Of a DNA stretch of 52,036 bases, positions 1 through 52,036 are shown in pieces (position 1 is the first letter of the stretch; the number at the start of each line of letters is the position of its first letter). The position numbers were made by a program, and so were the translations under genes. Under the pieces are notes generated by a model, which did no database searches, was not told the origin of the DNA, and saw only the letters and a list, made by a program, of their open reading frames with translations. Source of the stretch: Actinomycetes bacterium (lineage in GTDB: Bacteria > Actinomycetota > Acidimicrobiia > Acidimicrobiales > JAKAOS01); contig JAJYWE010000013.1 in the NCBI GenBank assembly GCA_021791675.1, forward strand, positions 3,378-55,413, read 5' to 3'.

Positions 1-2
1 CG

Positions 3-1004
3 GGCTGAGCCTGCAAGCTCGCCCCGGGCGAGCTGACGCAGGTTCTGCGTCATCTGGGCACACCCTCCCATCCAGACCTGTTGGTCGGGACGGAGACCGG
101 CGACGACGCCGCCGTGTGGCGGCTCGATGACACGCGCTCGTTGGTCGTCACCGCGGACTTCATCACCCCGGTCGTGGACGACGCGACGACCTGGGGTCGG
201 ATCGCCGCGGCCAACGCGGCGAGCGACGTCTACGCGATGGGGGGTCGTCCGCTGTTCGCGCTGAACCTGGTCGCCTGGGACGCAGACCGCCTCCCGCTCT
301 CCCTGTTGGGCGAGGTGCTCGAGGGGGCCCGTCTCGCAGCCGCCGAGGGCGGGTGGGTCACCGCCGGTGGCCACACCGTGACCGACCCGGAGCCGAAGTT
401 CGGCCTCGCGGTGGTGGGGGAGGTCCCGACGGCGTCCGTGCTCACCAACGTCGGGCTCCGTCCCGGCGAGCAGCTCGTGCTCACGAAGGCGCTCGGCGTC
501 GGGGTGCTGACGACCGCGCTGAAGGCCGGTCGCGCCGACGCAGCCGACATCGATGCCGCGGTCGCCTCGATGGTCCGCCTGAACGCCGACGCCCTCGCCG
601 CCGCGCGGGCCGCCGGGGCGACGGGGGCGACGGACGTGACCGGCTTCGGCCTGCTCGGGCACCTCCGTCGGATGGTCGAGCCGCTCGCCGTGGACGCGAT
701 GGTGGACGTGGGGTCGGTGCCGCTCCTGCCCGGGGCTCGCGAGGCGGGAGCGGCCGGGCTGGTCCCCGGGGGGACCAGGCGCAACCTGGCCTGGGCCCGG
801 GAGGTGCTCGACGACGGGGGCCTCCCGGAGCTCGAGCTCCTGCTGCTCGCAGACGCGCAGACCTCGGGCGGGCTGCTCTTCGGGGCCCCTCCTGTCGGGG
901 CAGCCGGCGCGGTCGCGACGCTACGCGCGTCCGGCCACCAGGCAGCCATCGTCGGCGAGGTCGTCGAGGGGACCGGACGCATCCGCCTCCGTGCCGGAGC
1001 CTGA
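3..1004 (+). CDS. selD: Selenide, water dikinase (selenophosphate synthetase), 5'-truncated by window edge; contains in-frame UGA (6-8) read as selenocysteine
   Basis: ORF 81..1004 is SelD-like (GDDAAVW, DFITPVVDD, AAANAASDVYAMGGRPLFALNLVAW, TDVTGFGLLGH, ADAQTSGGLL). The same frame continues upstream with no sense stop except TGA at 6-8: GGC TGA GCC TGC AAG CTC = G-U-A-C-K-L, matching the SelD catalytic (C/U)-x-C-K motif. Confidence 0.93.
16..34 (+). promoter_or_regulatory. Candidate bacterial SECIS-like hairpin just 3' of the selD UGA
   Basis: AGCTCGCC (16-23) / CCG / GGCGAGCT (27-34): perfect 8-bp inverted repeat 7 nt after the UGA codon. Confidence 0.5.
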
Positions 1005-1114
1005 CGGACGTTCGGGGGCTTCGGCCGACCGGCTCCGAAGGGCCAGCGCGAGGTGAGGCGCTCGACGGGCGAGCCGGCGCTGCCCGGGCCCAGAGCGCCG
1101 CGGCCGCGGGACTC

Positions 1115-1157
1115 AGCGGGCGCCGGAGTAAGCGGGCGCCGGAGTCAGCGGGCGCAG
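1115..1157. repeat. 16-bp tandem repeat AGCGGGCGCCGGAGTA/C, about 2.7 copies
   Basis: Units at 1115-1130 and 1131-1146, partial from 1147. Confidence 0.8.
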
Positions 1158-1582
1158 ACGGAGGTGGCGACCCCGATGCGGCGCGGCAGCGGCTCGCGGA
1201 GCAGCTCCCAGAGGTCGCGCGGACCCTTCAGCTCCTCGGGGAGCGGGAGGGCAGCCGCACCCGAGCCCGCAAAGGGTCGGGGTCGCCGGGGGATCGGCCG
1301 CCCGGAGCTGCCACCGCGACCGCGGTAGACGAGCAGGCCGGAGACCGGGTCGGGCACGGCATCGAGGGTGGCACCGACGAGCGGGGTGGCCCGGAAGCGC
1401 TCCCAGGTCGCCTCGTCGGGGAAGCTCACCTCGAAGATGACCCCCCAGTCGTGGTGGTGCCAGGCCCAGTCCAGTGCGCCACCGGCGAGCGCGGCCTCCG
1501 TGAGTGCGTCGCCGAAGATCTCGGCCCAGCTGGAGGCGGTAGTGTCCCCGTCGAAGATCTCGAGGGACATCCAGATGGCCAT
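1145..1582 (-). CDS. Hypothetical protein, small alpha/beta domain with basic C-terminal extension
   Basis: 145-aa ORF MAIWMSLEIFDGDTTASSWAEIFGD..., divergent from the Dabb gene; no family recognised. Confidence 0.55.
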   Translation of the reverse strand: MAIWMSLEIFDGDTTASSWAEIFGDALTEAALAGGALDWAWHHHDWGVIFEVSFPDEATWERFRATPLVGATLDAVPDPVSGLLVYRGRGGSSGRPIPRRPRPFAGSGAAALPLPEELKGPRDLWELLREPLPRRIGVATSVCAR

Positions 1583-1676
1583 GCCGGGATGATATCGCGA
1601 ATCGGCCTGCCGTGCCGGGGCCGAGATTCCCGTGGATCCGGGCCAGGGCCTCGGCGGGGAGACGGGAGGAGAGGCG

Positions 1677-2021
1677 ATGCTCCGGCACGTGGTGCTGTTT
1701 CGCTGGAGAGAAGGGACGACGGCGGACCAGGTCGAGGCGGTTCGGGCCGGCGCTGCAGCCCTCCCTGCGAGGATCCCCGAGCTCGTCCGCTACACCGTCG
1801 GGGCGGACGCTGGGCTGGTGGAGGGCAACTGGGACTTCGCGGTCGTGGCGGACCTCGAGGACGCCGACGCCTACCGGCGCTACGCCGACCATCCGGCCCA
1901 CCAGGCGCTCATCGCGGAGCGGATCCGCCCGATCCTCGCCGCGCGCGCTGCGGTGCAGTTCGAGGCGGTGGACCTGGTCGGTGAGCGGAGCGATCCCGCA
2001 GCGGGGGCACCGGCGAGCTGA
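1677..2021 (+). CDS. Dabb (stress-responsive A/B barrel) domain protein
   Basis: MLRHVVLFRWREGTTADQVEAVRAGAAALPARIPELVRYTVGADAG...WDFAVVADLEDADAYRRYADHPAHQAL is a typical Dabb pattern. Confidence 0.85.
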   Translation: MLRHVVLFRWREGTTADQVEAVRAGAAALPARIPELVRYTVGADAGLVEGNWDFAVVADLEDADAYRRYADHPAHQALIAERIRPILAARAAVQFEAVDLVGERSDPAAGAPAS

Positions 2022-2086
2022 GGGTGGCCGTGCGGGTGACCGACCCGCCTCGCACGACCAGGCTCGGAGCTGGACCAGGGCGGCGC

Positions 2087-2155
2087 CTCGACGCCGAGTG
2101 ACGCCCCGCCCCCTCGACACCGAGCGACGCCCCGTCTCGTCGACGCCGGGTGACG
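2087..2155. repeat. Degenerate 26-27 bp tandem repeat (CTCGACrCCGAGyGACGCCCCG), about 2.7 copies
   Basis: CTCGACGCCGAGTGACGCCCCGCCCC / CTCGACACCGAGCGACGCCCCGTCTCG / TCGACGCCGGGTGACGG, between convergent genes. Confidence 0.7.
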
Positions 2156-2160
2156 GCTCC

Positions 2161-2952
2161 CTAGCCGAAGCGGTTGGCGAGGGTCCGGTAGACCCCGGGG
2201 GCGAGCGCCTGGAAGGCCACCGGCACCCGCAGCCAGCCCGGGCAGAGGACGACCGGCCGGCGAGCCGCGACGCAGTCGAGCACGTCGGCAGCGACGCGGT
2301 CCGGTGCGAGCGGCTTCGGCCAGGCACGTGCGTAGGGCTGGCCGCGGCGTGCGAAGAACGCCGTGTCGACGGGACCGGGGCTCACGATCCCGACGTGCGC
2401 CGGCGCGAGCTCGGCGGCGAGCGCCGAGGCCGCGGCGACGAGGCCGCCCTTCGCGGCGGAGTACGCCGTCTCGTTCCCGACGCCGAGATGCCCGGCCACG
2501 GAGCCCACGAAGACGAGCGCCGCTTCCCGGCGCCCGGTGAGGTGGGGCGCCGCCGCCGCGGCGAGGTGGAGCTGCGACGCGAGGTCCACTGCGAGGAGGT
2601 GGTCGAGCGTGTCGGGGTCCATCTCGGCGAGCGGCCCGGCCCACCCGACGCCCGCGGCGGCCACGACCAGGTCGAGCCCGCCGAGCGCGCGGACTGCGTC
2701 GTCGACCAGGCGGCGGGCCGCGCTCGGATCGGCGAGGTCGGCGGCGAGCGGGGTCGCGCCGAGCTCGGCCGCGAGCGACGCGAGGGGCTCGCCCGCACGG
2801 CCGCTCAGGGCGAGGTGCGCGCCGAGCTCGGCGAGCTGGCGCGCGACGGCCGCCCCGATCCCGCCGGTCGCGCCCGTCACCAGGCTTCGCTGCCCCGCGA
2901 GCCGTGCCGCCCGCGCCTCGGCATGTCGGGACCGACTGGTTGTCCGGCCCAC
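2161..2952 (-). CDS. SDR family NAD(P)-dependent oxidoreductase
   Basis: VTGATGGIGAAVARQLAELGA (Rossmann TGxxxGIG), AAGVGWAGP, YSAAKGG (YxxxK), SPGPVDT. GTG start at 2952 chosen because the longer ORF overlaps the upstream gene. Confidence 0.88.
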   Translation of the reverse strand: MGRTTSRSRHAEARAARLAGQRSLVTGATGGIGAAVARQLAELGAHLALSGRAGEPLASLAAELGATPLAADLADPSAARRLVDDAVRALGGLDLVVAAAGVGWAGPLAEMDPDTLDHLLAVDLASQLHLAAAAAPHLTGRREAALVFVGSVAGHLGVGNETAYSAAKGGLVAAASALAAELAPAHVGIVSPGPVDTAFFARRGQPYARAWPKPLAPDRVAADVLDCVAARRPVVLCPGWLRVPVAFQALAPGVYRTLANRFG

Positions 2953-2969
2953 GTCTCCGGTCGCTCGGA

Positions 2970-4109
2970 CTAGGCGAGGCCGAGCGCAGCCCGGACCCGC
3001 TCCTCGGCCTGGCTGAGTGGGTCGTCGCCCCCCGTCAGCGCCTCGATCGCCCGGAGCGTCGGGTAGCCCGTCGCCTCCTCCGCCTGGAGCCGACGCGCGA
3101 AGCCACCGGAGCGGATGTCCTCCAGGATCGCGGCGAAGTGCCGGCGCATCGCCTGCGCGTCGAGCTCGAGGGTGCGCAGGAAGCCCCCGAAGGCGGCCGC
3201 AGCTCCGTGGCCCCGGACGGACCGATAGAAGCCCTGCTGGGCGAAGGTGGAGAACACCCGGGACATCTCCCCGGAGCCGTACATCTCCACGACGAGCGCC
3301 TCCGGTGGCAGGCCCGCCTCGGTCCCGAGCGCGAAGGCGAGCTGCATCGCGACCCCGAGGTAGGGTCCGATGGTCTGCTCCACGAGCAGGTCGACCAGCG
3401 CCTCGTCCGCGGCGCCGAGCTCGAGCGCGCCGCGCTCGAGCGTCCCGATGGCCGCAGCGAGTCCGAGGAGCCGCCGCCACGCCTGGCCGGACACGTCCCG
3501 CTCGACGGCGAGGTAGCTCGTGAAGCCCTCGCCGCTCCGCGCGGCAGCGAGGACGGCCTCGCCGAGCATGCGTGGCGCGAGGAGCGCCACGTCCACGCTC
3601 GGAGGCGGCGACACGAGGTCGTACGCCAGGCAGTACCCCGAAGCGAAACAGACCGTCGCGCCGGGCCGCAGCCTGTTCGCCACCGTCGGGAATGCGCTCG
3701 GGATGACCTCGTCCGGGAGCAGCACGTAGACGAGCTCGGCATCCGTCACGGCCTCGACCAGGTCCGCGACGGGCAGCCCGGCGGCAACCGCCTTCGCCCG
3801 GTAGGCGTCCTCGATGTTCCCGACGACGAGATCGTGGCGCCCCTCCGCGAGCAGCGTGGCCACCGAGGCTCCGAGGTTCCCGAAGCCGAGCACGGCGATG
3901 CGCACCCCCACGAGGGCGTCGGGCTCCGCGTCCGCCGGGCCGAAGAACCGGGCCGGCCGGACGGGCGGGCAGACCCCGCGGGCACCGAAGCCCGGGCCCG
4001 CGCCGACGAGACGGTCTCGCTCCTCGCAAGGCGAGACCCGCGCGGGGTCGGCACCGAGGGACAGCCGGTCGGGGCCGGTGCCCGTGGAGAGCGGTGGCGC
4101 CACGGTCAT
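2970..4109 (-). CDS. NAD(P)-binding, ketol-acid reductoisomerase (IlvC)-like protein in hopanoid operon
   Basis: IAVLGFGNLGASVATLLAEGRHDLVVGNIE Rossmann start, LLPDEVIP, KARI-like C-terminal helical region; TGATG overlap with the hpnH stop. Confidence 0.7.
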   Translation of the reverse strand: MTVAPPLSTGTGPDRLSLGADPARVSPCEERDRLVGAGPGFGARGVCPPVRPARFFGPADAEPDALVGVRIAVLGFGNLGASVATLLAEGRHDLVVGNIEDAYRAKAVAAGLPVADLVEAVTDAELVYVLLPDEVIPSAFPTVANRLRPGATVCFASGYCLAYDLVSPPPSVDVALLAPRMLGEAVLAAARSGEGFTSYLAVERDVSGQAWRRLLGLAAAIGTLERGALELGAADEALVDLLVEQTIGPYLGVAMQLAFALGTEAGLPPEALVVEMYGSGEMSRVFSTFAQQGFYRSVRGHGAAAAFGGFLRTLELDAQAMRRHFAAILEDIRSGGFARRLQAEEATGYPTLRAIEALTGGDDPLSQAEERVRAALGLA

Positions 4110-5116
4110 CAGTGTGCTCCGACCGCAGCGCGCAGCGTCTGGCGGAGCGAGCCCATCGTCGCGAGGACCGCCGTCGGCTCGTAGCCGCAGTGCGCCATGC
4201 AGTTCGCGCAGCGAGGGTCCTTCCCCCGCCCGTAGCGGTCCCAGTCGGTGGTCTCGACGAGCTCCCGGTAGGTCGCCGCGTAGCCGTCACCCATGAGGTA
4301 GCAGGGCCGCTGCCAGCCGAAGACGGAGTAGCTCGGGATACCCCAGGCGGTGCAGGAGTAGTCGACCTTGCCCTCCAAGAAGTCGAGGAACAGCGGGGTG
4401 TGGTTGAGGCGCCAACCCTTGCGACGCCCGTCGGCGAAGACCTTGGCGAACAGCTCGCGTGTCTCGGTCACGCCGAGGAAGTGCTCCTGGTCGGGTGCCT
4501 TCTCGTACGCGTAGGCGGGCGAGAGCATCATTGCGTCGACGCGGAGCTCGTTGTTCAGGAAGTCGAGTACCTCGATGACGGACGCGGGGGAGTCCGTGGT
4601 GAAGAACGTCGAGTTCGTCGTGACCCGGAAGCCCTTCTCCTTCGCGAGACGGATCGCAGCGACGGCACGGTCGAAGGTGCCGGGCCGATCGACGGCGGCG
4701 TCGTGGCGGTCGCGCAAGCCGTCGAGGTGCACCGTCCAGGAGAAGTAGGGCGAGGGTCGGAAGCGGTCGATGCGCCGCTCCAGCAGGAGCGCGTTGGTGC
4801 AGAGGTAGACGAATTTCCGCCGCGCGACGAGCGCCTCCACGATCTCGACGATCTGGGGGTGGAGGAGCGGCTCCCCGCCGGCGATCGAGACCATGGGCGC
4901 GCCGCACTCCTCGATGGCGCCGACCGCATCCTCGACGCTGAGGCGCTTGCGGAGCACCTCGGTCGGGTACTGGATCTTCCCGCAGCCCGGACAGGCGAGG
5001 TTGCAGGTGAACAGCGGCTCGAGCTCGACGATGAGCGGGAACTTCTCTCGCCGGGCAAGCTTCTGGCCGGCGAGGTAGCGGGCCATGGTCAGGTTCTGTC
5101 GCCACGGGATGGGCAC
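4109..5116 (-). CDS. hpnH: Adenosyl-hopene transferase HpnH (radical SAM)
   Basis: MPIPWRQNLTMARYLAGQKLARREKFPLIVELEPLFTCNLACPGCGKIQYP: CxxxCxxC and HpnH-specific N-terminus. Confidence 0.95.
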   Translation of the reverse strand: MPIPWRQNLTMARYLAGQKLARREKFPLIVELEPLFTCNLACPGCGKIQYPTEVLRKRLSVEDAVGAIEECGAPMVSIAGGEPLLHPQIVEIVEALVARRKFVYLCTNALLLERRIDRFRPSPYFSWTVHLDGLRDRHDAAVDRPGTFDRAVAAIRLAKEKGFRVTTNSTFFTTDSPASVIEVLDFLNNELRVDAMMLSPAYAYEKAPDQEHFLGVTETRELFAKVFADGRRKGWRLNHTPLFLDFLEGKVDYSCTAWGIPSYSVFGWQRPCYLMGDGYAATYRELVETTDWDRYGRGKDPRCANCMAHCGYEPTAVLATMGSLRQTLRAAVGAH

Positions 5117-6639
5117 GATCGCACCTCCTGGGGGAGTGGGAAACGGACGCGCTCGAGGGTGGTCGAGCGCTCTTCGATGCTGAGCCGGCCGAGCCCGGAG
5201 AGGGCGTCGAGGAGGGAGGTCACGACACGCTCCGGGGTGGAGGCCGCCGCGCTGATGGCGACCGTGCCGGCGTTCTCGAGCCAGGCGAGGTCGAGGTCCT
5301 CTGCCCGGTCGACGAGGTGTGCCCGGGCTCCGAGGCGCCGGGCGAGCTCGACGAGGCGGTTGCCGTTGGAGGAGTTGGCGGAGCTGGCGACGAGCACCAG
5401 GTCGGCCTCGGTGGCACAGCGGGCGAGCGCCTCCTGGCGGTTCTGGGTTGCGTAGCAGATGTCCTCCGCGGACGGCGCGACGAGGTCGGCGAAGCGGGCC
5501 TCGAGCGCCTCGACGACGCCTGCCACCTGGTCCGGCGCGAGGGTGGTCTGGGTGAGACGGGCGACGGGCGTCGCGACGGGGATGGGGAGGTCGCCGACGT
5601 CCTCGGGTCGCTCCACGAGGTGGATGCGCCCGCCGGCTTCGCCGAGGGTCCCCTCCACCTCGTCGTGACCGGCGTGGCCGATCAGGACCACCTCGCGCCC
5701 CTGGGCGGCGAAGCGACGCGCCTCGATGTGGACCTTCGCGACGAGTGGGCAGGTGGCGTCGACCACGTCGAGATCGCGGCGCGCCGCTTCCTCGCGCACC
5801 GCAGGGGCCACGCCGTGTGCCGAGAAGACGACGGTCGCTCCGTCGGGCACCTCGTCGAGCTCCTGGACGAACACGGCGCCCCGAGACTCGAGGTCAGCCA
5901 CGACGTGGGAGTTGTGGACGATCTGGCGGCGCACGTAGACGGGCGGACCGAAGCGCTCGAGCGCCCGGGCGACGATCTCGATCGCCCGTTCGACACCCGC
6001 GCAGAACGACCGCGGCGCGGCGAGGACGACGCGACGCGGCTGGCAGGCGGCGGCCCAGGCGTCGAGGTGGGGCGGGAGGCCGGCGAGGGTCCGCAGCGCC
6101 ACCAGCCCCGCCTTCGGCACGCCACGCGCCCCGGTGCCCGCCGTGTCGGCGACCACTCGCGCCACGGCCAGCGGGCGCTCGCCGAGCGGCCCGAGCGCGC
6201 CGAGCACGGCTGCGGTCTCCATGTCGACGCCGAGCGCCCCCTCGTGGGCGAGGCGGTCCCGTCCCTCGCCCCGCACGAGGGTGTCGCTCGAGACGAGCGG
6301 GCCGACGACGACCGGCAGGCCCGCACGGCGGAGTGCACCGGCGAGGAGGGGCGCGCTCGGGAGTGTCCAGACCGACCCCTCGCCTCGGACCTCGCTCGCC
6401 ACGAGCACCGTCCCCGGGCGCAGCTCGGGTCTCGTGCCCCCGGCCACCCCCGTCACGGCCACCGGTGTGGCCGGTCCGAGGGACGCGGCGAGCCTCGCGG
6501 TCGCGTCCCGGGCACGCACGGGGCCCATGCCGGTCGTGGTCACGACGCCGGCACCGACGCGCCGGCGGAGCGCTGCCGCCTCGACCCGCAGCGCGCAGAC
6601 GACGGCGAGCGAGGAGCGCGCCGGCACCGGGGCTCTCAT
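5089..6639 (-). CDS. hpnG-ispH: Fusion: HpnG-like hopanoid nucleosidase/phosphorylase (about 6040-6639) + IspH 4-hydroxy-3-methylbut-2-enyl diphosphate reductase (about 5089-6036)
   Basis: One uninterrupted 516-aa frame. N-term: VCALRVEAAALRRR...GVDMETAAVLGAL (MTA/SAH nucleosidase-like). C-term: RSFCAGVERAIEIV, IVHNSHVVADL, DATCPLVAKVH, GHAGHDEVEGT, EDICYATQNRQ, SSNGNRL (IspH). Confidence 0.9.
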   Translation of the reverse strand: MRAPVPARSSLAVVCALRVEAAALRRRVGAGVVTTTGMGPVRARDATARLAASLGPATPVAVTGVAGGTRPELRPGTVLVASEVRGEGSVWTLPSAPLLAGALRRAGLPVVVGPLVSSDTLVRGEGRDRLAHEGALGVDMETAAVLGALGPLGERPLAVARVVADTAGTGARGVPKAGLVALRTLAGLPPHLDAWAAACQPRRVVLAAPRSFCAGVERAIEIVARALERFGPPVYVRRQIVHNSHVVADLESRGAVFVQELDEVPDGATVVFSAHGVAPAVREEAARRDLDVVDATCPLVAKVHIEARRFAAQGREVVLIGHAGHDEVEGTLGEAGGRIHLVERPEDVGDLPIPVATPVARLTQTTLAPDQVAGVVEALEARFADLVAPSAEDICYATQNRQEALARCATEADLVLVASSANSSNGNRLVELARRLGARAHLVDRAEDLDLAWLENAGTVAISAAASTPERVVTSLLDALSGLGRLSIEERSTTLERVRFPLPQEVRSCPSRGDRT

Positions 6640-8645
6640 CGGGTGCCCTCGGTGGGGTCGAGCGCGGCGAGGAAGCGCCCCAGTGCGCCGGTCGGGAAGA
6701 CCTGGCGGTAGAGGTGGTAGTTGATGTAGAAGTCGCCAGGAAAGCCGGTGCCGGTGAACCACGGCTCGTCCCAGGTGCCATCCGCGCGCTGGGTCGCCAC
6801 GAGGTAGGCGACGCCGGCCCGCGTCGCCTCGCCGAGGTCGCCGAGGGCGAGCAGGGCGAGCAGTGCCCACGCGGTCTGGGACGCCGTGGACGCGCCGCGG
6901 CCCGCCCAGTCCTTCTCCACGTAGGAGCGCAGGTCCTCTCCCCAGCCTCCGTCGTCGTTCTGGTGGGCGAGGAGCCAGGCGCGAGCCGCGAGGAGCCGGG
7001 AGTCGGTCGGTGCGACGCCTGCCGCGACGAGCGCGGGGACCACGGCGCCGGTCCCGTAGACGTAGTTCGCGCCCCACCGGCCGAACCAGGAGCCGTCGGT
7101 CTCCTGCGCCCGCCAGAGCCAGTCGACACCGCGCGCCAGCGCGCGCTCCTCCGCCGGGTCGAGGGAGGGCTCCTTCGCGAGCATCTCGACGACGTGGGCC
7201 GTGACGTCGGCCGAGGGCGGATCGGTGACCTCGCCGAAGTCGCAGAAGGGGAGTTGGCCGACGAGGGTCGAGGTGTTGTCGGCGTCGAACGCGGCCCAGC
7301 CCCCGTCCGCGCTCGCCATCCCGACCACCCAGCGCCGACCGCGCTCGATCGCCTCGGCGACCGCTGGAGGCGGCGCCGGGTAGGCCCGGCGGAGCGCGAG
7401 CAGCACCTCCGCGGCGTCGTCGATGTCCGGGTAGTGGTCGTTCTCGAACTCGAACGCCCAACCGGAGGGCTCGAGGTGGGGGCGGCGCACGGCCCAGTCG
7501 CCGCGGACCCGCACCTCCTGGCCGACCAGCCACGAGGCTGCCCGGGCCACCGCCGGGTGGGGGGGCTCGAGGCCGGCGTCGGCGAGGGCGATCACCGCGA
7601 GGGCCGTGTCCCAGACCGGCGACTGGCAGGCCTCGAGGCGCACCTCCTCGCCGTCGCGGACGGAGAAGCCCTCGAGCCCGGCGAGGCCGACGGCCAGTGC
7701 GGGGTGCTCGAGGGGGTAGCCGAGGAGGTGGAGCGCGAGCAGCGAGTACACCCAGGGCGGCTGGATGCCGCCCCAGCACCCGTCCGCCTCCTGACGACGC
7801 AGGATCCAGCGCTCGGCCCTCCGGAGGGCGAGCGTGCGGAGCGCCTGGATCGGGCGGCGCTCGTAGCGGCGGAGGAGGCGGTCGACGAGGACGAGCCGGC
7901 CGGCTGTGGTGCGCAGGTCGACCTCCGGGCGCTTCGCGACACCGGTCCGGAGCTCGTCGAGGCCGAACGGCAGCGGCCGCACGGGCCGGTGGGCCCCCAC
8001 CACGGTGAGCGCCACCACGGTCTGGCGGGCCCAGCAGGCGAAGTCGTAGATGTTGGCCGGCGCGAAGCTCGGGAGCAGGATGACCTCGGGCGGCAGCGCC
8101 GGGAGGTCCTCCCACGGCCAGAGGCCGAACAGGGCGAGCCAGAGCCGGGTGAAGACCCGTGTGGACTCGAGGCCCCCGTTCGAGCGGACGTGCTCGGCCG
8201 CCTTGGCCATGTGGGGGTCGTCCGGTCGGTCCCCCGCGAGGCGGAGCGCGACGTAGGCCTCCACCGTCACCGACAGGTCGGCGGGTCCCTCGTAGAAGGT
8301 CGCCCAGGTTCCATCGGAACGCTGGCTTCGCCGGATCCAGCGGGCGGCCGCCTCGGTCCGCGCGGCGTCGCGGATACCGAGGAACTCTCGCAACAGCAGG
8401 TCCTCGGCGTCCATCGTGACGTTCGTCTCGAGCTCGCCCTTCCACCACCCGGGCTCCTGCTGCGAGCGGAGGAGCGCCTCGACGGCAGCGTCTCGGGCGT
8501 GAGCGACGGCCGCAGCGTCACAGCTGGGCGCGTCGAGGGGCGGCCGCGGGGGAGCGAGGATGCGCTCCGGAGCCCGAGCGCCCCTCGTCTCGGCGTTCCG
8601 CCGGCCGGCGGCGCGCGTCCGAGCGCGGCGGGGATCAGTACGCAC
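6636..8645 (-). CDS. shc: Squalene-hopene cyclase
   Basis: DIDDAAEVLLAL (DxDD motif), multiple QW-type repeats (DGGWAAFDADN, DGSWFGRWGANYVYGTG, DGTWDEPWFTGTGFPGDFYINYHLYR). GTG start at 8645. Confidence 0.95.
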   Translation of the reverse strand: MRTDPRRARTRAAGRRNAETRGARAPERILAPPRPPLDAPSCDAAAVAHARDAAVEALLRSQQEPGWWKGELETNVTMDAEDLLLREFLGIRDAARTEAAARWIRRSQRSDGTWATFYEGPADLSVTVEAYVALRLAGDRPDDPHMAKAAEHVRSNGGLESTRVFTRLWLALFGLWPWEDLPALPPEVILLPSFAPANIYDFACWARQTVVALTVVGAHRPVRPLPFGLDELRTGVAKRPEVDLRTTAGRLVLVDRLLRRYERRPIQALRTLALRRAERWILRRQEADGCWGGIQPPWVYSLLALHLLGYPLEHPALAVGLAGLEGFSVRDGEEVRLEACQSPVWDTALAVIALADAGLEPPHPAVARAASWLVGQEVRVRGDWAVRRPHLEPSGWAFEFENDHYPDIDDAAEVLLALRRAYPAPPPAVAEAIERGRRWVVGMASADGGWAAFDADNTSTLVGQLPFCDFGEVTDPPSADVTAHVVEMLAKEPSLDPAEERALARGVDWLWRAQETDGSWFGRWGANYVYGTGAVVPALVAAGVAPTDSRLLAARAWLLAHQNDDGGWGEDLRSYVEKDWAGRGASTASQTAWALLALLALGDLGEATRAGVAYLVATQRADGTWDEPWFTGTGFPGDFYINYHLYRQVFPTGALGRFLAALDPTEGTR

Positions 8646-9654
8646 GGTCCACCACGAAACGGGCGAGCCCGGCCAGCTCCTCGGTGGCCGGTTCGGTGAG
8701 CGGCGCAGTCTCGAGGAGCCCGAGCGCCCTGCCGAGATGCGCCTCGGCAGCCTCGCCGGCATAGGCCCGCCCGCCCGCCCGCTCCACCAGCTCGGCGGCC
8801 CGTGCGAGAACCCCTTCGTCGTCGCGGGGACCGGCGAGCAGCCTCACCAGCTCCTCGGATTCGGGTCGACCGGCGCTCAACGCTGCGGCGACGGGGAGGC
8901 TCGCCTTGGCAGAGCGGAGGTCGCTCCAGCGGGGCTTGCCGGTGCGCTCGGGGTCCCCCCAGATCCCGAGGAGGTCGTCGACGGCCTGGAAGGCGAGGCC
9001 GAGCTCGACCCCGAACGCCTCGAGCGCGTCCGCGACCGGCGCCGGCGCTTCCGCGAGCACGGCGCCGAGGGAGGCTGCGGCCCCGAGGAGCGCACCGGTC
9101 TTCGCCCGCTCCATCGCCTCGCAGGCGTCGAGCGAGGGGAGTGGCGTCCCCTCCGCGGCGATGTCGGCTGCCTGGCCCGCGATCATCGCGGAGGTGGCGG
9201 CCGCGAGACGGCGAGCGGCCGCGAAGGCGCCGAGGCTGGGTGCGTTCGCGAGGACCTCGTGGGCGAGGGAGAGCAGCGCGTCACCCGCGATCACCGCCTG
9301 GCTCACGCCGAACAGCGACCAGACCGTCTCGCGGTGGCGGCGCTCGCGGTCCCCGTCGATCAGGTCGTCGTGGAGGAGCGAGAAGTTGTGGACCAGCTCG
9401 ACCGCAACGGCACCCGGCACACCCACCGTCCCCTTGGCTCCCACCGCCTCCGCGGAGAGCACGGCGAGGGCGACCCGGACACCCTTGCCGCCGCCCCCGG
9501 GGGTCGCGAGGCCGTTCGCGTCGGTCCACCCGAGGTGGTAGCGGACCGGGGGTCGGAGCTCTGGCGCAAGGCTGGCAACCGCCTCGACCAGGGCCGGGTG
9601 GGCGAGCTCCTGCGCTCGGGTGAGCACGGGTGGCGGTGCCGTGGTCGGGATCAC
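8635..9654 (-). CDS. Polyprenyl (farnesyl-type) diphosphate synthase
   Basis: LLHDDLIDGDRERRHRETVW (DDxxD), FQAVDDLLGIWGDPERTGK (second Asp-rich motif). Confidence 0.93.
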   Translation of the reverse strand: MIPTTAPPPVLTRAQELAHPALVEAVASLAPELRPPVRYHLGWTDANGLATPGGGGKGVRVALAVLSAEAVGAKGTVGVPGAVAVELVHNFSLLHDDLIDGDRERRHRETVWSLFGVSQAVIAGDALLSLAHEVLANAPSLGAFAAARRLAAATSAMIAGQAADIAAEGTPLPSLDACEAMERAKTGALLGAAASLGAVLAEAPAPVADALEAFGVELGLAFQAVDDLLGIWGDPERTGKPRWSDLRSAKASLPVAAALSAGRPESEELVRLLAGPRDDEGVLARAAELVERAGGRAYAGEAAEAHLGRALGLLETAPLTEPATEELAGLARFVVDRAY

Positions 9655-11153
9655 GCGAGGGCCTCCTCTCTGGTCACGCCGGCGTCCGGGCGAGACACGA
9701 CGCCGTGGATCGCTGCGAAGTGCCTCGACGTCGCCGGGCGGCTGTCGGTCGGGGTCGTCGCGGCCGCTCCGAGCCGGTGGGGCAGACCTGCCCCGCTGTT
9801 CCCAACTCGACCACCCGCCTGCACGACGACGGCGCGCGCGGCGTCGGCGCCGCTGCGCACGGCGCCCTCCATGGTCGCCGGCCACCCGGTGTCCGTCCAC
9901 GCCCCGGCCAGGTAGACCCCCGGGAGCCGGGTCCGGGTCGCGGGGCGCTCGAGCTCGCTGGCCGGGGTCGCGGCGAAGGTGGCCGCTGGTTCCTTCGTGA
10001 CGACGGCGTCGAGGACTGCTGCTCGGCCCGCGTCCGGGAAGAGCGCCGTCAGTGCCTGGAGCATCTCTGCGACGAGCTCGGCCGGCCGCTGTCCCACCCA
10101 GGCGTTCGCTGCGGAGAGCGACACGCCGACGCACTGCTGGCCCGGCGCAGCGCCGACCGCCCTGGACCGGTCGAACAGCCACTCGATGGGGCTGTCGAGC
10201 GCCGCTGCGAGCTCGACGTCCAGGACGGGACGGTCGAAGACGATCTGGACGTTCACGATGGGAGAGGTCCCGAGGCGTGCGGGGTCGTGTGCGAGCGCTC
10301 CCGGGGGGAGGAGCCGCCCGGCGGCGGTGCTCCCGACGGCGACCACGACTGCCGGCGCAGGCTCGTCCCCGTCCGTCCCCCAGATGCGCGGCGTCGCGTC
10401 CGAGGCATCGAAGGTGACGGCGCGGACCGCCTCGCCGAGACGCACCTCGACGCCGGCTGTGTGCAGCGCCTGGAGCGGGGCGGTGTGGTGGAGCTGGCCG
10501 AGGGGCACGGTGGCCCAGCCGATGTCGGCGCCGTCGTGGTGCTCGAGGAGTCCGGTGCCCACCACCCGCGCGGCCAGGGCGAGCGACAGCTCGGCCGCAG
10601 GGAGGTTGCAGGTCGCCCGGAGGAGCGGCTCCCAGAGCGACTGGAGTGCCGGGCCGCGCGGCGGACCCGGCCGGCGCTCGAGCCAGGCGCCGAAGCTCTC
10701 CCCCCGGGTCGCCGCGTCGCGGGGTGAGAGCGCGCCGAGCGCCCGGGCGTCGAGGGCCGACCAGGCGCGCAGCGCCGGCGGGAGCGCGCGGAAGCGTGCG
10801 AGCGTGCCCGCGAGGTGCAGCGGGCTCGGCGCGTCGGCTCTCGTGAGGCGCTCCCGCTGCCCGCCGGGGCGGAGGACGGGGAGGTCGAGGCGGTCCTGGA
10901 GGCGGGTGGCGGCGGTCATCCCGATCCGGTCGAGGAGCGCGCGGTAGGCGGTGCAGCAGCGCAGGAAGACGTGCTGGCCGTTGTCGTAGGTGAAGCCGTT
11001 CCGCGAGAAGGACCAGGTCAGGCCACCCAGGCGGCGCCGCCGCTCGACGAGCCGGACGGTCGCGCCGGCGGCCGCCGCGTCGAGCGCCGCCGTGATGCCG
11101 GCGAGCCCCCCACCGACCACGACCAGGTCCGGGCTCGCTGGACGGCTCGTCAC
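9651..11153 (-). CDS. hpnE: Hydroxysqualene dehydroxylase HpnE (FAD-dependent)
   Basis: VVVGGGLAGITAALDAAAAGATVRLVERRRRLGGLTWSF FAD motif; C-term VYLAGAWTDTGWPATMEGAVRSG; between hpnD and the prenyl synthase. Confidence 0.92.
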   Translation of the reverse strand: MTSRPASPDLVVVGGGLAGITAALDAAAAGATVRLVERRRRLGGLTWSFSRNGFTYDNGQHVFLRCCTAYRALLDRIGMTAATRLQDRLDLPVLRPGGQRERLTRADAPSPLHLAGTLARFRALPPALRAWSALDARALGALSPRDAATRGESFGAWLERRPGPPRGPALQSLWEPLLRATCNLPAAELSLALAARVVGTGLLEHHDGADIGWATVPLGQLHHTAPLQALHTAGVEVRLGEAVRAVTFDASDATPRIWGTDGDEPAPAVVVAVGSTAAGRLLPPGALAHDPARLGTSPIVNVQIVFDRPVLDVELAAALDSPIEWLFDRSRAVGAAPGQQCVGVSLSAANAWVGQRPAELVAEMLQALTALFPDAGRAAVLDAVVTKEPAATFAATPASELERPATRTRLPGVYLAGAWTDTGWPATMEGAVRSGADAARAVVVQAGGRVGNSGAGLPHRLGAAATTPTDSRPATSRHFAAIHGVVSRPDAGVTREEALA

Positions 11154-12052
11154 GCGCGCCCCAGTAGCAGCGCTCGACCCGCGACGAGGGCTTTCTCGGC
11201 GGACGAGAGCCGCACCCGGCGCTCGAGGACCTCCTCGGGGCGGGTCTCGATGCGGGCCAGGAGCCGGCGGTAGATGCCCGCCATCGCACCCGCGCAGGCC
11301 GCGCTGCGGTGGTCGAGAGCGGGGAGCAGCCCGAGCCCGGACCGGTAGTAGCCCCGTGCCCGAGTGGCGAGGAGCAGCACGACCGCGACGAGCGCGTCGC
11401 GGTCGCCCTCGAGCTGGGGGCTCACCCCGAAGCGCTCGAGGTCCTCCTTCGGGAGGTAGACCCGGCCCATTGCCTGGTCCTCGCGGATGTCTCGCAGGAT
11501 GTTGGTCAGCTGCAGCGCGATCCCGAGGTCGTCGGCCTGGCGAGCGAGGACCGCCGCATCGCTGGCCTCGCGCACGCCGAAGACCGCGAGCGAGAGTCGC
11601 CCGATCGAGCCGGCGACCCGCTGGCAGTAGCCGACGAGCTCGTCGAAGGTCGCGTACGCGCTGCCCCGGCAGTCCATCTCGCAGCCCTCGAGGAGCTCCT
11701 CGAACGCGCCGAGCGGGAGCGGGAAGCGCCGCGTCGCGTCGGCGAGGGCGACGAGCACGGGGTCGTCACCAGGGTGGTCGAGGTCGGCAAGCGCGTGCCG
11801 GACGGCATCGAGCTCGGCAAGGCGCGCCGGCGCGCCGGCTGCCGCGCCGACGCGCGGTGGGGCGTCAGCGCCTGCGTCCGGGAGGCCGTCGCGGGCGGCA
11901 TCGCCGATGTCGTCGACGCGCCGGGCGAGTGCGTAGATCGCCGAGAGCGCAGCCCGCCGTTCGCGCTCGAGCAGGCGGATCCCGTAGGCGAAGTTGCGGG
12001 CCTCGTGGCGCGTCAGGCGCTCGCAGTAGGCGTAGGCCTCCGCCGGCGTCAC
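11150..12052 (-). CDS. hpnD: Presqualene diphosphate synthase HpnD
   Basis: AIYALARRVDDIGD, LTNILRDIREDQAMGRVYLPKEDLERFGV. Confidence 0.93.
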   Translation of the reverse strand: MTPAEAYAYCERLTRHEARNFAYGIRLLERERRAALSAIYALARRVDDIGDAARDGLPDAGADAPPRVGAAAGAPARLAELDAVRHALADLDHPGDDPVLVALADATRRFPLPLGAFEELLEGCEMDCRGSAYATFDELVGYCQRVAGSIGRLSLAVFGVREASDAAVLARQADDLGIALQLTNILRDIREDQAMGRVYLPKEDLERFGVSPQLEGDRDALVAVVLLLATRARGYYRSGLGLLPALDHRSAACAGAMAGIYRRLLARIETRPEEVLERRVRLSSAEKALVAGRALLLGRA

Positions 12053-13041
12053 GCGAGCCTCCAGGCTCGCCGGGGTGCCACGACGAGGCCGGCGGCGCGG
12101 CGAGCGACGGCGGCGGGCGAGGGCCGGACCTGCGTGGCGAGGGTGTCGTACCCGGCATCGGCGATCGCCTCGAGGGTCGCCCGCCCTCCCGCAACGAAAC
12201 CGGCCAGTGCAACCCTCGCGGCGCCGCGGGCGACCGCCACCAGCGGCGTCCCGGCCTCGAGCAGGGCAGCTGCTCGGCTCGCCTCCCACGCGACGAGACG
12301 CCTGAGCGACGGGACGGCCGAGGCGGCCGCCAAGGCCTCCTCGTCCACCCCGAAGCGGGCGAGGTCCGCGAGCGGGAGGTAGACACGGCCCCGTTGCCAG
12401 TCCTCGCGGAGGTCCTGGAGGTGCTCGACGACCTGGAGCGCGGAGCAGATCTGGTCGGAGTAGCCACGGGTGAGCGGCGTGTCGAGCTCGAAGATCCCGA
12501 GGACGACGCGCCCGACCGGGTTGGCCGACTGGGTGCAGTAGTCGAGCAGGTCCTCGAAGCGGTCGTAGCGGTGCTGGACCTGGTCGCGGAGGTTGGCGTC
12601 GACCAGGCCCACGAGCGGGGCGACGTCGAGGGCCCGCCGCCGGAGGACTGCGAGGATCGGTTCGACCGCCGAAGCCCAGGCTGCCTCGCCGAGGAGGTCG
12701 CGTGCGCGCCGCCCCGCCCCTTCGTGCGCCTCGCGCCGCGCGGCGGTCGGGGCCGCCTCGGAGCTCCCGGCCTCGACGAGGGCGTCGCGCAGAGCACCGA
12801 GCACCAGGACCCGGTCGGCCGCGACGGATCCCTCGTGGGTGGTCGCCCGCGCCTCGTCGCCCAGGTCGTCGACGGTACGTGCGAAGGCGTAGAGCGCCAG
12901 GAGATCGGCTCGCGGGGTGCGGGGAAGGAGACGAAGCGCGACGGGGAAGTTCTCGCGGCTCGCGCTGGCGGCGAGCTCCGCGGCGATGTGCGGGTCGCGG
13001 CGGCTGTCGGGCCGATCGGCCAGTGCTGGCGTAGGCCCCAT
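12049..13041 (-). CDS. hpnC: Hydroxysqualene synthase HpnC
   Basis: SRENFPVALRLLPRTPRADLLALYAFARTVDDLGDEA; VVEHLQDLREDWQRGRVYLPLADLARFGV. Confidence 0.92.
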   Translation of the reverse strand: MGPTPALADRPDSRRDPHIAAELAASASRENFPVALRLLPRTPRADLLALYAFARTVDDLGDEARATTHEGSVAADRVLVLGALRDALVEAGSSEAAPTAARREAHEGAGRRARDLLGEAAWASAVEPILAVLRRRALDVAPLVGLVDANLRDQVQHRYDRFEDLLDYCTQSANPVGRVVLGIFELDTPLTRGYSDQICSALQVVEHLQDLREDWQRGRVYLPLADLARFGVDEEALAAASAVPSLRRLVAWEASRAAALLEAGTPLVAVARGAARVALAGFVAGGRATLEAIADAGYDTLATQVRPSPAAVARRAAGLVVAPRRAWRLA

Positions 13042-13179
13042 GCCGCCCTCCTTTCCCGCTCACCCTCCCGTGCTGCGGCGTCGCGTCACGCTCGACGACC
13101 CGGCAGCTCGGGCTGAACTACCGTGACCGGTGGGTCATCGCGCTCTAAGACAGCTTCGCGCGATCTGACGTCGACGTCA

Positions 13180-13284
13180 ACCACCGCCGGCGCGACCACC
13201 GCCGGCGCGACCACCGCCGGCGCGACCACCGCCGGCGCGACCACCGCCGGCGCGACCATGGCCGGGTCGACCATGGCCGGTGGC
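13180..13284. repeat. 15-bp tandem repeat ACCACCGCCGGCGCG, 5 perfect plus 2 degenerate copies
   Basis: Units at 13180, 13195, 13210, 13225, 13240; variants ACCATGGCCGGGTCG (13255) and ACCATGGCCGGTGGC (13270). Confidence 0.95.
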
Positions 13285-13387
13285 GGTTCGGGTGCCCCGG
13301 GTCATCCTGGCGGTCCGGTCACCCGGGCGGTCTGCGCCGCTCGCCCGGTGCCCGAGGGGCCCGGTCCCGCACCGTCCGGGCGACGGG

Positions 13388-14221
13388 TCAGCGGTCGGGC
13401 TCGCGGACACCAGGGGTGCGACGCGTCGCGTGGGGGGGTGGGACGCCGACCAGCGGCGCCAGCGCGCCGAGAAGGGCGTCGGCGACGAGGGCCTGGGCGG
13501 GGCGCTCCTCGCCCGGGGTGCCGAACGGACCCACCGAAGCCATCACGGCGTCCTCGAGGGAGCGCACCAGGTTCGCCGCGGCGCGGCTGTGGCCGGGCTG
13601 GCGTCGGGCGGCCAGCGAGAGGAGCTCGAGCAGGAGCGGGAGGCGCGCCCCGAACACCGTGCGCAGCCGCTCGGCGGCAGCGGCCGGCGTCGTCGCGTCG
13701 CGGAGTGCCCGAGTCGCCTCGTCGCCCACCGCCGTCACGGCGGCGAAGAACACCTCGTCCTTCGCGCGGAAGTACCGGTAGAAGCTCCCCTTCGCGATCC
13801 CGGCGACGCGGCAGAGGTCCTCGACGCGTACCTCGGCGAACTGTTCGCGGCCGAACGCGCCGAGCGCGGCGTCGACCAGGCGCTGGCGGGGGTCGGGCTG
13901 GCGAGGAGCGCCCGTGGCGACGAGGCCCTGCCACATCGAGGGGCGGAACGCCCCCTCGGCGTCCAACCCGGTCGTGCGGAGGACGGCACCGATCTGGGCC
14001 AGTGAGAGCCCCCGGCGGGCCTGGAGGAGGCGGACCAGCTGCAGCGCGTCGACGTGGCGCTCCGCGAAGCGGTACGCGCCACTCGCGGCGCGGCTTGCGG
14101 GTGGGAGCAGTCCGAGCCGGAGGTAGTGCCGGACGGTGGACGGGGGGAGCCCTGCGCGGCCTGCGAGCTCCCGGAGCGAGAGGGCGTCCGCCGTGAGCCC
14201 CGCGGGGCTGGTCGGGCTCAC
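13388..14221 (-). CDS. MerR-type HTH fused to TetR-type HTH transcriptional regulator
   Basis: LSLRELAGRAGLPPSTVRHYLRLGLLPPASRAASGAYRFAERHVDALQLVRLLQ (MerR) then RQRLVDAALGAFGREQFAEVRVEDLCRVAGIAKGSFYRYFRAKDEVFFAAV (TetR). GTG start at 14221. Confidence 0.88.
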   Translation of the reverse strand: MSPTSPAGLTADALSLRELAGRAGLPPSTVRHYLRLGLLPPASRAASGAYRFAERHVDALQLVRLLQARRGLSLAQIGAVLRTTGLDAEGAFRPSMWQGLVATGAPRQPDPRQRLVDAALGAFGREQFAEVRVEDLCRVAGIAKGSFYRYFRAKDEVFFAAVTAVGDEATRALRDATTPAAAAERLRTVFGARLPLLLELLSLAARRQPGHSRAAANLVRSLEDAVMASVGPFGTPGEERPAQALVADALLGALAPLVGVPPPHATRRTPGVREPDR

Positions 14222-14236
14222 CTCGGCTCGACTCCT

Positions 14237-14289
14237 CGTGGTGCGCTCGGTCCACTCCGTCGTGGTGCGCTCGGTCCACTCCGTCGTGT
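14237..14289. repeat. 24-bp direct repeat CGTGGTGCGCTCGGTCCACTCCGT x2 plus partial, in divergent intergenic region
   Basis: Two identical adjacent copies between the regulator start (14221) and the degV start (14360). Confidence 0.9.
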
Positions 14290-14359
14290 TGAATGAGCCG
14301 GGCTGGATGTGCGCGGGGCACGGGCTGGCGGGACGCTGGGCGACACGAGGGGAGCGAGG

Positions 14360-15181
14360 ATGGCGCAGACGGTGCTCGTCACCGACTCCAGCACCTGCCT
14401 GCCGGAGGACCTGGCCGAACACGTGCCCGTCTGCATCGTCCCGATCATGGTCCATCTGGACGGCCGCACGTGGGTCGACGGGTCACAGGAGCTGCTCGAG
14501 CGGGTCTACGCCGCGCTCGAGACCGAGGACCCGGTCGCAGCGGACCTGATCCGGTCCGAGCCCCCGAGCCCGCCTGCCTACCTCCGGGCCGTCGAGGCGG
14601 GGCGGCTGCGCTTCGGCGCACGTGACGCGGTGATCGTGACCCCGGCGGCGGAGTTCACCCCGATGGCTGCAGCGGCTGCAGCGGCTGCGAGCCTCTCCGA
14701 CCACCCGGTCGGCGTCGTCGACTCCCGGACCGCCGCGGCCGCGCAGGCGCTGGTGGTGCTGGCCGGCGCCAGAGCGGCGGCGCGAGGTGCCGTCGCCGCC
14801 GAGGTGCTCGCAGAGCTGGAGGACGCTGCGCGCCGTGCCGACCTCGTCGCACTGGTGCGCTCCGGCTCGCGCCTCGAGCAGGCGGGGCACCTCCCTGGCG
14901 GCTCGAGTGTTCCCCACGCGGTGTTCCGGATGCGGGCCGGCGCCATCGAGACGCTCGAGGCCGTCTCCAGCCAGGAGGAGGGCCTCGAACGGGTCGTCTC
15001 GGCGTGGCAGGCCGGGGCCCGCAGCGGCGGGGGTGAGCGAGCGGTCTTCCACGCCGGCGCTCCAGAGGCCGCGTCGTGGCTCGCCGAGCGCCTCGAGCCG
15101 GTCTCGCTGAACGTCGGCTTCAGTGCCGCCATGGCGATCCACACAGGCCCTGGCGTCGTCGGGGCGGCATGGCTGGCATGA
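14360..15181 (+). CDS. DegV family (fatty-acid-binding) protein
   Basis: VLVTDSSTCLPEDLAEHVPVCIVPIMVHLDGRTWVDG...VDSRTAAAAQ. Confidence 0.9.
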   Translation: MAQTVLVTDSSTCLPEDLAEHVPVCIVPIMVHLDGRTWVDGSQELLERVYAALETEDPVAADLIRSEPPSPPAYLRAVEAGRLRFGARDAVIVTPAAEFTPMAAAAAAAASLSDHPVGVVDSRTAAAAQALVVLAGARAAARGAVAAEVLAELEDAARRADLVALVRSGSRLEQAGHLPGGSSVPHAVFRMRAGAIETLEAVSSQEEGLERVVSAWQAGARSGGGERAVFHAGAPEAASWLAERLEPVSLNVGFSAAMAIHTGPGVVGAAWLA

Positions 15182-15323
15182 GCGGGGCCGCACGGGTGCT
15201 GGGTGCGGCTCGGCGCAGACCCGGCACGGGCGGAGCGCGGTGGCCCCATGAGCGCGTGGCCGCGCCGGGCGCAGGCCTGGCACGCACGCGTGCGCAGCGC
15301 GAGGGCCGTGGGCGGATGAGCGA

Positions 15324-16322
15324 ATGAGCGCCGTGGACGCCGGCCTCCTCGCCGGTCTCGTGGTGGCGGTCGCCGCGCTGTTCGGCCTCGCGCTCGCCTA
15401 CGGGCGGAGCCGCGCCGCCGAAGCCGCTGCTCGCGCCGAGGCGACTGCAGAGACCGCCCGGCTCCGCCTGGAGCTGGAGCGAGCCGAGGCGGGCGCCGCA
15501 GCGGCAGAGGACGCGCTCGCAGGAGAGGAAGCCGCACGCCGCTCGCTCGCGGAGGCGCTCGGGGTTGCGGAGGAGCGGGCCGCCGCCGCCGCGGCGGCGG
15601 GCACGGAAGCGGCTGCAGCGGCGGCGCGTGAGGCGGCGCAGCGCAGCCGGCTGGAGGCGCGCCTCGCCTCCGGCGCCGACCCCCGGGTGTCGAGTGCGCT
15701 CCTCGGGCTCGGCTACCTGCGGCGGGTACGGGCTGCAGGCGCATGGGGAGCGGGTGCGGCCGGCCGGGCGGCAGCACCGCCGACGAGCGTGGCGGCGCTG
15801 CTCGTCGCCGCGATCGAGGCTCAGCTCGACGCTCTCCGGGAGGAGGTGGGGACGCCGGGTGATCTCGTCGCGGACCTCGGCTCGCTCGAGGGCCTACGCG
15901 CCCCGGTTGCACTCCTCGCGCTGGAGGCCCTTTCGGAGCTGTTGGACCACGCAGCCCGGTTGGCGGACGGCGTGACCGTGACGCTCGATTTGGACAGCCA
16001 CGCCCTCGAGACCGCGGTGGACCTGGAAGGGGCGAGTGCGGAGCGGGTGGGGGCGATCGCAGAAGAGCTGGCGGGTCTGCTCGACCCCGCGGCCGGCACG
16101 ATCTCGGTGGACGAACGGCCGGGGGTGGTACGCGTGCGGCTCGGGCTCCGGACAGGGGTACCGAGCCTCACCGACCAGGCGGCGGGGGGCGAGGGAGACG
16201 AGGGAGCGGCAGGGCCCGCCGAGGACGCGGCAGTTGGTCCCGCCGACGACGCGGCAGCTGGGCCCGCCGACGACGCGGCGACTGGGCCCGCCGACGACGC
16301 AGCAGCTGAGCCGGGGGGTTGA
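15324..16322 (+). CDS. Hypothetical membrane-anchored coiled-coil protein with possible histidine-kinase-like C-terminal fold and repetitive tail
   Basis: N-terminal TM LLAGLVVAVAALFGLALAYG, Ala/Glu-rich coiled coil, C-terminal GPADDAA repeats. Confidence 0.7.
   Translation: MSAVDAGLLAGLVVAVAALFGLALAYGRSRAAEAAARAEATAETARLRLELERAEAGAAAAEDALAGEEAARRSLAEALGVAEERAAAAAAAGTEAAAAAAREAAQRSRLEARLASGADPRVSSALLGLGYLRRVRAAGAWGAGAAGRAAAPPTSVAALLVAAIEAQLDALREEVGTPGDLVADLGSLEGLRAPVALLALEALSELLDHAARLADGVTVTLDLDSHALETAVDLEGASAERVGAIAEELAGLLDPAAGTISVDERPGVVRVRLGLRTGVPSLTDQAAGGEGDEGAAGPAEDAAVGPADDAAAGPADDAATGPADDAAAEPGG
16209..16312 (+). repeat. 24-bp coding tandem repeat (GPADDAAA/T units)
   Basis: GCGGCAGTTGGTCCCGCCGACGAC / GCGGCAGCTGGGCCCGCCGACGAC / GCGGCGACTGGGCCCGCCGACGAC plus flanking partial units. 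Confidence 0.9.
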
Positions 16323-16584
16323 CCCGAGCCCTGGCGCGCCACCAGTCGCTACCGGCCGGCGGGCCGGAGCGACGCGCTGGGCGGCGACCCGGCGGGAGCC
16401 CACCTGGGTACCCGTTCCTCGCGCCTTGGCCTACGCTTGGCCAGCGGGCGAACGCGGCCGGCCCGAGCTCGGGGAGGACGTGTCCCCGGGCGTACCGTGC
16501 GTCGGCCGTGCCCGTGACGCGCTGGTCCGCTCGACGCGGGCAGCCGGGTGGCGGCACGCCGTGAGCACCGAGAGAGGGGAAGCA

Positions 16585-18207
16585 ATGCGCTCCACGATGG
16601 GGGAAGGGCCACTCACGATCACCGACATCCTGCGGCGGGGGCAGGAGTACTTCGGCGAGTCCGTCGTGTCGACCTTCGACGGCGCGTCGGGTGTCGCAAC
16701 TGCGACCTTCGCCGAGGTCGGCGCTCGGGCAGAGCGGCTCGCCGCAGCGCTGCGCCGGCTCGGCATCGACGGTGACCAGCGAGTTGCCACTTTCGCCTTC
16801 AACAACCAGACCCACCTGGAGGCGTACCTCGCCGTCCCGGCGATGGGCGCCGTTCTCCACACCCTCAACGTCCGGCTCTTTCCCGAGCAGCTCGTCTACG
16901 TCGTGAACCACGCCGAGGACCGGGTCGTCCTCGTCGACGCCGCCGCAGCGCCGCTCCTGGCCCGGGTGCTCCCCGAGCTCCGGACCGTCGAGCACGTGGT
17001 CGTGGTCGGGGACGGCGAGGCCGACGGGCTCGGGGAGGTCCTGCGCTACGAGGAGCTCCTCGCCGCCGACGACGGAGGCTTCGCCTGGCCGGACCTGGAC
17101 GAGCGGAGCGCTGCGGCGATGTGCTACACGTCGGGGACCACGGGCAACCCGAAGGGCGTCGTCTACAGCCACCGCTCCACCTGGCTGCACGCGATGGCGG
17201 TGAACGCGGCGGCGAACGTGGGCTGCACCGAGGAGGACCGGGCCCTCGTGGTGGTCCCGATGTTCCACGCCAATGCGTGGGGCATGCCGTACTCTGCCTG
17301 GGCCGCCGGCGCGGACCTCATCTTTCCGCAGCGCTTCCTCCAGCCGGAGCCGCTCGCCCGCCTGATCTCCCTCACCCGCCCGACCATCTCGGCCGGCGTG
17401 CCCACGGTCTGGAACGACCTCCTCCACTACAGCGAGAGCCACGAGCTGGACCTCTCGTCGTTCCGCCTCCTCACCGGCGGCGGGGCGGCCGTGCCGAGGG
17501 CGCTGGTCGACGCCTACGAGGACCGGTTTGGCATCATGCTGCTCCAGGGTTGGGGGATGACCGAGACGAGCCCCGTCTGCGCCCTGTCCCGCCCGCCGCG
17601 AGGCACCGCCCCGGAGGAGGCCCGCGCCTGGCGAGCCCGCACGGGCCGGGTGGTTGCCGGCGTGCAGATGCGCGTCGTCGACGACGAGGGTCGGGAGCTG
17701 CCGAAGGACGGGAAGGCCCTCGGCGAGTTCGAGGTCCGGGGCCCGTGGATCACGGCCTCGTACTACGGGGACGAGGATCCCTCTCGTTTCCACGACGGCT
17801 GGCTCCGCACGGGGGACGTCGGCACGCTCGACGAGCACGGCTTCATGCAGATCTCCGATCGTTCGAAGGACGTCATCAAGTCCGGCGGGGAGTGGATCTC
17901 CTCGGTGGAGCTGGAGAACACCCTGATGGCGAACCCCGACGTCGTCGAGGCAGCGGTGGTCGGCGTGCCGGACGACCGTTGGGACGAGCGTCCGCTCGCC
18001 TGCGTCGTGCTGCGCGAGGGGGCCGCGGCCGGGCCTTCCGACCTGGCTGCGTTCTTGGCCGGCAAGGTTGCCTCCTGGTGGGTGCCCGAGCGCTGGGCGC
18101 GCGTGGAGGAGGTGCCGAAGACGAGCGTCGGCAAGTTCGACAAGAAGGTCCTACGTGCCCGCTACGCAAAGGGTGAGCTCGAGGTCGAGCGCCTCCCCGG
18201 GAAGTAG
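16585..18207 (+). CDS. AMP-dependent synthetase / fatty acyl-CoA ligase
   Basis: YTSGTTGNPKGVVYSHRS, GWGMTETSPV, LRTGDVGTLDEHGFMQISDRSKDVIKSGGEWISS, KTSVGKFDKK. Confidence 0.96.
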   Translation: MRSTMGEGPLTITDILRRGQEYFGESVVSTFDGASGVATATFAEVGARAERLAAALRRLGIDGDQRVATFAFNNQTHLEAYLAVPAMGAVLHTLNVRLFPEQLVYVVNHAEDRVVLVDAAAAPLLARVLPELRTVEHVVVVGDGEADGLGEVLRYEELLAADDGGFAWPDLDERSAAAMCYTSGTTGNPKGVVYSHRSTWLHAMAVNAAANVGCTEEDRALVVVPMFHANAWGMPYSAWAAGADLIFPQRFLQPEPLARLISLTRPTISAGVPTVWNDLLHYSESHELDLSSFRLLTGGGAAVPRALVDAYEDRFGIMLLQGWGMTETSPVCALSRPPRGTAPEEARAWRARTGRVVAGVQMRVVDDEGRELPKDGKALGEFEVRGPWITASYYGDEDPSRFHDGWLRTGDVGTLDEHGFMQISDRSKDVIKSGGEWISSVELENTLMANPDVVEAAVVGVPDDRWDERPLACVVLREGAAAGPSDLAAFLAGKVASWWVPERWARVEEVPKTSVGKFDKKVLRARYAKGELEVERLPGK

Positions 18208-18213
18208 CGGCTC

Positions 18214-18471
18214 GTGGCCGTAGGGGCGAGTGACGGCGACCGTGCCCTGCTCGCCGAGCTGGCTGCGACGCTCGAGGACGTCTCCGAGTCGCTCGCCGAG
18301 TTGATGCTCGAGGCACTCCGACGCCAGGAGGCGGCCGAGACGAGCGCAGACCGCGACGCCGGGCGGGCCGAAGAACGCCGCCTTGCGCGGGCCCGGCGCG
18401 CGGTCGAGCGTGCACGGGAGGTTCTCGGTTCCGAGCCGGGGGACGACGAGGGGCCCGTCGCTGGGGAGTGA
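18214..18471 (+). CDS. Small hypothetical protein
   Basis: 85-aa ORF directly 3' of the acyl-CoA ligase; charged helical composition. Confidence 0.5.
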   Translation: MAVGASDGDRALLAELAATLEDVSESLAELMLEALRRQEAAETSADRDAGRAEERRLARARRAVERAREVLGSEPGDDEGPVAGE

Positions 18472-18566
18472 CCGGGCCGGCCCGTGCCTCGGGCCCGGGG
18501 CCCGGGGCCCGCCCCAGCCTTCTCGGTGGAGCCCTCCTGGCGGCGCTGCAGGGCAGCGCCGTGACG

Positions 18567-19685
18567 CTAGAGAGTGGGCAGTCGCGCCCGGTCGGGCTCC
18601 GCCGGGAGCGTCGCGTTGAGGGCGTCTATGAGCTCGCGCAAGCGCCCCTGGTGGATCCGGTCGAAGCGGAACACCACCCGCTCGAGCTCGAGGTGGTCCC
18701 CCTCGCTCCGCTCGATCGGGAGTGGCTCGCTGCGCTGGAGCCCGCTCGCATCCGCGATGTCGGCGAACTGGGCACTCAGCTCGGCGAGCTGGCGGTCGTC
18801 GGGCGCACGCCGGACCCGGAGCACCAGCCGGCTCCCGACGAAGCGGCGGGAGTGGTAGTTGCGGTAGAAGCCGAGCAGCTCTGCCACGGCGTCCTCCACG
18901 CTGTCGGTGATGCGGTAGAGGGCACGGTCGCCGGCGGACACGAGCCCGTCCGCGACCAGCTCCTCGTCGACGAAGCGCTGCCACGATCGCCAGTAGGTTC
19001 CGCCGGGCACGTCCACGAGCACGATCGGCGCCGGGTCGGCCTTGCCGGTCTGGACCAGGGTGAGGAGCTCGAACGCCTCGTCCTGGGTGCCGAAGCCACC
19101 GGGGAGGACGGCATAACCCGCCGACTCTTTCATCAGCATGAGCTTGCGCGTGAAGAAGTACTTCATCTCCACCAGCTTCGGGTCCTCGGCGATGTGTGGG
19201 CTCGCTCCCTGCTCGAAGGGGAGCCGGATGTTGATCCCGAAGGAGTGCTCGCGCCCAGCCCCTTCGAGCCCCGCCGCCATGATGCCGGGTCCTGCCCCGG
19301 TCACGACCATCCAGCCCTCCGCGGCGAGGCGGGCGGCAAGGGTTCGCGCCTGGGCGTAGAGGGGATCCTCAGGTCGGGTGCGGGCCGAGCCGAACATCGT
19401 GACCTTCGGGACGTGTCGATAGGGTGCGAAGACCCGGAACGCCTCGGTCATCTCGGCCAGCGCGGCGTTGGTGATCTTCAGGTCGAGGCGGGAGGGGTGG
19501 TCGAGCGCGAGCGCGACGGCGGTGGCGAGGATCGCCCCGACCTGGTCGCGGTTCTCGGTGGGTCCGATGGCCGCGAGGAGCTCGTCGACGAGCTCGCCGA
19601 GGTGTTCGGGGAGCCCCTGGAACGTGGCCGAGCGGCGCCGGCCCCCGCCGCGGGCCTGCCCCGAAGGGGTCGGCTGCTCCGGCAC
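18567..19685 (-). CDS. LOG family (TIGR00730-like Rossmann fold) protein
   Basis: MFGSARTRPEDPLYAQARTLAARLAAEGWMVVTGAGPGIMAAGLEGAG...VLPGGFGTQDEAFELLTLVQTGK. Confidence 0.9.
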   Translation of the reverse strand: MPEQPTPSGQARGGGRRRSATFQGLPEHLGELVDELLAAIGPTENRDQVGAILATAVALALDHPSRLDLKITNAALAEMTEAFRVFAPYRHVPKVTMFGSARTRPEDPLYAQARTLAARLAAEGWMVVTGAGPGIMAAGLEGAGREHSFGINIRLPFEQGASPHIAEDPKLVEMKYFFTRKLMLMKESAGYAVLPGGFGTQDEAFELLTLVQTGKADPAPIVLVDVPGGTYWRSWQRFVDEELVADGLVSAGDRALYRITDSVEDAVAELLGFYRNYHSRRFVGSRLVLRVRRAPDDRQLAELSAQFADIADASGLQRSEPLPIERSEGDHLELERVVFRFDRIHQGRLRELIDALNATLPAEPDRARLPTL

Positions 19686-19689
19686 CCGA

Positions 19690-22116
19690 TCAAGCCGCCG
19701 TGGTCGCGGGAGCGTAGAGGGTGGTTCGCTGCGCGAGCGGGCGCGAAAGCGGCTCCACGATCTGGCGGAAGGTGGCCTCGTCCATGCGCTGTCCGTGGGC
19801 CGCCCCGGCGGCGCGCGAGATGTTCTCGTCCATGAGGGTGCCGCCGAGGTCGTTGCAGCCAGCCCGGAGGAGTTGGCGGACGCCGCTCGCGCCGAGCTTC
19901 ACCCAGCTGGCCTGGACGTTCGGGATGCGCCCCCGGTAGGCGATGCGACCCACCGCGTGCATGAGCACGGACTCCCGGAAGGTCGGGCCCTGCCGGGCTC
20001 GACCCTGGCGGTAGAGCGGCGCGGCCATGTGGACGAACGGGAGGGGGACGAACTCGGTGAAGCCCCCGGTCTCGTCCTGCAGCGTGGCGGTGCGCAGGAG
20101 GTGCCTCGCCCAGCTCACCGGTTCCTCGATGGCACCGAACATGATGGTGACGTTGGACCGGAGCCCGACGCCGTGCGCCAGGCGGTGCACCTCGAGCCAG
20201 GTCTCGGTGTCGATCTTGTCAGGGCAGAGGATCGCCCGGACCGGGTCGTCGAGGATCTCGGCTGCGGTGCCGGGAAGGCTGCGCAGGCCGGCGTCGTAGA
20301 GGCGTCGGAGATAGGTCTCGAGCGGCTCGGAGAGCCGGCGCGCCCCCTCGGTGACCTCGAGGGCGGTGAAGCCGTGGATGTGGATCGTCCTCGAGGCGGC
20401 GCGCACGGCGCGTAGCACGTCGAGGTAGTACTCGCCGTCGAACTTCGGGTGGATGCCGCCCTGGAGGCAGACCTCGGTCGCCCCGGCTGCCTCCGCCTGG
20501 GCTACCCGCTCGGAGATCTCGTCCAAGCTGAGCAGGTACGGCTCGCCCCGGAGGTCCAACGACCGCGGGCCCTTCGAGAACGCGCAGAACCGGCACTTGA
20601 AGGTGCAGATGTTCGTGTAGTTGATGTTCCGGTTCGCCACCCAGGTCACCGTGTCGCCGACGGCTTCGCGCCGCAGCTCGTCCGCGAGCGACGCGACCTC
20701 CTCGACCTCCCGGCCGCGTGCCGCGAAGAGCGCGACCAGCTCGCCGAGCCCGGGGGTCTGACCCGCTCGGACGCCGTCGAGCACCTCGGCGACCTGGCCT
20801 CCCGGAACGGCACCGCGGGCCGGGGTGCCCGGCCTGCCGGCGGCTGCGCCGGCGAGTGGCCGGACGAGGAGCGGCGGCGGGGTCGTCCCGCCGGACACCC
20901 AGGCGTGGTCTCGTGCGAGCCACTCGGCATCCGCGTGGTGCAGGGCCGCGGTCGCGGGGCCCGGCGCGAGCCAGCGGTCGCGCTCCCGGAGGTGGCCGGG
21001 GTGGATCGCGAGGCGCGGCGCGAGGGTGAACCCTGCCGCCGCCGTGGCCGCCTCGAGGAGGGCGAGCTCGGGCCAGGGGCGCTCCGGGTTGACGTGGTCG
21101 GCCGTGACGGGCGACACGCCACCCCAGTCGTCGATCCCTGCGTCGAGCAGCGCTGCGAGGTCGCTCGCCAGGTTGGGCGGGGCCTGGACGTGCACCTCGT
21201 CCGGTAGCACCAGGCGGGCGAGGGCCACCGCCCGCACGTGTGCCTCCTCGGGAGCGGGGGGCCAGTCGCGCATGGCAGTGCCCGGCTTGGGCAGGAAGTT
21301 CTGGACGATGACCTCCTGGACGTGGCCGAAGCGGCGTGCGACCGCGGCGATCGCGTGGAGCGCCTCGAGACGGTCGGCCTCGCTCTCGCCGATCCCGACG
21401 AGAATGCCCGTGGTGAAGGGGATGCGCAGGGCACCTGCGGCCTCGAGGGTCGCAAGCCTGCGCTCGGGGGTCTTGTCGGGGCTGCGCCGGTGGCAGTCGA
21501 GATCCCGTCGGAGGGTCTCGAGCATCATGCCCTGGCTCACGCTCACCTCGCGGAGCCGTGCGAGGGCTGGGGCGGTGAGCGCGCCGGCGTTCGTGTGCGG
21601 CAGGAGTCCTGGTCCCTCGAGGACGGCGGCGCAGGCTGCGGCGAGGTAGTCGACGGTGCTCTCGAACCCGTTCGCGTCGAGGAACCTGCGGGCGGTCGGG
21701 TAACGGAGCTCGGGTAGCTCGCCGAGCGTGAAGAGGGCCTCGTGGCAGCCGGCTGCTGCGCCGGCGGCGGCGATCGCCACGACCTCGTCGAGGTCGAGGT
21801 ACGGCGCGGCAAGCCTGGCCGGGGGCTTCGCGAAGGTGCAGTAGCCGCAGTGGTCCCGGCAGAGCATGGTGAGCGGGATGAAGACCTTCGGCGAGTAGGT
21901 GATCCGGCGACCGAAGCAGCGGTCCCGACGCAGGCCGGCCTCGCGTACGAGATCCTCCGTGCGAGCGGCAAGGAGCGCAGCGTCGTCCCACGGTGCGGCG
22001 CCGGGGCCGCTGTCGTCCGTCCCGGGGAGCAGGGAAGCGCCGTCGCCTGTCGGGACGGAGCGGGGGGCGCCGTCGGGAGCAGGCGATCCCCCCCGGGCCG
22101 AGCGATCCAGGGTCAT
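19690..22116 (-). CDS. fbiC: 7,8-didemethyl-8-hydroxy-5-deazariboflavin (FO) synthase, CofG-CofH fused
   Basis: Two radical SAM cores: CRDHCGYCTF and CTFKCRFCAFSKG; 808 aa. Confidence 0.96.
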   Translation of the reverse strand: MTLDRSARGGSPAPDGAPRSVPTGDGASLLPGTDDSGPGAAPWDDAALLAARTEDLVREAGLRRDRCFGRRITYSPKVFIPLTMLCRDHCGYCTFAKPPARLAAPYLDLDEVVAIAAAGAAAGCHEALFTLGELPELRYPTARRFLDANGFESTVDYLAAACAAVLEGPGLLPHTNAGALTAPALARLREVSVSQGMMLETLRRDLDCHRRSPDKTPERRLATLEAAGALRIPFTTGILVGIGESEADRLEALHAIAAVARRFGHVQEVIVQNFLPKPGTAMRDWPPAPEEAHVRAVALARLVLPDEVHVQAPPNLASDLAALLDAGIDDWGGVSPVTADHVNPERPWPELALLEAATAAAGFTLAPRLAIHPGHLRERDRWLAPGPATAALHHADAEWLARDHAWVSGGTTPPPLLVRPLAGAAAGRPGTPARGAVPGGQVAEVLDGVRAGQTPGLGELVALFAARGREVEEVASLADELRREAVGDTVTWVANRNINYTNICTFKCRFCAFSKGPRSLDLRGEPYLLSLDEISERVAQAEAAGATEVCLQGGIHPKFDGEYYLDVLRAVRAASRTIHIHGFTALEVTEGARRLSEPLETYLRRLYDAGLRSLPGTAAEILDDPVRAILCPDKIDTETWLEVHRLAHGVGLRSNVTIMFGAIEEPVSWARHLLRTATLQDETGGFTEFVPLPFVHMAAPLYRQGRARQGPTFRESVLMHAVGRIAYRGRIPNVQASWVKLGASGVRQLLRAGCNDLGGTLMDENISRAAGAAHGQRMDEATFRQIVEPLSRPLAQRTTLYAPATTAA

Positions 22117-22125
22117 AGCCGCAGA

Positions 22126-22863
22126 CTAGGCGGGCACGCCCCCGCTCGGGGGTGGGACGGGCAGGGTCACGGCGCGAGGATGGAGCACCGTCCCGGCCGG
22201 GACACGGGCAGCTGCCGGGTCGACGAGCCAGAGGACCCGCTCCGCCGAGACCCGCCCGGCCGGGAGATCCTCGCCCCGCAGCACTGCGGCGAAGGCCTCC
22301 GCCTTCGCCTCCCCCATGACGGTGAGCACCACGAGCCGGGCGCGTTCGAGCCCGGCGAAGGTGAGGGTGAGGCGCGGGTGCACGTTGCGTCCCGACGGGT
22401 CGACGTTGCGTGCGACGAGACGGCCCGGGCCGGCGTCGAGGGCGGGCGAGCGCGGGAACAGCGAAGCGGTGTGGCCGTCCGGGCCCATCCCGAGGTGCAG
22501 GAGGTCGAAGCGACCGACCTCGGCGACCTTCAGCTGGTAGGCCTCCGGGCCCTCCTCGCAGCGCATGGGGTGGATGGCGTTGGCTGCGCCGACCCGCGAG
22601 AACAGCACCTCGCGTGCGAGGCGCTGGTTGGAGTCCGGATGGTCCGGCGGCACGCAGCGCTCGTCACCCCAGTAGAAGTCGACGTCCAGCCACTCGACGC
22701 GCTCCCCGACGTCCGTCGCCAGACGCTCGTAGCAGGCCCGGCCCGTGCTGCCACCCGACAGGACGAACGCGAAGGTCTCCTCGGTCCTCGCGCGGTAGGA
22801 GTCGACGACGAGCTCGACGAACGCTCCCTCGACGTCGTCGACGACCTTGATCTCACCGTGCAC
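22126..22863 (-). CDS. pgl: 6-phosphogluconolactonase
   Basis: FVLSGGSTGRACYERL, DVDFYWGDERCVPPDHPDSNQRLAREVLFSRV, LHLGMGPDGHTASLFP. Confidence 0.95.
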   Translation of the reverse strand: MHGEIKVVDDVEGAFVELVVDSYRARTEETFAFVLSGGSTGRACYERLATDVGERVEWLDVDFYWGDERCVPPDHPDSNQRLAREVLFSRVGAANAIHPMRCEEGPEAYQLKVAEVGRFDLLHLGMGPDGHTASLFPRSPALDAGPGRLVARNVDPSGRNVHPRLTLTFAGLERARLVVLTVMGEAKAEAFAAVLRGEDLPAGRVSAERVLWLVDPAAARVPAGTVLHPRAVTLPVPPPSGGVPA

Positions 22864-22867
22864 CGCG

Positions 22868-22909
22868 CCTCCCGGGGTCGTGGCGGGGCGGCGTCGGGAC
22901 CCCGGGAGG
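22868..22909. other. Perfect 12-bp inverted repeat (CCTCCCGGGGTC / GACCCCGGGAGG, 18-nt loop) between opcA and pgl
   Basis: Arms 22868-22879 and 22898-22909 are exact reverse complements. Confidence 0.85.
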
Positions 22910-22974
22910 CCCCGATGCCGCCCCGGAAGTGCCAGACGCTCCTCCGAGGTCCACGGGCGAGCTCCCGGGACCGC

Positions 22975-23991
22975 TCATGCCGGGACTCGCCATCCGAGGG
23001 CGCGGCGGAGCGCGTGCTCGTAGATCCGGTCTCGCTCGAGGCGCGAGAGCGCCTGCGCGAGGGACCAGGTGAGCCCGTGCTCGGGGAGCTGGCGGCGTAG
23101 TGAGACGAGCTGCTCACCGTCCACTTCGGCGGTCGCGTCGACGAGCGGCTCGTCCCCCACGCGGCGGACCACGAAGCGCCCCCGTCGCCCGCCGGAGACG
23201 GCGTCGAGCTCGATGGAGGCGTGCACGGCGTCCTCGGTCGCGACGATGTCCTCCGCCAGGTTCAGCCGGTCGGCCACCCAGCCAGCGAGCAGGCGTCTCG
23301 GACCCGGCTGACCGGCGAGGCGTGCCGCGGCCACGCCGAGCTGGAAGCCCCGGAGCTGGGGCTGCTCGAACAGCGCCGCGAGCAGCTCCCGCCACGGGCT
23401 CGTGCGCTTCCACGACAGGTCGACCACCGGATGGCGCCTCGCGAGCTCGGTCAACGCGACGAGTGCCTGGCGCGGGGTCGCGGACGCGGCACCCAACGGC
23501 TCGGCGAAGCGGGAGTCGACGAGCACGGCGTCGGCCATTGCCGCAAGTGGGTCACCCGGCCGGGGGAGCACACCCGGGAACCACACGGCGACCGGGAGAT
23601 GGCGGACGACCAGCGGCGTGAGGAGGGAGTCGAGATGCGCGGCGGCATCGCCCCCGACGGTGAGCGAGAGCTCCTCCCACCAGATCGCGTGGCCCGCAGC
23701 GACGGCTTCCCAGAGCTCGACGCTCGCACCGAGCGACCCGCTGGGCTCCGGGCTCGGGCGGACGAGGACGGTACGGCCCGGATGCCGCGCGCCGAGGCGT
23801 CGCATGGCGGCGGCGGTGCGCCCGAGCGTGCGCTCGTCGTCCGCCACGACGACGAGGTTCACCACGCTCGTGCGGGTCGCGAGGTGCTCGCCCTGGTGGC
23901 GGAGCCCGTCGACGGCGGCGGTGATGGCGGCGAGGTCAGTGCCCTCAGCCTCCCAGGAGCCGACCAGGGTCGGCCCGCTCCCGTCGCTCAC
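22975..23991 (-). CDS. opcA: Glucose-6-phosphate dehydrogenase assembly protein OpcA
   Basis: RTSVVNLVVVADDERTLGRTAAAMRRLGARHPGRTVLV; LPVAVWFPGVLPRPGDPL; between zwf and pgl. Confidence 0.9.
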   Translation of the reverse strand: MSDGSGPTLVGSWEAEGTDLAAITAAVDGLRHQGEHLATRTSVVNLVVVADDERTLGRTAAAMRRLGARHPGRTVLVRPSPEPSGSLGASVELWEAVAAGHAIWWEELSLTVGGDAAAHLDSLLTPLVVRHLPVAVWFPGVLPRPGDPLAAMADAVLVDSRFAEPLGAASATPRQALVALTELARRHPVVDLSWKRTSPWRELLAALFEQPQLRGFQLGVAAARLAGQPGPRRLLAGWVADRLNLAEDIVATEDAVHASIELDAVSGGRRGRFVVRRVGDEPLVDATAEVDGEQLVSLRRQLPEHGLTWSLAQALSRLERDRIYEHALRRALGWRVPA

Positions 23992-25511
23992 CCGACGCCC
24001 CAGCGGCGTCCCGTGGCTCCGAGGAGGCGGTCGGACTCCGGGGGGCCCCAGGTGCCTGCGGCGTAGCGGGCCAGCGGAACCGCCCCGTCCTGGAACGCGG
24101 CCTGCACGGGTGCGACGACCCGCCACGCCTGGTCCACCTCGTCGGTGCGGATGAACAGGGTCGGGTCGCCCATCAGGGCATCGAGCAGGAGCCGTTCGTA
24201 GGCGTCCGGCGTCTCCTCCAGGAACGCCGCACCGTAGGAGAAGTCCATCGAGACCGTGCGGACGTGGAAGGCCCCGCCTGGGACCTTCGCGCCGAACAGG
24301 AGTGTGATCCCGTCGTCCGGCTGGATGCGCAGCACGAGCGCGTTCGGCCCGAGCTCCCGGGCCTGGCTCCCCTGGAAGGGCAGGTGTGGTGCGCGATGGA
24401 ACTGCAGCGCGACCTCCGTGAAGCGCGACGGCAGGCGCTTGCCGGTACGGACGAAGATGGGGACCCCCGCCCATCGCCAGTTGTCGACGGCGAGACGCAT
24501 GGCGACGAACGTCTCCGTCTCGCTGTCGGCTGCCACCCCCTCCTCCTCGCGATAGCCCGGGACCTGGTTCCCGGCGATCCATCCGGCCTCGTACTGCGCA
24601 CGCACGACCTCGCTCGCCACCGCGTGGGGTGCCGGGATCACGAGCGCCCGGAGCGCCTTCACCTTCTCGTCGCGGATCGCCTCGCCGTCGACGCTCACCG
24701 GCGGCTCCATGAGCGTGAGCGCCAGGACCTGGAGCACGTGGTTCTGCACGATGTCGCGGAGGGCCCCGGCCGTCTCGTAGAAGCCGCCCCGGTGCTCGAC
24801 CCCGAGGCTCTCCGCCACCGTGATCTGGACGTGGTCGACGTACTGGCGGTTCCACACCGGCTCGAAGATCGAGTTGGCGAAGCGCAGCGCGAGCACGTTC
24901 TGGACCGTCTCCTTGCCCATGTAGTGGTCGATGCGGAAGATCTGGCGCTCGTCGAAGTGCGTGTGGAGGGACTCGTCGAGCGCCGTCGCGGATGCAAGGT
25001 CGCGCCCGAAGGGCTTCTCCACGACGAGCCGCGTGAACGCGTCGCGCCCGGCGGGCTTCGCCAGACCCTGTGCACCGAGCCCGGCGGCGACCACCGAGAA
25101 CATCTCGGGGATCGTCGCGAGGTAGTAGAGCCGGTTCCGCGGACCGCCTGCAGCGGCCTCGAGCTCCTCCAGTACGGCGGTGAGGCGGGAGAACGTCCCG
25201 GCGTCGCCGTAGTCGCCGGTCACGTAGCGCGCCCCCCCCGAGATCCGCTCCCAGCTCGGCCCACTCGCCGAGGCAGCCTCGGCGGCAACGCTGCGGAACT
25301 TGTCGTCGTCCCACTCGGTGCGCGCAACCCCCACGAGGCGGGTCCCGGGGTCGAGTGACTGCCGCTCGGCCAGGGCGGCGAGCGCTGGGAGGATCTTCCG
25401 CGCCGTCAGGTCCCCGGACGCCCCGAAGATGACCACGGTCGCCGGGGGGCTTCGCCGCGGCGTGCTCTCCGGGTCCGCGAGCAGGTTGGGCTGGACGGGC
25501 GCGTCGCTCAC
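23988..25511 (-). CDS. zwf: Glucose-6-phosphate 1-dehydrogenase
   Basis: VVIFGASGDLTARKILPAL; VEKPFGRDLASA; IFRIDHYMGKETVQNVLALRFAN. Confidence 0.97.
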   Translation of the reverse strand: MSDAPVQPNLLADPESTPRRSPPATVVIFGASGDLTARKILPALAALAERQSLDPGTRLVGVARTEWDDDKFRSVAAEAASASGPSWERISGGARYVTGDYGDAGTFSRLTAVLEELEAAAGGPRNRLYYLATIPEMFSVVAAGLGAQGLAKPAGRDAFTRLVVEKPFGRDLASATALDESLHTHFDERQIFRIDHYMGKETVQNVLALRFANSIFEPVWNRQYVDHVQITVAESLGVEHRGGFYETAGALRDIVQNHVLQVLALTLMEPPVSVDGEAIRDEKVKALRALVIPAPHAVASEVVRAQYEAGWIAGNQVPGYREEEGVAADSETETFVAMRLAVDNWRWAGVPIFVRTGKRLPSRFTEVALQFHRAPHLPFQGSQARELGPNALVLRIQPDDGITLLFGAKVPGGAFHVRTVSMDFSYGAAFLEETPDAYERLLLDALMGDPTLFIRTDEVDQAWRVVAPVQAAFQDGAVPLARYAAGTWGPPESDRLLGATGRRWGVG

Positions 25512-26650
25512 CGGCCCGGGTGTCCGAGCTCGACCGCCTTGGCCTGCATGCGCTGGAGCAGCTCGTCGAAGGACTTGGCGAAGCTGGCGACGCCCTCGAC
25601 CTCGAGCACGCTCGACACGTCGTGGAGGTCGATACCCGCATCCGCCAGCCGATCGAGCGCCGCCCGCGCTCCTGCGACGTCCTCGGTCACCGTCTGGCGG
25701 ACCGTCCCGTGGTCGAGGAAGGCGTCGAGGGTGACGTCGGGCATCGTGTTGACGCTGTCGGCGCCGATCAGCTCGTCCACGTAGTACAGGTCGGGGTAGC
25801 TCGGGTCCTTGGTCGACGTCGACGCCCAGAGCGGGCGCTGACGCCGGGCCCCCGCGGCCGCGAGCGCCTCCCACCTCGGACCGGTGAAGCGGTCGAGGAA
25901 GAGCTGGTAGGCGAGCTTGGTCTGCGCGATGGCGGCGTGTCCTCGCAGCTGGTGTAGCTGCGCAGGGTCGAGCGCCCCGTCCGCCGCACGGCGCTCGAGA
26001 CGGTGGTCCACCTCGGTGTCCACACGCGAGACGAAGAACGACGCGACGCTTGCGACGTCCGAGAGGTCGGCACCGGGCCCGCGGCTCGCCGCAAGTCGCT
26101 CGAGCCCCGTCTGGTAGGCCTCGATCACGGCGTCGTAACGCTCGAGGCTGAAGATCAGCGTCACGTTGACACTGTGCCCGGCGGCGATCGTCTCCTCGAT
26201 CGCCGGGAGTCCCTCGACCGTCGCCGGGATCTTGACGAGCAGGTTGGGGGCCTGGATGCGTTGGTGGAGTGCCGCGGCGGACGTCGTCGTCGCCGCCGTG
26301 TCGTGCGCGAGTGCCGGGGAGACCTCGAGCGAGACGAAACCGTCCCGGCCGTCCGACGCCGCATGGACGGGTGCGAGCACCTCCAGCGCCCGCTGGATGT
26401 CCTCCACGACGAGCTCCCAGTAGGTCTCCTCGACGGCATGGTCGGGGAGGAGCCGTCGCATTGCCTCGTCGTAGGAGACCCCGGTCGAGATCGACTTCGC
26501 GAAGATCGTCGGGTTGGAGGTGACGCCTCGTACCCCCAGTTCGACCAGGTGGGCGAGGTGGCCGTTCTCGAGCCAGTCCCGAGAGAGGTTGTCGATCCAG
26601 GGACTCTGGCCCTCCTGGTCGAACAGCTCGTGCAGTTTCGTCTTCGTCAT
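25508..26650 (-). CDS. tal: Transaldolase
   Basis: LHELFDQEGQSPWIDNLSRDWLENGHLAHLVELGVRGVTSNPTIFAKSI; NLLVKIPATVEGLPAIEE; WASTSTKDPSYPDLYYVDELIGADSVNTMPD. Confidence 0.97.
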   Translation of the reverse strand: MTKTKLHELFDQEGQSPWIDNLSRDWLENGHLAHLVELGVRGVTSNPTIFAKSISTGVSYDEAMRRLLPDHAVEETYWELVVEDIQRALEVLAPVHAASDGRDGFVSLEVSPALAHDTAATTTSAAALHQRIQAPNLLVKIPATVEGLPAIEETIAAGHSVNVTLIFSLERYDAVIEAYQTGLERLAASRGPGADLSDVASVASFFVSRVDTEVDHRLERRAADGALDPAQLHQLRGHAAIAQTKLAYQLFLDRFTGPRWEALAAAGARRQRPLWASTSTKDPSYPDLYYVDELIGADSVNTMPDVTLDAFLDHGTVRQTVTEDVAGARAALDRLADAGIDLHDVSSVLEVEGVASFAKSFDELLQRMQAKAVELGHPGR

Positions 26651-28629
26651 GACGCTCCTTCCGGGGTTCGGAGAATCTGGAGTGCGGTGCCGACGACAGC
26701 GTCGACGGTGAAGCCGAGCTCGGCGAGGACGACCTCGCCGGGGGCGGAGGCGCCGAAGCGGTCCAGGTGCACGCCCGCGTCCTCCCAGGCTGCCCACCCG
26801 AACGACGCGGCCGCCTCCACGCCGACCCGAGGGACGCCCGGTGGGAGGACCGACGCGCGGTACGCCTCGTCCTGCGCCGCGAAGCGATCCCAGCTCGGGA
26901 ACGAGACAACCCGTGCAGCGAAGCCGGCTGCGGCGAGGAGGGGAACGGCGCCCAGGCAGAGCTGGACCTCGCTCCCGGTGCCGATCAGGACGACGTCGGG
27001 CTCGGTGCTGGGGTCGTCGAGCACGTAGGCCCCGCGCCCGACGAGGTCACGCCGTTCGGCAGTACCGGGGAGCACGGGGAGGTCCTGACGGCTCAGGACC
27101 AGCGCAACCGGACCGCTCCCCTCGACGGCGAGCTGCCAGGCGGCGGCGCACTCGTTCGCGTCGGCGGGGCGGAAGAGCGACAGGCCGGGCATCGCGCGCA
27201 TCGCCGCGAGATGCTCGACGGGCTGGTGGGTGGGGCCGTCCTGGCCGAGGCCGATCGAGTCGTGCGTCCAGAAGTAGATGACCTTCGTCCGTGACAGGGC
27301 GGCGATGCGGACGGCCGGGCGGAGGTAGTCGCTGAAGACGAAGAAGGTCCCGCCGACCGGGAGCACGCCGCCGTGTGCAGCCATGCCGTTCATCGCAGCG
27401 GCCATGCCGAGCTCGCGGATCCCGTAGTGGACCTGGCGGCCCGCGGGGGTCTCCCCGGACTGCGTCTCGGCACCCGGGAGGAGCGTGCCGGTGTTCCCGG
27501 TGAGGTCTGCGGCGCCGGTCACGAGCCCGGGGATGCCCGGAGCCGTCGCCGCCAGGCACGCCCCCACCGCCTTTCGGGTCGCGACACGCGCGCCCACCTC
27601 GAAGGTCGGCAGCGCGGACTCCCACCCCTCGAGGGGCAGGCCCGCCAGCGCCGCGGCGAGCTCGGCCGCGTCGGGGCGATCGGGGTCCTGGCGCGCCTCC
27701 CAGGCCTCGCGCAGTGCCTGCCCCCTCGGGATGCAGCGGCGGTACAGCTCCAGCACGTCGTCGGGAACCCAGAACTGCTGGTCCGGGGGAAGGCCGAGGA
27801 GCTCCTTGGTGAGGCGGATCTCCTCCTCTCCGAGCGGGTCGCCGTGTGCCTTGGACGTGTCGGTGACATGCGGAGCCGGCCAGCCGATGTGGCTCCGGAG
27901 CACGAGGAGGCTCGGCCGGTCCTCTTCCTCCATCGCGTGGCGCAGGCCGGCCTCGAGGGCGACGGTGTCGTTCGCGGCCTCGCCGAGTTGCTCGACGTGC
28001 CATCCGTAGGCCTCGAAGCGCCGGGCGCGGTCCTCCGTGAAGGCGAGCTCGGTCGGCCCGTCGATCGTGATGTGGTTGTCGTCGTAGACGCAGATCAGGC
28101 GCGCGAGGCCGAGGTGCCCGGCCAGCGACGCGGCCTCGTGGCTGATGCCCTCCATCAAGTCGCCGTCCGAGCAGATGGCGAACACGTGATGGTCGAAGGC
28201 CTGCGCGCCGAAGCGGCTCCGCAAGAAGCGCTCTGCCATCGCCATGCCGACGGCCATGCCGAGGCCCTGGCCGAGTGGGCCGGTGGTGACCTCGACGCCT
28301 TGGGTGTGCCCTCGCTCGGGATGTCCGGGTGTCGCAGAACCCCACTGGCGGAAGGTCTCGAGGTCGGTGAGCTCGAGACCGTAGCCCGTGAGGTAGAGCA
28401 TCGAATAGAGGAGGATCGACGCGTGGCCCGCCGAGAGGACGACGCGGTCCCGGTCCGGCCAGTTCGGCTCCGAGGGATCGTGGCGGAGCACCTTGGTCCA
28501 GAGCACGTGCGCCAGGGGCGCGAGTGCCATTGCCGTCCCCGGGTGCCCGGAGTTCGCCCGCTGCGGTGCGTCCATGGCCAGCCCACGGATGACGTTGATG
28601 CCGAGGGCCTCGAGATCGGGAGCGCTCAT
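26647..28629 (-). CDS. tkt: Transketolase
   Basis: [76 protein letters not shown]. Confidence 0.97.
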
Positions 28630-28710
28630 GGCGTCACCCTACCCGCAAGGCACCCGGTGGCCAGGATGAACGGCCGCCACCGGACACGCCGCGGCCGGGC
28701 TGGTGGCGCC

Positions 28711-29457
28711 TCAGGCTGCGGCTGAGGCCTTCGGGCGGGCCAGCTTCACCTCGGTGTGACGGACCTTCGCCCAGCCGAGCCGCTGCAACGTCGCGATCAC
28801 CCACCAGCCGGGATCGAGCTCGCGACGAGCGAGGGACAGCCGGGCGGAGGTCGGCGCGGCGTGGTGGTTGTTGTGCAGTCCCTCGCCCATCGTGAGAAAG
28901 GCCAGCCACTGGTTGTTCGTCGCGATGTTGGGGTAGGGACGCCGCCCCCAGGAGTGGCCGATGGCGTTGATCGCCGCGTTGAGTAGGAGGTAGGAAACTG
29001 CGTGGACCGCCGCGGCGACGAGCGCCATCTCCCAGCCCAGGACGAGGACGAAGAGGGCGAAACCGATCCCGAGTCCGAGGAGCGCATGGTCGAACAGGCG
29101 GCGGTCCCAGGCGTCCGCCGGCAGGTCTCGGGCGTACTTCCGGACGACCTCCTCCTGCCGAGCGACGCGCCGGTACAGGACGAAGTTCAGGAACTGGACC
29201 ATCGAGAAGCCCTCGAGGAGCGGCGAATGGGGATCCCCCTCGACGTCGGTGAAGGCGTGGTGCTTGCGGTGGACGGCGACCCACTGACGCGGCCGCACTC
29301 CGGTCGAGATCCACACGAGTACCCGACAGGCGAAGGCGACGCCGGGCGAGAGGCTGAGCGCGCGATGTGAGAGGGCCCGATGGAGATAGAGCGTGGTGAG
29401 CAGCAGGGCGATCTGGCAGGTCGCGAGGCCGAACACCACGGCAAGGAGGACGCGCAC
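28711..29457 (-). CDS. Acyl-CoA / fatty acid desaturase
   Basis: Histidine boxes HRALSH, HRKHH, HNNHHA; membrane topology. Confidence 0.93.
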   Translation of the reverse strand: MRVLLAVVFGLATCQIALLLTTLYLHRALSHRALSLSPGVAFACRVLVWISTGVRPRQWVAVHRKHHAFTDVEGDPHSPLLEGFSMVQFLNFVLYRRVARQEEVVRKYARDLPADAWDRRLFDHALLGLGIGFALFVLVLGWEMALVAAAVHAVSYLLLNAAINAIGHSWGRRPYPNIATNNQWLAFLTMGEGLHNNHHAAPTSARLSLARRELDPGWWVIATLQRLGWAKVRHTEVKLARPKASAAA

Positions 29458-29616
29458 GCTGGCACGCTACCATCCGCCCGTCGAGCTCCCGTGCGCTGCC
29501 GAGTCCGGGCGAGGCGGGTGCTTGCGGGGAGGGGCGAGACGGGCTAGGAATGCGGGAACCGAGTCGCCGGCGCGCGCGTGTTCGCGCGCCGAGCTGTCGG
29601 GCCGGGAGGAACGAAC

Positions 29617-29970
29617 GTGGTGGACAGCACAGCGCAGCGCGAGCCGCACGGCGGGGAGGACTTCGGCGTGCTCCTCGGAGAGATCCGCGCGCTCACCACC
29701 GCCTACGTGAAGCAGCGGACGCTCGAACCTGCGAAGACCATCGGGCGCTTCGTCGCGGTGGGCGCAGCCGGCTCGATGCTGCTCGGCGGTGGGCTCACGC
29801 TCCTCGCCCTCGCGCTGCTCCGGGCCCTCCAGACGGCGACCGGCTCGACGTTCCACGGCCACCTCTCGTGGCTCCCGTACGTCGTCACGGCGGCGGTCGC
29901 CGTGGCCGTTGCGGGGGTGGCCGGACTTGCCGTCTTGCGTGGACGCGGACCCGGGAAGGTGGGACGATGA
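29617..29970 (+). CDS. Phage holin family / Actinobacterial membrane protein
   Basis: GVLLGEIRALTTAYVKQRTLEPAKTIGRFVAVGAAGSMLLGGGLTLLALALLRALQ, two TM helices. Confidence 0.7.
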   Translation: MVDSTAQREPHGGEDFGVLLGEIRALTTAYVKQRTLEPAKTIGRFVAVGAAGSMLLGGGLTLLALALLRALQTATGSTFHGHLSWLPYVVTAAVAVAVAGVAGLAVLRGRGPGKVGR

Positions 29971-30173
29971 GCAGCCGGCCCGTCACCGCGTCGGACATCG
30001 AGGCAAAGCTCCGCGCGCTCCAGGCGAGCCTCTCGGCCCCGGTCGAGCGTGCGCAGCCGTCGCTGGTTGCGATCGCGTCCACGGTCGGCGTCGCGCTCCT
30101 CGCCGTGGCGTACCTGGTGGGGAGGCGCAAGGGGAGACTCTCCTCGACGGTGGTCGAGATCCGCCGGATCTGA
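29967..30173 (+). CDS. Small single-TM membrane protein
   Basis: MSSRPVTASDIEAKLRALQASL...LVAIASTVGVALLAVAYLVGRRKGR; start overlaps upstream stop. Confidence 0.7.
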   Translation: MSSRPVTASDIEAKLRALQASLSAPVERAQPSLVAIASTVGVALLAVAYLVGRRKGRLSSTVVEIRRI

Positions 30174-30442
30174 TGCTCGGCTCCCTCCGCCGTCTCCTCG
30201 CCCCTCCGAAGCCGGTAGGACCACTCGGCAGCCTGCGGGCCGTGCCGGCGATGCTCCGACGGCGGGGACTGGTCGACGGCCTCCTCGGTGGCCGGACCGG
30301 CTGGCTCCTCGTCGGGGCGGCGGCACTGTTCGCGTCGGAGCTCCGCAAGGGCGGGCGACAGGTCCGGGTGACCGAGCGCCTTTCGCCGGGGCAGCGGCTC
30401 GAGATCAGGCACCTCGAACGGGCGACGCGCAGGCGCCGGTGA
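30173..30442 (+). CDS. Small hypothetical membrane-associated protein
   Basis: 89-aa ORF, start overlaps upstream stop; WLLVGAAALFASELRKG. Confidence 0.65.
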   Translation: MLGSLRRLLAPPKPVGPLGSLRAVPAMLRRRGLVDGLLGGRTGWLLVGAAALFASELRKGGRQVRVTERLSPGQRLEIRHLERATRRRR

Positions 30443-31473
30443 CCGAGGGGGGTGGGGCCGGAGCCCCTGCGCCAGGGGCATCGCTCCGGCGTGGCCGCGC
30501 GACGGGCGCGCTCGAAGCCGGCGAGCGGGTGCTCTTCGTCGACGCGAAGGACCGGCGGAACCTCGTCCGCCTCGTGGCCGGGGGACGGTTCCACTCCCAT
30601 GCCGGTGTCGTGGAGCTCGACCAGCTGATCGGCGGGCCCGAGGGCGTGGAGATCCGCTCGGCGGGTGGGGCCCGCTTCCTCGTCGTGCGCCCGACGCTCG
30701 CGGATGTCGTGCTCGGAATGCCTCGCGGCGCCCAGGTCGTCTACCCGAAGGATCTCGGGGCGATCCTCCTCCTCGCCGACGTGTTCCCCGGGGCGCGGGT
30801 GCTCGAGGCCGGGGTCGGCTCGGGTGCGCTCTCGATGGCGCTGCTCCGGGCAGGCGCAGACGTCGTCGGCTACGAGCTCCGGGAGGACTTTGCCGCGACC
30901 GCCGGGCGGAACGTGGCCGAGGCGCTCGGACCCGAGACCTCCTACCGGGTCGAGCTGCGCGACGTCTACGAGGGGATCGGCGAGACGGCGCTCGACGCCG
31001 TCGTGCTCGACCTGCCCGAACCGTGGCAGGTCGTGGCGCACGCGGCCCGAGCCCTCGCGCCGGGCGGCGTGCTGGTCTGCTACCTCCCGTCGATCCTCCA
31101 GGTGGCGACGCTTCGAGACGAGCTCGCCGCGAGCCCGTTCGGGCTGGCGGAGACGGTGGAGGTGCTCCAGCGGAGCTGGCATGTCGCGGGGAGGGCGGTC
31201 CGCCCCGCGCACCGGATGGTCGGGCACACCGGCTTCTTGACCGTGGCGCGCTTGCTCGGCGGAACGGTCCCGACGTCCGCCGCTCGGGCTCAGGTCGAGG
31301 GGGGGACCAACTCGTCCGGTGTCGAGGACGCGTCCGGTGTCGAGGACGCGCTGGCGCCAGCCCCGGCGTCGGCGTCGGCGTCGACCGAGGCGTGGGAGCC
31401 CCCGAGCTCGGCGGACTCGTCGTCGCGCCTGGCCGCAGCGGGGGAGAACGCGGGGAGGCAGATCGCGACGTAG
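30439..31473 (+). CDS. trmI: tRNA (adenine-N1)-methyltransferase TrmI
   Basis: YPKDLGAILLLADVFPGARVLEAGVGSGALSMALLRA; LDLPEPWQVVAHAARALAPGGVLVCYLPSILQV; just upstream of the proteasome locus. Confidence 0.93.
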   Translation: MTEGGGAGAPAPGASLRRGRATGALEAGERVLFVDAKDRRNLVRLVAGGRFHSHAGVVELDQLIGGPEGVEIRSAGGARFLVVRPTLADVVLGMPRGAQVVYPKDLGAILLLADVFPGARVLEAGVGSGALSMALLRAGADVVGYELREDFAATAGRNVAEALGPETSYRVELRDVYEGIGETALDAVVLDLPEPWQVVAHAARALAPGGVLVCYLPSILQVATLRDELAASPFGLAETVEVLQRSWHVAGRAVRPAHRMVGHTGFLTVARLLGGTVPTSAARAQVEGGTNSSGVEDASGVEDALAPAPASASASTEAWEPPSSADSSSRLAAAGENAGRQIAT

Positions 31474-31766
31474 TGGGCGCCGGTCGGGCTCGAGTAGCGG
31501 ACCCACTCCTCCGGGCGCGCGCGGCACGCCTGGCCCGCTGCGACCACGAAGCGCCCCTCGCGGTGCTCGACGACGAGGCTCCCCTCGAGCACGACGGTGA
31601 GCTCCTCGAAGCTCGGGCGCTGCCCGGGCTCGGACCAGCCCGGCGGGGCCACCATCCTCGCGACGCTGATCGTCGCGTCGCCGGTGCTCGCCCGGCCGAA
31701 GAACTCCTCGATCAGCTTGCCCGCAGGGGCTGGTATCGCAGCGGGCGCCGCGAGCAGCTCGGTCAC
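31290..31766 (-). CDS. Cupin-domain protein
   Basis: FEELTVVLEGSLVVEHREGRFVVAAGQACRARPEEWVRYSS; GTG start 31766 overlaps ferredoxin stop. Confidence 0.8.
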   Translation of the reverse strand: MTELLAAPAAIPAPAGKLIEEFFGRASTGDATISVARMVAPPGWSEPGQRPSFEELTVVLEGSLVVEHREGRFVVAAGQACRARPEEWVRYSSPTGAHYVAICLPAFSPAAARRDDESAELGGSHASVDADADAGAGASASSTPDASSTPDELVPPST

Positions 31767-31999
31767 GCCTGCTCGACGAAGATGCACTCGCCGGGGCACT
31801 CCTCGGCCGCCTCGACCACCGCGTCCTCGAGGTCGGTCGGCACGAGGGCCATCCCCTGCGCGCCACCCGGGTCGTTCTGCACCACCCCGCCGTCTTTCAC
31901 ATAGGCGAGGCCGTCGTCGAGCAAGGTGAACACCGCGGGCGCGATCTCTTCACAGAGACCGTCGCCGGTGCAGAGATCCTGGTCGATCCAGACCTTCAT
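31763..31999 (-). CDS. Ferredoxin (3Fe-4S/4Fe-4S type)
   Basis: MKVWIDQDLCTGDGLCEEIAPAVFTLLDDGLAYV...AAEECPGECIFVE. Confidence 0.95.
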   Translation of the reverse strand: MKVWIDQDLCTGDGLCEEIAPAVFTLLDDGLAYVKDGGVVQNDPGGAQGMALVPTDLEDAVVEAAEECPGECIFVEQA

Positions 32000-32120
32000 G
32001 TCGCGTCCGCTCTCCTTCGCGCCTCGCGTCGCACGCTCCTACCAGCGGTGAGGCTAGTGCCTGGCGCTCGGGGCGGGTGCCACCACTCGGCGGCGGGCCG
32101 GTGTAGGTTGCGGACGGGAG

Positions 32121-33884
32121 GTGGTCTCGACGACTGGTTCTGCGGACGGCGGATCGGGGCCGGAGGAGCGGCCGGCCGAGCTCGTTGCGTTGGAGGAGGA
32201 GGTCCAGCTGCTCCGGCGGCGGCTGGCCGAGGCACCGAGGCGGGTGCGGGCCCTCGAGGAGAAGCTCCTCGAGACGTCCGGGCAGCTCGCCCAGGCGCTC
32301 TCCCGCAACGAGAGGCTCACCTCGACCCTGCAGCAGGCGCGCGAGCACATCGCGACCCTGCGCGAGGAGGTCGACAAGCTCACCCAGCCGCCCTCGGCCT
32401 ACGGGACCTTCCTCACGGCGAACGAGGACGGCACCGTCGACGTGTTCTCCGGGGGTCGGAAGATGCGCGTCGCGCTGCACCCGGAGCTCGACGCGGCGAG
32501 CTTGTCACGGGGCCAGGAGGTCGTGCTCAACGAGTCGCTCAACGTGGTGCTCGCCGGGAGCCTCGAGCGAGCGGGTGAGGTCGTCACCGTGAAGGAGCTC
32601 CTCGACGGTGGCCGGGCGCTCGTGGTCGCCCGTGCGGACGAGGAGCGGGTCTGCGAGCTGGCGTCGCAGCTCGCTTCCGGCCTCGCCGACCAGCGACTGC
32701 GCGTCGGGGACAGCGCGCTCATGGACTCGCGCACGGGGCTGCTCCTCGAGCGACTGCCCCGTCCGGAGGTCGAGGAGCTGGTCCTCGAGGAGGTGCCGGA
32801 CGTCTCCTACGAGGACGTCGGGGGTCTCGACAGCCAGATCGAGGACATCAAGGACGCCGTCGAGCTCCCGTTCCTCCATCGAGCGCTCTTTGCCGAGTTC
32901 GACCTGCCTGCCCCGAAGGGCATCCTCCTCTACGGGCCGCCGGGCTGTGGCAAGACGCTGATCGCGAAGGCGGTGGCGAACTCGCTCGCGAAGAAGGTGG
33001 CCGAGCTCGCCGGCGACAAGGGGGCACGAAGCTACTTCCTCAACATCAAGGGCCCGGAGCTGCTCAACAAGTACGTGGGCGAGACCGAGCGCCAGATCCG
33101 ACTCGTCTTCCAGCGGGCGAGGGAGAAGTCCGAGGAGGGCGTGCCGGTCATCGTGTTCTTCGACGAGATGGACTCGCTGTTCCGCACGAGGGGCACCGGG
33201 ATCAGCTCCGACATGGAGTCGACGATCGTGCCACAGCTCCTGGCGGAGATCGACGGCGTCGAAGCGCTCCGCAACGTCATCGTCATCGGAGCCTCCAACC
33301 GGGAGGACCTGATCGACCCGGCGATCCTGCGCCCGGGCCGGCTCGACGTCAAGATCAAGATCGAGCGCCCGGACGCGCAGGCTGCGGCGCAGATCTTCGC
33401 TCGGTACCTCCCGGCGAGCCTCCCGCTCGACCCGGACGAGGTGGAACGGCTCGGTGGGGGTGATCGCGACAAGGCGGTCACGGCGATCATCGAGCAGACG
33501 GTCGCGGAGATGTACCGGGATGACGACGAGAACCGGTTCCTCGAGGTCACCTACCAGAACGGAGACAAGGAGACCCTCTACTACAAGGACTTCTCCTCTG
33601 GTGCGATGATCGAGAACATCGTGCGACGGGCGAAGAAGCTCGCCATCAAGCGGGCCATTGCCGGTGGGGTGAAGGGCGTGCGCTTGCAGGACCTCCTCGA
33701 CTCGATCAAGCAGGAGTACAAGGAGCACGAGGACCTCCCGAACACGACGAACCCCGACGACTGGGCGAAGATCTCCGGCAAGAAGGGGGAGCGGATCGTC
33801 TACGTCCGCACCCTGGTCACCGAGGGCGAGCTCGCTGCTGGCGGGCGTGCCATCGAGCGGGTCGGCACCGGTCAGTACCTATGA
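32121..33884 (+). CDS. arc: Proteasome-associated AAA ATPase (ARC/Mpa)
   Basis: N-terminal coiled coil, [37 protein letters not shown]-terminal GQYL. Confidence 0.97.
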
Positions 33885-33970
33885 ACCCGGTCCAGCGGGT
33901 GAGCGATGGGGTCACCAGGGAGACGGCAGCAGCCCGGTACCTGACGCGGCGCCCGGGTTAGGTTGCCGAC

Positions 33971-35461
33971 GTGGCGATCCAGAAGGTGTGCGGGGTCGAG
34001 ACCGAGTACGGCATCACCCACCTCGGTGTCGCCGAGCCCAACCCGATCACGGCGTCGTCGCTGCTGATCCAGGCCTACGTTGCGGCCGTCCAGCGCCGGG
34101 TCGGCTGGGACTTCGAGGACGAGACGCCCGGGCGTGATGCGCGGGGCTTCGCCCGGGAGGGCGCGAGTGCGCCGGTGGTCGAGACGCACCTCGTCAACGC
34201 CGTGCTCACCAACGGGGCACGGTTCTACGTCGACCACGCGCATCCGGAGTACTCGACTCCCGAGTGTGCGAGCCCGCTCGACGCCGTGCGCTGGGACCGC
34301 GCCGGGGAGCTCATCCTCACCCGCGCCATGGCGGCGGCGGCGGAGACGCTCCCGCCCGGGCAGGAGATCGTCGTCTACAAGAACAACTCGGACGGCAAGG
34401 GGAACAGCTACGGCTGCCACGAGAACTACCTCCTCGATCGGGAGGTGCCCTTCGCGCGGATCGTGGCGGGCATCCTCACCCACTTCGTGACCCGCCAGCT
34501 CTACACCGGGGCAGGGAAGGTCGGCGCGGAGGCAGGCGGCGAGACCGACCAGGTCACCTTCCAGCTCTCCCAGCGAGCCGACTTCTTCGAGGAGGAGGTG
34601 GGCCTCGAGACCACCCTCAAGCGTCCTCTCGTGAACACCCGCGACGAGCCGCATGCCGATCCGCGCAAGTACCGCCGCCTGCACGTGATCGCCGGGGACG
34701 CGAACCTCTGCGAGGTGGCGACCTTCCTCAAGGTGGGCGTGACCGCCCTCGTCCTCTCGATGATCGAGGACGACTTCCTCGACCTCGAGGGCCTGGTCCT
34801 CGCCGCACCCGTGCGCGCCGTGCGCCAGGTCTCGCGCGACCTCACCTTCGCCGCGCCGCTCGACCTCGCAGACGGCGGGACGTCGACCGCACTCGGCCTC
34901 CAGTGGCGGCTCTTCGAGCAGGCGCAGAAGTACGCCGAGTCCGAGGGCCTCGACTCGCTCGGGGGCTCCGGGCCGGAGGTCCTCGCGGGCTGGGAGCGGG
35001 CGCTCGAGACCCTCGAGAGCGACCCGTCGCTGCTGGCTGGGACCGCCGACTGGGCCACGAAGCGCAGTCTCGTCGAGGCCTACCGCGAACGGCACGGCCT
35101 CTCCTGGCGCCACCCTCGTCTCGCGCAGCTCGACCTGCAGTACCACGACCTGCGGCCCGGGCGGTCACTCTTCGCCCGCCTGCCGAGCGAGCGGCTCCTC
35201 TCGGAAGAGGAGGTCAGGGCAGCGGTCACCGAGCCGCCTCGGACGACCCGGGCCTACTTCCGCGGACGCTGCCTCGAGCGGTGGGCGTCCTCGGTCGCGG
35301 CTGCCAACTGGGACTCCATGGTCTTCGACCTGGGTGGCGATCCGCTCCAACGGGTCCCGATGCTCGAGCCGCTGCGTGGGACCGCTGAGGTGGTCGATAG
35401 CCTGTTCGAAGAGTGCCGGACCCCGGCGGAGCTGCTGGCCCGGCTGGGATCGGAGGGGTAG
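33971..35461 (+). CDS. dop: Depupylase/deamidase Dop
   Basis: [58 protein letters not shown]-like region [25 protein letters not shown]. Confidence 0.96.
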   Translation: MAIQKVCGVETEYGITHLGVAEPNPITASSLLIQAYVAAVQRRVGWDFEDETPGRDARGFAREGASAPVVETHLVNAVLTNGARFYVDHAHPEYSTPECASPLDAVRWDRAGELILTRAMAAAAETLPPGQEIVVYKNNSDGKGNSYGCHENYLLDREVPFARIVAGILTHFVTRQLYTGAGKVGAEAGGETDQVTFQLSQRADFFEEEVGLETTLKRPLVNTRDEPHADPRKYRRLHVIAGDANLCEVATFLKVGVTALVLSMIEDDFLDLEGLVLAAPVRAVRQVSRDLTFAAPLDLADGGTSTALGLQWRLFEQAQKYAESEGLDSLGGSGPEVLAGWERALETLESDPSLLAGTADWATKRSLVEAYRERHGLSWRHPRLAQLDLQYHDLRPGRSLFARLPSERLLSEEEVRAAVTEPPRTTRAYFRGRCLERWASSVAAANWDSMVFDLGGDPLQRVPMLEPLRGTAEVVDSLFEECRTPAELLARLGSEG

Positions 35462-35466
35462 GAAGC

Positions 35467-35667
35467 ATGGCAGAGCGTGAGCTGAAGCGGCGGCCGGAAC
35501 GCGAGCGCGAGCAGGAGCCTGCCGAGGTCGAGGAGGCTCCGCAAGGCGGGGAGAAGGCCGAGAAGCTGAAGGCCGAGCTGGACGAGCTCCTCGACGAGAT
35601 CGACGAGGTGCTGGAGGACAACGCCGAGGAGTTCGTCCGGAACTACGTGCAAAAGGGCGGTCAGTAG
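35467..35667 (+). CDS. pup: Prokaryotic ubiquitin-like protein Pup
   Basis: 66-aa acidic protein ending LLDEIDEVLEDNAEEFVRNYVQKGGQ. Confidence 0.98.
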   Translation: MAERELKRRPEREREQEPAEVEEAPQGGEKAEKLKAELDELLDEIDEVLEDNAEEFVRNYVQKGGQ

Positions 35668-35721
35668 ACCGGCCGTACGGAGCGTCGCGTGGACGATTGA
35701 CCGGGCGGTACCGAGCGTGGC

Positions 35722-36657
35722 GTGGACGGTAGCCTCGGGCGGGTGAGCACTCCCTTCTCCTGGGCCCCGCAGGGCCGCGGGTCGCCCTGGACGGGCGACC
35801 GAGCTGGCATGGGCATCGACCCCTTTGCGCTCTCGTGGGACCCCGGCCCGAGCTTCGTCCGGCTGCTGGAGGCGACCGGGCAGGACCCCTTCGGGGCGAG
35901 TGCCGTGCTCGGAGGGGTGGCTCCGGTCGGGGCGGGCTCGGGCGCTGCGTCACGCGCTGCGGGTACCGGGGGGATGCCGCCGCACCCGCACGGGACGACG
36001 ATCGTCGCGCTGCGCTACCGCGACGGCGTCGTCATGGCTGCGGACCGCCGCGCCACGGAGGGCCACCTGATCGCCCATCGCAGCCTCCGCAAGCTCTTCC
36101 CGGCAGACCGGCTCTCGGGGATCGCGATCGCCGGCGCCGCCGGGCCCGCGATGGAGATGGTCCGGCTGTTCCAGACGCAGCTCGAGCACTACGAGAAGGT
36201 GGAGGGCTCTGCGTTGTCGCTCGAGGGCAAGGCGAACCAGCTCGCCGGGATGATCCGGGGCAACCTCGGGATGGCGATGCAGGGCCTCGTGGTCATCCCG
36301 CTCTTCGCCGGCTACGACGAGCGCCTGGGCCGGGGTCGGATCTTCAACTACGACGTGACGGGCGGGCGCTACGAAGAGGCAGACTTCCACGCCACCGGCT
36401 CCGGCGGTCGGGACGCGCGCAGCGCGATCAAACTGGCCTGGTCGGATGGGCTGGAGCGGGAGCGGGCGGTCGAGCTCGCGATCGCGGGCCTCTGGGAGGC
36501 TGCGGACGAGGACAGCGCAACGGGCGGTCCAGACCTCGTGCGTCAGATCTTCCCGACTGCCGCCACGATCACTCGCGAGGGCTTCGCCGAACTGGAGGAG
36601 CCAGAGGTGGCCGACCGGTTTCGCGCGCTGCTCGCTCGGAAGGGAGCATCGGCATGA
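35722..36657 (+). CDS. prcB: Proteasome subunit beta
   Basis: Propeptide then G|TTIVALRYRDGVVMAADRRATEG, predicted catalytic Thr codon at 35995. Confidence 0.96.
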   Translation: MDGSLGRVSTPFSWAPQGRGSPWTGDRAGMGIDPFALSWDPGPSFVRLLEATGQDPFGASAVLGGVAPVGAGSGAASRAAGTGGMPPHPHGTTIVALRYRDGVVMAADRRATEGHLIAHRSLRKLFPADRLSGIAIAGAAGPAMEMVRLFQTQLEHYEKVEGSALSLEGKANQLAGMIRGNLGMAMQGLVVIPLFAGYDERLGRGRIFNYDVTGGRYEEADFHATGSGGRDARSAIKLAWSDGLERERAVELAIAGLWEAADEDSATGGPDLVRQIFPTAATITREGFAELEEPEVADRFRALLARKGASA

Positions 36658-37436
36658 GCATGCAGTTCTACGCCCCGCCCGAGCAGGTGATGAAGGATCG
36701 GGCCGACTACGCCCGCAAGGGGATCGCACGCGGCCGCGCGCTCGTGGCGACGATCACCGCCTCGGGGGTCGTGCTGGTCGCAGAGAACCCGTCGCGCACG
36801 CTCCACAAGATCAGCGAGATCTACGACCGTATCGCTTTCGCCGGTGTCGGTCGCTACAGCGAGTACGACCAGCTCCGGGTGGCCGGCGTGCGCCACGCCG
36901 ACACGAAGGGCTTCGCCTACGCCCGAGAGGACGTGGACGCACGGAGCCTGGCGAACGTCTACGCCCAGTACCTCAACCAGGTCTTCACCCACGAGCTCAA
37001 GCCGCTCGAGGTGGAGATCCTGGTGGCGGAGCTGGGCGAGCCGCCAGCGCCGAGCCAGCTGTTCCAGATCCTCTACGACGGCACCGTCATGGACAAGGAC
37101 CGCTTCGCCGTCCTCGGCGGGGATGCCGACCGCATCGCGGAGCAGCTCGAGCGCCGCTACGAACCAGGGTGGGATCTCGCCGTGGCGACCCGGGCCTGCG
37201 TGGAGGCGCTCGCGGGGGAGGGCCGGACGCTCGAGCCGAGCGATCTCGAGGTGGCCGTGCTGGCCGCACGGAACGGGCGCCGGGCCTTCGCGCGGATCGA
37301 GGACGACGCGCTGGCGGCGCTGCTGGATGGCCCCCCGTCCCACTCCGAGGAGGCCCACTCCGAGGACCACTCCGAGGGGGCCCAGTCCGAGGGGGCCCAG
37401 TCCGAGGGGGCCCAGGCCGAGGAGCCCGAGACCTGA
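36654..37436 (+). CDS. prcA: Proteasome subunit alpha
   Basis: [75 protein letters not shown]. Confidence 0.96.
   Translation: [260 protein letters not shown]
37381..37425 (+). repeat. 15-bp coding tandem repeat (AQSEG) in prcA tail
   Basis: GCCCAGTCCGAGGGG x2 plus GCCCAGGCCGAGGAG. Confidence 0.9.
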
Positions 37437-37690
37437 AGCGGGGGGCCGGAACGGCGGGTGAGCCCGCAGGCGCTTCCGGCCACGCCACGCCCGGCCAGTG
37501 GCGCCCCCGGGGGCTTGCCCTCCGGGACGCGGGCGTAGACCCCGAGTCGTCGCCGGTCAGCGCGACGGCTGTTCCGTCGTGCCGGTATCGCCGAGGGTTG
37601 GTTGGCCGCGGCCAGGGTGTCCAGGAGGGCGCCTGCGCCCACCGGCTGGCTCGGCGCGCTCGGAGGAGCCGGCGCGGTCCCGGGCGCGCC

Positions 37691-38422
37691 CTACGTCGAG
37701 GCCCAGGCGACGACGTCTGCGAGCGGGCTCCCCTCGTGACCGGGCCGCTCGACCCGCCAGACCTCCACCCGGTCGAGCTCGGGGAGGCCCTCGAGGAGCT
37801 GGCGGATGCCCGTCTCCGTGAAGAGCAGGTCCGGGTCGGGCGGGCCGGCTCGGCCGTGGGAGTCCCGGTGGTGGCCGACGAGGTAGAGGTGACCGCCACT
37901 GCGGAGCGCGGCGGCGGCGCGCTGGACCAGGCTCGCAAGGGGAGCCGCGGGGAGATGGATGTTCGCGAGCACGGCGAGGTCGAAGCGGCGCGTCGGTGAC
38001 TCCCAGTCAGTGAGGTCAGCCTCCTCGGTCTCGAGCGTCACACCGAGCGCCGCTGCGCGCGCGCTTGCCTGCTCGAGCCCGACGCGGCTCCGGTCCACGC
38101 AGCGCACCCGCCAGCCCCGGGAGGCGAGCCAGATCGCGTTCCGGCCCGGCCCCGCGCCGAGGTCGACGGCCGACCCCGGGGTGAGGTCGCCCGCCAGCGC
38201 GACCAGGCTCGGGTCTGGATCGGTCGGCCACTCGTGGGACGCGTAGCGCTCGTCCCAGACCCAGCCGGGGCCGCCCGGGGAGGTGCCGCCCGGGCGGCCT
38301 TCCCGGTCCGCTCGGGGGGACCCCGTCGAACTGCCCTGCCCACGCGACGGCCGTGGCGCGCTCCGGTCGCCCTCTCCAGCCGGTCGAGGCGACTCGGCGG
38401 GCCCGGGTCCGGTGGCGGTCAT
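37691..38422 (-). CDS. Class I SAM-dependent methyltransferase
   Basis: [37 protein letters not shown]. Confidence 0.88.
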
Positions 38423-38940
38423 CCGAGGCGGACCGCGGACAGAAGGGCCACTGCGAGGAGGAGTCCGGCCACCAACCACGTCAGCCGGTGGCCGAAAGGC
38501 CGTGGATGGACGAGCGCGTCGGGCCTGCGCTCTCGCGCGACGCTGCCCGCCCAGTTGCCAATGGCCTCGCCCGAGCGCCTACCGCCGGCGTACGCGTCCC
38601 CGAGCCCGGTCGCGAGCAGCGAATCTGCGGAGGTGTCCAGGATGCGCTCCCCCGGCGAGTCACCCCCGAGCTCACCCAGGACGTCCCCAACGGGCTCGGC
38701 GGCAACCTCGGTGCGCGGGGGGCTGGCGACGGACGCAGCGTGGTCTGCGTCGAGGAGGCCGAGCGCGAGCGGTGCGGCCGGCTCTTCCACCCACACCTCG
38801 ACCAGGCCAGGGAGGGGGTAGGTGCCCGAGATCGCGCCCCGGAGGTCGGTGAGGATGCCCTCCGCGCCGAGGCGGGCCGCCAGGACGCGGCCGTGGAAGG
38901 GGCTCGCAACCGTGGTGAGATGCACCATGCGCTCCGACAT
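38419..38940 (-). CDS. Hypothetical protein with C-terminal TM (DUF2007-like N-terminus)
   Basis: [37 protein letters not shown]...[23 protein letters not shown]; start overlaps methyltransferase arrangement by 4 bp. Confidence 0.7.
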
Positions 38941-38967
38941 CACCTCCAAACGGTACCGTGGGCGCGC

Positions 38968-40326
38968 ATGGAGCGTCGGATCTTCGGGCTCGAGAACGAG
39001 TACGGCGTCACCTGCACGCTCCGTGGCCAGCGGCGCCTCAGCCCGGACGAGGTCGCCCGCTACCTCTTCCGGCGGGTCGTGAGCTGGGGTCGGTCGTCGA
39101 ACGTCTTCCTGGAGAACGGCGCGCGGCTCTACCTGGACGTCGGATCCCATCCCGAGTACGCCACCCCCGAGTGCGACAGCGTCGCGGACCTCGTCGTCCA
39201 CGACAAGGCCGGAGAGCGCATCCTGGAGAGCCTCGTCGAGTCCGCCGAGGCCCGGCTCCGGGAGGAGGGGATCCGCGGGGTCGTCTACCTGTTCAAGAAC
39301 AACACCGACTCGGCAGGCAACTCCTACGGCTGTCACGAGAACTACCTGACGACGCGGAGGGACGACTTCAGCCACTACGCCGAGGTGCTGATCCCCTTCC
39401 TCGTCACCCGACAGATCTACGCGGGCGCCGGGAAGGTCCTCCAGACCGCTCGCGGCTCGATCTTCTGCCTCAGCCAGCGTGCCGAGCACATCTGGGAGGG
39501 TGTCTCCTCCGCGACGACGCGGAGCCGGCCGATCATCAACACCCGCGACGAGCCCCATGCCGACGCCGAGCGCTACCGCCGCCTCCACGTGATCGTCGGG
39601 GACTCGAACATGAGCGAGTACGCCACCTTTCTCAAGGTCGGCGCCACTTCTCTCCTGCTCCGCATGCTCGAGGACCCCGGCACGGTGCTCCGGGACATGA
39701 CCCTCGAGAACCAGATCCGGGCGATCCGGGAGATCAGCCACGACGCCACCTGCCGCCGGCGGGTCCGGTTGGCCAACGGGCGAGAGCTCTCCGCCCTCCA
39801 GATCCAGCAGGAGTACCTCGCCCGGGCGCAGCGCTTCACCGAGGCGAACGGCGCGTCCCCGGAGGAGAAGCAGGTCCTCGAGATGTGGGAGCACTGCCTG
39901 ACCGGCCTGGAGCGTGACCCGCTCAGCCTGGACCGGGAGTGCGATTGGGTCGCGAAGTACCAGCTCATCGAGGCGTACCGCGCGCGTCACGGCTTCGCGC
40001 TGTCGCACCCGCAGGTGGCCCTGGTGGACCTGCAGTACCACGACGTCTCCCGGCCCCGCAGTCTCTTCTACCGCCTCCAGGAGCGTGGGCTCGTCGAACG
40101 AGTCGTGACGGACGACGCGATCGCACGGGCGGTCGACGAGCCCCCCGGCACGACGCGGGCGCGCCTGCGCGGGGAGTTCATCCGCAAGGCCAAGGCGGCG
40201 CGACGCGACTTCACGGTCGACTGGGTGCACCTGAAGCTGAACGACCAGGCGCAGCGCACCGTGATGCTGAAGGATCCGTTCCGCGCCCACGACGAGAAGG
40301 TCGAGAAGCTCATCGACTCGCTCTAG
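38968..40326 (+). CDS. pafA: Pup-protein ligase PafA
   Basis: [69 protein letters not shown]. Confidence 0.97.
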
Positions 40327-40468
40327 GCGGGCCAGTCGCGTCGCGTCGCGACGCGCCCCAAGGCACCGCGCGGCTCCGCGCACGCCGTCGGGCCGGGTCT
40401 CGCTGCGCCGTGCGTGCGCCCGGACCGGCCTGCCCTGTGCCGGCGGCGAGCCGGGATAGGCTCGTGCC

Positions 40469-41008
40469 ATGTTCTCCATCGACCCGGCGAAGATTCTGCT
40501 GGTCGCGGTCGTGGCGCTGGTGGTCCTCGGCCCGGAGAAGCTGCCAGGCACCTTGCACGCCCTCGGGAAGATGTGGAGCGACTTCCAGCGGCTGCGCTCC
40601 GGCCTGGAGAGCCAGGTCCGTGACGTCGTGGGCGACCTGCCCGTCGCCAGCATCGGTGGCCTCACGGCGGCGATGACCGGGAACGTCTCCCGGGTGGTCG
40701 ACGGGTTCACGAGCTCGTTCACGCAGACGGCCGCGACGGCTCCGGTGGTCGCCCCCGTTGCAGGTGGCCCCAGTCCTGGCTCGCCCGGCGGACCGGCTGC
40801 CGGGTTGGACGGACCTGGCCTCCGGGTGGTCACCACGGCTGGCCCCGTGGGCGCTGCGAGCAGCGAGCGCCGGGGCGGGGCCGCCGCGGAGGCCATCGCT
40901 GCGCTCCGCGCGAGCCAGGGTGACCTGCGTGCCCACTGCCGCCCGGGGCGCCTCGTCCCACCCCCGGCCGAGCTGGCTCCGGGCTACGACGATCCCATCT
41001 GCAACTGA
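40469..41008 (+). CDS. Sec-independent translocase TatA/TatB-like
   Basis: MFSIDPAKILLVAVVALVVLGPEKLPGTLHALGKMWSDFQRLRSGLE. Confidence 0.92.
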   Translation: MFSIDPAKILLVAVVALVVLGPEKLPGTLHALGKMWSDFQRLRSGLESQVRDVVGDLPVASIGGLTAAMTGNVSRVVDGFTSSFTQTAATAPVVAPVAGGPSPGSPGGPAAGLDGPGLRVVTTAGPVGAASSERRGGAAAEAIAALRASQGDLRAHCRPGRLVPPPAELAPGYDDPICN

Positions 41009-41031
41009 GCATGGGCTCGTAGAAGACTCCG

Positions 41032-41808
41032 ATGGCTCTCCGGCTCCCCATCCGCCGCTCGGGTAAGGCGCCGCGCACCAAGCCCGACGAGATGACGCTC
41101 CTCGAGCATCTCGGGGAGCTCCGCCGGCGGATCCTGATCTCGGCCGTCGCCGTGCTGCTCGGTGGGATCCTCGCTTTTGCGATCTACAGCGACATCCTGA
41201 ACGTGCTGATGCACCCGTACTGTTCGGTGGTCACGAACTCCTTCCGCCCGGGGGATCGCTGCTCGCTCCTCGTGACGAGCCCGCTCGACGGACTGAACCT
41301 CCGCTTCAAGGTCGCGGTCTACGGCGGGATCTTCTTCGGCCTCCCGGTGATCCTCTACCAGTTGTGGAAGTTCATCACGCCGGGGCTCAACCCCAACGAG
41401 AAGCGCTACGTCGTGCCCTTCATGGCCGCGTCGCTGTCCCTGTTCGCGCTCGGCGCCGGGCTCGCGTACCTGGTGATGGGCCACGCGCTCAAGTTCCTGC
41501 AGGAGATCGGGGGGCCGAAGCTGACCTTCTTCTACCAGGCGACCAGCTACCTCTCCTTCATCCTTGCGTTGATGGCGGCGTTCGGGGTCGCCTTCGAGTT
41601 CCCGGTCGTGCTGGTCGCGCTCGAGCTCCTCGGCGTGGTGAGCCCCCAGGCCCTCGCGAAGCGTCGGCGGATCGCCATCGTGGTGATCTTCGCGGTCGTC
41701 GCCGTGTTCATCCCGAGCGGCGACCCGTTCTCGCTCCTGGCGATGACCATCCCCCTCGTCGTGTTCTACGAGGGGGCCATCGTGATCGGGAGGCTGGCGC
41801 GACGATGA
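41032..41808 (+). CDS. tatC: Twin-arginine translocase subunit TatC
   Basis: DEMTLLEHLGELRRRILIS; six TM pattern; PVILYQLWKFITPGLNPNEKRYV. Confidence 0.96.
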   Translation: MALRLPIRRSGKAPRTKPDEMTLLEHLGELRRRILISAVAVLLGGILAFAIYSDILNVLMHPYCSVVTNSFRPGDRCSLLVTSPLDGLNLRFKVAVYGGIFFGLPVILYQLWKFITPGLNPNEKRYVVPFMAASLSLFALGAGLAYLVMGHALKFLQEIGGPKLTFFYQATSYLSFILALMAAFGVAFEFPVVLVALELLGVVSPQALAKRRRIAIVVIFAVVAVFIPSGDPFSLLAMTIPLVVFYEGAIVIGRLARR

Positions 41809-41812
41809 CCCC

Positions 41813-44605
41813 GTGGTCGAGCGCCGCGCCGGGCAGCTCCGTCCGGCCCGGGGGGTGAGCGCAGCTCGCGGAGGTGCCGTGCGCGCGGCGTTCGTGGCGG
41901 GAGCAGGCTTCGCGCTCGATCCCTTCCAGGAGGCGGCGCTCGACGCCCTCGACGAGGGCTGCTCGGTGCTGGTGGCCGCCCCGACCGGTGCAGGCAAGAC
42001 CGTCGTCGCGACCTACGCCGTCGAGCTCGCGCTCGCCGCGGGCGGCAAGGCCTTCTACACCACCCCGCTCAAGGCACTGTCCAACCAGAAGTACGCCGAG
42101 CTCGCGGCCCGCTACGGCGCGCGCTCGGTCGGCCTGCTCACGGGTGACGTCAGCCGGAACGCCGCGGCGCCGGTGGTCGTGATGACCACCGAGGTGCTCC
42201 GCAACATGATCTACGCCTCGGCACCGGCGCTCGAGGGCCTCCAGGTCGTCGTGCTGGACGAGGTGCACTACCTCCAGAACCCCTACCGGGGCGCAGTGTG
42301 GGAGGAGGTGATCGTCCACGCACCCGCCGAGGTGCGCTTGGTGTGCCTGTCGGCAACGGTGTCCAATGCGGAGGAGGTCGCCGCGTGGCTCACGGTCGTG
42401 CGGGGTCGGACGGTGGCGGTCATCGAGGAGCAGCGCCCCGTTCCGCTCACCCACCTCTACGCGCTCGGCCAGCGCGGCGGGCGGCCGGTCCGCCTCGTCC
42501 CGACGCTGTCGGGGCGTCGCCCGAACCCGGAGCTGCTCGCGCTCGAGGCCCGGGGCGGGAACAGCCATCGCAGCACTGCGCTGGCACGGCCGCGCCGGAC
42601 CGAGCTGGTGGAGCGCCTCGCGGAGCTCGACCTCCTCCCCGCGATCTACTTCGTGTTCTCCCGTGCGGGCTGCGACGCAGCCGTGGAGCGCTGCCTGGCG
42701 GAGGGCGTTCGCCTCACGACACCGGCGGAGCGCGCCGCGATCCGTCTCGAGCTCGACCGCCACCTCGACGAGCTGAGCGACGACGACCTCGGTGCGCTCG
42801 GCTACCCCCGCTTCCTCGCCGGCCTCGAGGCGGGGCTGGCGCCGCACCACGCCGGCCTGGTCCCGCCGTTCCGTGAGGCCGTCGAGGCCTGTTTTGCCTC
42901 GTCGCTGGTGAAGGTGGTGTTCGCGACCGAGACCCTCTCCCTCGGCATCAACATGCCCGCTCGCAGCGTGGTCGTCGACTCGCTCACGAAGTTCTCCGGC
43001 GAGCGCCACGAGGTCCTCACGCCGGGCGAGTACACCCAGCTCACCGGGCGCGCCGGGCGCCGGGGGATCGACGATCGGGGCTTCGCGGTCGTCCCCCACG
43101 CGCCCCAGCTCTCGGTGGCGACGGTGGCAGCGCTCGCCTCGACGAGGACCTACGAGCTCACCTCGTCGTTCCGACCCACCTACAACATGGCGGCGAACCT
43201 GATCCAGCGCTACTCCCGGGAGCGGGCTCGCCACCTCCTGAACCTCTCGTTCGCGCAGTACCGGACCGACGCCGAGGTTGTCGCGCTGGAAGCCAGACAG
43301 GAACAGCTCCGCGCCGAGCTGGCTCGGCTCGAGCGGGTTGCGACCTGCGAGCTCGCGACCCGGGACGAGCTGGAGGCGCTCCGGCGCGCCGGTGGCCGGG
43401 ATCGGCTGCGACGGCCGGAAGAGCGCCCGGGCAGCCGACCGCCCCGCAGTGTCCTCGAGGCGGCGCTCGCGACGCTACGCCCTGGCGACGTGCTCACCGG
43501 TCTTCGGCGTGCGGGCTCGGACCGGCCGGGGCTCGTCGGGCCCGCGGGGCCGCTCGTCGTGGTCTCGGTGGCACGCCGGGGGAGCGGGACGAGACTCGCG
43601 GTCGTCGACCGGGCGGGGACGCGAGCGGTGCTCCGGGCGAGCGACTTCGCAGCCGTGCCCGAGCGGGGGGGTCGGATCGAGCTCCCCGTCCCCTTCGCGC
43701 CCAACGAGCGCAGCTTCCTCGCCGAGGTCGCAGCACGCCTCGCGCGCGCCACGCCCCGATACGCCCCGACCCCATCGTCGCCCCCGACCCCCCCGTCGGC
43801 TCCGACCCGCCGGCGGCGACCATCGCAGGCCAGCAACGCTTCGGCCTGCCCGGATCTCGAGCGCCACCTCCGGGCGCTCGCCCGGGCCGGCCGGATCGAG
43901 GGCGAGCTGGCTCGGCTCGGGCGACGGGTGGCCGAGCGGAGCGAGTCCCTGTCGGTCCAGCTCGACCAGGTCGTGGCCCTGCTCGAGCGGCGTGGCTATG
44001 CCGAGTCCTGGCGGCTCACGTCGAAGGGCGAGCGGCTCGCCCGCCTCTACCACGAACAGGACCTGCTCGTGGCCGAGTCCTTGGAGGCCGGCCTTCTCGA
44101 CGGGCTCGGCCCCCCCGCGCTCTCGGCGGTCGTCTCCGGCTTCGTCTACGAGCCGAGGGGGCGGACCCAGCCGCCCTCACGCCTGGCGGCCGGCCGCGAG
44201 GTCGACCAGCGCCTGTCCGCCGTGGAGGAGCTCTGGCGAGGCCTGCGCGAGGAGGAAGCCGAGCTCCGCCTCCCCCAGACCCGCCCGGTCGACGGGGGTC
44301 TCGCGGGGGCGGCCAAGGCGTGGTGCTCGGGTCGAGGGCTCGCAGCGGTGCTCGGCGAGGGGGGTCAGAGCGGCGGGGACTTCGTCCGCACCGCGCGCCA
44401 GCTCGCGGACCTGCTCGGCCAGCTGGCAGAGGTCGCGCCCGAGCCGGCGACGAGACGGGCTGCCGCGGCTGGCGTCCGCGGGGTGTTCCGGGGCGTCGTG
44501 GCCGCCTCTTCCCTCGGCGTCGAGCCGGCCGGCGCGCTCCTCGCCTCGGTCGGGCCGGAGGCAGGTCGCGAGCCCAGCTCGGAGGGGATCCCCGGGGGAG
44601 GGTGA
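41813..44605 (+). CDS. helY: DEAD/DEAH-box (Ski2/HelY-like) RNA helicase
   Basis: APTGAGKTVVATYAVELAL, VLDEVHYLQNPYRG, CLSATVSNAEEVAAWL, TGRAGRRGIDDRG. Start could be 41813 or 41855. Confidence 0.93.
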   Translation: MVERRAGQLRPARGVSAARGGAVRAAFVAGAGFALDPFQEAALDALDEGCSVLVAAPTGAGKTVVATYAVELALAAGGKAFYTTPLKALSNQKYAELAARYGARSVGLLTGDVSRNAAAPVVVMTTEVLRNMIYASAPALEGLQVVVLDEVHYLQNPYRGAVWEEVIVHAPAEVRLVCLSATVSNAEEVAAWLTVVRGRTVAVIEEQRPVPLTHLYALGQRGGRPVRLVPTLSGRRPNPELLALEARGGNSHRSTALARPRRTELVERLAELDLLPAIYFVFSRAGCDAAVERCLAEGVRLTTPAERAAIRLELDRHLDELSDDDLGALGYPRFLAGLEAGLAPHHAGLVPPFREAVEACFASSLVKVVFATETLSLGINMPARSVVVDSLTKFSGERHEVLTPGEYTQLTGRAGRRGIDDRGFAVVPHAPQLSVATVAALASTRTYELTSSFRPTYNMAANLIQRYSRERARHLLNLSFAQYRTDAEVVALEARQEQLRAELARLERVATCELATRDELEALRRAGGRDRLRRPEERPGSRPPRSVLEAALATLRPGDVLTGLRRAGSDRPGLVGPAGPLVVVSVARRGSGTRLAVVDRAGTRAVLRASDFAAVPERGGRIELPVPFAPNERSFLAEVAARLARATPRYAPTPSSPPTPPSAPTRRRRPSQASNASACPDLERHLRALARAGRIEGELARLGRRVAERSESLSVQLDQVVALLERRGYAESWRLTSKGERLARLYHEQDLLVAESLEAGLLDGLGPPALSAVVSGFVYEPRGRTQPPSRLAAGREVDQRLSAVEELWRGLREEEAELRLPQTRPVDGGLAGAAKAWCSGRGLAAVLGEGGQSGGDFVRTARQLADLLGQLAEVAPEPATRRAAAAGVRGVFRGVVAASSLGVEPAGALLASVGPEAGREPSSEGIPGGG

Positions 44606-44629
44606 GAGCGGGGCTAGTGTCCGTCGGGC

Positions 44630-46243
44630 ATGTTCCCGTACGTCACCGAGAGCTTCAGCGACGACGAGGCGCGGGTGCTCGCCCGCTACGTGACCAACCT
44701 CGAGGGTCCGGTCTTCGCCCTCGTCAACCTGCCCGAGGTGGTCAAGGGGGCGCTGTTCGCGCGCTACTCCCGCTCGTCGAAGAGCCTCCGCCGTCTCCTG
44801 CTCGACGAGTTCGCCGACGACCTGCCCGTCGACGCCCCCGTCGTCGTCGACCCCGAACGGCCCGCCACGCACGCCGCGGGGCTCTACGAGCGAGTCCTGG
44901 CGGACTACGGCGACGACTCCGTCGCACAGCTGGGGGGCGTGCACCTCGCGTGCGAACAGGCGTCGAACCTGCTCACGAAGATCCTCGAGCGGCCCCGCCT
45001 CGGTGCGTACCTGGAACAGTCGACCCGCTACATCCCCTACGACACCCGCCTCTCGACCGGGTGGTATCGCTACTACCGCGATCCCGAGGTGCTCGCCTCG
45101 CCCCTCGGTGCCCGCTACGTGGCCGAGATGGACCGCCTCTTCGACCGCTACGGCGAGCTCTTCGGCCGGCTCCAGTCGGACCTGCTCGCCCGCCACCCCT
45201 TCGACGGTGAGGGGAGTGAGCTCGCCTGGCGCCGCTCGGTTCGCGCCGCCGCGCTCGACGCGGCCCGAGGCGTCCTGCCGGCCGGGACCCTCTCGAACGT
45301 GGGGATCTACGCCTCGGGCCAGACCTACGAGCAGCTCCTGCTCCGTATGCGGGTGAACCCGCTCCCAGAGGCACGCCGCTACGCCGGGCTCATGCTCGAC
45401 GAGCTCCGCAAGGTGATCCCCGCCTTCCTCACGCGCCTCGACCGGCCGGACCGGGGGGGCGAGTGGTCGGCCTACCTCGAGGAGACGCGCGACGCCACGA
45501 GTGTGCTGGTGGAGCGCCTCGCCGAGGAGACCGTGACCCCGGCGACGAGCGTCACCCTCTCGGCCTTCGATCCGGCGGGGGAGGACGACGTGCTCGCCGG
45601 GATCGTCTACGCCTACGGGCGGTGCTCGGACGCAGAGGCGGTGGCGACCGTTGCCCGCATGGACGCCGAGACCCGAAGGTCCCTCCTCGCCGCCTACATC
45701 GGCGACCGGCAAAACCGGCGGCACCGCCCGGGCCGTGCGCTCGAGCGCACCTCCTACCGCTTCGACATCGTGGCCGACTACGGGGGCTTCCGCGACCTCC
45801 AGCGGCACCGTATGTGCACGGTGGAGTGGCAGCCCCTCGCTCCGGATCTCGGCTACGAGGTGCCCGAGTCCGTGGCCGAGGCGGGGGCGGGGGCCCTCTT
45901 CTCCGAAGCGCTCGACGCGTCGGCGGCGTTGCACGATGCGCTCGCTCCCGGGTTTCCCGCCCAGGCGCCGTACGCGCTGGGTATGGCGCACCGGATTCGC
46001 TTCTCGATCCAGATGAACGCCCGTGAGGCGCTCCACCTGATCGAGCTTCGCTCGTCTGCGCAGGGCCACCCCGGTTATCGCGCGATCGCTCTGGAGATGC
46101 GCCGACTCATCGCCACGGTCGCGGGCCACGCGGCCCTGGCCGATGCGATGCGCTTCGCCGATCCCTCGCCGGGAGGGCTCGGACGTCGCGCCGCCGAACA
46201 GCGGAGCGAGGACCGACACCCCGCGAGCCGGCCGGCGAGCTGA
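44630..46243 (+). CDS. Double-length ThyX-like (FAD-dependent thymidylate synthase family) protein
   Basis: N-half: LEQSTRYIPYD, LPAGTLSNVGIYASGQTYEQLLLRMRVNPLPEARRY; C-half: LQRHRMCTVEWQPL, IQMNAREALHLIELRSSAQGHPGYR. Confidence 0.8.
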   Translation: MFPYVTESFSDDEARVLARYVTNLEGPVFALVNLPEVVKGALFARYSRSSKSLRRLLLDEFADDLPVDAPVVVDPERPATHAAGLYERVLADYGDDSVAQLGGVHLACEQASNLLTKILERPRLGAYLEQSTRYIPYDTRLSTGWYRYYRDPEVLASPLGARYVAEMDRLFDRYGELFGRLQSDLLARHPFDGEGSELAWRRSVRAAALDAARGVLPAGTLSNVGIYASGQTYEQLLLRMRVNPLPEARRYAGLMLDELRKVIPAFLTRLDRPDRGGEWSAYLEETRDATSVLVERLAEETVTPATSVTLSAFDPAGEDDVLAGIVYAYGRCSDAEAVATVARMDAETRRSLLAAYIGDRQNRRHRPGRALERTSYRFDIVADYGGFRDLQRHRMCTVEWQPLAPDLGYEVPESVAEAGAGALFSEALDASAALHDALAPGFPAQAPYALGMAHRIRFSIQMNAREALHLIELRSSAQGHPGYRAIALEMRRLIATVAGHAALADAMRFADPSPGGLGRRAAEQRSEDRHPASRPAS

Positions 46244-46368
46244 GCCCCCCGTCGCCGGGCCTCACGCGGGCGGCCGTGCCGCCGGGGAACGCGCCGGGGC
46301 CCCGCGGTGTTCCGCAGGGGGAACTTTCTGTGTAGGCTCCGCCCGCTACGAGGCGAGAAGGGTACGGG

Positions 46369-46845
46369 ATGGCTAAGGAAGAGCTGGAAGCAGAGCTGGC
46401 GGAAGACGAGCCGGAGGAGCCACCAGAGGCCGACCTGGACGAGCTGCTCGAGGACGATCTCGACGTGCCGGACGACGACGATGACGACGTCCTGGACGAC
46501 GAGACGCTCGCCGAGGAGGACGAAGAGGACCTCGAGGTTCCCGTTCCCGATGCTCCTCGGGAGCGGGCCGCCGCGCCCGCCGTCGAAGCCGACGAGGAGG
46601 AGGAGGACGAGGAGGAGGAGGTCGACGACGAGGAGGTCGAGGCGAGCCTCGACGTCATCCTGAAGGAACGGCTCGTCGTCATCGACGACGACGACGACCT
46701 GGAGGAGGGTGACGACCGCGTCGAGCCCGCGGTGAAGGTCCTGCCGAAGCAGCCCGGGGAGTTCGTCTGCCAGTCCTGCTTCCTCGTGAAGCACCCGAGC
46801 CAGCTCGCGGATCCGGACAAGATGTTCTGCCGGGACTGCGTGTGA
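46369..46845 (+). CDS. DUF4193-like acidic protein with C-terminal zinc ribbon
   Basis: Highly acidic Asp/Glu tracts; CQSCFLVKHPSQLADPDKMFCRDCV. Confidence 0.85.
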   Translation: MAKEELEAELAEDEPEEPPEADLDELLEDDLDVPDDDDDDVLDDETLAEEDEEDLEVPVPDAPRERAAAPAVEADEEEEDEEEEVDDEEVEASLDVILKERLVVIDDDDDLEEGDDRVEPAVKVLPKQPGEFVCQSCFLVKHPSQLADPDKMFCRDCV

Positions 46846-47696
46846 GCGAGGGCGACCGCTCCGGTGCGGGTCGGGACCGGCCGTCGCTGGCCGACCTGGC
46901 GTTCTTCGCCCCGCTCGGACTTGCGCTCGATGCCTCGCAGCTCGTGCCCGAGCTGGCGCAGCGGGGGCGGCGGGAGCTGCAGCGCCGGGTCGACTCGGCG
47001 GCGTTCGTCGGCCGGCTCGCGCTCCGGTACGGACCGGCCTTCGTGGGTGGCGCCGCCCGGGGCTGGGGTCGCACCGGCCCGGGGCATCCGAGCGGGCCCG
47101 GTGGCTCCGAGGAGCCTGCCGGGCGCGCGCACACCGCCTCCAGGGATCAGGGCGAGCCCGGGGGGCACGCGCGCACCGTGTCGACGGATCAGGGTGAGCG
47201 TGCCGGGCGCCTGCACACCGTGTCGAGGGATGAGGGCGACCGTGACGGGCGCGCCCGCACCGTTGCCGATGGGCACGACGGGCGGCGCAGGCCGGACGGC
47301 TCGAGAGGCCGGCAGGGGAGAGGGGTGGCGGCGCGGGTGGCCGAGCCTGTGGTGCCTTCTGCTTTGGGTGGGGAGGCGCTTCCGGATGCGGGCGGGCTCG
47401 CGATCCCCGGCTACGACGCCCTGTCGGCACTCCAGGTCGTCGGGCGCCTCGGCGCGCTCCGGCCCGACGAGCTCGACGCCGTCGCCGCGTACGAGCGTGC
47501 GCACCGGGGCCGCCGGACGATCCTCGCCAAGGTGTCCCAGCTCGCCCGAGCCGGGGCGCCGGGGGCTGTGCCGCCCCGAGCGGCAACACCCCGAGCCGCA
47601 AGCCCCCGAGCCGCGGGGCCAGGAGCGTCGGGGATCCCGGCCGAGGACCCGCCGGCGCGCACGGTCCTGGGCGAGGAGGGCCAGAGCCCCCCATGA
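46842..47696 (+). CDS. Hypothetical protein with internal 14-aa repeats
   Basis: GTG start overlapping previous stop; conserved-looking ends (LADLAFFAPLGLALDASQLVPELAQRGR; YDALSALQVVGRLGALRPDELDAVAAYERAHRGRRTILAKVSQL). Confidence 0.75.
   Translation: MSEGDRSGAGRDRPSLADLAFFAPLGLALDASQLVPELAQRGRRELQRRVDSAAFVGRLALRYGPAFVGGAARGWGRTGPGHPSGPGGSEEPAGRAHTASRDQGEPGGHARTVSTDQGERAGRLHTVSRDEGDRDGRARTVADGHDGRRRPDGSRGRQGRGVAARVAEPVVPSALGGEALPDAGGLAIPGYDALSALQVVGRLGALRPDELDAVAAYERAHRGRRTILAKVSQLARAGAPGAVPPRAATPRAASPRAAGPGASGIPAEDPPARTVLGEEGQSPP
47127..47294 (+). repeat. Degenerate 42-bp coding tandem repeat, 4 units
   Basis: AHTASRDQGEPGGH / ARTVSTDQGERAGR / LHTVSRDEGDRDGR / ARTVADGHDGRRRP. Confidence 0.85.
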
Positions 47697-48124
47697 CCGA
47701 AGGTGTGCGCCTCGCCGACCAGGCCGACCAGGGGATCCTGCGAGGCTTGTGCGCGGCCGCCGCCGCAGAGGTCGGTGGCCACCGAGGCGGGGCGGCACTG
47801 CTCGCGGAGCCGCTCCCGGTGGCCGACGGCGAGTCGACGTGGCTCGGCACGCTCGACGGCCACGCCGTCGGGTTCGTGACGGCGTGTTGGACGACCCGGG
47901 CCTCGACTCGGGTCGGGTGGCTGCGCCAGCTCTGGGTGGAACCGGATGCCCGGGGTGTGGGGGTGGGGGAGGCGCTCCTCAGCGCTGCGATCTCCTGGCT
48001 CGCCGGCCTCGGCGTCGGGCGGGTCGACGCCAGCGCGCTACCGGGCGATCGGGCGACGAAACGGGCGCTCGAGGCGGCTGGTTTCGCTGCGAGACTGGTG
48101 GTCATGGCAAAGGACCTGCCGTGA
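47693..48124 (+). CDS. GNAT family N-acetyltransferase
   Basis: LRQLWVEPDARGVGVGEALLSAAISWLAGLGVGRVDASALPGDRATKRALEAAGF. Confidence 0.88.
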   Translation: MTEGVRLADQADQGILRGLCAAAAAEVGGHRGGAALLAEPLPVADGESTWLGTLDGHAVGFVTACWTTRASTRVGWLRQLWVEPDARGVGVGEALLSAAISWLAGLGVGRVDASALPGDRATKRALEAAGFAARLVVMAKDLP

Positions 48125-48693
48125 GGGAGGACTGGGGTGAGGGCAGCCCGCCCGCGGTTCGCGACCGGGACGGTGGCGGGCCCTCCGCGCCGGGCCGTCG
48201 GCCGGGGACGGCTGGAGGCTTTGCCGGCCGGGTGGCTCGTGAGGGGCCGGCTCGTGCCTCGGCGTCCACCGAGTCGAGAGATGTCACATGGGGCCGGCGA
48301 GGACCGGAGCTGAGCGTCGGCGGCCTCGCCCGCCATCGCGGCCGGCTCCTGCTCGTCAAGCGCGGGCACGCGCCGGCTGCCGGGCGCTGGTCCCTGCCGG
48401 GCGGGCGGGTGCAGCGTGGCGAGACGATGGCCCAGGCGGTCATCCGCGAGATGGCGGAGGAGACGGGCCTCGCCGTCCGCTGCGGCCCCCTGATCGGCTT
48501 CGCCGAGCGCATCGGGCCCGGGTACCACTTCGTCATCGCCGACTTCTTCGTGGACGTGATCGGGCGGCGGCCGCTCCGGGCCGGTGACGACGCCGCCGAG
48601 GTGCGCTGGGTGCCGTTCTCGGAGCTCGAGGAGATGGAGTTGAGCGACGGCCTCCTCGAGTTCCTCGACCGCCACGACGTGCTCGTCGACTGA
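48121..48693 (+). CDS. NUDIX hydrolase
   Basis: WSLPGGRVQRGETMAQAVIREMAEETGL (Nudix box). GTG start overlapping the GNAT stop. Confidence 0.92.
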   Translation: MREDWGEGSPPAVRDRDGGGPSAPGRRPGTAGGFAGRVAREGPARASASTESRDVTWGRRGPELSVGGLARHRGRLLLVKRGHAPAAGRWSLPGGRVQRGETMAQAVIREMAEETGLAVRCGPLIGFAERIGPGYHFVIADFFVDVIGRRPLRAGDDAAEVRWVPFSELEEMELSDGLLEFLDRHDVLVD

Positions 48694-48871
48694 GCCTCGA
48701 TCGCCCGGGCGTCTTGGTCGGACGGCCCCCGACAGCCCCGGCGCGTCGGTCGTCGGCACCGCGAGGCACCAACCTGGCGCACCGTCGGCACACGGCATGC
48801 CGGCTGGTCGCTCACGCCCGGCGACGTGGCAGATGTCGGGGGAGCCCGCCCCCCTGTGGGAGGATGGGGTC

Positions 48872-50167
48872 ATGGCTGAGCACTGGGAGATCGAGCCGAG
48901 CGGGCCGCTGCAGGGAGACGTCGAGCTCGCGGGGTCGAAGAACGCAGTCACCAAGCTGATGGTCGCATCGCTGCTCGGGACCGGGCCGAGCCGCATCCGC
49001 AACGCACCGCGCGTCGGGGACGTGGACATCACGGCGTCGATGCTGCGGTCGCTCGGGGCTGGCGTGGAGGTCGTGGGCGACGACGTCGTGGTGGACCCGG
49101 AGGGCCTCCGGGAGTCGCAGGTGCCTGCGAGCTACACGGGCATGAACCGCGTCCCCGCGCTGCTCATCGGGCCGCTCCTCCACCGCGTCGGGGAAGCCGT
49201 CGTCCCGCTGGCCGGTGGCGACCGAATCGGGATGAGGCCACTCGACTTCCACCTGGACGCCCTCCGGAGCCTCGGCGCCGAGGTCTCGCTCACCGAGACG
49301 GGGATCGAGGCGAAGACCGCCGGCCTCCACGGGGCGCGCATCCGCCTGCCCTTCCCGAGCGTCGGAGCGACCGAGAGCGTCCTGCTCAGCGCGTCGGTGG
49401 CCGAGGGGCGAACGGTGCTCGAGAACGCGGCAGTGGAGCCGGAGGTCGTGGAGCTCGCCCTCTTCCTCCAGCGCATGGGGGCCGGAGTCGAGCTCAAGCC
49501 GGACCGGCGCTTCGTCGTCGAGGGTGTCCCGGAGCTCGGTCGGGCCTGCCAGCGCCTCGGCGGGGACCGCATCGAGGCGTTCTCCTATCTCGTTGCCGGT
49601 CTGGCGACCGGGGGGCGCGTGCGCGTCGTCGGCTGCAACCAGGACCGCCTCGTGACCGCGATCTCCACCCTGCACCGCATGGGCGCCCGCTTCACCATCA
49701 CGGACAGCTCGATCGAGGCCAGCGCCACCGAGCTGCGGCCCGCCGCCGTGCACACCGAGCCGCACCCCGGGTTCATGACCGACTGGCAGCCGCCGCTGGT
49801 GCTGCTCTTCACCCAGGTGGACGGGATGTCGATCCTCCACGAGACGGTCTTCGAGGACCGGCTCGGCTACGTGGACGCGCTCCGGCACATGGGGGGCCAG
49901 GTCGAGCTCTACGACCAGTGCCTCACCGGGCACGAGTGCCGCTTCTTCGAGTCCAACTGGCGCCACTCGGTCGTCGTCCGGGGCCGCACCCCGCTCGTGG
50001 CCGCCGAGCTCACGATGCCGGACATCCGCGCCGGTTTCGCCTACGTGCTCGCCGCAGCGACCGGGCAGGGCCGCTCGGTGGTCCACGGCGTCGGCCTGCT
50101 CGAGCGGGGCTACGACCGGGTGCTCGAGAAGTTCACCAACCTGGGGCTGCAGATCACGCCCGGGTGA
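48872..50167 (+). CDS. murA: UDP-N-acetylglucosamine 1-carboxyvinyltransferase (MurA), Cys-to-Asp active-site variant
   Basis: GDVELAGSKNAVTKLMVASLL; VVPLAGGDRIGMRPLDFHLDALRSLGA; LERGYDRVLEKFTNLGLQI. Confidence 0.9.
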   Translation: MAEHWEIEPSGPLQGDVELAGSKNAVTKLMVASLLGTGPSRIRNAPRVGDVDITASMLRSLGAGVEVVGDDVVVDPEGLRESQVPASYTGMNRVPALLIGPLLHRVGEAVVPLAGGDRIGMRPLDFHLDALRSLGAEVSLTETGIEAKTAGLHGARIRLPFPSVGATESVLLSASVAEGRTVLENAAVEPEVVELALFLQRMGAGVELKPDRRFVVEGVPELGRACQRLGGDRIEAFSYLVAGLATGGRVRVVGCNQDRLVTAISTLHRMGARFTITDSSIEASATELRPAAVHTEPHPGFMTDWQPPLVLLFTQVDGMSILHETVFEDRLGYVDALRHMGGQVELYDQCLTGHECRFFESNWRHSVVVRGRTPLVAAELTMPDIRAGFAYVLAAATGQGRSVVHGVGLLERGYDRVLEKFTNLGLQITPG

Positions 50168-50169
50168 CG

Positions 50170-51354
50170 TTCGGGGCGAACGGGCACCTCTTCGCCTACG
50201 GGGACGCCACCAACTACTCCTACTCCGGATCGCTCCAGGGCTGGCGTGGCGGTGGTCGCCGCTCCCGATGTCACGCAGAGCACTCTCACCTACGACGGCC
50301 TCGGCCAGGCCGACCCAGACCGCCAAGGGTGTCACCGAGCACTTCGCCTCCGACCAGGTCGCGCCGGTTCCGCTGATCCTCACCGACGGGACCGAGGACG
50401 ACGTCTCCACACCTCCGGCACGCCCATCGAAGAGGTAGCCTCTCCGCCACGAGCACCTCGTCCGCCACCTCCCTCCTCCAGGACGGGACGGGATCGACGC
50501 GACTCCTCGCGAACTCCACGGGCTCGGTGGTCGCCACCTACGCGTATGACGCCTACGGGAACCTGACGACCGCGTCCGGAACTGCGACCACGCCGCTGCT
50601 CTTCCCGAGGCAGTACTTCGACCAGGCACTCGGGGCCGACGACCTCCCGGCCCGGTGGGACGACCCGGGGAGCGCGCAGTTCCTCTCCGTCGACCCACTT
50701 CTCGCCGCCACGGAGACCCCCTTCGGCGACGCAGGCGGGGATCCGGTCAACGGGAGTGATCCGACGGGACTTGCCGGTGGGCCCGGAGAGGCCGGCTGTA
50801 CGGGGAGGCTCGCTGGGCTCGTTATGTGCCCGGCGGAGATCGCTGCCGTGCAGGCCGCTGCTGGGCCGGTCCTCTCCGACATCGGCTCTTTCGTGGTTGC
50901 CCACCACACCGCCATCGAGGTCGGCATCGGCGTCGCGCTCGGCGTCGTCGCGGCCGCGACTGGCGTCGGCGCAGTGGCCGAGGGTGTCGCCGCCTTCGCC
51001 GCCAAAGGTGAAGCCGAGGCGGCGGCTACGGAGCTCTCGGCGCAGCTCGGAGGAGTCTCGCTCGCCACGGGGTCTGCCAGCACACTCCTTGACGGAGCGA
51101 ACTGCACGTTGGGCCACAACGCGACCGCGTGCGTCGGCCTCGGCCTGGGCCTCGGCCTGGGCCTCGTGAGCGGCCTGGCCTCGGGGGCTGGTGAGTTCGG
51201 GGCAGCTGCCGGCTTCGGGCTCGATACTCTTCGCGGTGGTGCCCTGTTCGGTGCAGGTCTGTTCGGAACGTCCGTCGGGATCGCGGGCGGGACCCTCGAC
51301 ACCGCCTCGGGTGTCGAGGAGCTCCTGAGCCGAGGTGCCTGTGGAGCCTCCTGA
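50170..51354 (+). pseudogene. RHS-repeat protein C-terminal remnant (frameshifted 5' part, open 3' part 50461-51354)
   Basis: TYDGLG, TQTAKGVTEHFASDQVAPVPLILTDGTED and TSGTPIEEV lie in different frames; then LLQDGTGSTRLLANSTGSVVATYAYDAYGNLT...FLSVDPLLAAT...GDPVNGSDPTGLAGG in one frame. Confidence 0.82.
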
Positions 51355-51685
51355 GCATCCCCACCTGCTCCCCTTCGAGAAGCGCTACGTGGCGTGGGTC
51401 TGCAACGCTCAGCTGCCGAAGCTGACGGCTTCGTCGCCGGGAACCCCCGAGGAGAACGAACGCGTTGCGTTCGGGAGGGGACTCCTCGGGTGCTCAGCTC
51501 TCTGGGTGGGCATCAGTTCGCCTTGGCTTATCGTAATGTTCCTGCTCATACTGACGGTGGGGACCTCATGGTCTCTGCTCGCCGCCGCTGCCGGATTTGC
51601 CTGCCTGGGTATGTCGGTTGTCCGAAGGCGGCAGTCGAAAGCGTTCCGCGTGCGTAGCACGACCACGCCAGCACCAGAGCACTGA
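51335..51685 (+). CDS. Small two-TM membrane protein overlapping RHS 3' end; possible partner/immunity-type protein
   Basis: LGCSALWVGISSPWLIVMFLLILTVGTSWSLLAAAAGFACLGMSVV; locally lower GC; start overlaps RHS stop. Confidence 0.55.
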   Translation: MPVEPPEHPHLLPFEKRYVAWVCNAQLPKLTASSPGTPEENERVAFGRGLLGCSALWVGISSPWLIVMFLLILTVGTSWSLLAAAAGFACLGMSVVRRRQSKAFRVRSTTTPAPEH

Positions 51686-52036
51686 CCGCTCGCGCCCGAC
51701 GCGAAGCGGGACGGTACGGACGCTCGCGCCGTCCGGGGCTGACATTCGGGGCTCCGGCTGGTGGACCGCAGTGCGAGTGGCGCCCTACACGGGAAGCCGC
51801 CGTGGACCCGCAGGAGCACCAAACCGACCCCGGAGCCAGACGACGCCGAGCTCCCCGAGGGCTGGCGCCCCGCCGAGGTGGCTGGGTCTGCGATCTCCTG
51901 GACGACCCTGCTGGACCTCGGGTGGGGTACGGTTCGGGCCGGTGGTGACCGTCGAGCCGCAGGCGGAGAGGTCGCAGCGAGAGCCGGGATCGATGTCCGT
52001 TGTCCTGGTCGACACGACGTGGCGCCCGGGGCCGAC

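Follow-up and report, generated by a model that had tools for sequence, protein, structure and literature searches.

An apparently undescribed fusion of an HpnG-like nucleosidase with IspH in the hopanoid operons of Actinomycetota

We analyzed a stretch of 52,036 nucleotides of an Acidimicrobiales genome (contig JAJYWE010000013.1, assembly GCA_021791675.1; the window hereafter) and observed that a complete hopanoid operon carries, between its cyclase gene and hpnH, one gene that joins an HpnG-like nucleosidase to IspH. The sequence evidence suggests, with a probability of roughly 0.7, that the product is a bifunctional hopanoid enzyme, in which the HpnG step would be combined with a dedicated precursor-supply IspH without direct channelling between the two. 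The preliminary description of this DNA suggested that such an architecture might be undescribed. In agreement with this, we found no description of an HpnG-IspH fusion in the open-access papers searched. The fusion represents an apparently undescribed domain arrangement of known enzymes. The features of the operon are listed in Table 1.

Table 1. The fusion gene, its two halves and the other hopanoid genes of the operon, in window coordinates.
Feature	Coordinates	Strand	Basis
HpnG::IspH fusion gene	5089..6639	(-)	single open frame, 516 aa
Nucleosidase half, HpnG/MTAN-like, residues 1-198	6046..6639	(-)	PNP_UDP_1, TIGR03468, PDB alignments, Foldseek, residue table
IspH half, residues 202-516 (domain 203-508)	5092..6036	(-)	LYTB/TIGR00216, E. 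coli IspH structures, Foldseek, invariant columns
hpnH (adenosyl-hopene transferase, radical SAM)	4109..5116	(-)	TIGR03470, 528 bits (cut-off 225)
shc (squalene-hopene cyclase)	6636..8762	(-)	TIGR01507, 730.7 bits (cut-off 431)
Polyprenyl diphosphate synthase, putative FPP synthase of the operon	8635..9645	(-)	NCBIfam prenyl synthase families
hpnE (hydroxysqualene dehydroxylase)	9651..11153	(-)	TIGR03467, 347.5 bits (above cut-off)
hpnD (presqualene diphosphate synthase)	11150..12052	(-)	TIGR03465, 259 bits (slightly below cut-off 278.6)
hpnC (squalene synthase)	12049..13041	(-)	TIGR03464, 247.4 bits (cut-off 250.45)

In the window sequence, the frame runs uninterrupted over 516 codons from an ATG at 6639 to a TGA stop at 5089-5091. 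The plus-strand translation across the same interval is likewise open, which has no bearing on the fusion gene. The coordinates given in the preliminary description proved exact, and the strand, absent from it, is minus; a check for a frameshift near position 6036 revealed neither a stop nor a frameshift at the junction. The proposed union of an HpnG-like nucleosidase and IspH in one frame was borne out by Pfam and NCBIfam matches: PNP_UDP_1 at residues 32-172 (46.9 bits; cut-off 25.1), LYTB at residues 204-480 (290.6 bits; cut-off 24.5) and the IspH model TIGR00216 (289.7 bits, exceeding its cut-off of 187.85). The nucleosidase occupies approximately residues 10-198 and IspH approximately residues 203-508. 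Hardly any linker separates the two, the natural end of HpnG being joined to the point where IspH naturally begins. A segment of the form L-x-x-W-A-x-A at this junction is invariant in all seven aligned fusions. The AlphaFold model of the fusion, built on seven sequences, reached a mean pLDDT of 86.7 and a pTM of 0.83. Finally, dN/dS was below 1 in both halves and higher in the nucleosidase (0.26-0.53) than in IspH (0.11-0.21; Nei-Gojobori NG86, two closest pairs), although these values are rough because of the high G+C and the near-saturated dS.

The same fusion was found in 12 genomes besides the window's and is located between shc and hpnH in every one of them (loci L003, L004, L005, L006, L007, L009, L143-L146, L223 and L224; L003 and L005 also appear as L227 and L228 and were counted once). 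When GTDB species genomes were searched at the protein level, full-length fusions were recovered from six other genomes, including that of Desertimonas flava SYSU D60003, a strain in culture. Within the window's class the fusion is rare, as a profile search of 296 genomes yielded only five carriers: the window's genome, G285, G193, G289 and G233. Among 398 genomes drawn from the phylum, the fusion was carried by G541 and G568 (the L003 and L005 loci), G462 and G350, all four of which lie outside the window's class. The window's genome is a draft of 149 contigs, which would be compatible with an assembly or frameshift error that joined two genes. However, an identical junction recurs in 12 further genomes that were assembled independently, one of them from an isolate, and we therefore reject such an artefact, whose chance we regard as negligible.

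The operon has the order hpnC-hpnD-hpnE-prenyl synthase-shc-[hpnG::ispH]-hpnH and is a full hopanoid operon. The stop of shc overlaps the ATG of the fusion gene (ATGA) and the start of hpnH overlaps its 3' end by 28 bp, which shows how compactly the fusion gene is embedded among its neighbours. Among NCBIfam models, the prenyl synthase was matched best by that of an encapsulin cargo polyprenyl transferase, with 375.9 bits, which falls short of the cut-off of 450. Directly after hpnH lies a gene for a ketol-acid reductoisomerase-like (KARI-like) protein with KARI_N and KARI_C domains (2973-4109, minus strand; 150 bits relative to a true-IlvC cut-off of 336). A similar gene also follows hpnH in G233 (L146:9259-10230), and the homologs in G251 and G054 are located away from hopanoid genes. 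A short-chain dehydrogenase/reductase (SDR) gene stands at the end of the operon (2164-2985, minus strand), and comparable SDR genes occur after hpnH in G233, G193, G289 and L006. We can only speculate that the KARI-like protein and the adjacent SDR are candidates for an unassigned reduction in the hopanoid side chain. Elsewhere in the window, a SelD-like gene (3-1004, plus strand) was recognised by eye; its frame reads G-TGA-ACKLAPGEL just past an assembly gap, and it probably encodes a selenocysteine-containing SelD.

The best NCBIfam nucleosidase model for the N-terminal half is HpnG (TIGR03468; residues 10-183), at 65.1 bits, below the cut-off of 187.1. The stand-alone HpnG of a classical, Streptomyces-type operon (L282) also falls below this cut-off, with 66.9 bits, and therefore the cut-off does not discriminate in Actinomycetota. 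None of the 296 genomes of the class draw passed it, and we rejected it as an uninformative membership test in this phylum. The nucleosidase half does not reach the MTAN equivalog model PRK05584 either (33.4 bits vs 169). Its closest solved structures are MTA/SAH nucleosidases, both in PDB alignments and in a Foldseek search with the AlphaFold model. Residues E20, M140-E141, R161 and D165 align with the MTAN catalytic residues E12/E174/R193/D197 (PDB alignments and residue table). The window protein and all other fused halves tested except L009 retain E141, R161 and D165, and also E20; the position of E20 lies outside the fragment used for G193. At L009 (6001-6552, plus strand), Asp replaces the Glu and Gly replaces the Asp, and the IspH half is intact; the genome concerned carries other PNP-family genes. 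We detected no other HpnG-like match in the window's genome at 1e-6. Considering the position beside hpnH and the PNP/MTAN fold with its catalytic Glu/Glu/Asp, the nucleosidase half most likely corresponds to the HpnG of the operon. In G285, hpnH is followed by a class III aminotransferase gene whose relatives occur in the L282 and L283 operons, which would be expected if ribosylhopane is made.

By every sequence test, the C-terminal half is an IspH. It aligns to the E. coli IspH structures with 310 bits and about 48% identity over the domain, and the Foldseek search matched IspH with a TM-score of 0.93, normalised by target length. The Fe-S ligands Cys213, Cys297 and Cys395, assigned from the alignment to E. 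coli IspH, are invariant in seven of seven fusions, as are His242, His325, Glu327, Thr365, Ser423-Ser424-Asn425 and Ser467. The three cysteines and the motif residues of a complete IspH, as reported in the preliminary description, are thus present. That description also called for a search for a second, stand-alone ispH, and we located one in the window's genome, on contig C87. A separate stand-alone IspH is found in every fusion genome examined, in fragmented form in the G541 and G462 drafts. We accordingly rejected the possibility that the fused copy is the only IspH of the cell. Relatives of the same order that possess a hopanoid operon without fused IspH (G252, G256, G173, G181 and G242) have the stand-alone type only.

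A tree of 88 IspH domains placed the fused domains in one clade of 19 rows (100/98), far from a separate clade (100/100) that holds the stand-alone copies from the order and class of the window. The fused IspH is therefore an accessory paralog and not the main IspH of the cell. Besides the fused domains, the 19-row clade contains the unfused operon copy of G114 together with the IspH of G522, G434 and G513. The copies of G522 (L220) and G434 (L284) lie beside dxs. The copy of G513 is clustered with genes for a geranyl diphosphate 2-C-methyltransferase, an encapsulin cargo-type terpene cyclase, a prenyl synthase and a family 2B encapsulin shell (L221, 3528-9330). These neighbours suggest that IspH paralogs of this clade are dedicated to particular isoprenoid products.

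The slot between shc and hpnH is filled in several other ways. A stand-alone nucleosidase is found there (shc-hpnG-hpnH) in the relatives L150, L151, L152 and L148, and in the operons of the large g171 genomes, which resemble Streptomyces (L282 and L283). In G114 (L147) the order is shc-ispH-hpnH, with no nucleosidase between. A Thermoleophilaceae contig (L008) presents a fused remnant followed by shc, an intact stand-alone hpnG and hpnH; this remnant ends at the contig edge and its nucleosidase part has no catalytic Asp. The loss of the catalytic Glu and Asp at L009 and of the Asp in the L008 remnant suggests that some lineages can do without the nucleosidase function of the fusion. Fused and unfused states are mixed together across the operon tree and require at least five changes, which indicates that the fusion is not strictly retained. 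The branching of the nucleosidase-domain tree is mostly unresolved. These distributions may reflect one old fusion with subsequent losses, lateral transfer, or repeated fusion.

We infer both catalytic activities, their substrates and the advantage of fusing from the sequences. According to the literature summarised in PMC12583986, HpnH adds the 5'-deoxyadenosyl radical to diploptene, yielding adenosylhopane, and HpnG is thought to strip adenine from adenosylhopane to give ribosylhopane. The N-terminal half of the fusion would then hydrolyse or phosphorolyse the N-glycosidic bond of adenosylhopane, supplied by the HpnH encoded next to it, and release ribosylhopane (or its phosphate) and adenine. 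The C-terminal half would reduce HMBPP to IPP and DMAPP at its [4Fe-4S] cluster, and the extra IPP/DMAPP would feed the prenyl synthase of the operon, HpnCDE and SHC. In terms of origin, an IspH dedicated to precursor supply would have become fused to HpnG. Through the fusion, how much precursor is supplied and when, and perhaps also where, would be tied to side-chain maturation. Direct channelling is implausible because squalene synthesis, cyclisation and adenosylation separate the two reactions. The preliminary description stated that the protein couples IspH with side-chain maturation; this idea is retained in the sense of co-supply and co-expression but not as direct coupling, since IspH stands at the start of the pathway, whereas HpnG comes into play after SHC and HpnH. 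The realistic readings of fusing are a fixed stoichiometry with co-expression, or no benefit.

To the latter reading we assign an appreciable but minority probability. Here, ispH would have entered the operon beside hpnG and the stop between them would have been lost, fusing bringing no advantage beyond co-expression. This near-neutral scenario retains both activities of the bifunctional enzyme proposed above; only the advantage of fusing is in dispute. The direct joining of a natural end to a natural start with almost no linker is consistent with it, as are the intermixing of unfused and fused arrangements, the existence of an ispH-only version (L147) and the decay of the nucleosidase half at L009. 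However, the fusion is retained in 13 genomes extending beyond a single class, and the L-x-x-W-A-x-A junction is conserved in the aligned fusions, both of which argue against it.

Other readings concern the nucleosidase half itself. The preliminary description had offered as an alternative that this half clears 5'-deoxyadenosine made by neighbouring radical SAM enzymes; more broadly, it could be a house-cleaning enzyme acting on 5'-deoxyadenosine or MTA from such enzymes instead of an adenosylhopane nucleosidase. The identity of its closest solved structures as MTA/SAH nucleosidases, the match of its catalytic residues to MTAN and the adjoining radical SAM gene hpnH are all compatible with this role. 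Nevertheless, the fusion occupies the slot that an unfused hpnG fills between shc and hpnH, its best NCBIfam nucleosidase model is HpnG and not MTAN, and the genome has no further HpnG-like match at the threshold given above. Furthermore, HpnH builds its adenosyl group into the product and does not release it (cited in PMC12583986). We therefore consider a clearance role less supported, and unlikely. A purely non-catalytic role of the nucleosidase half, in sensing adenosylhopane or in docking IspH to the hopanoid machinery, is very improbable: L009 does keep the domain although its catalytic Glu and Asp are gone, and purifying selection on this half is weaker than on IspH, but all other fused copies tested, that of the window among them, conserve the catalytic residues. 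In a related and improbable version, the fusion could be a control device, in which the nucleosidase half would sense or dock the late pathway (adenosylhopane or the HpnH complex) and adjust or localise the IspH half; precursor supply would then follow the demand for extended hopanoids.

Under the bifunctional reading, this natural fusion would join the last enzyme of the MEP pathway to hopanoid side-chain maturation. Our results indicate that some actinobacteria keep a precursor supply dedicated to hopanoids, and they support the view that the divergent HpnG-like proteins of actinobacteria belong to the hopanoid pathway. If annotation relied on the IspH half only, the HpnG step would go unnoticed, with consequences for the genome-based prediction of hopanoid (BHP) capacity.

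The fusion can be compared with several known systems. Its nucleosidase half shares with HpnG (TIGR03468) the slot between shc and hpnH, and the family and catalytic residues of the stand-alone copies of its relatives, but differs in that its C-terminus is joined to IspH. Relative to IspH/LytB (TIGR00216, PF02401), the IspH half has all the Fe-S cysteines and catalytic residues but bears an N-terminal nucleosidase and belongs to an accessory paralog clade. A dxs copy in the hopanoid operon is known from Streptomyces. Dxs-containing hopanoid operons of large genomes that resemble Streptomyces (G522, L283) likewise recruited a gene of the MEP pathway and have the same shc-hpnG-hpnH order; in contrast, the recruited gene is dxs instead of ispH and is unfused. 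A precedent for IspH in a two-domain protein is the bifunctional IspH/30S ribosomal protein S1 (NCBIfam NF000907), where the partner is however C-terminal to IspH and unrelated to hopanoids. Finally, the HpnC-HpnD fusion of subdivision 2 Acidobacteria (PMC5462960) also joins two enzymes of the hopanoid operon, but these catalyze adjacent steps of the pathway and consist of homologous domains.
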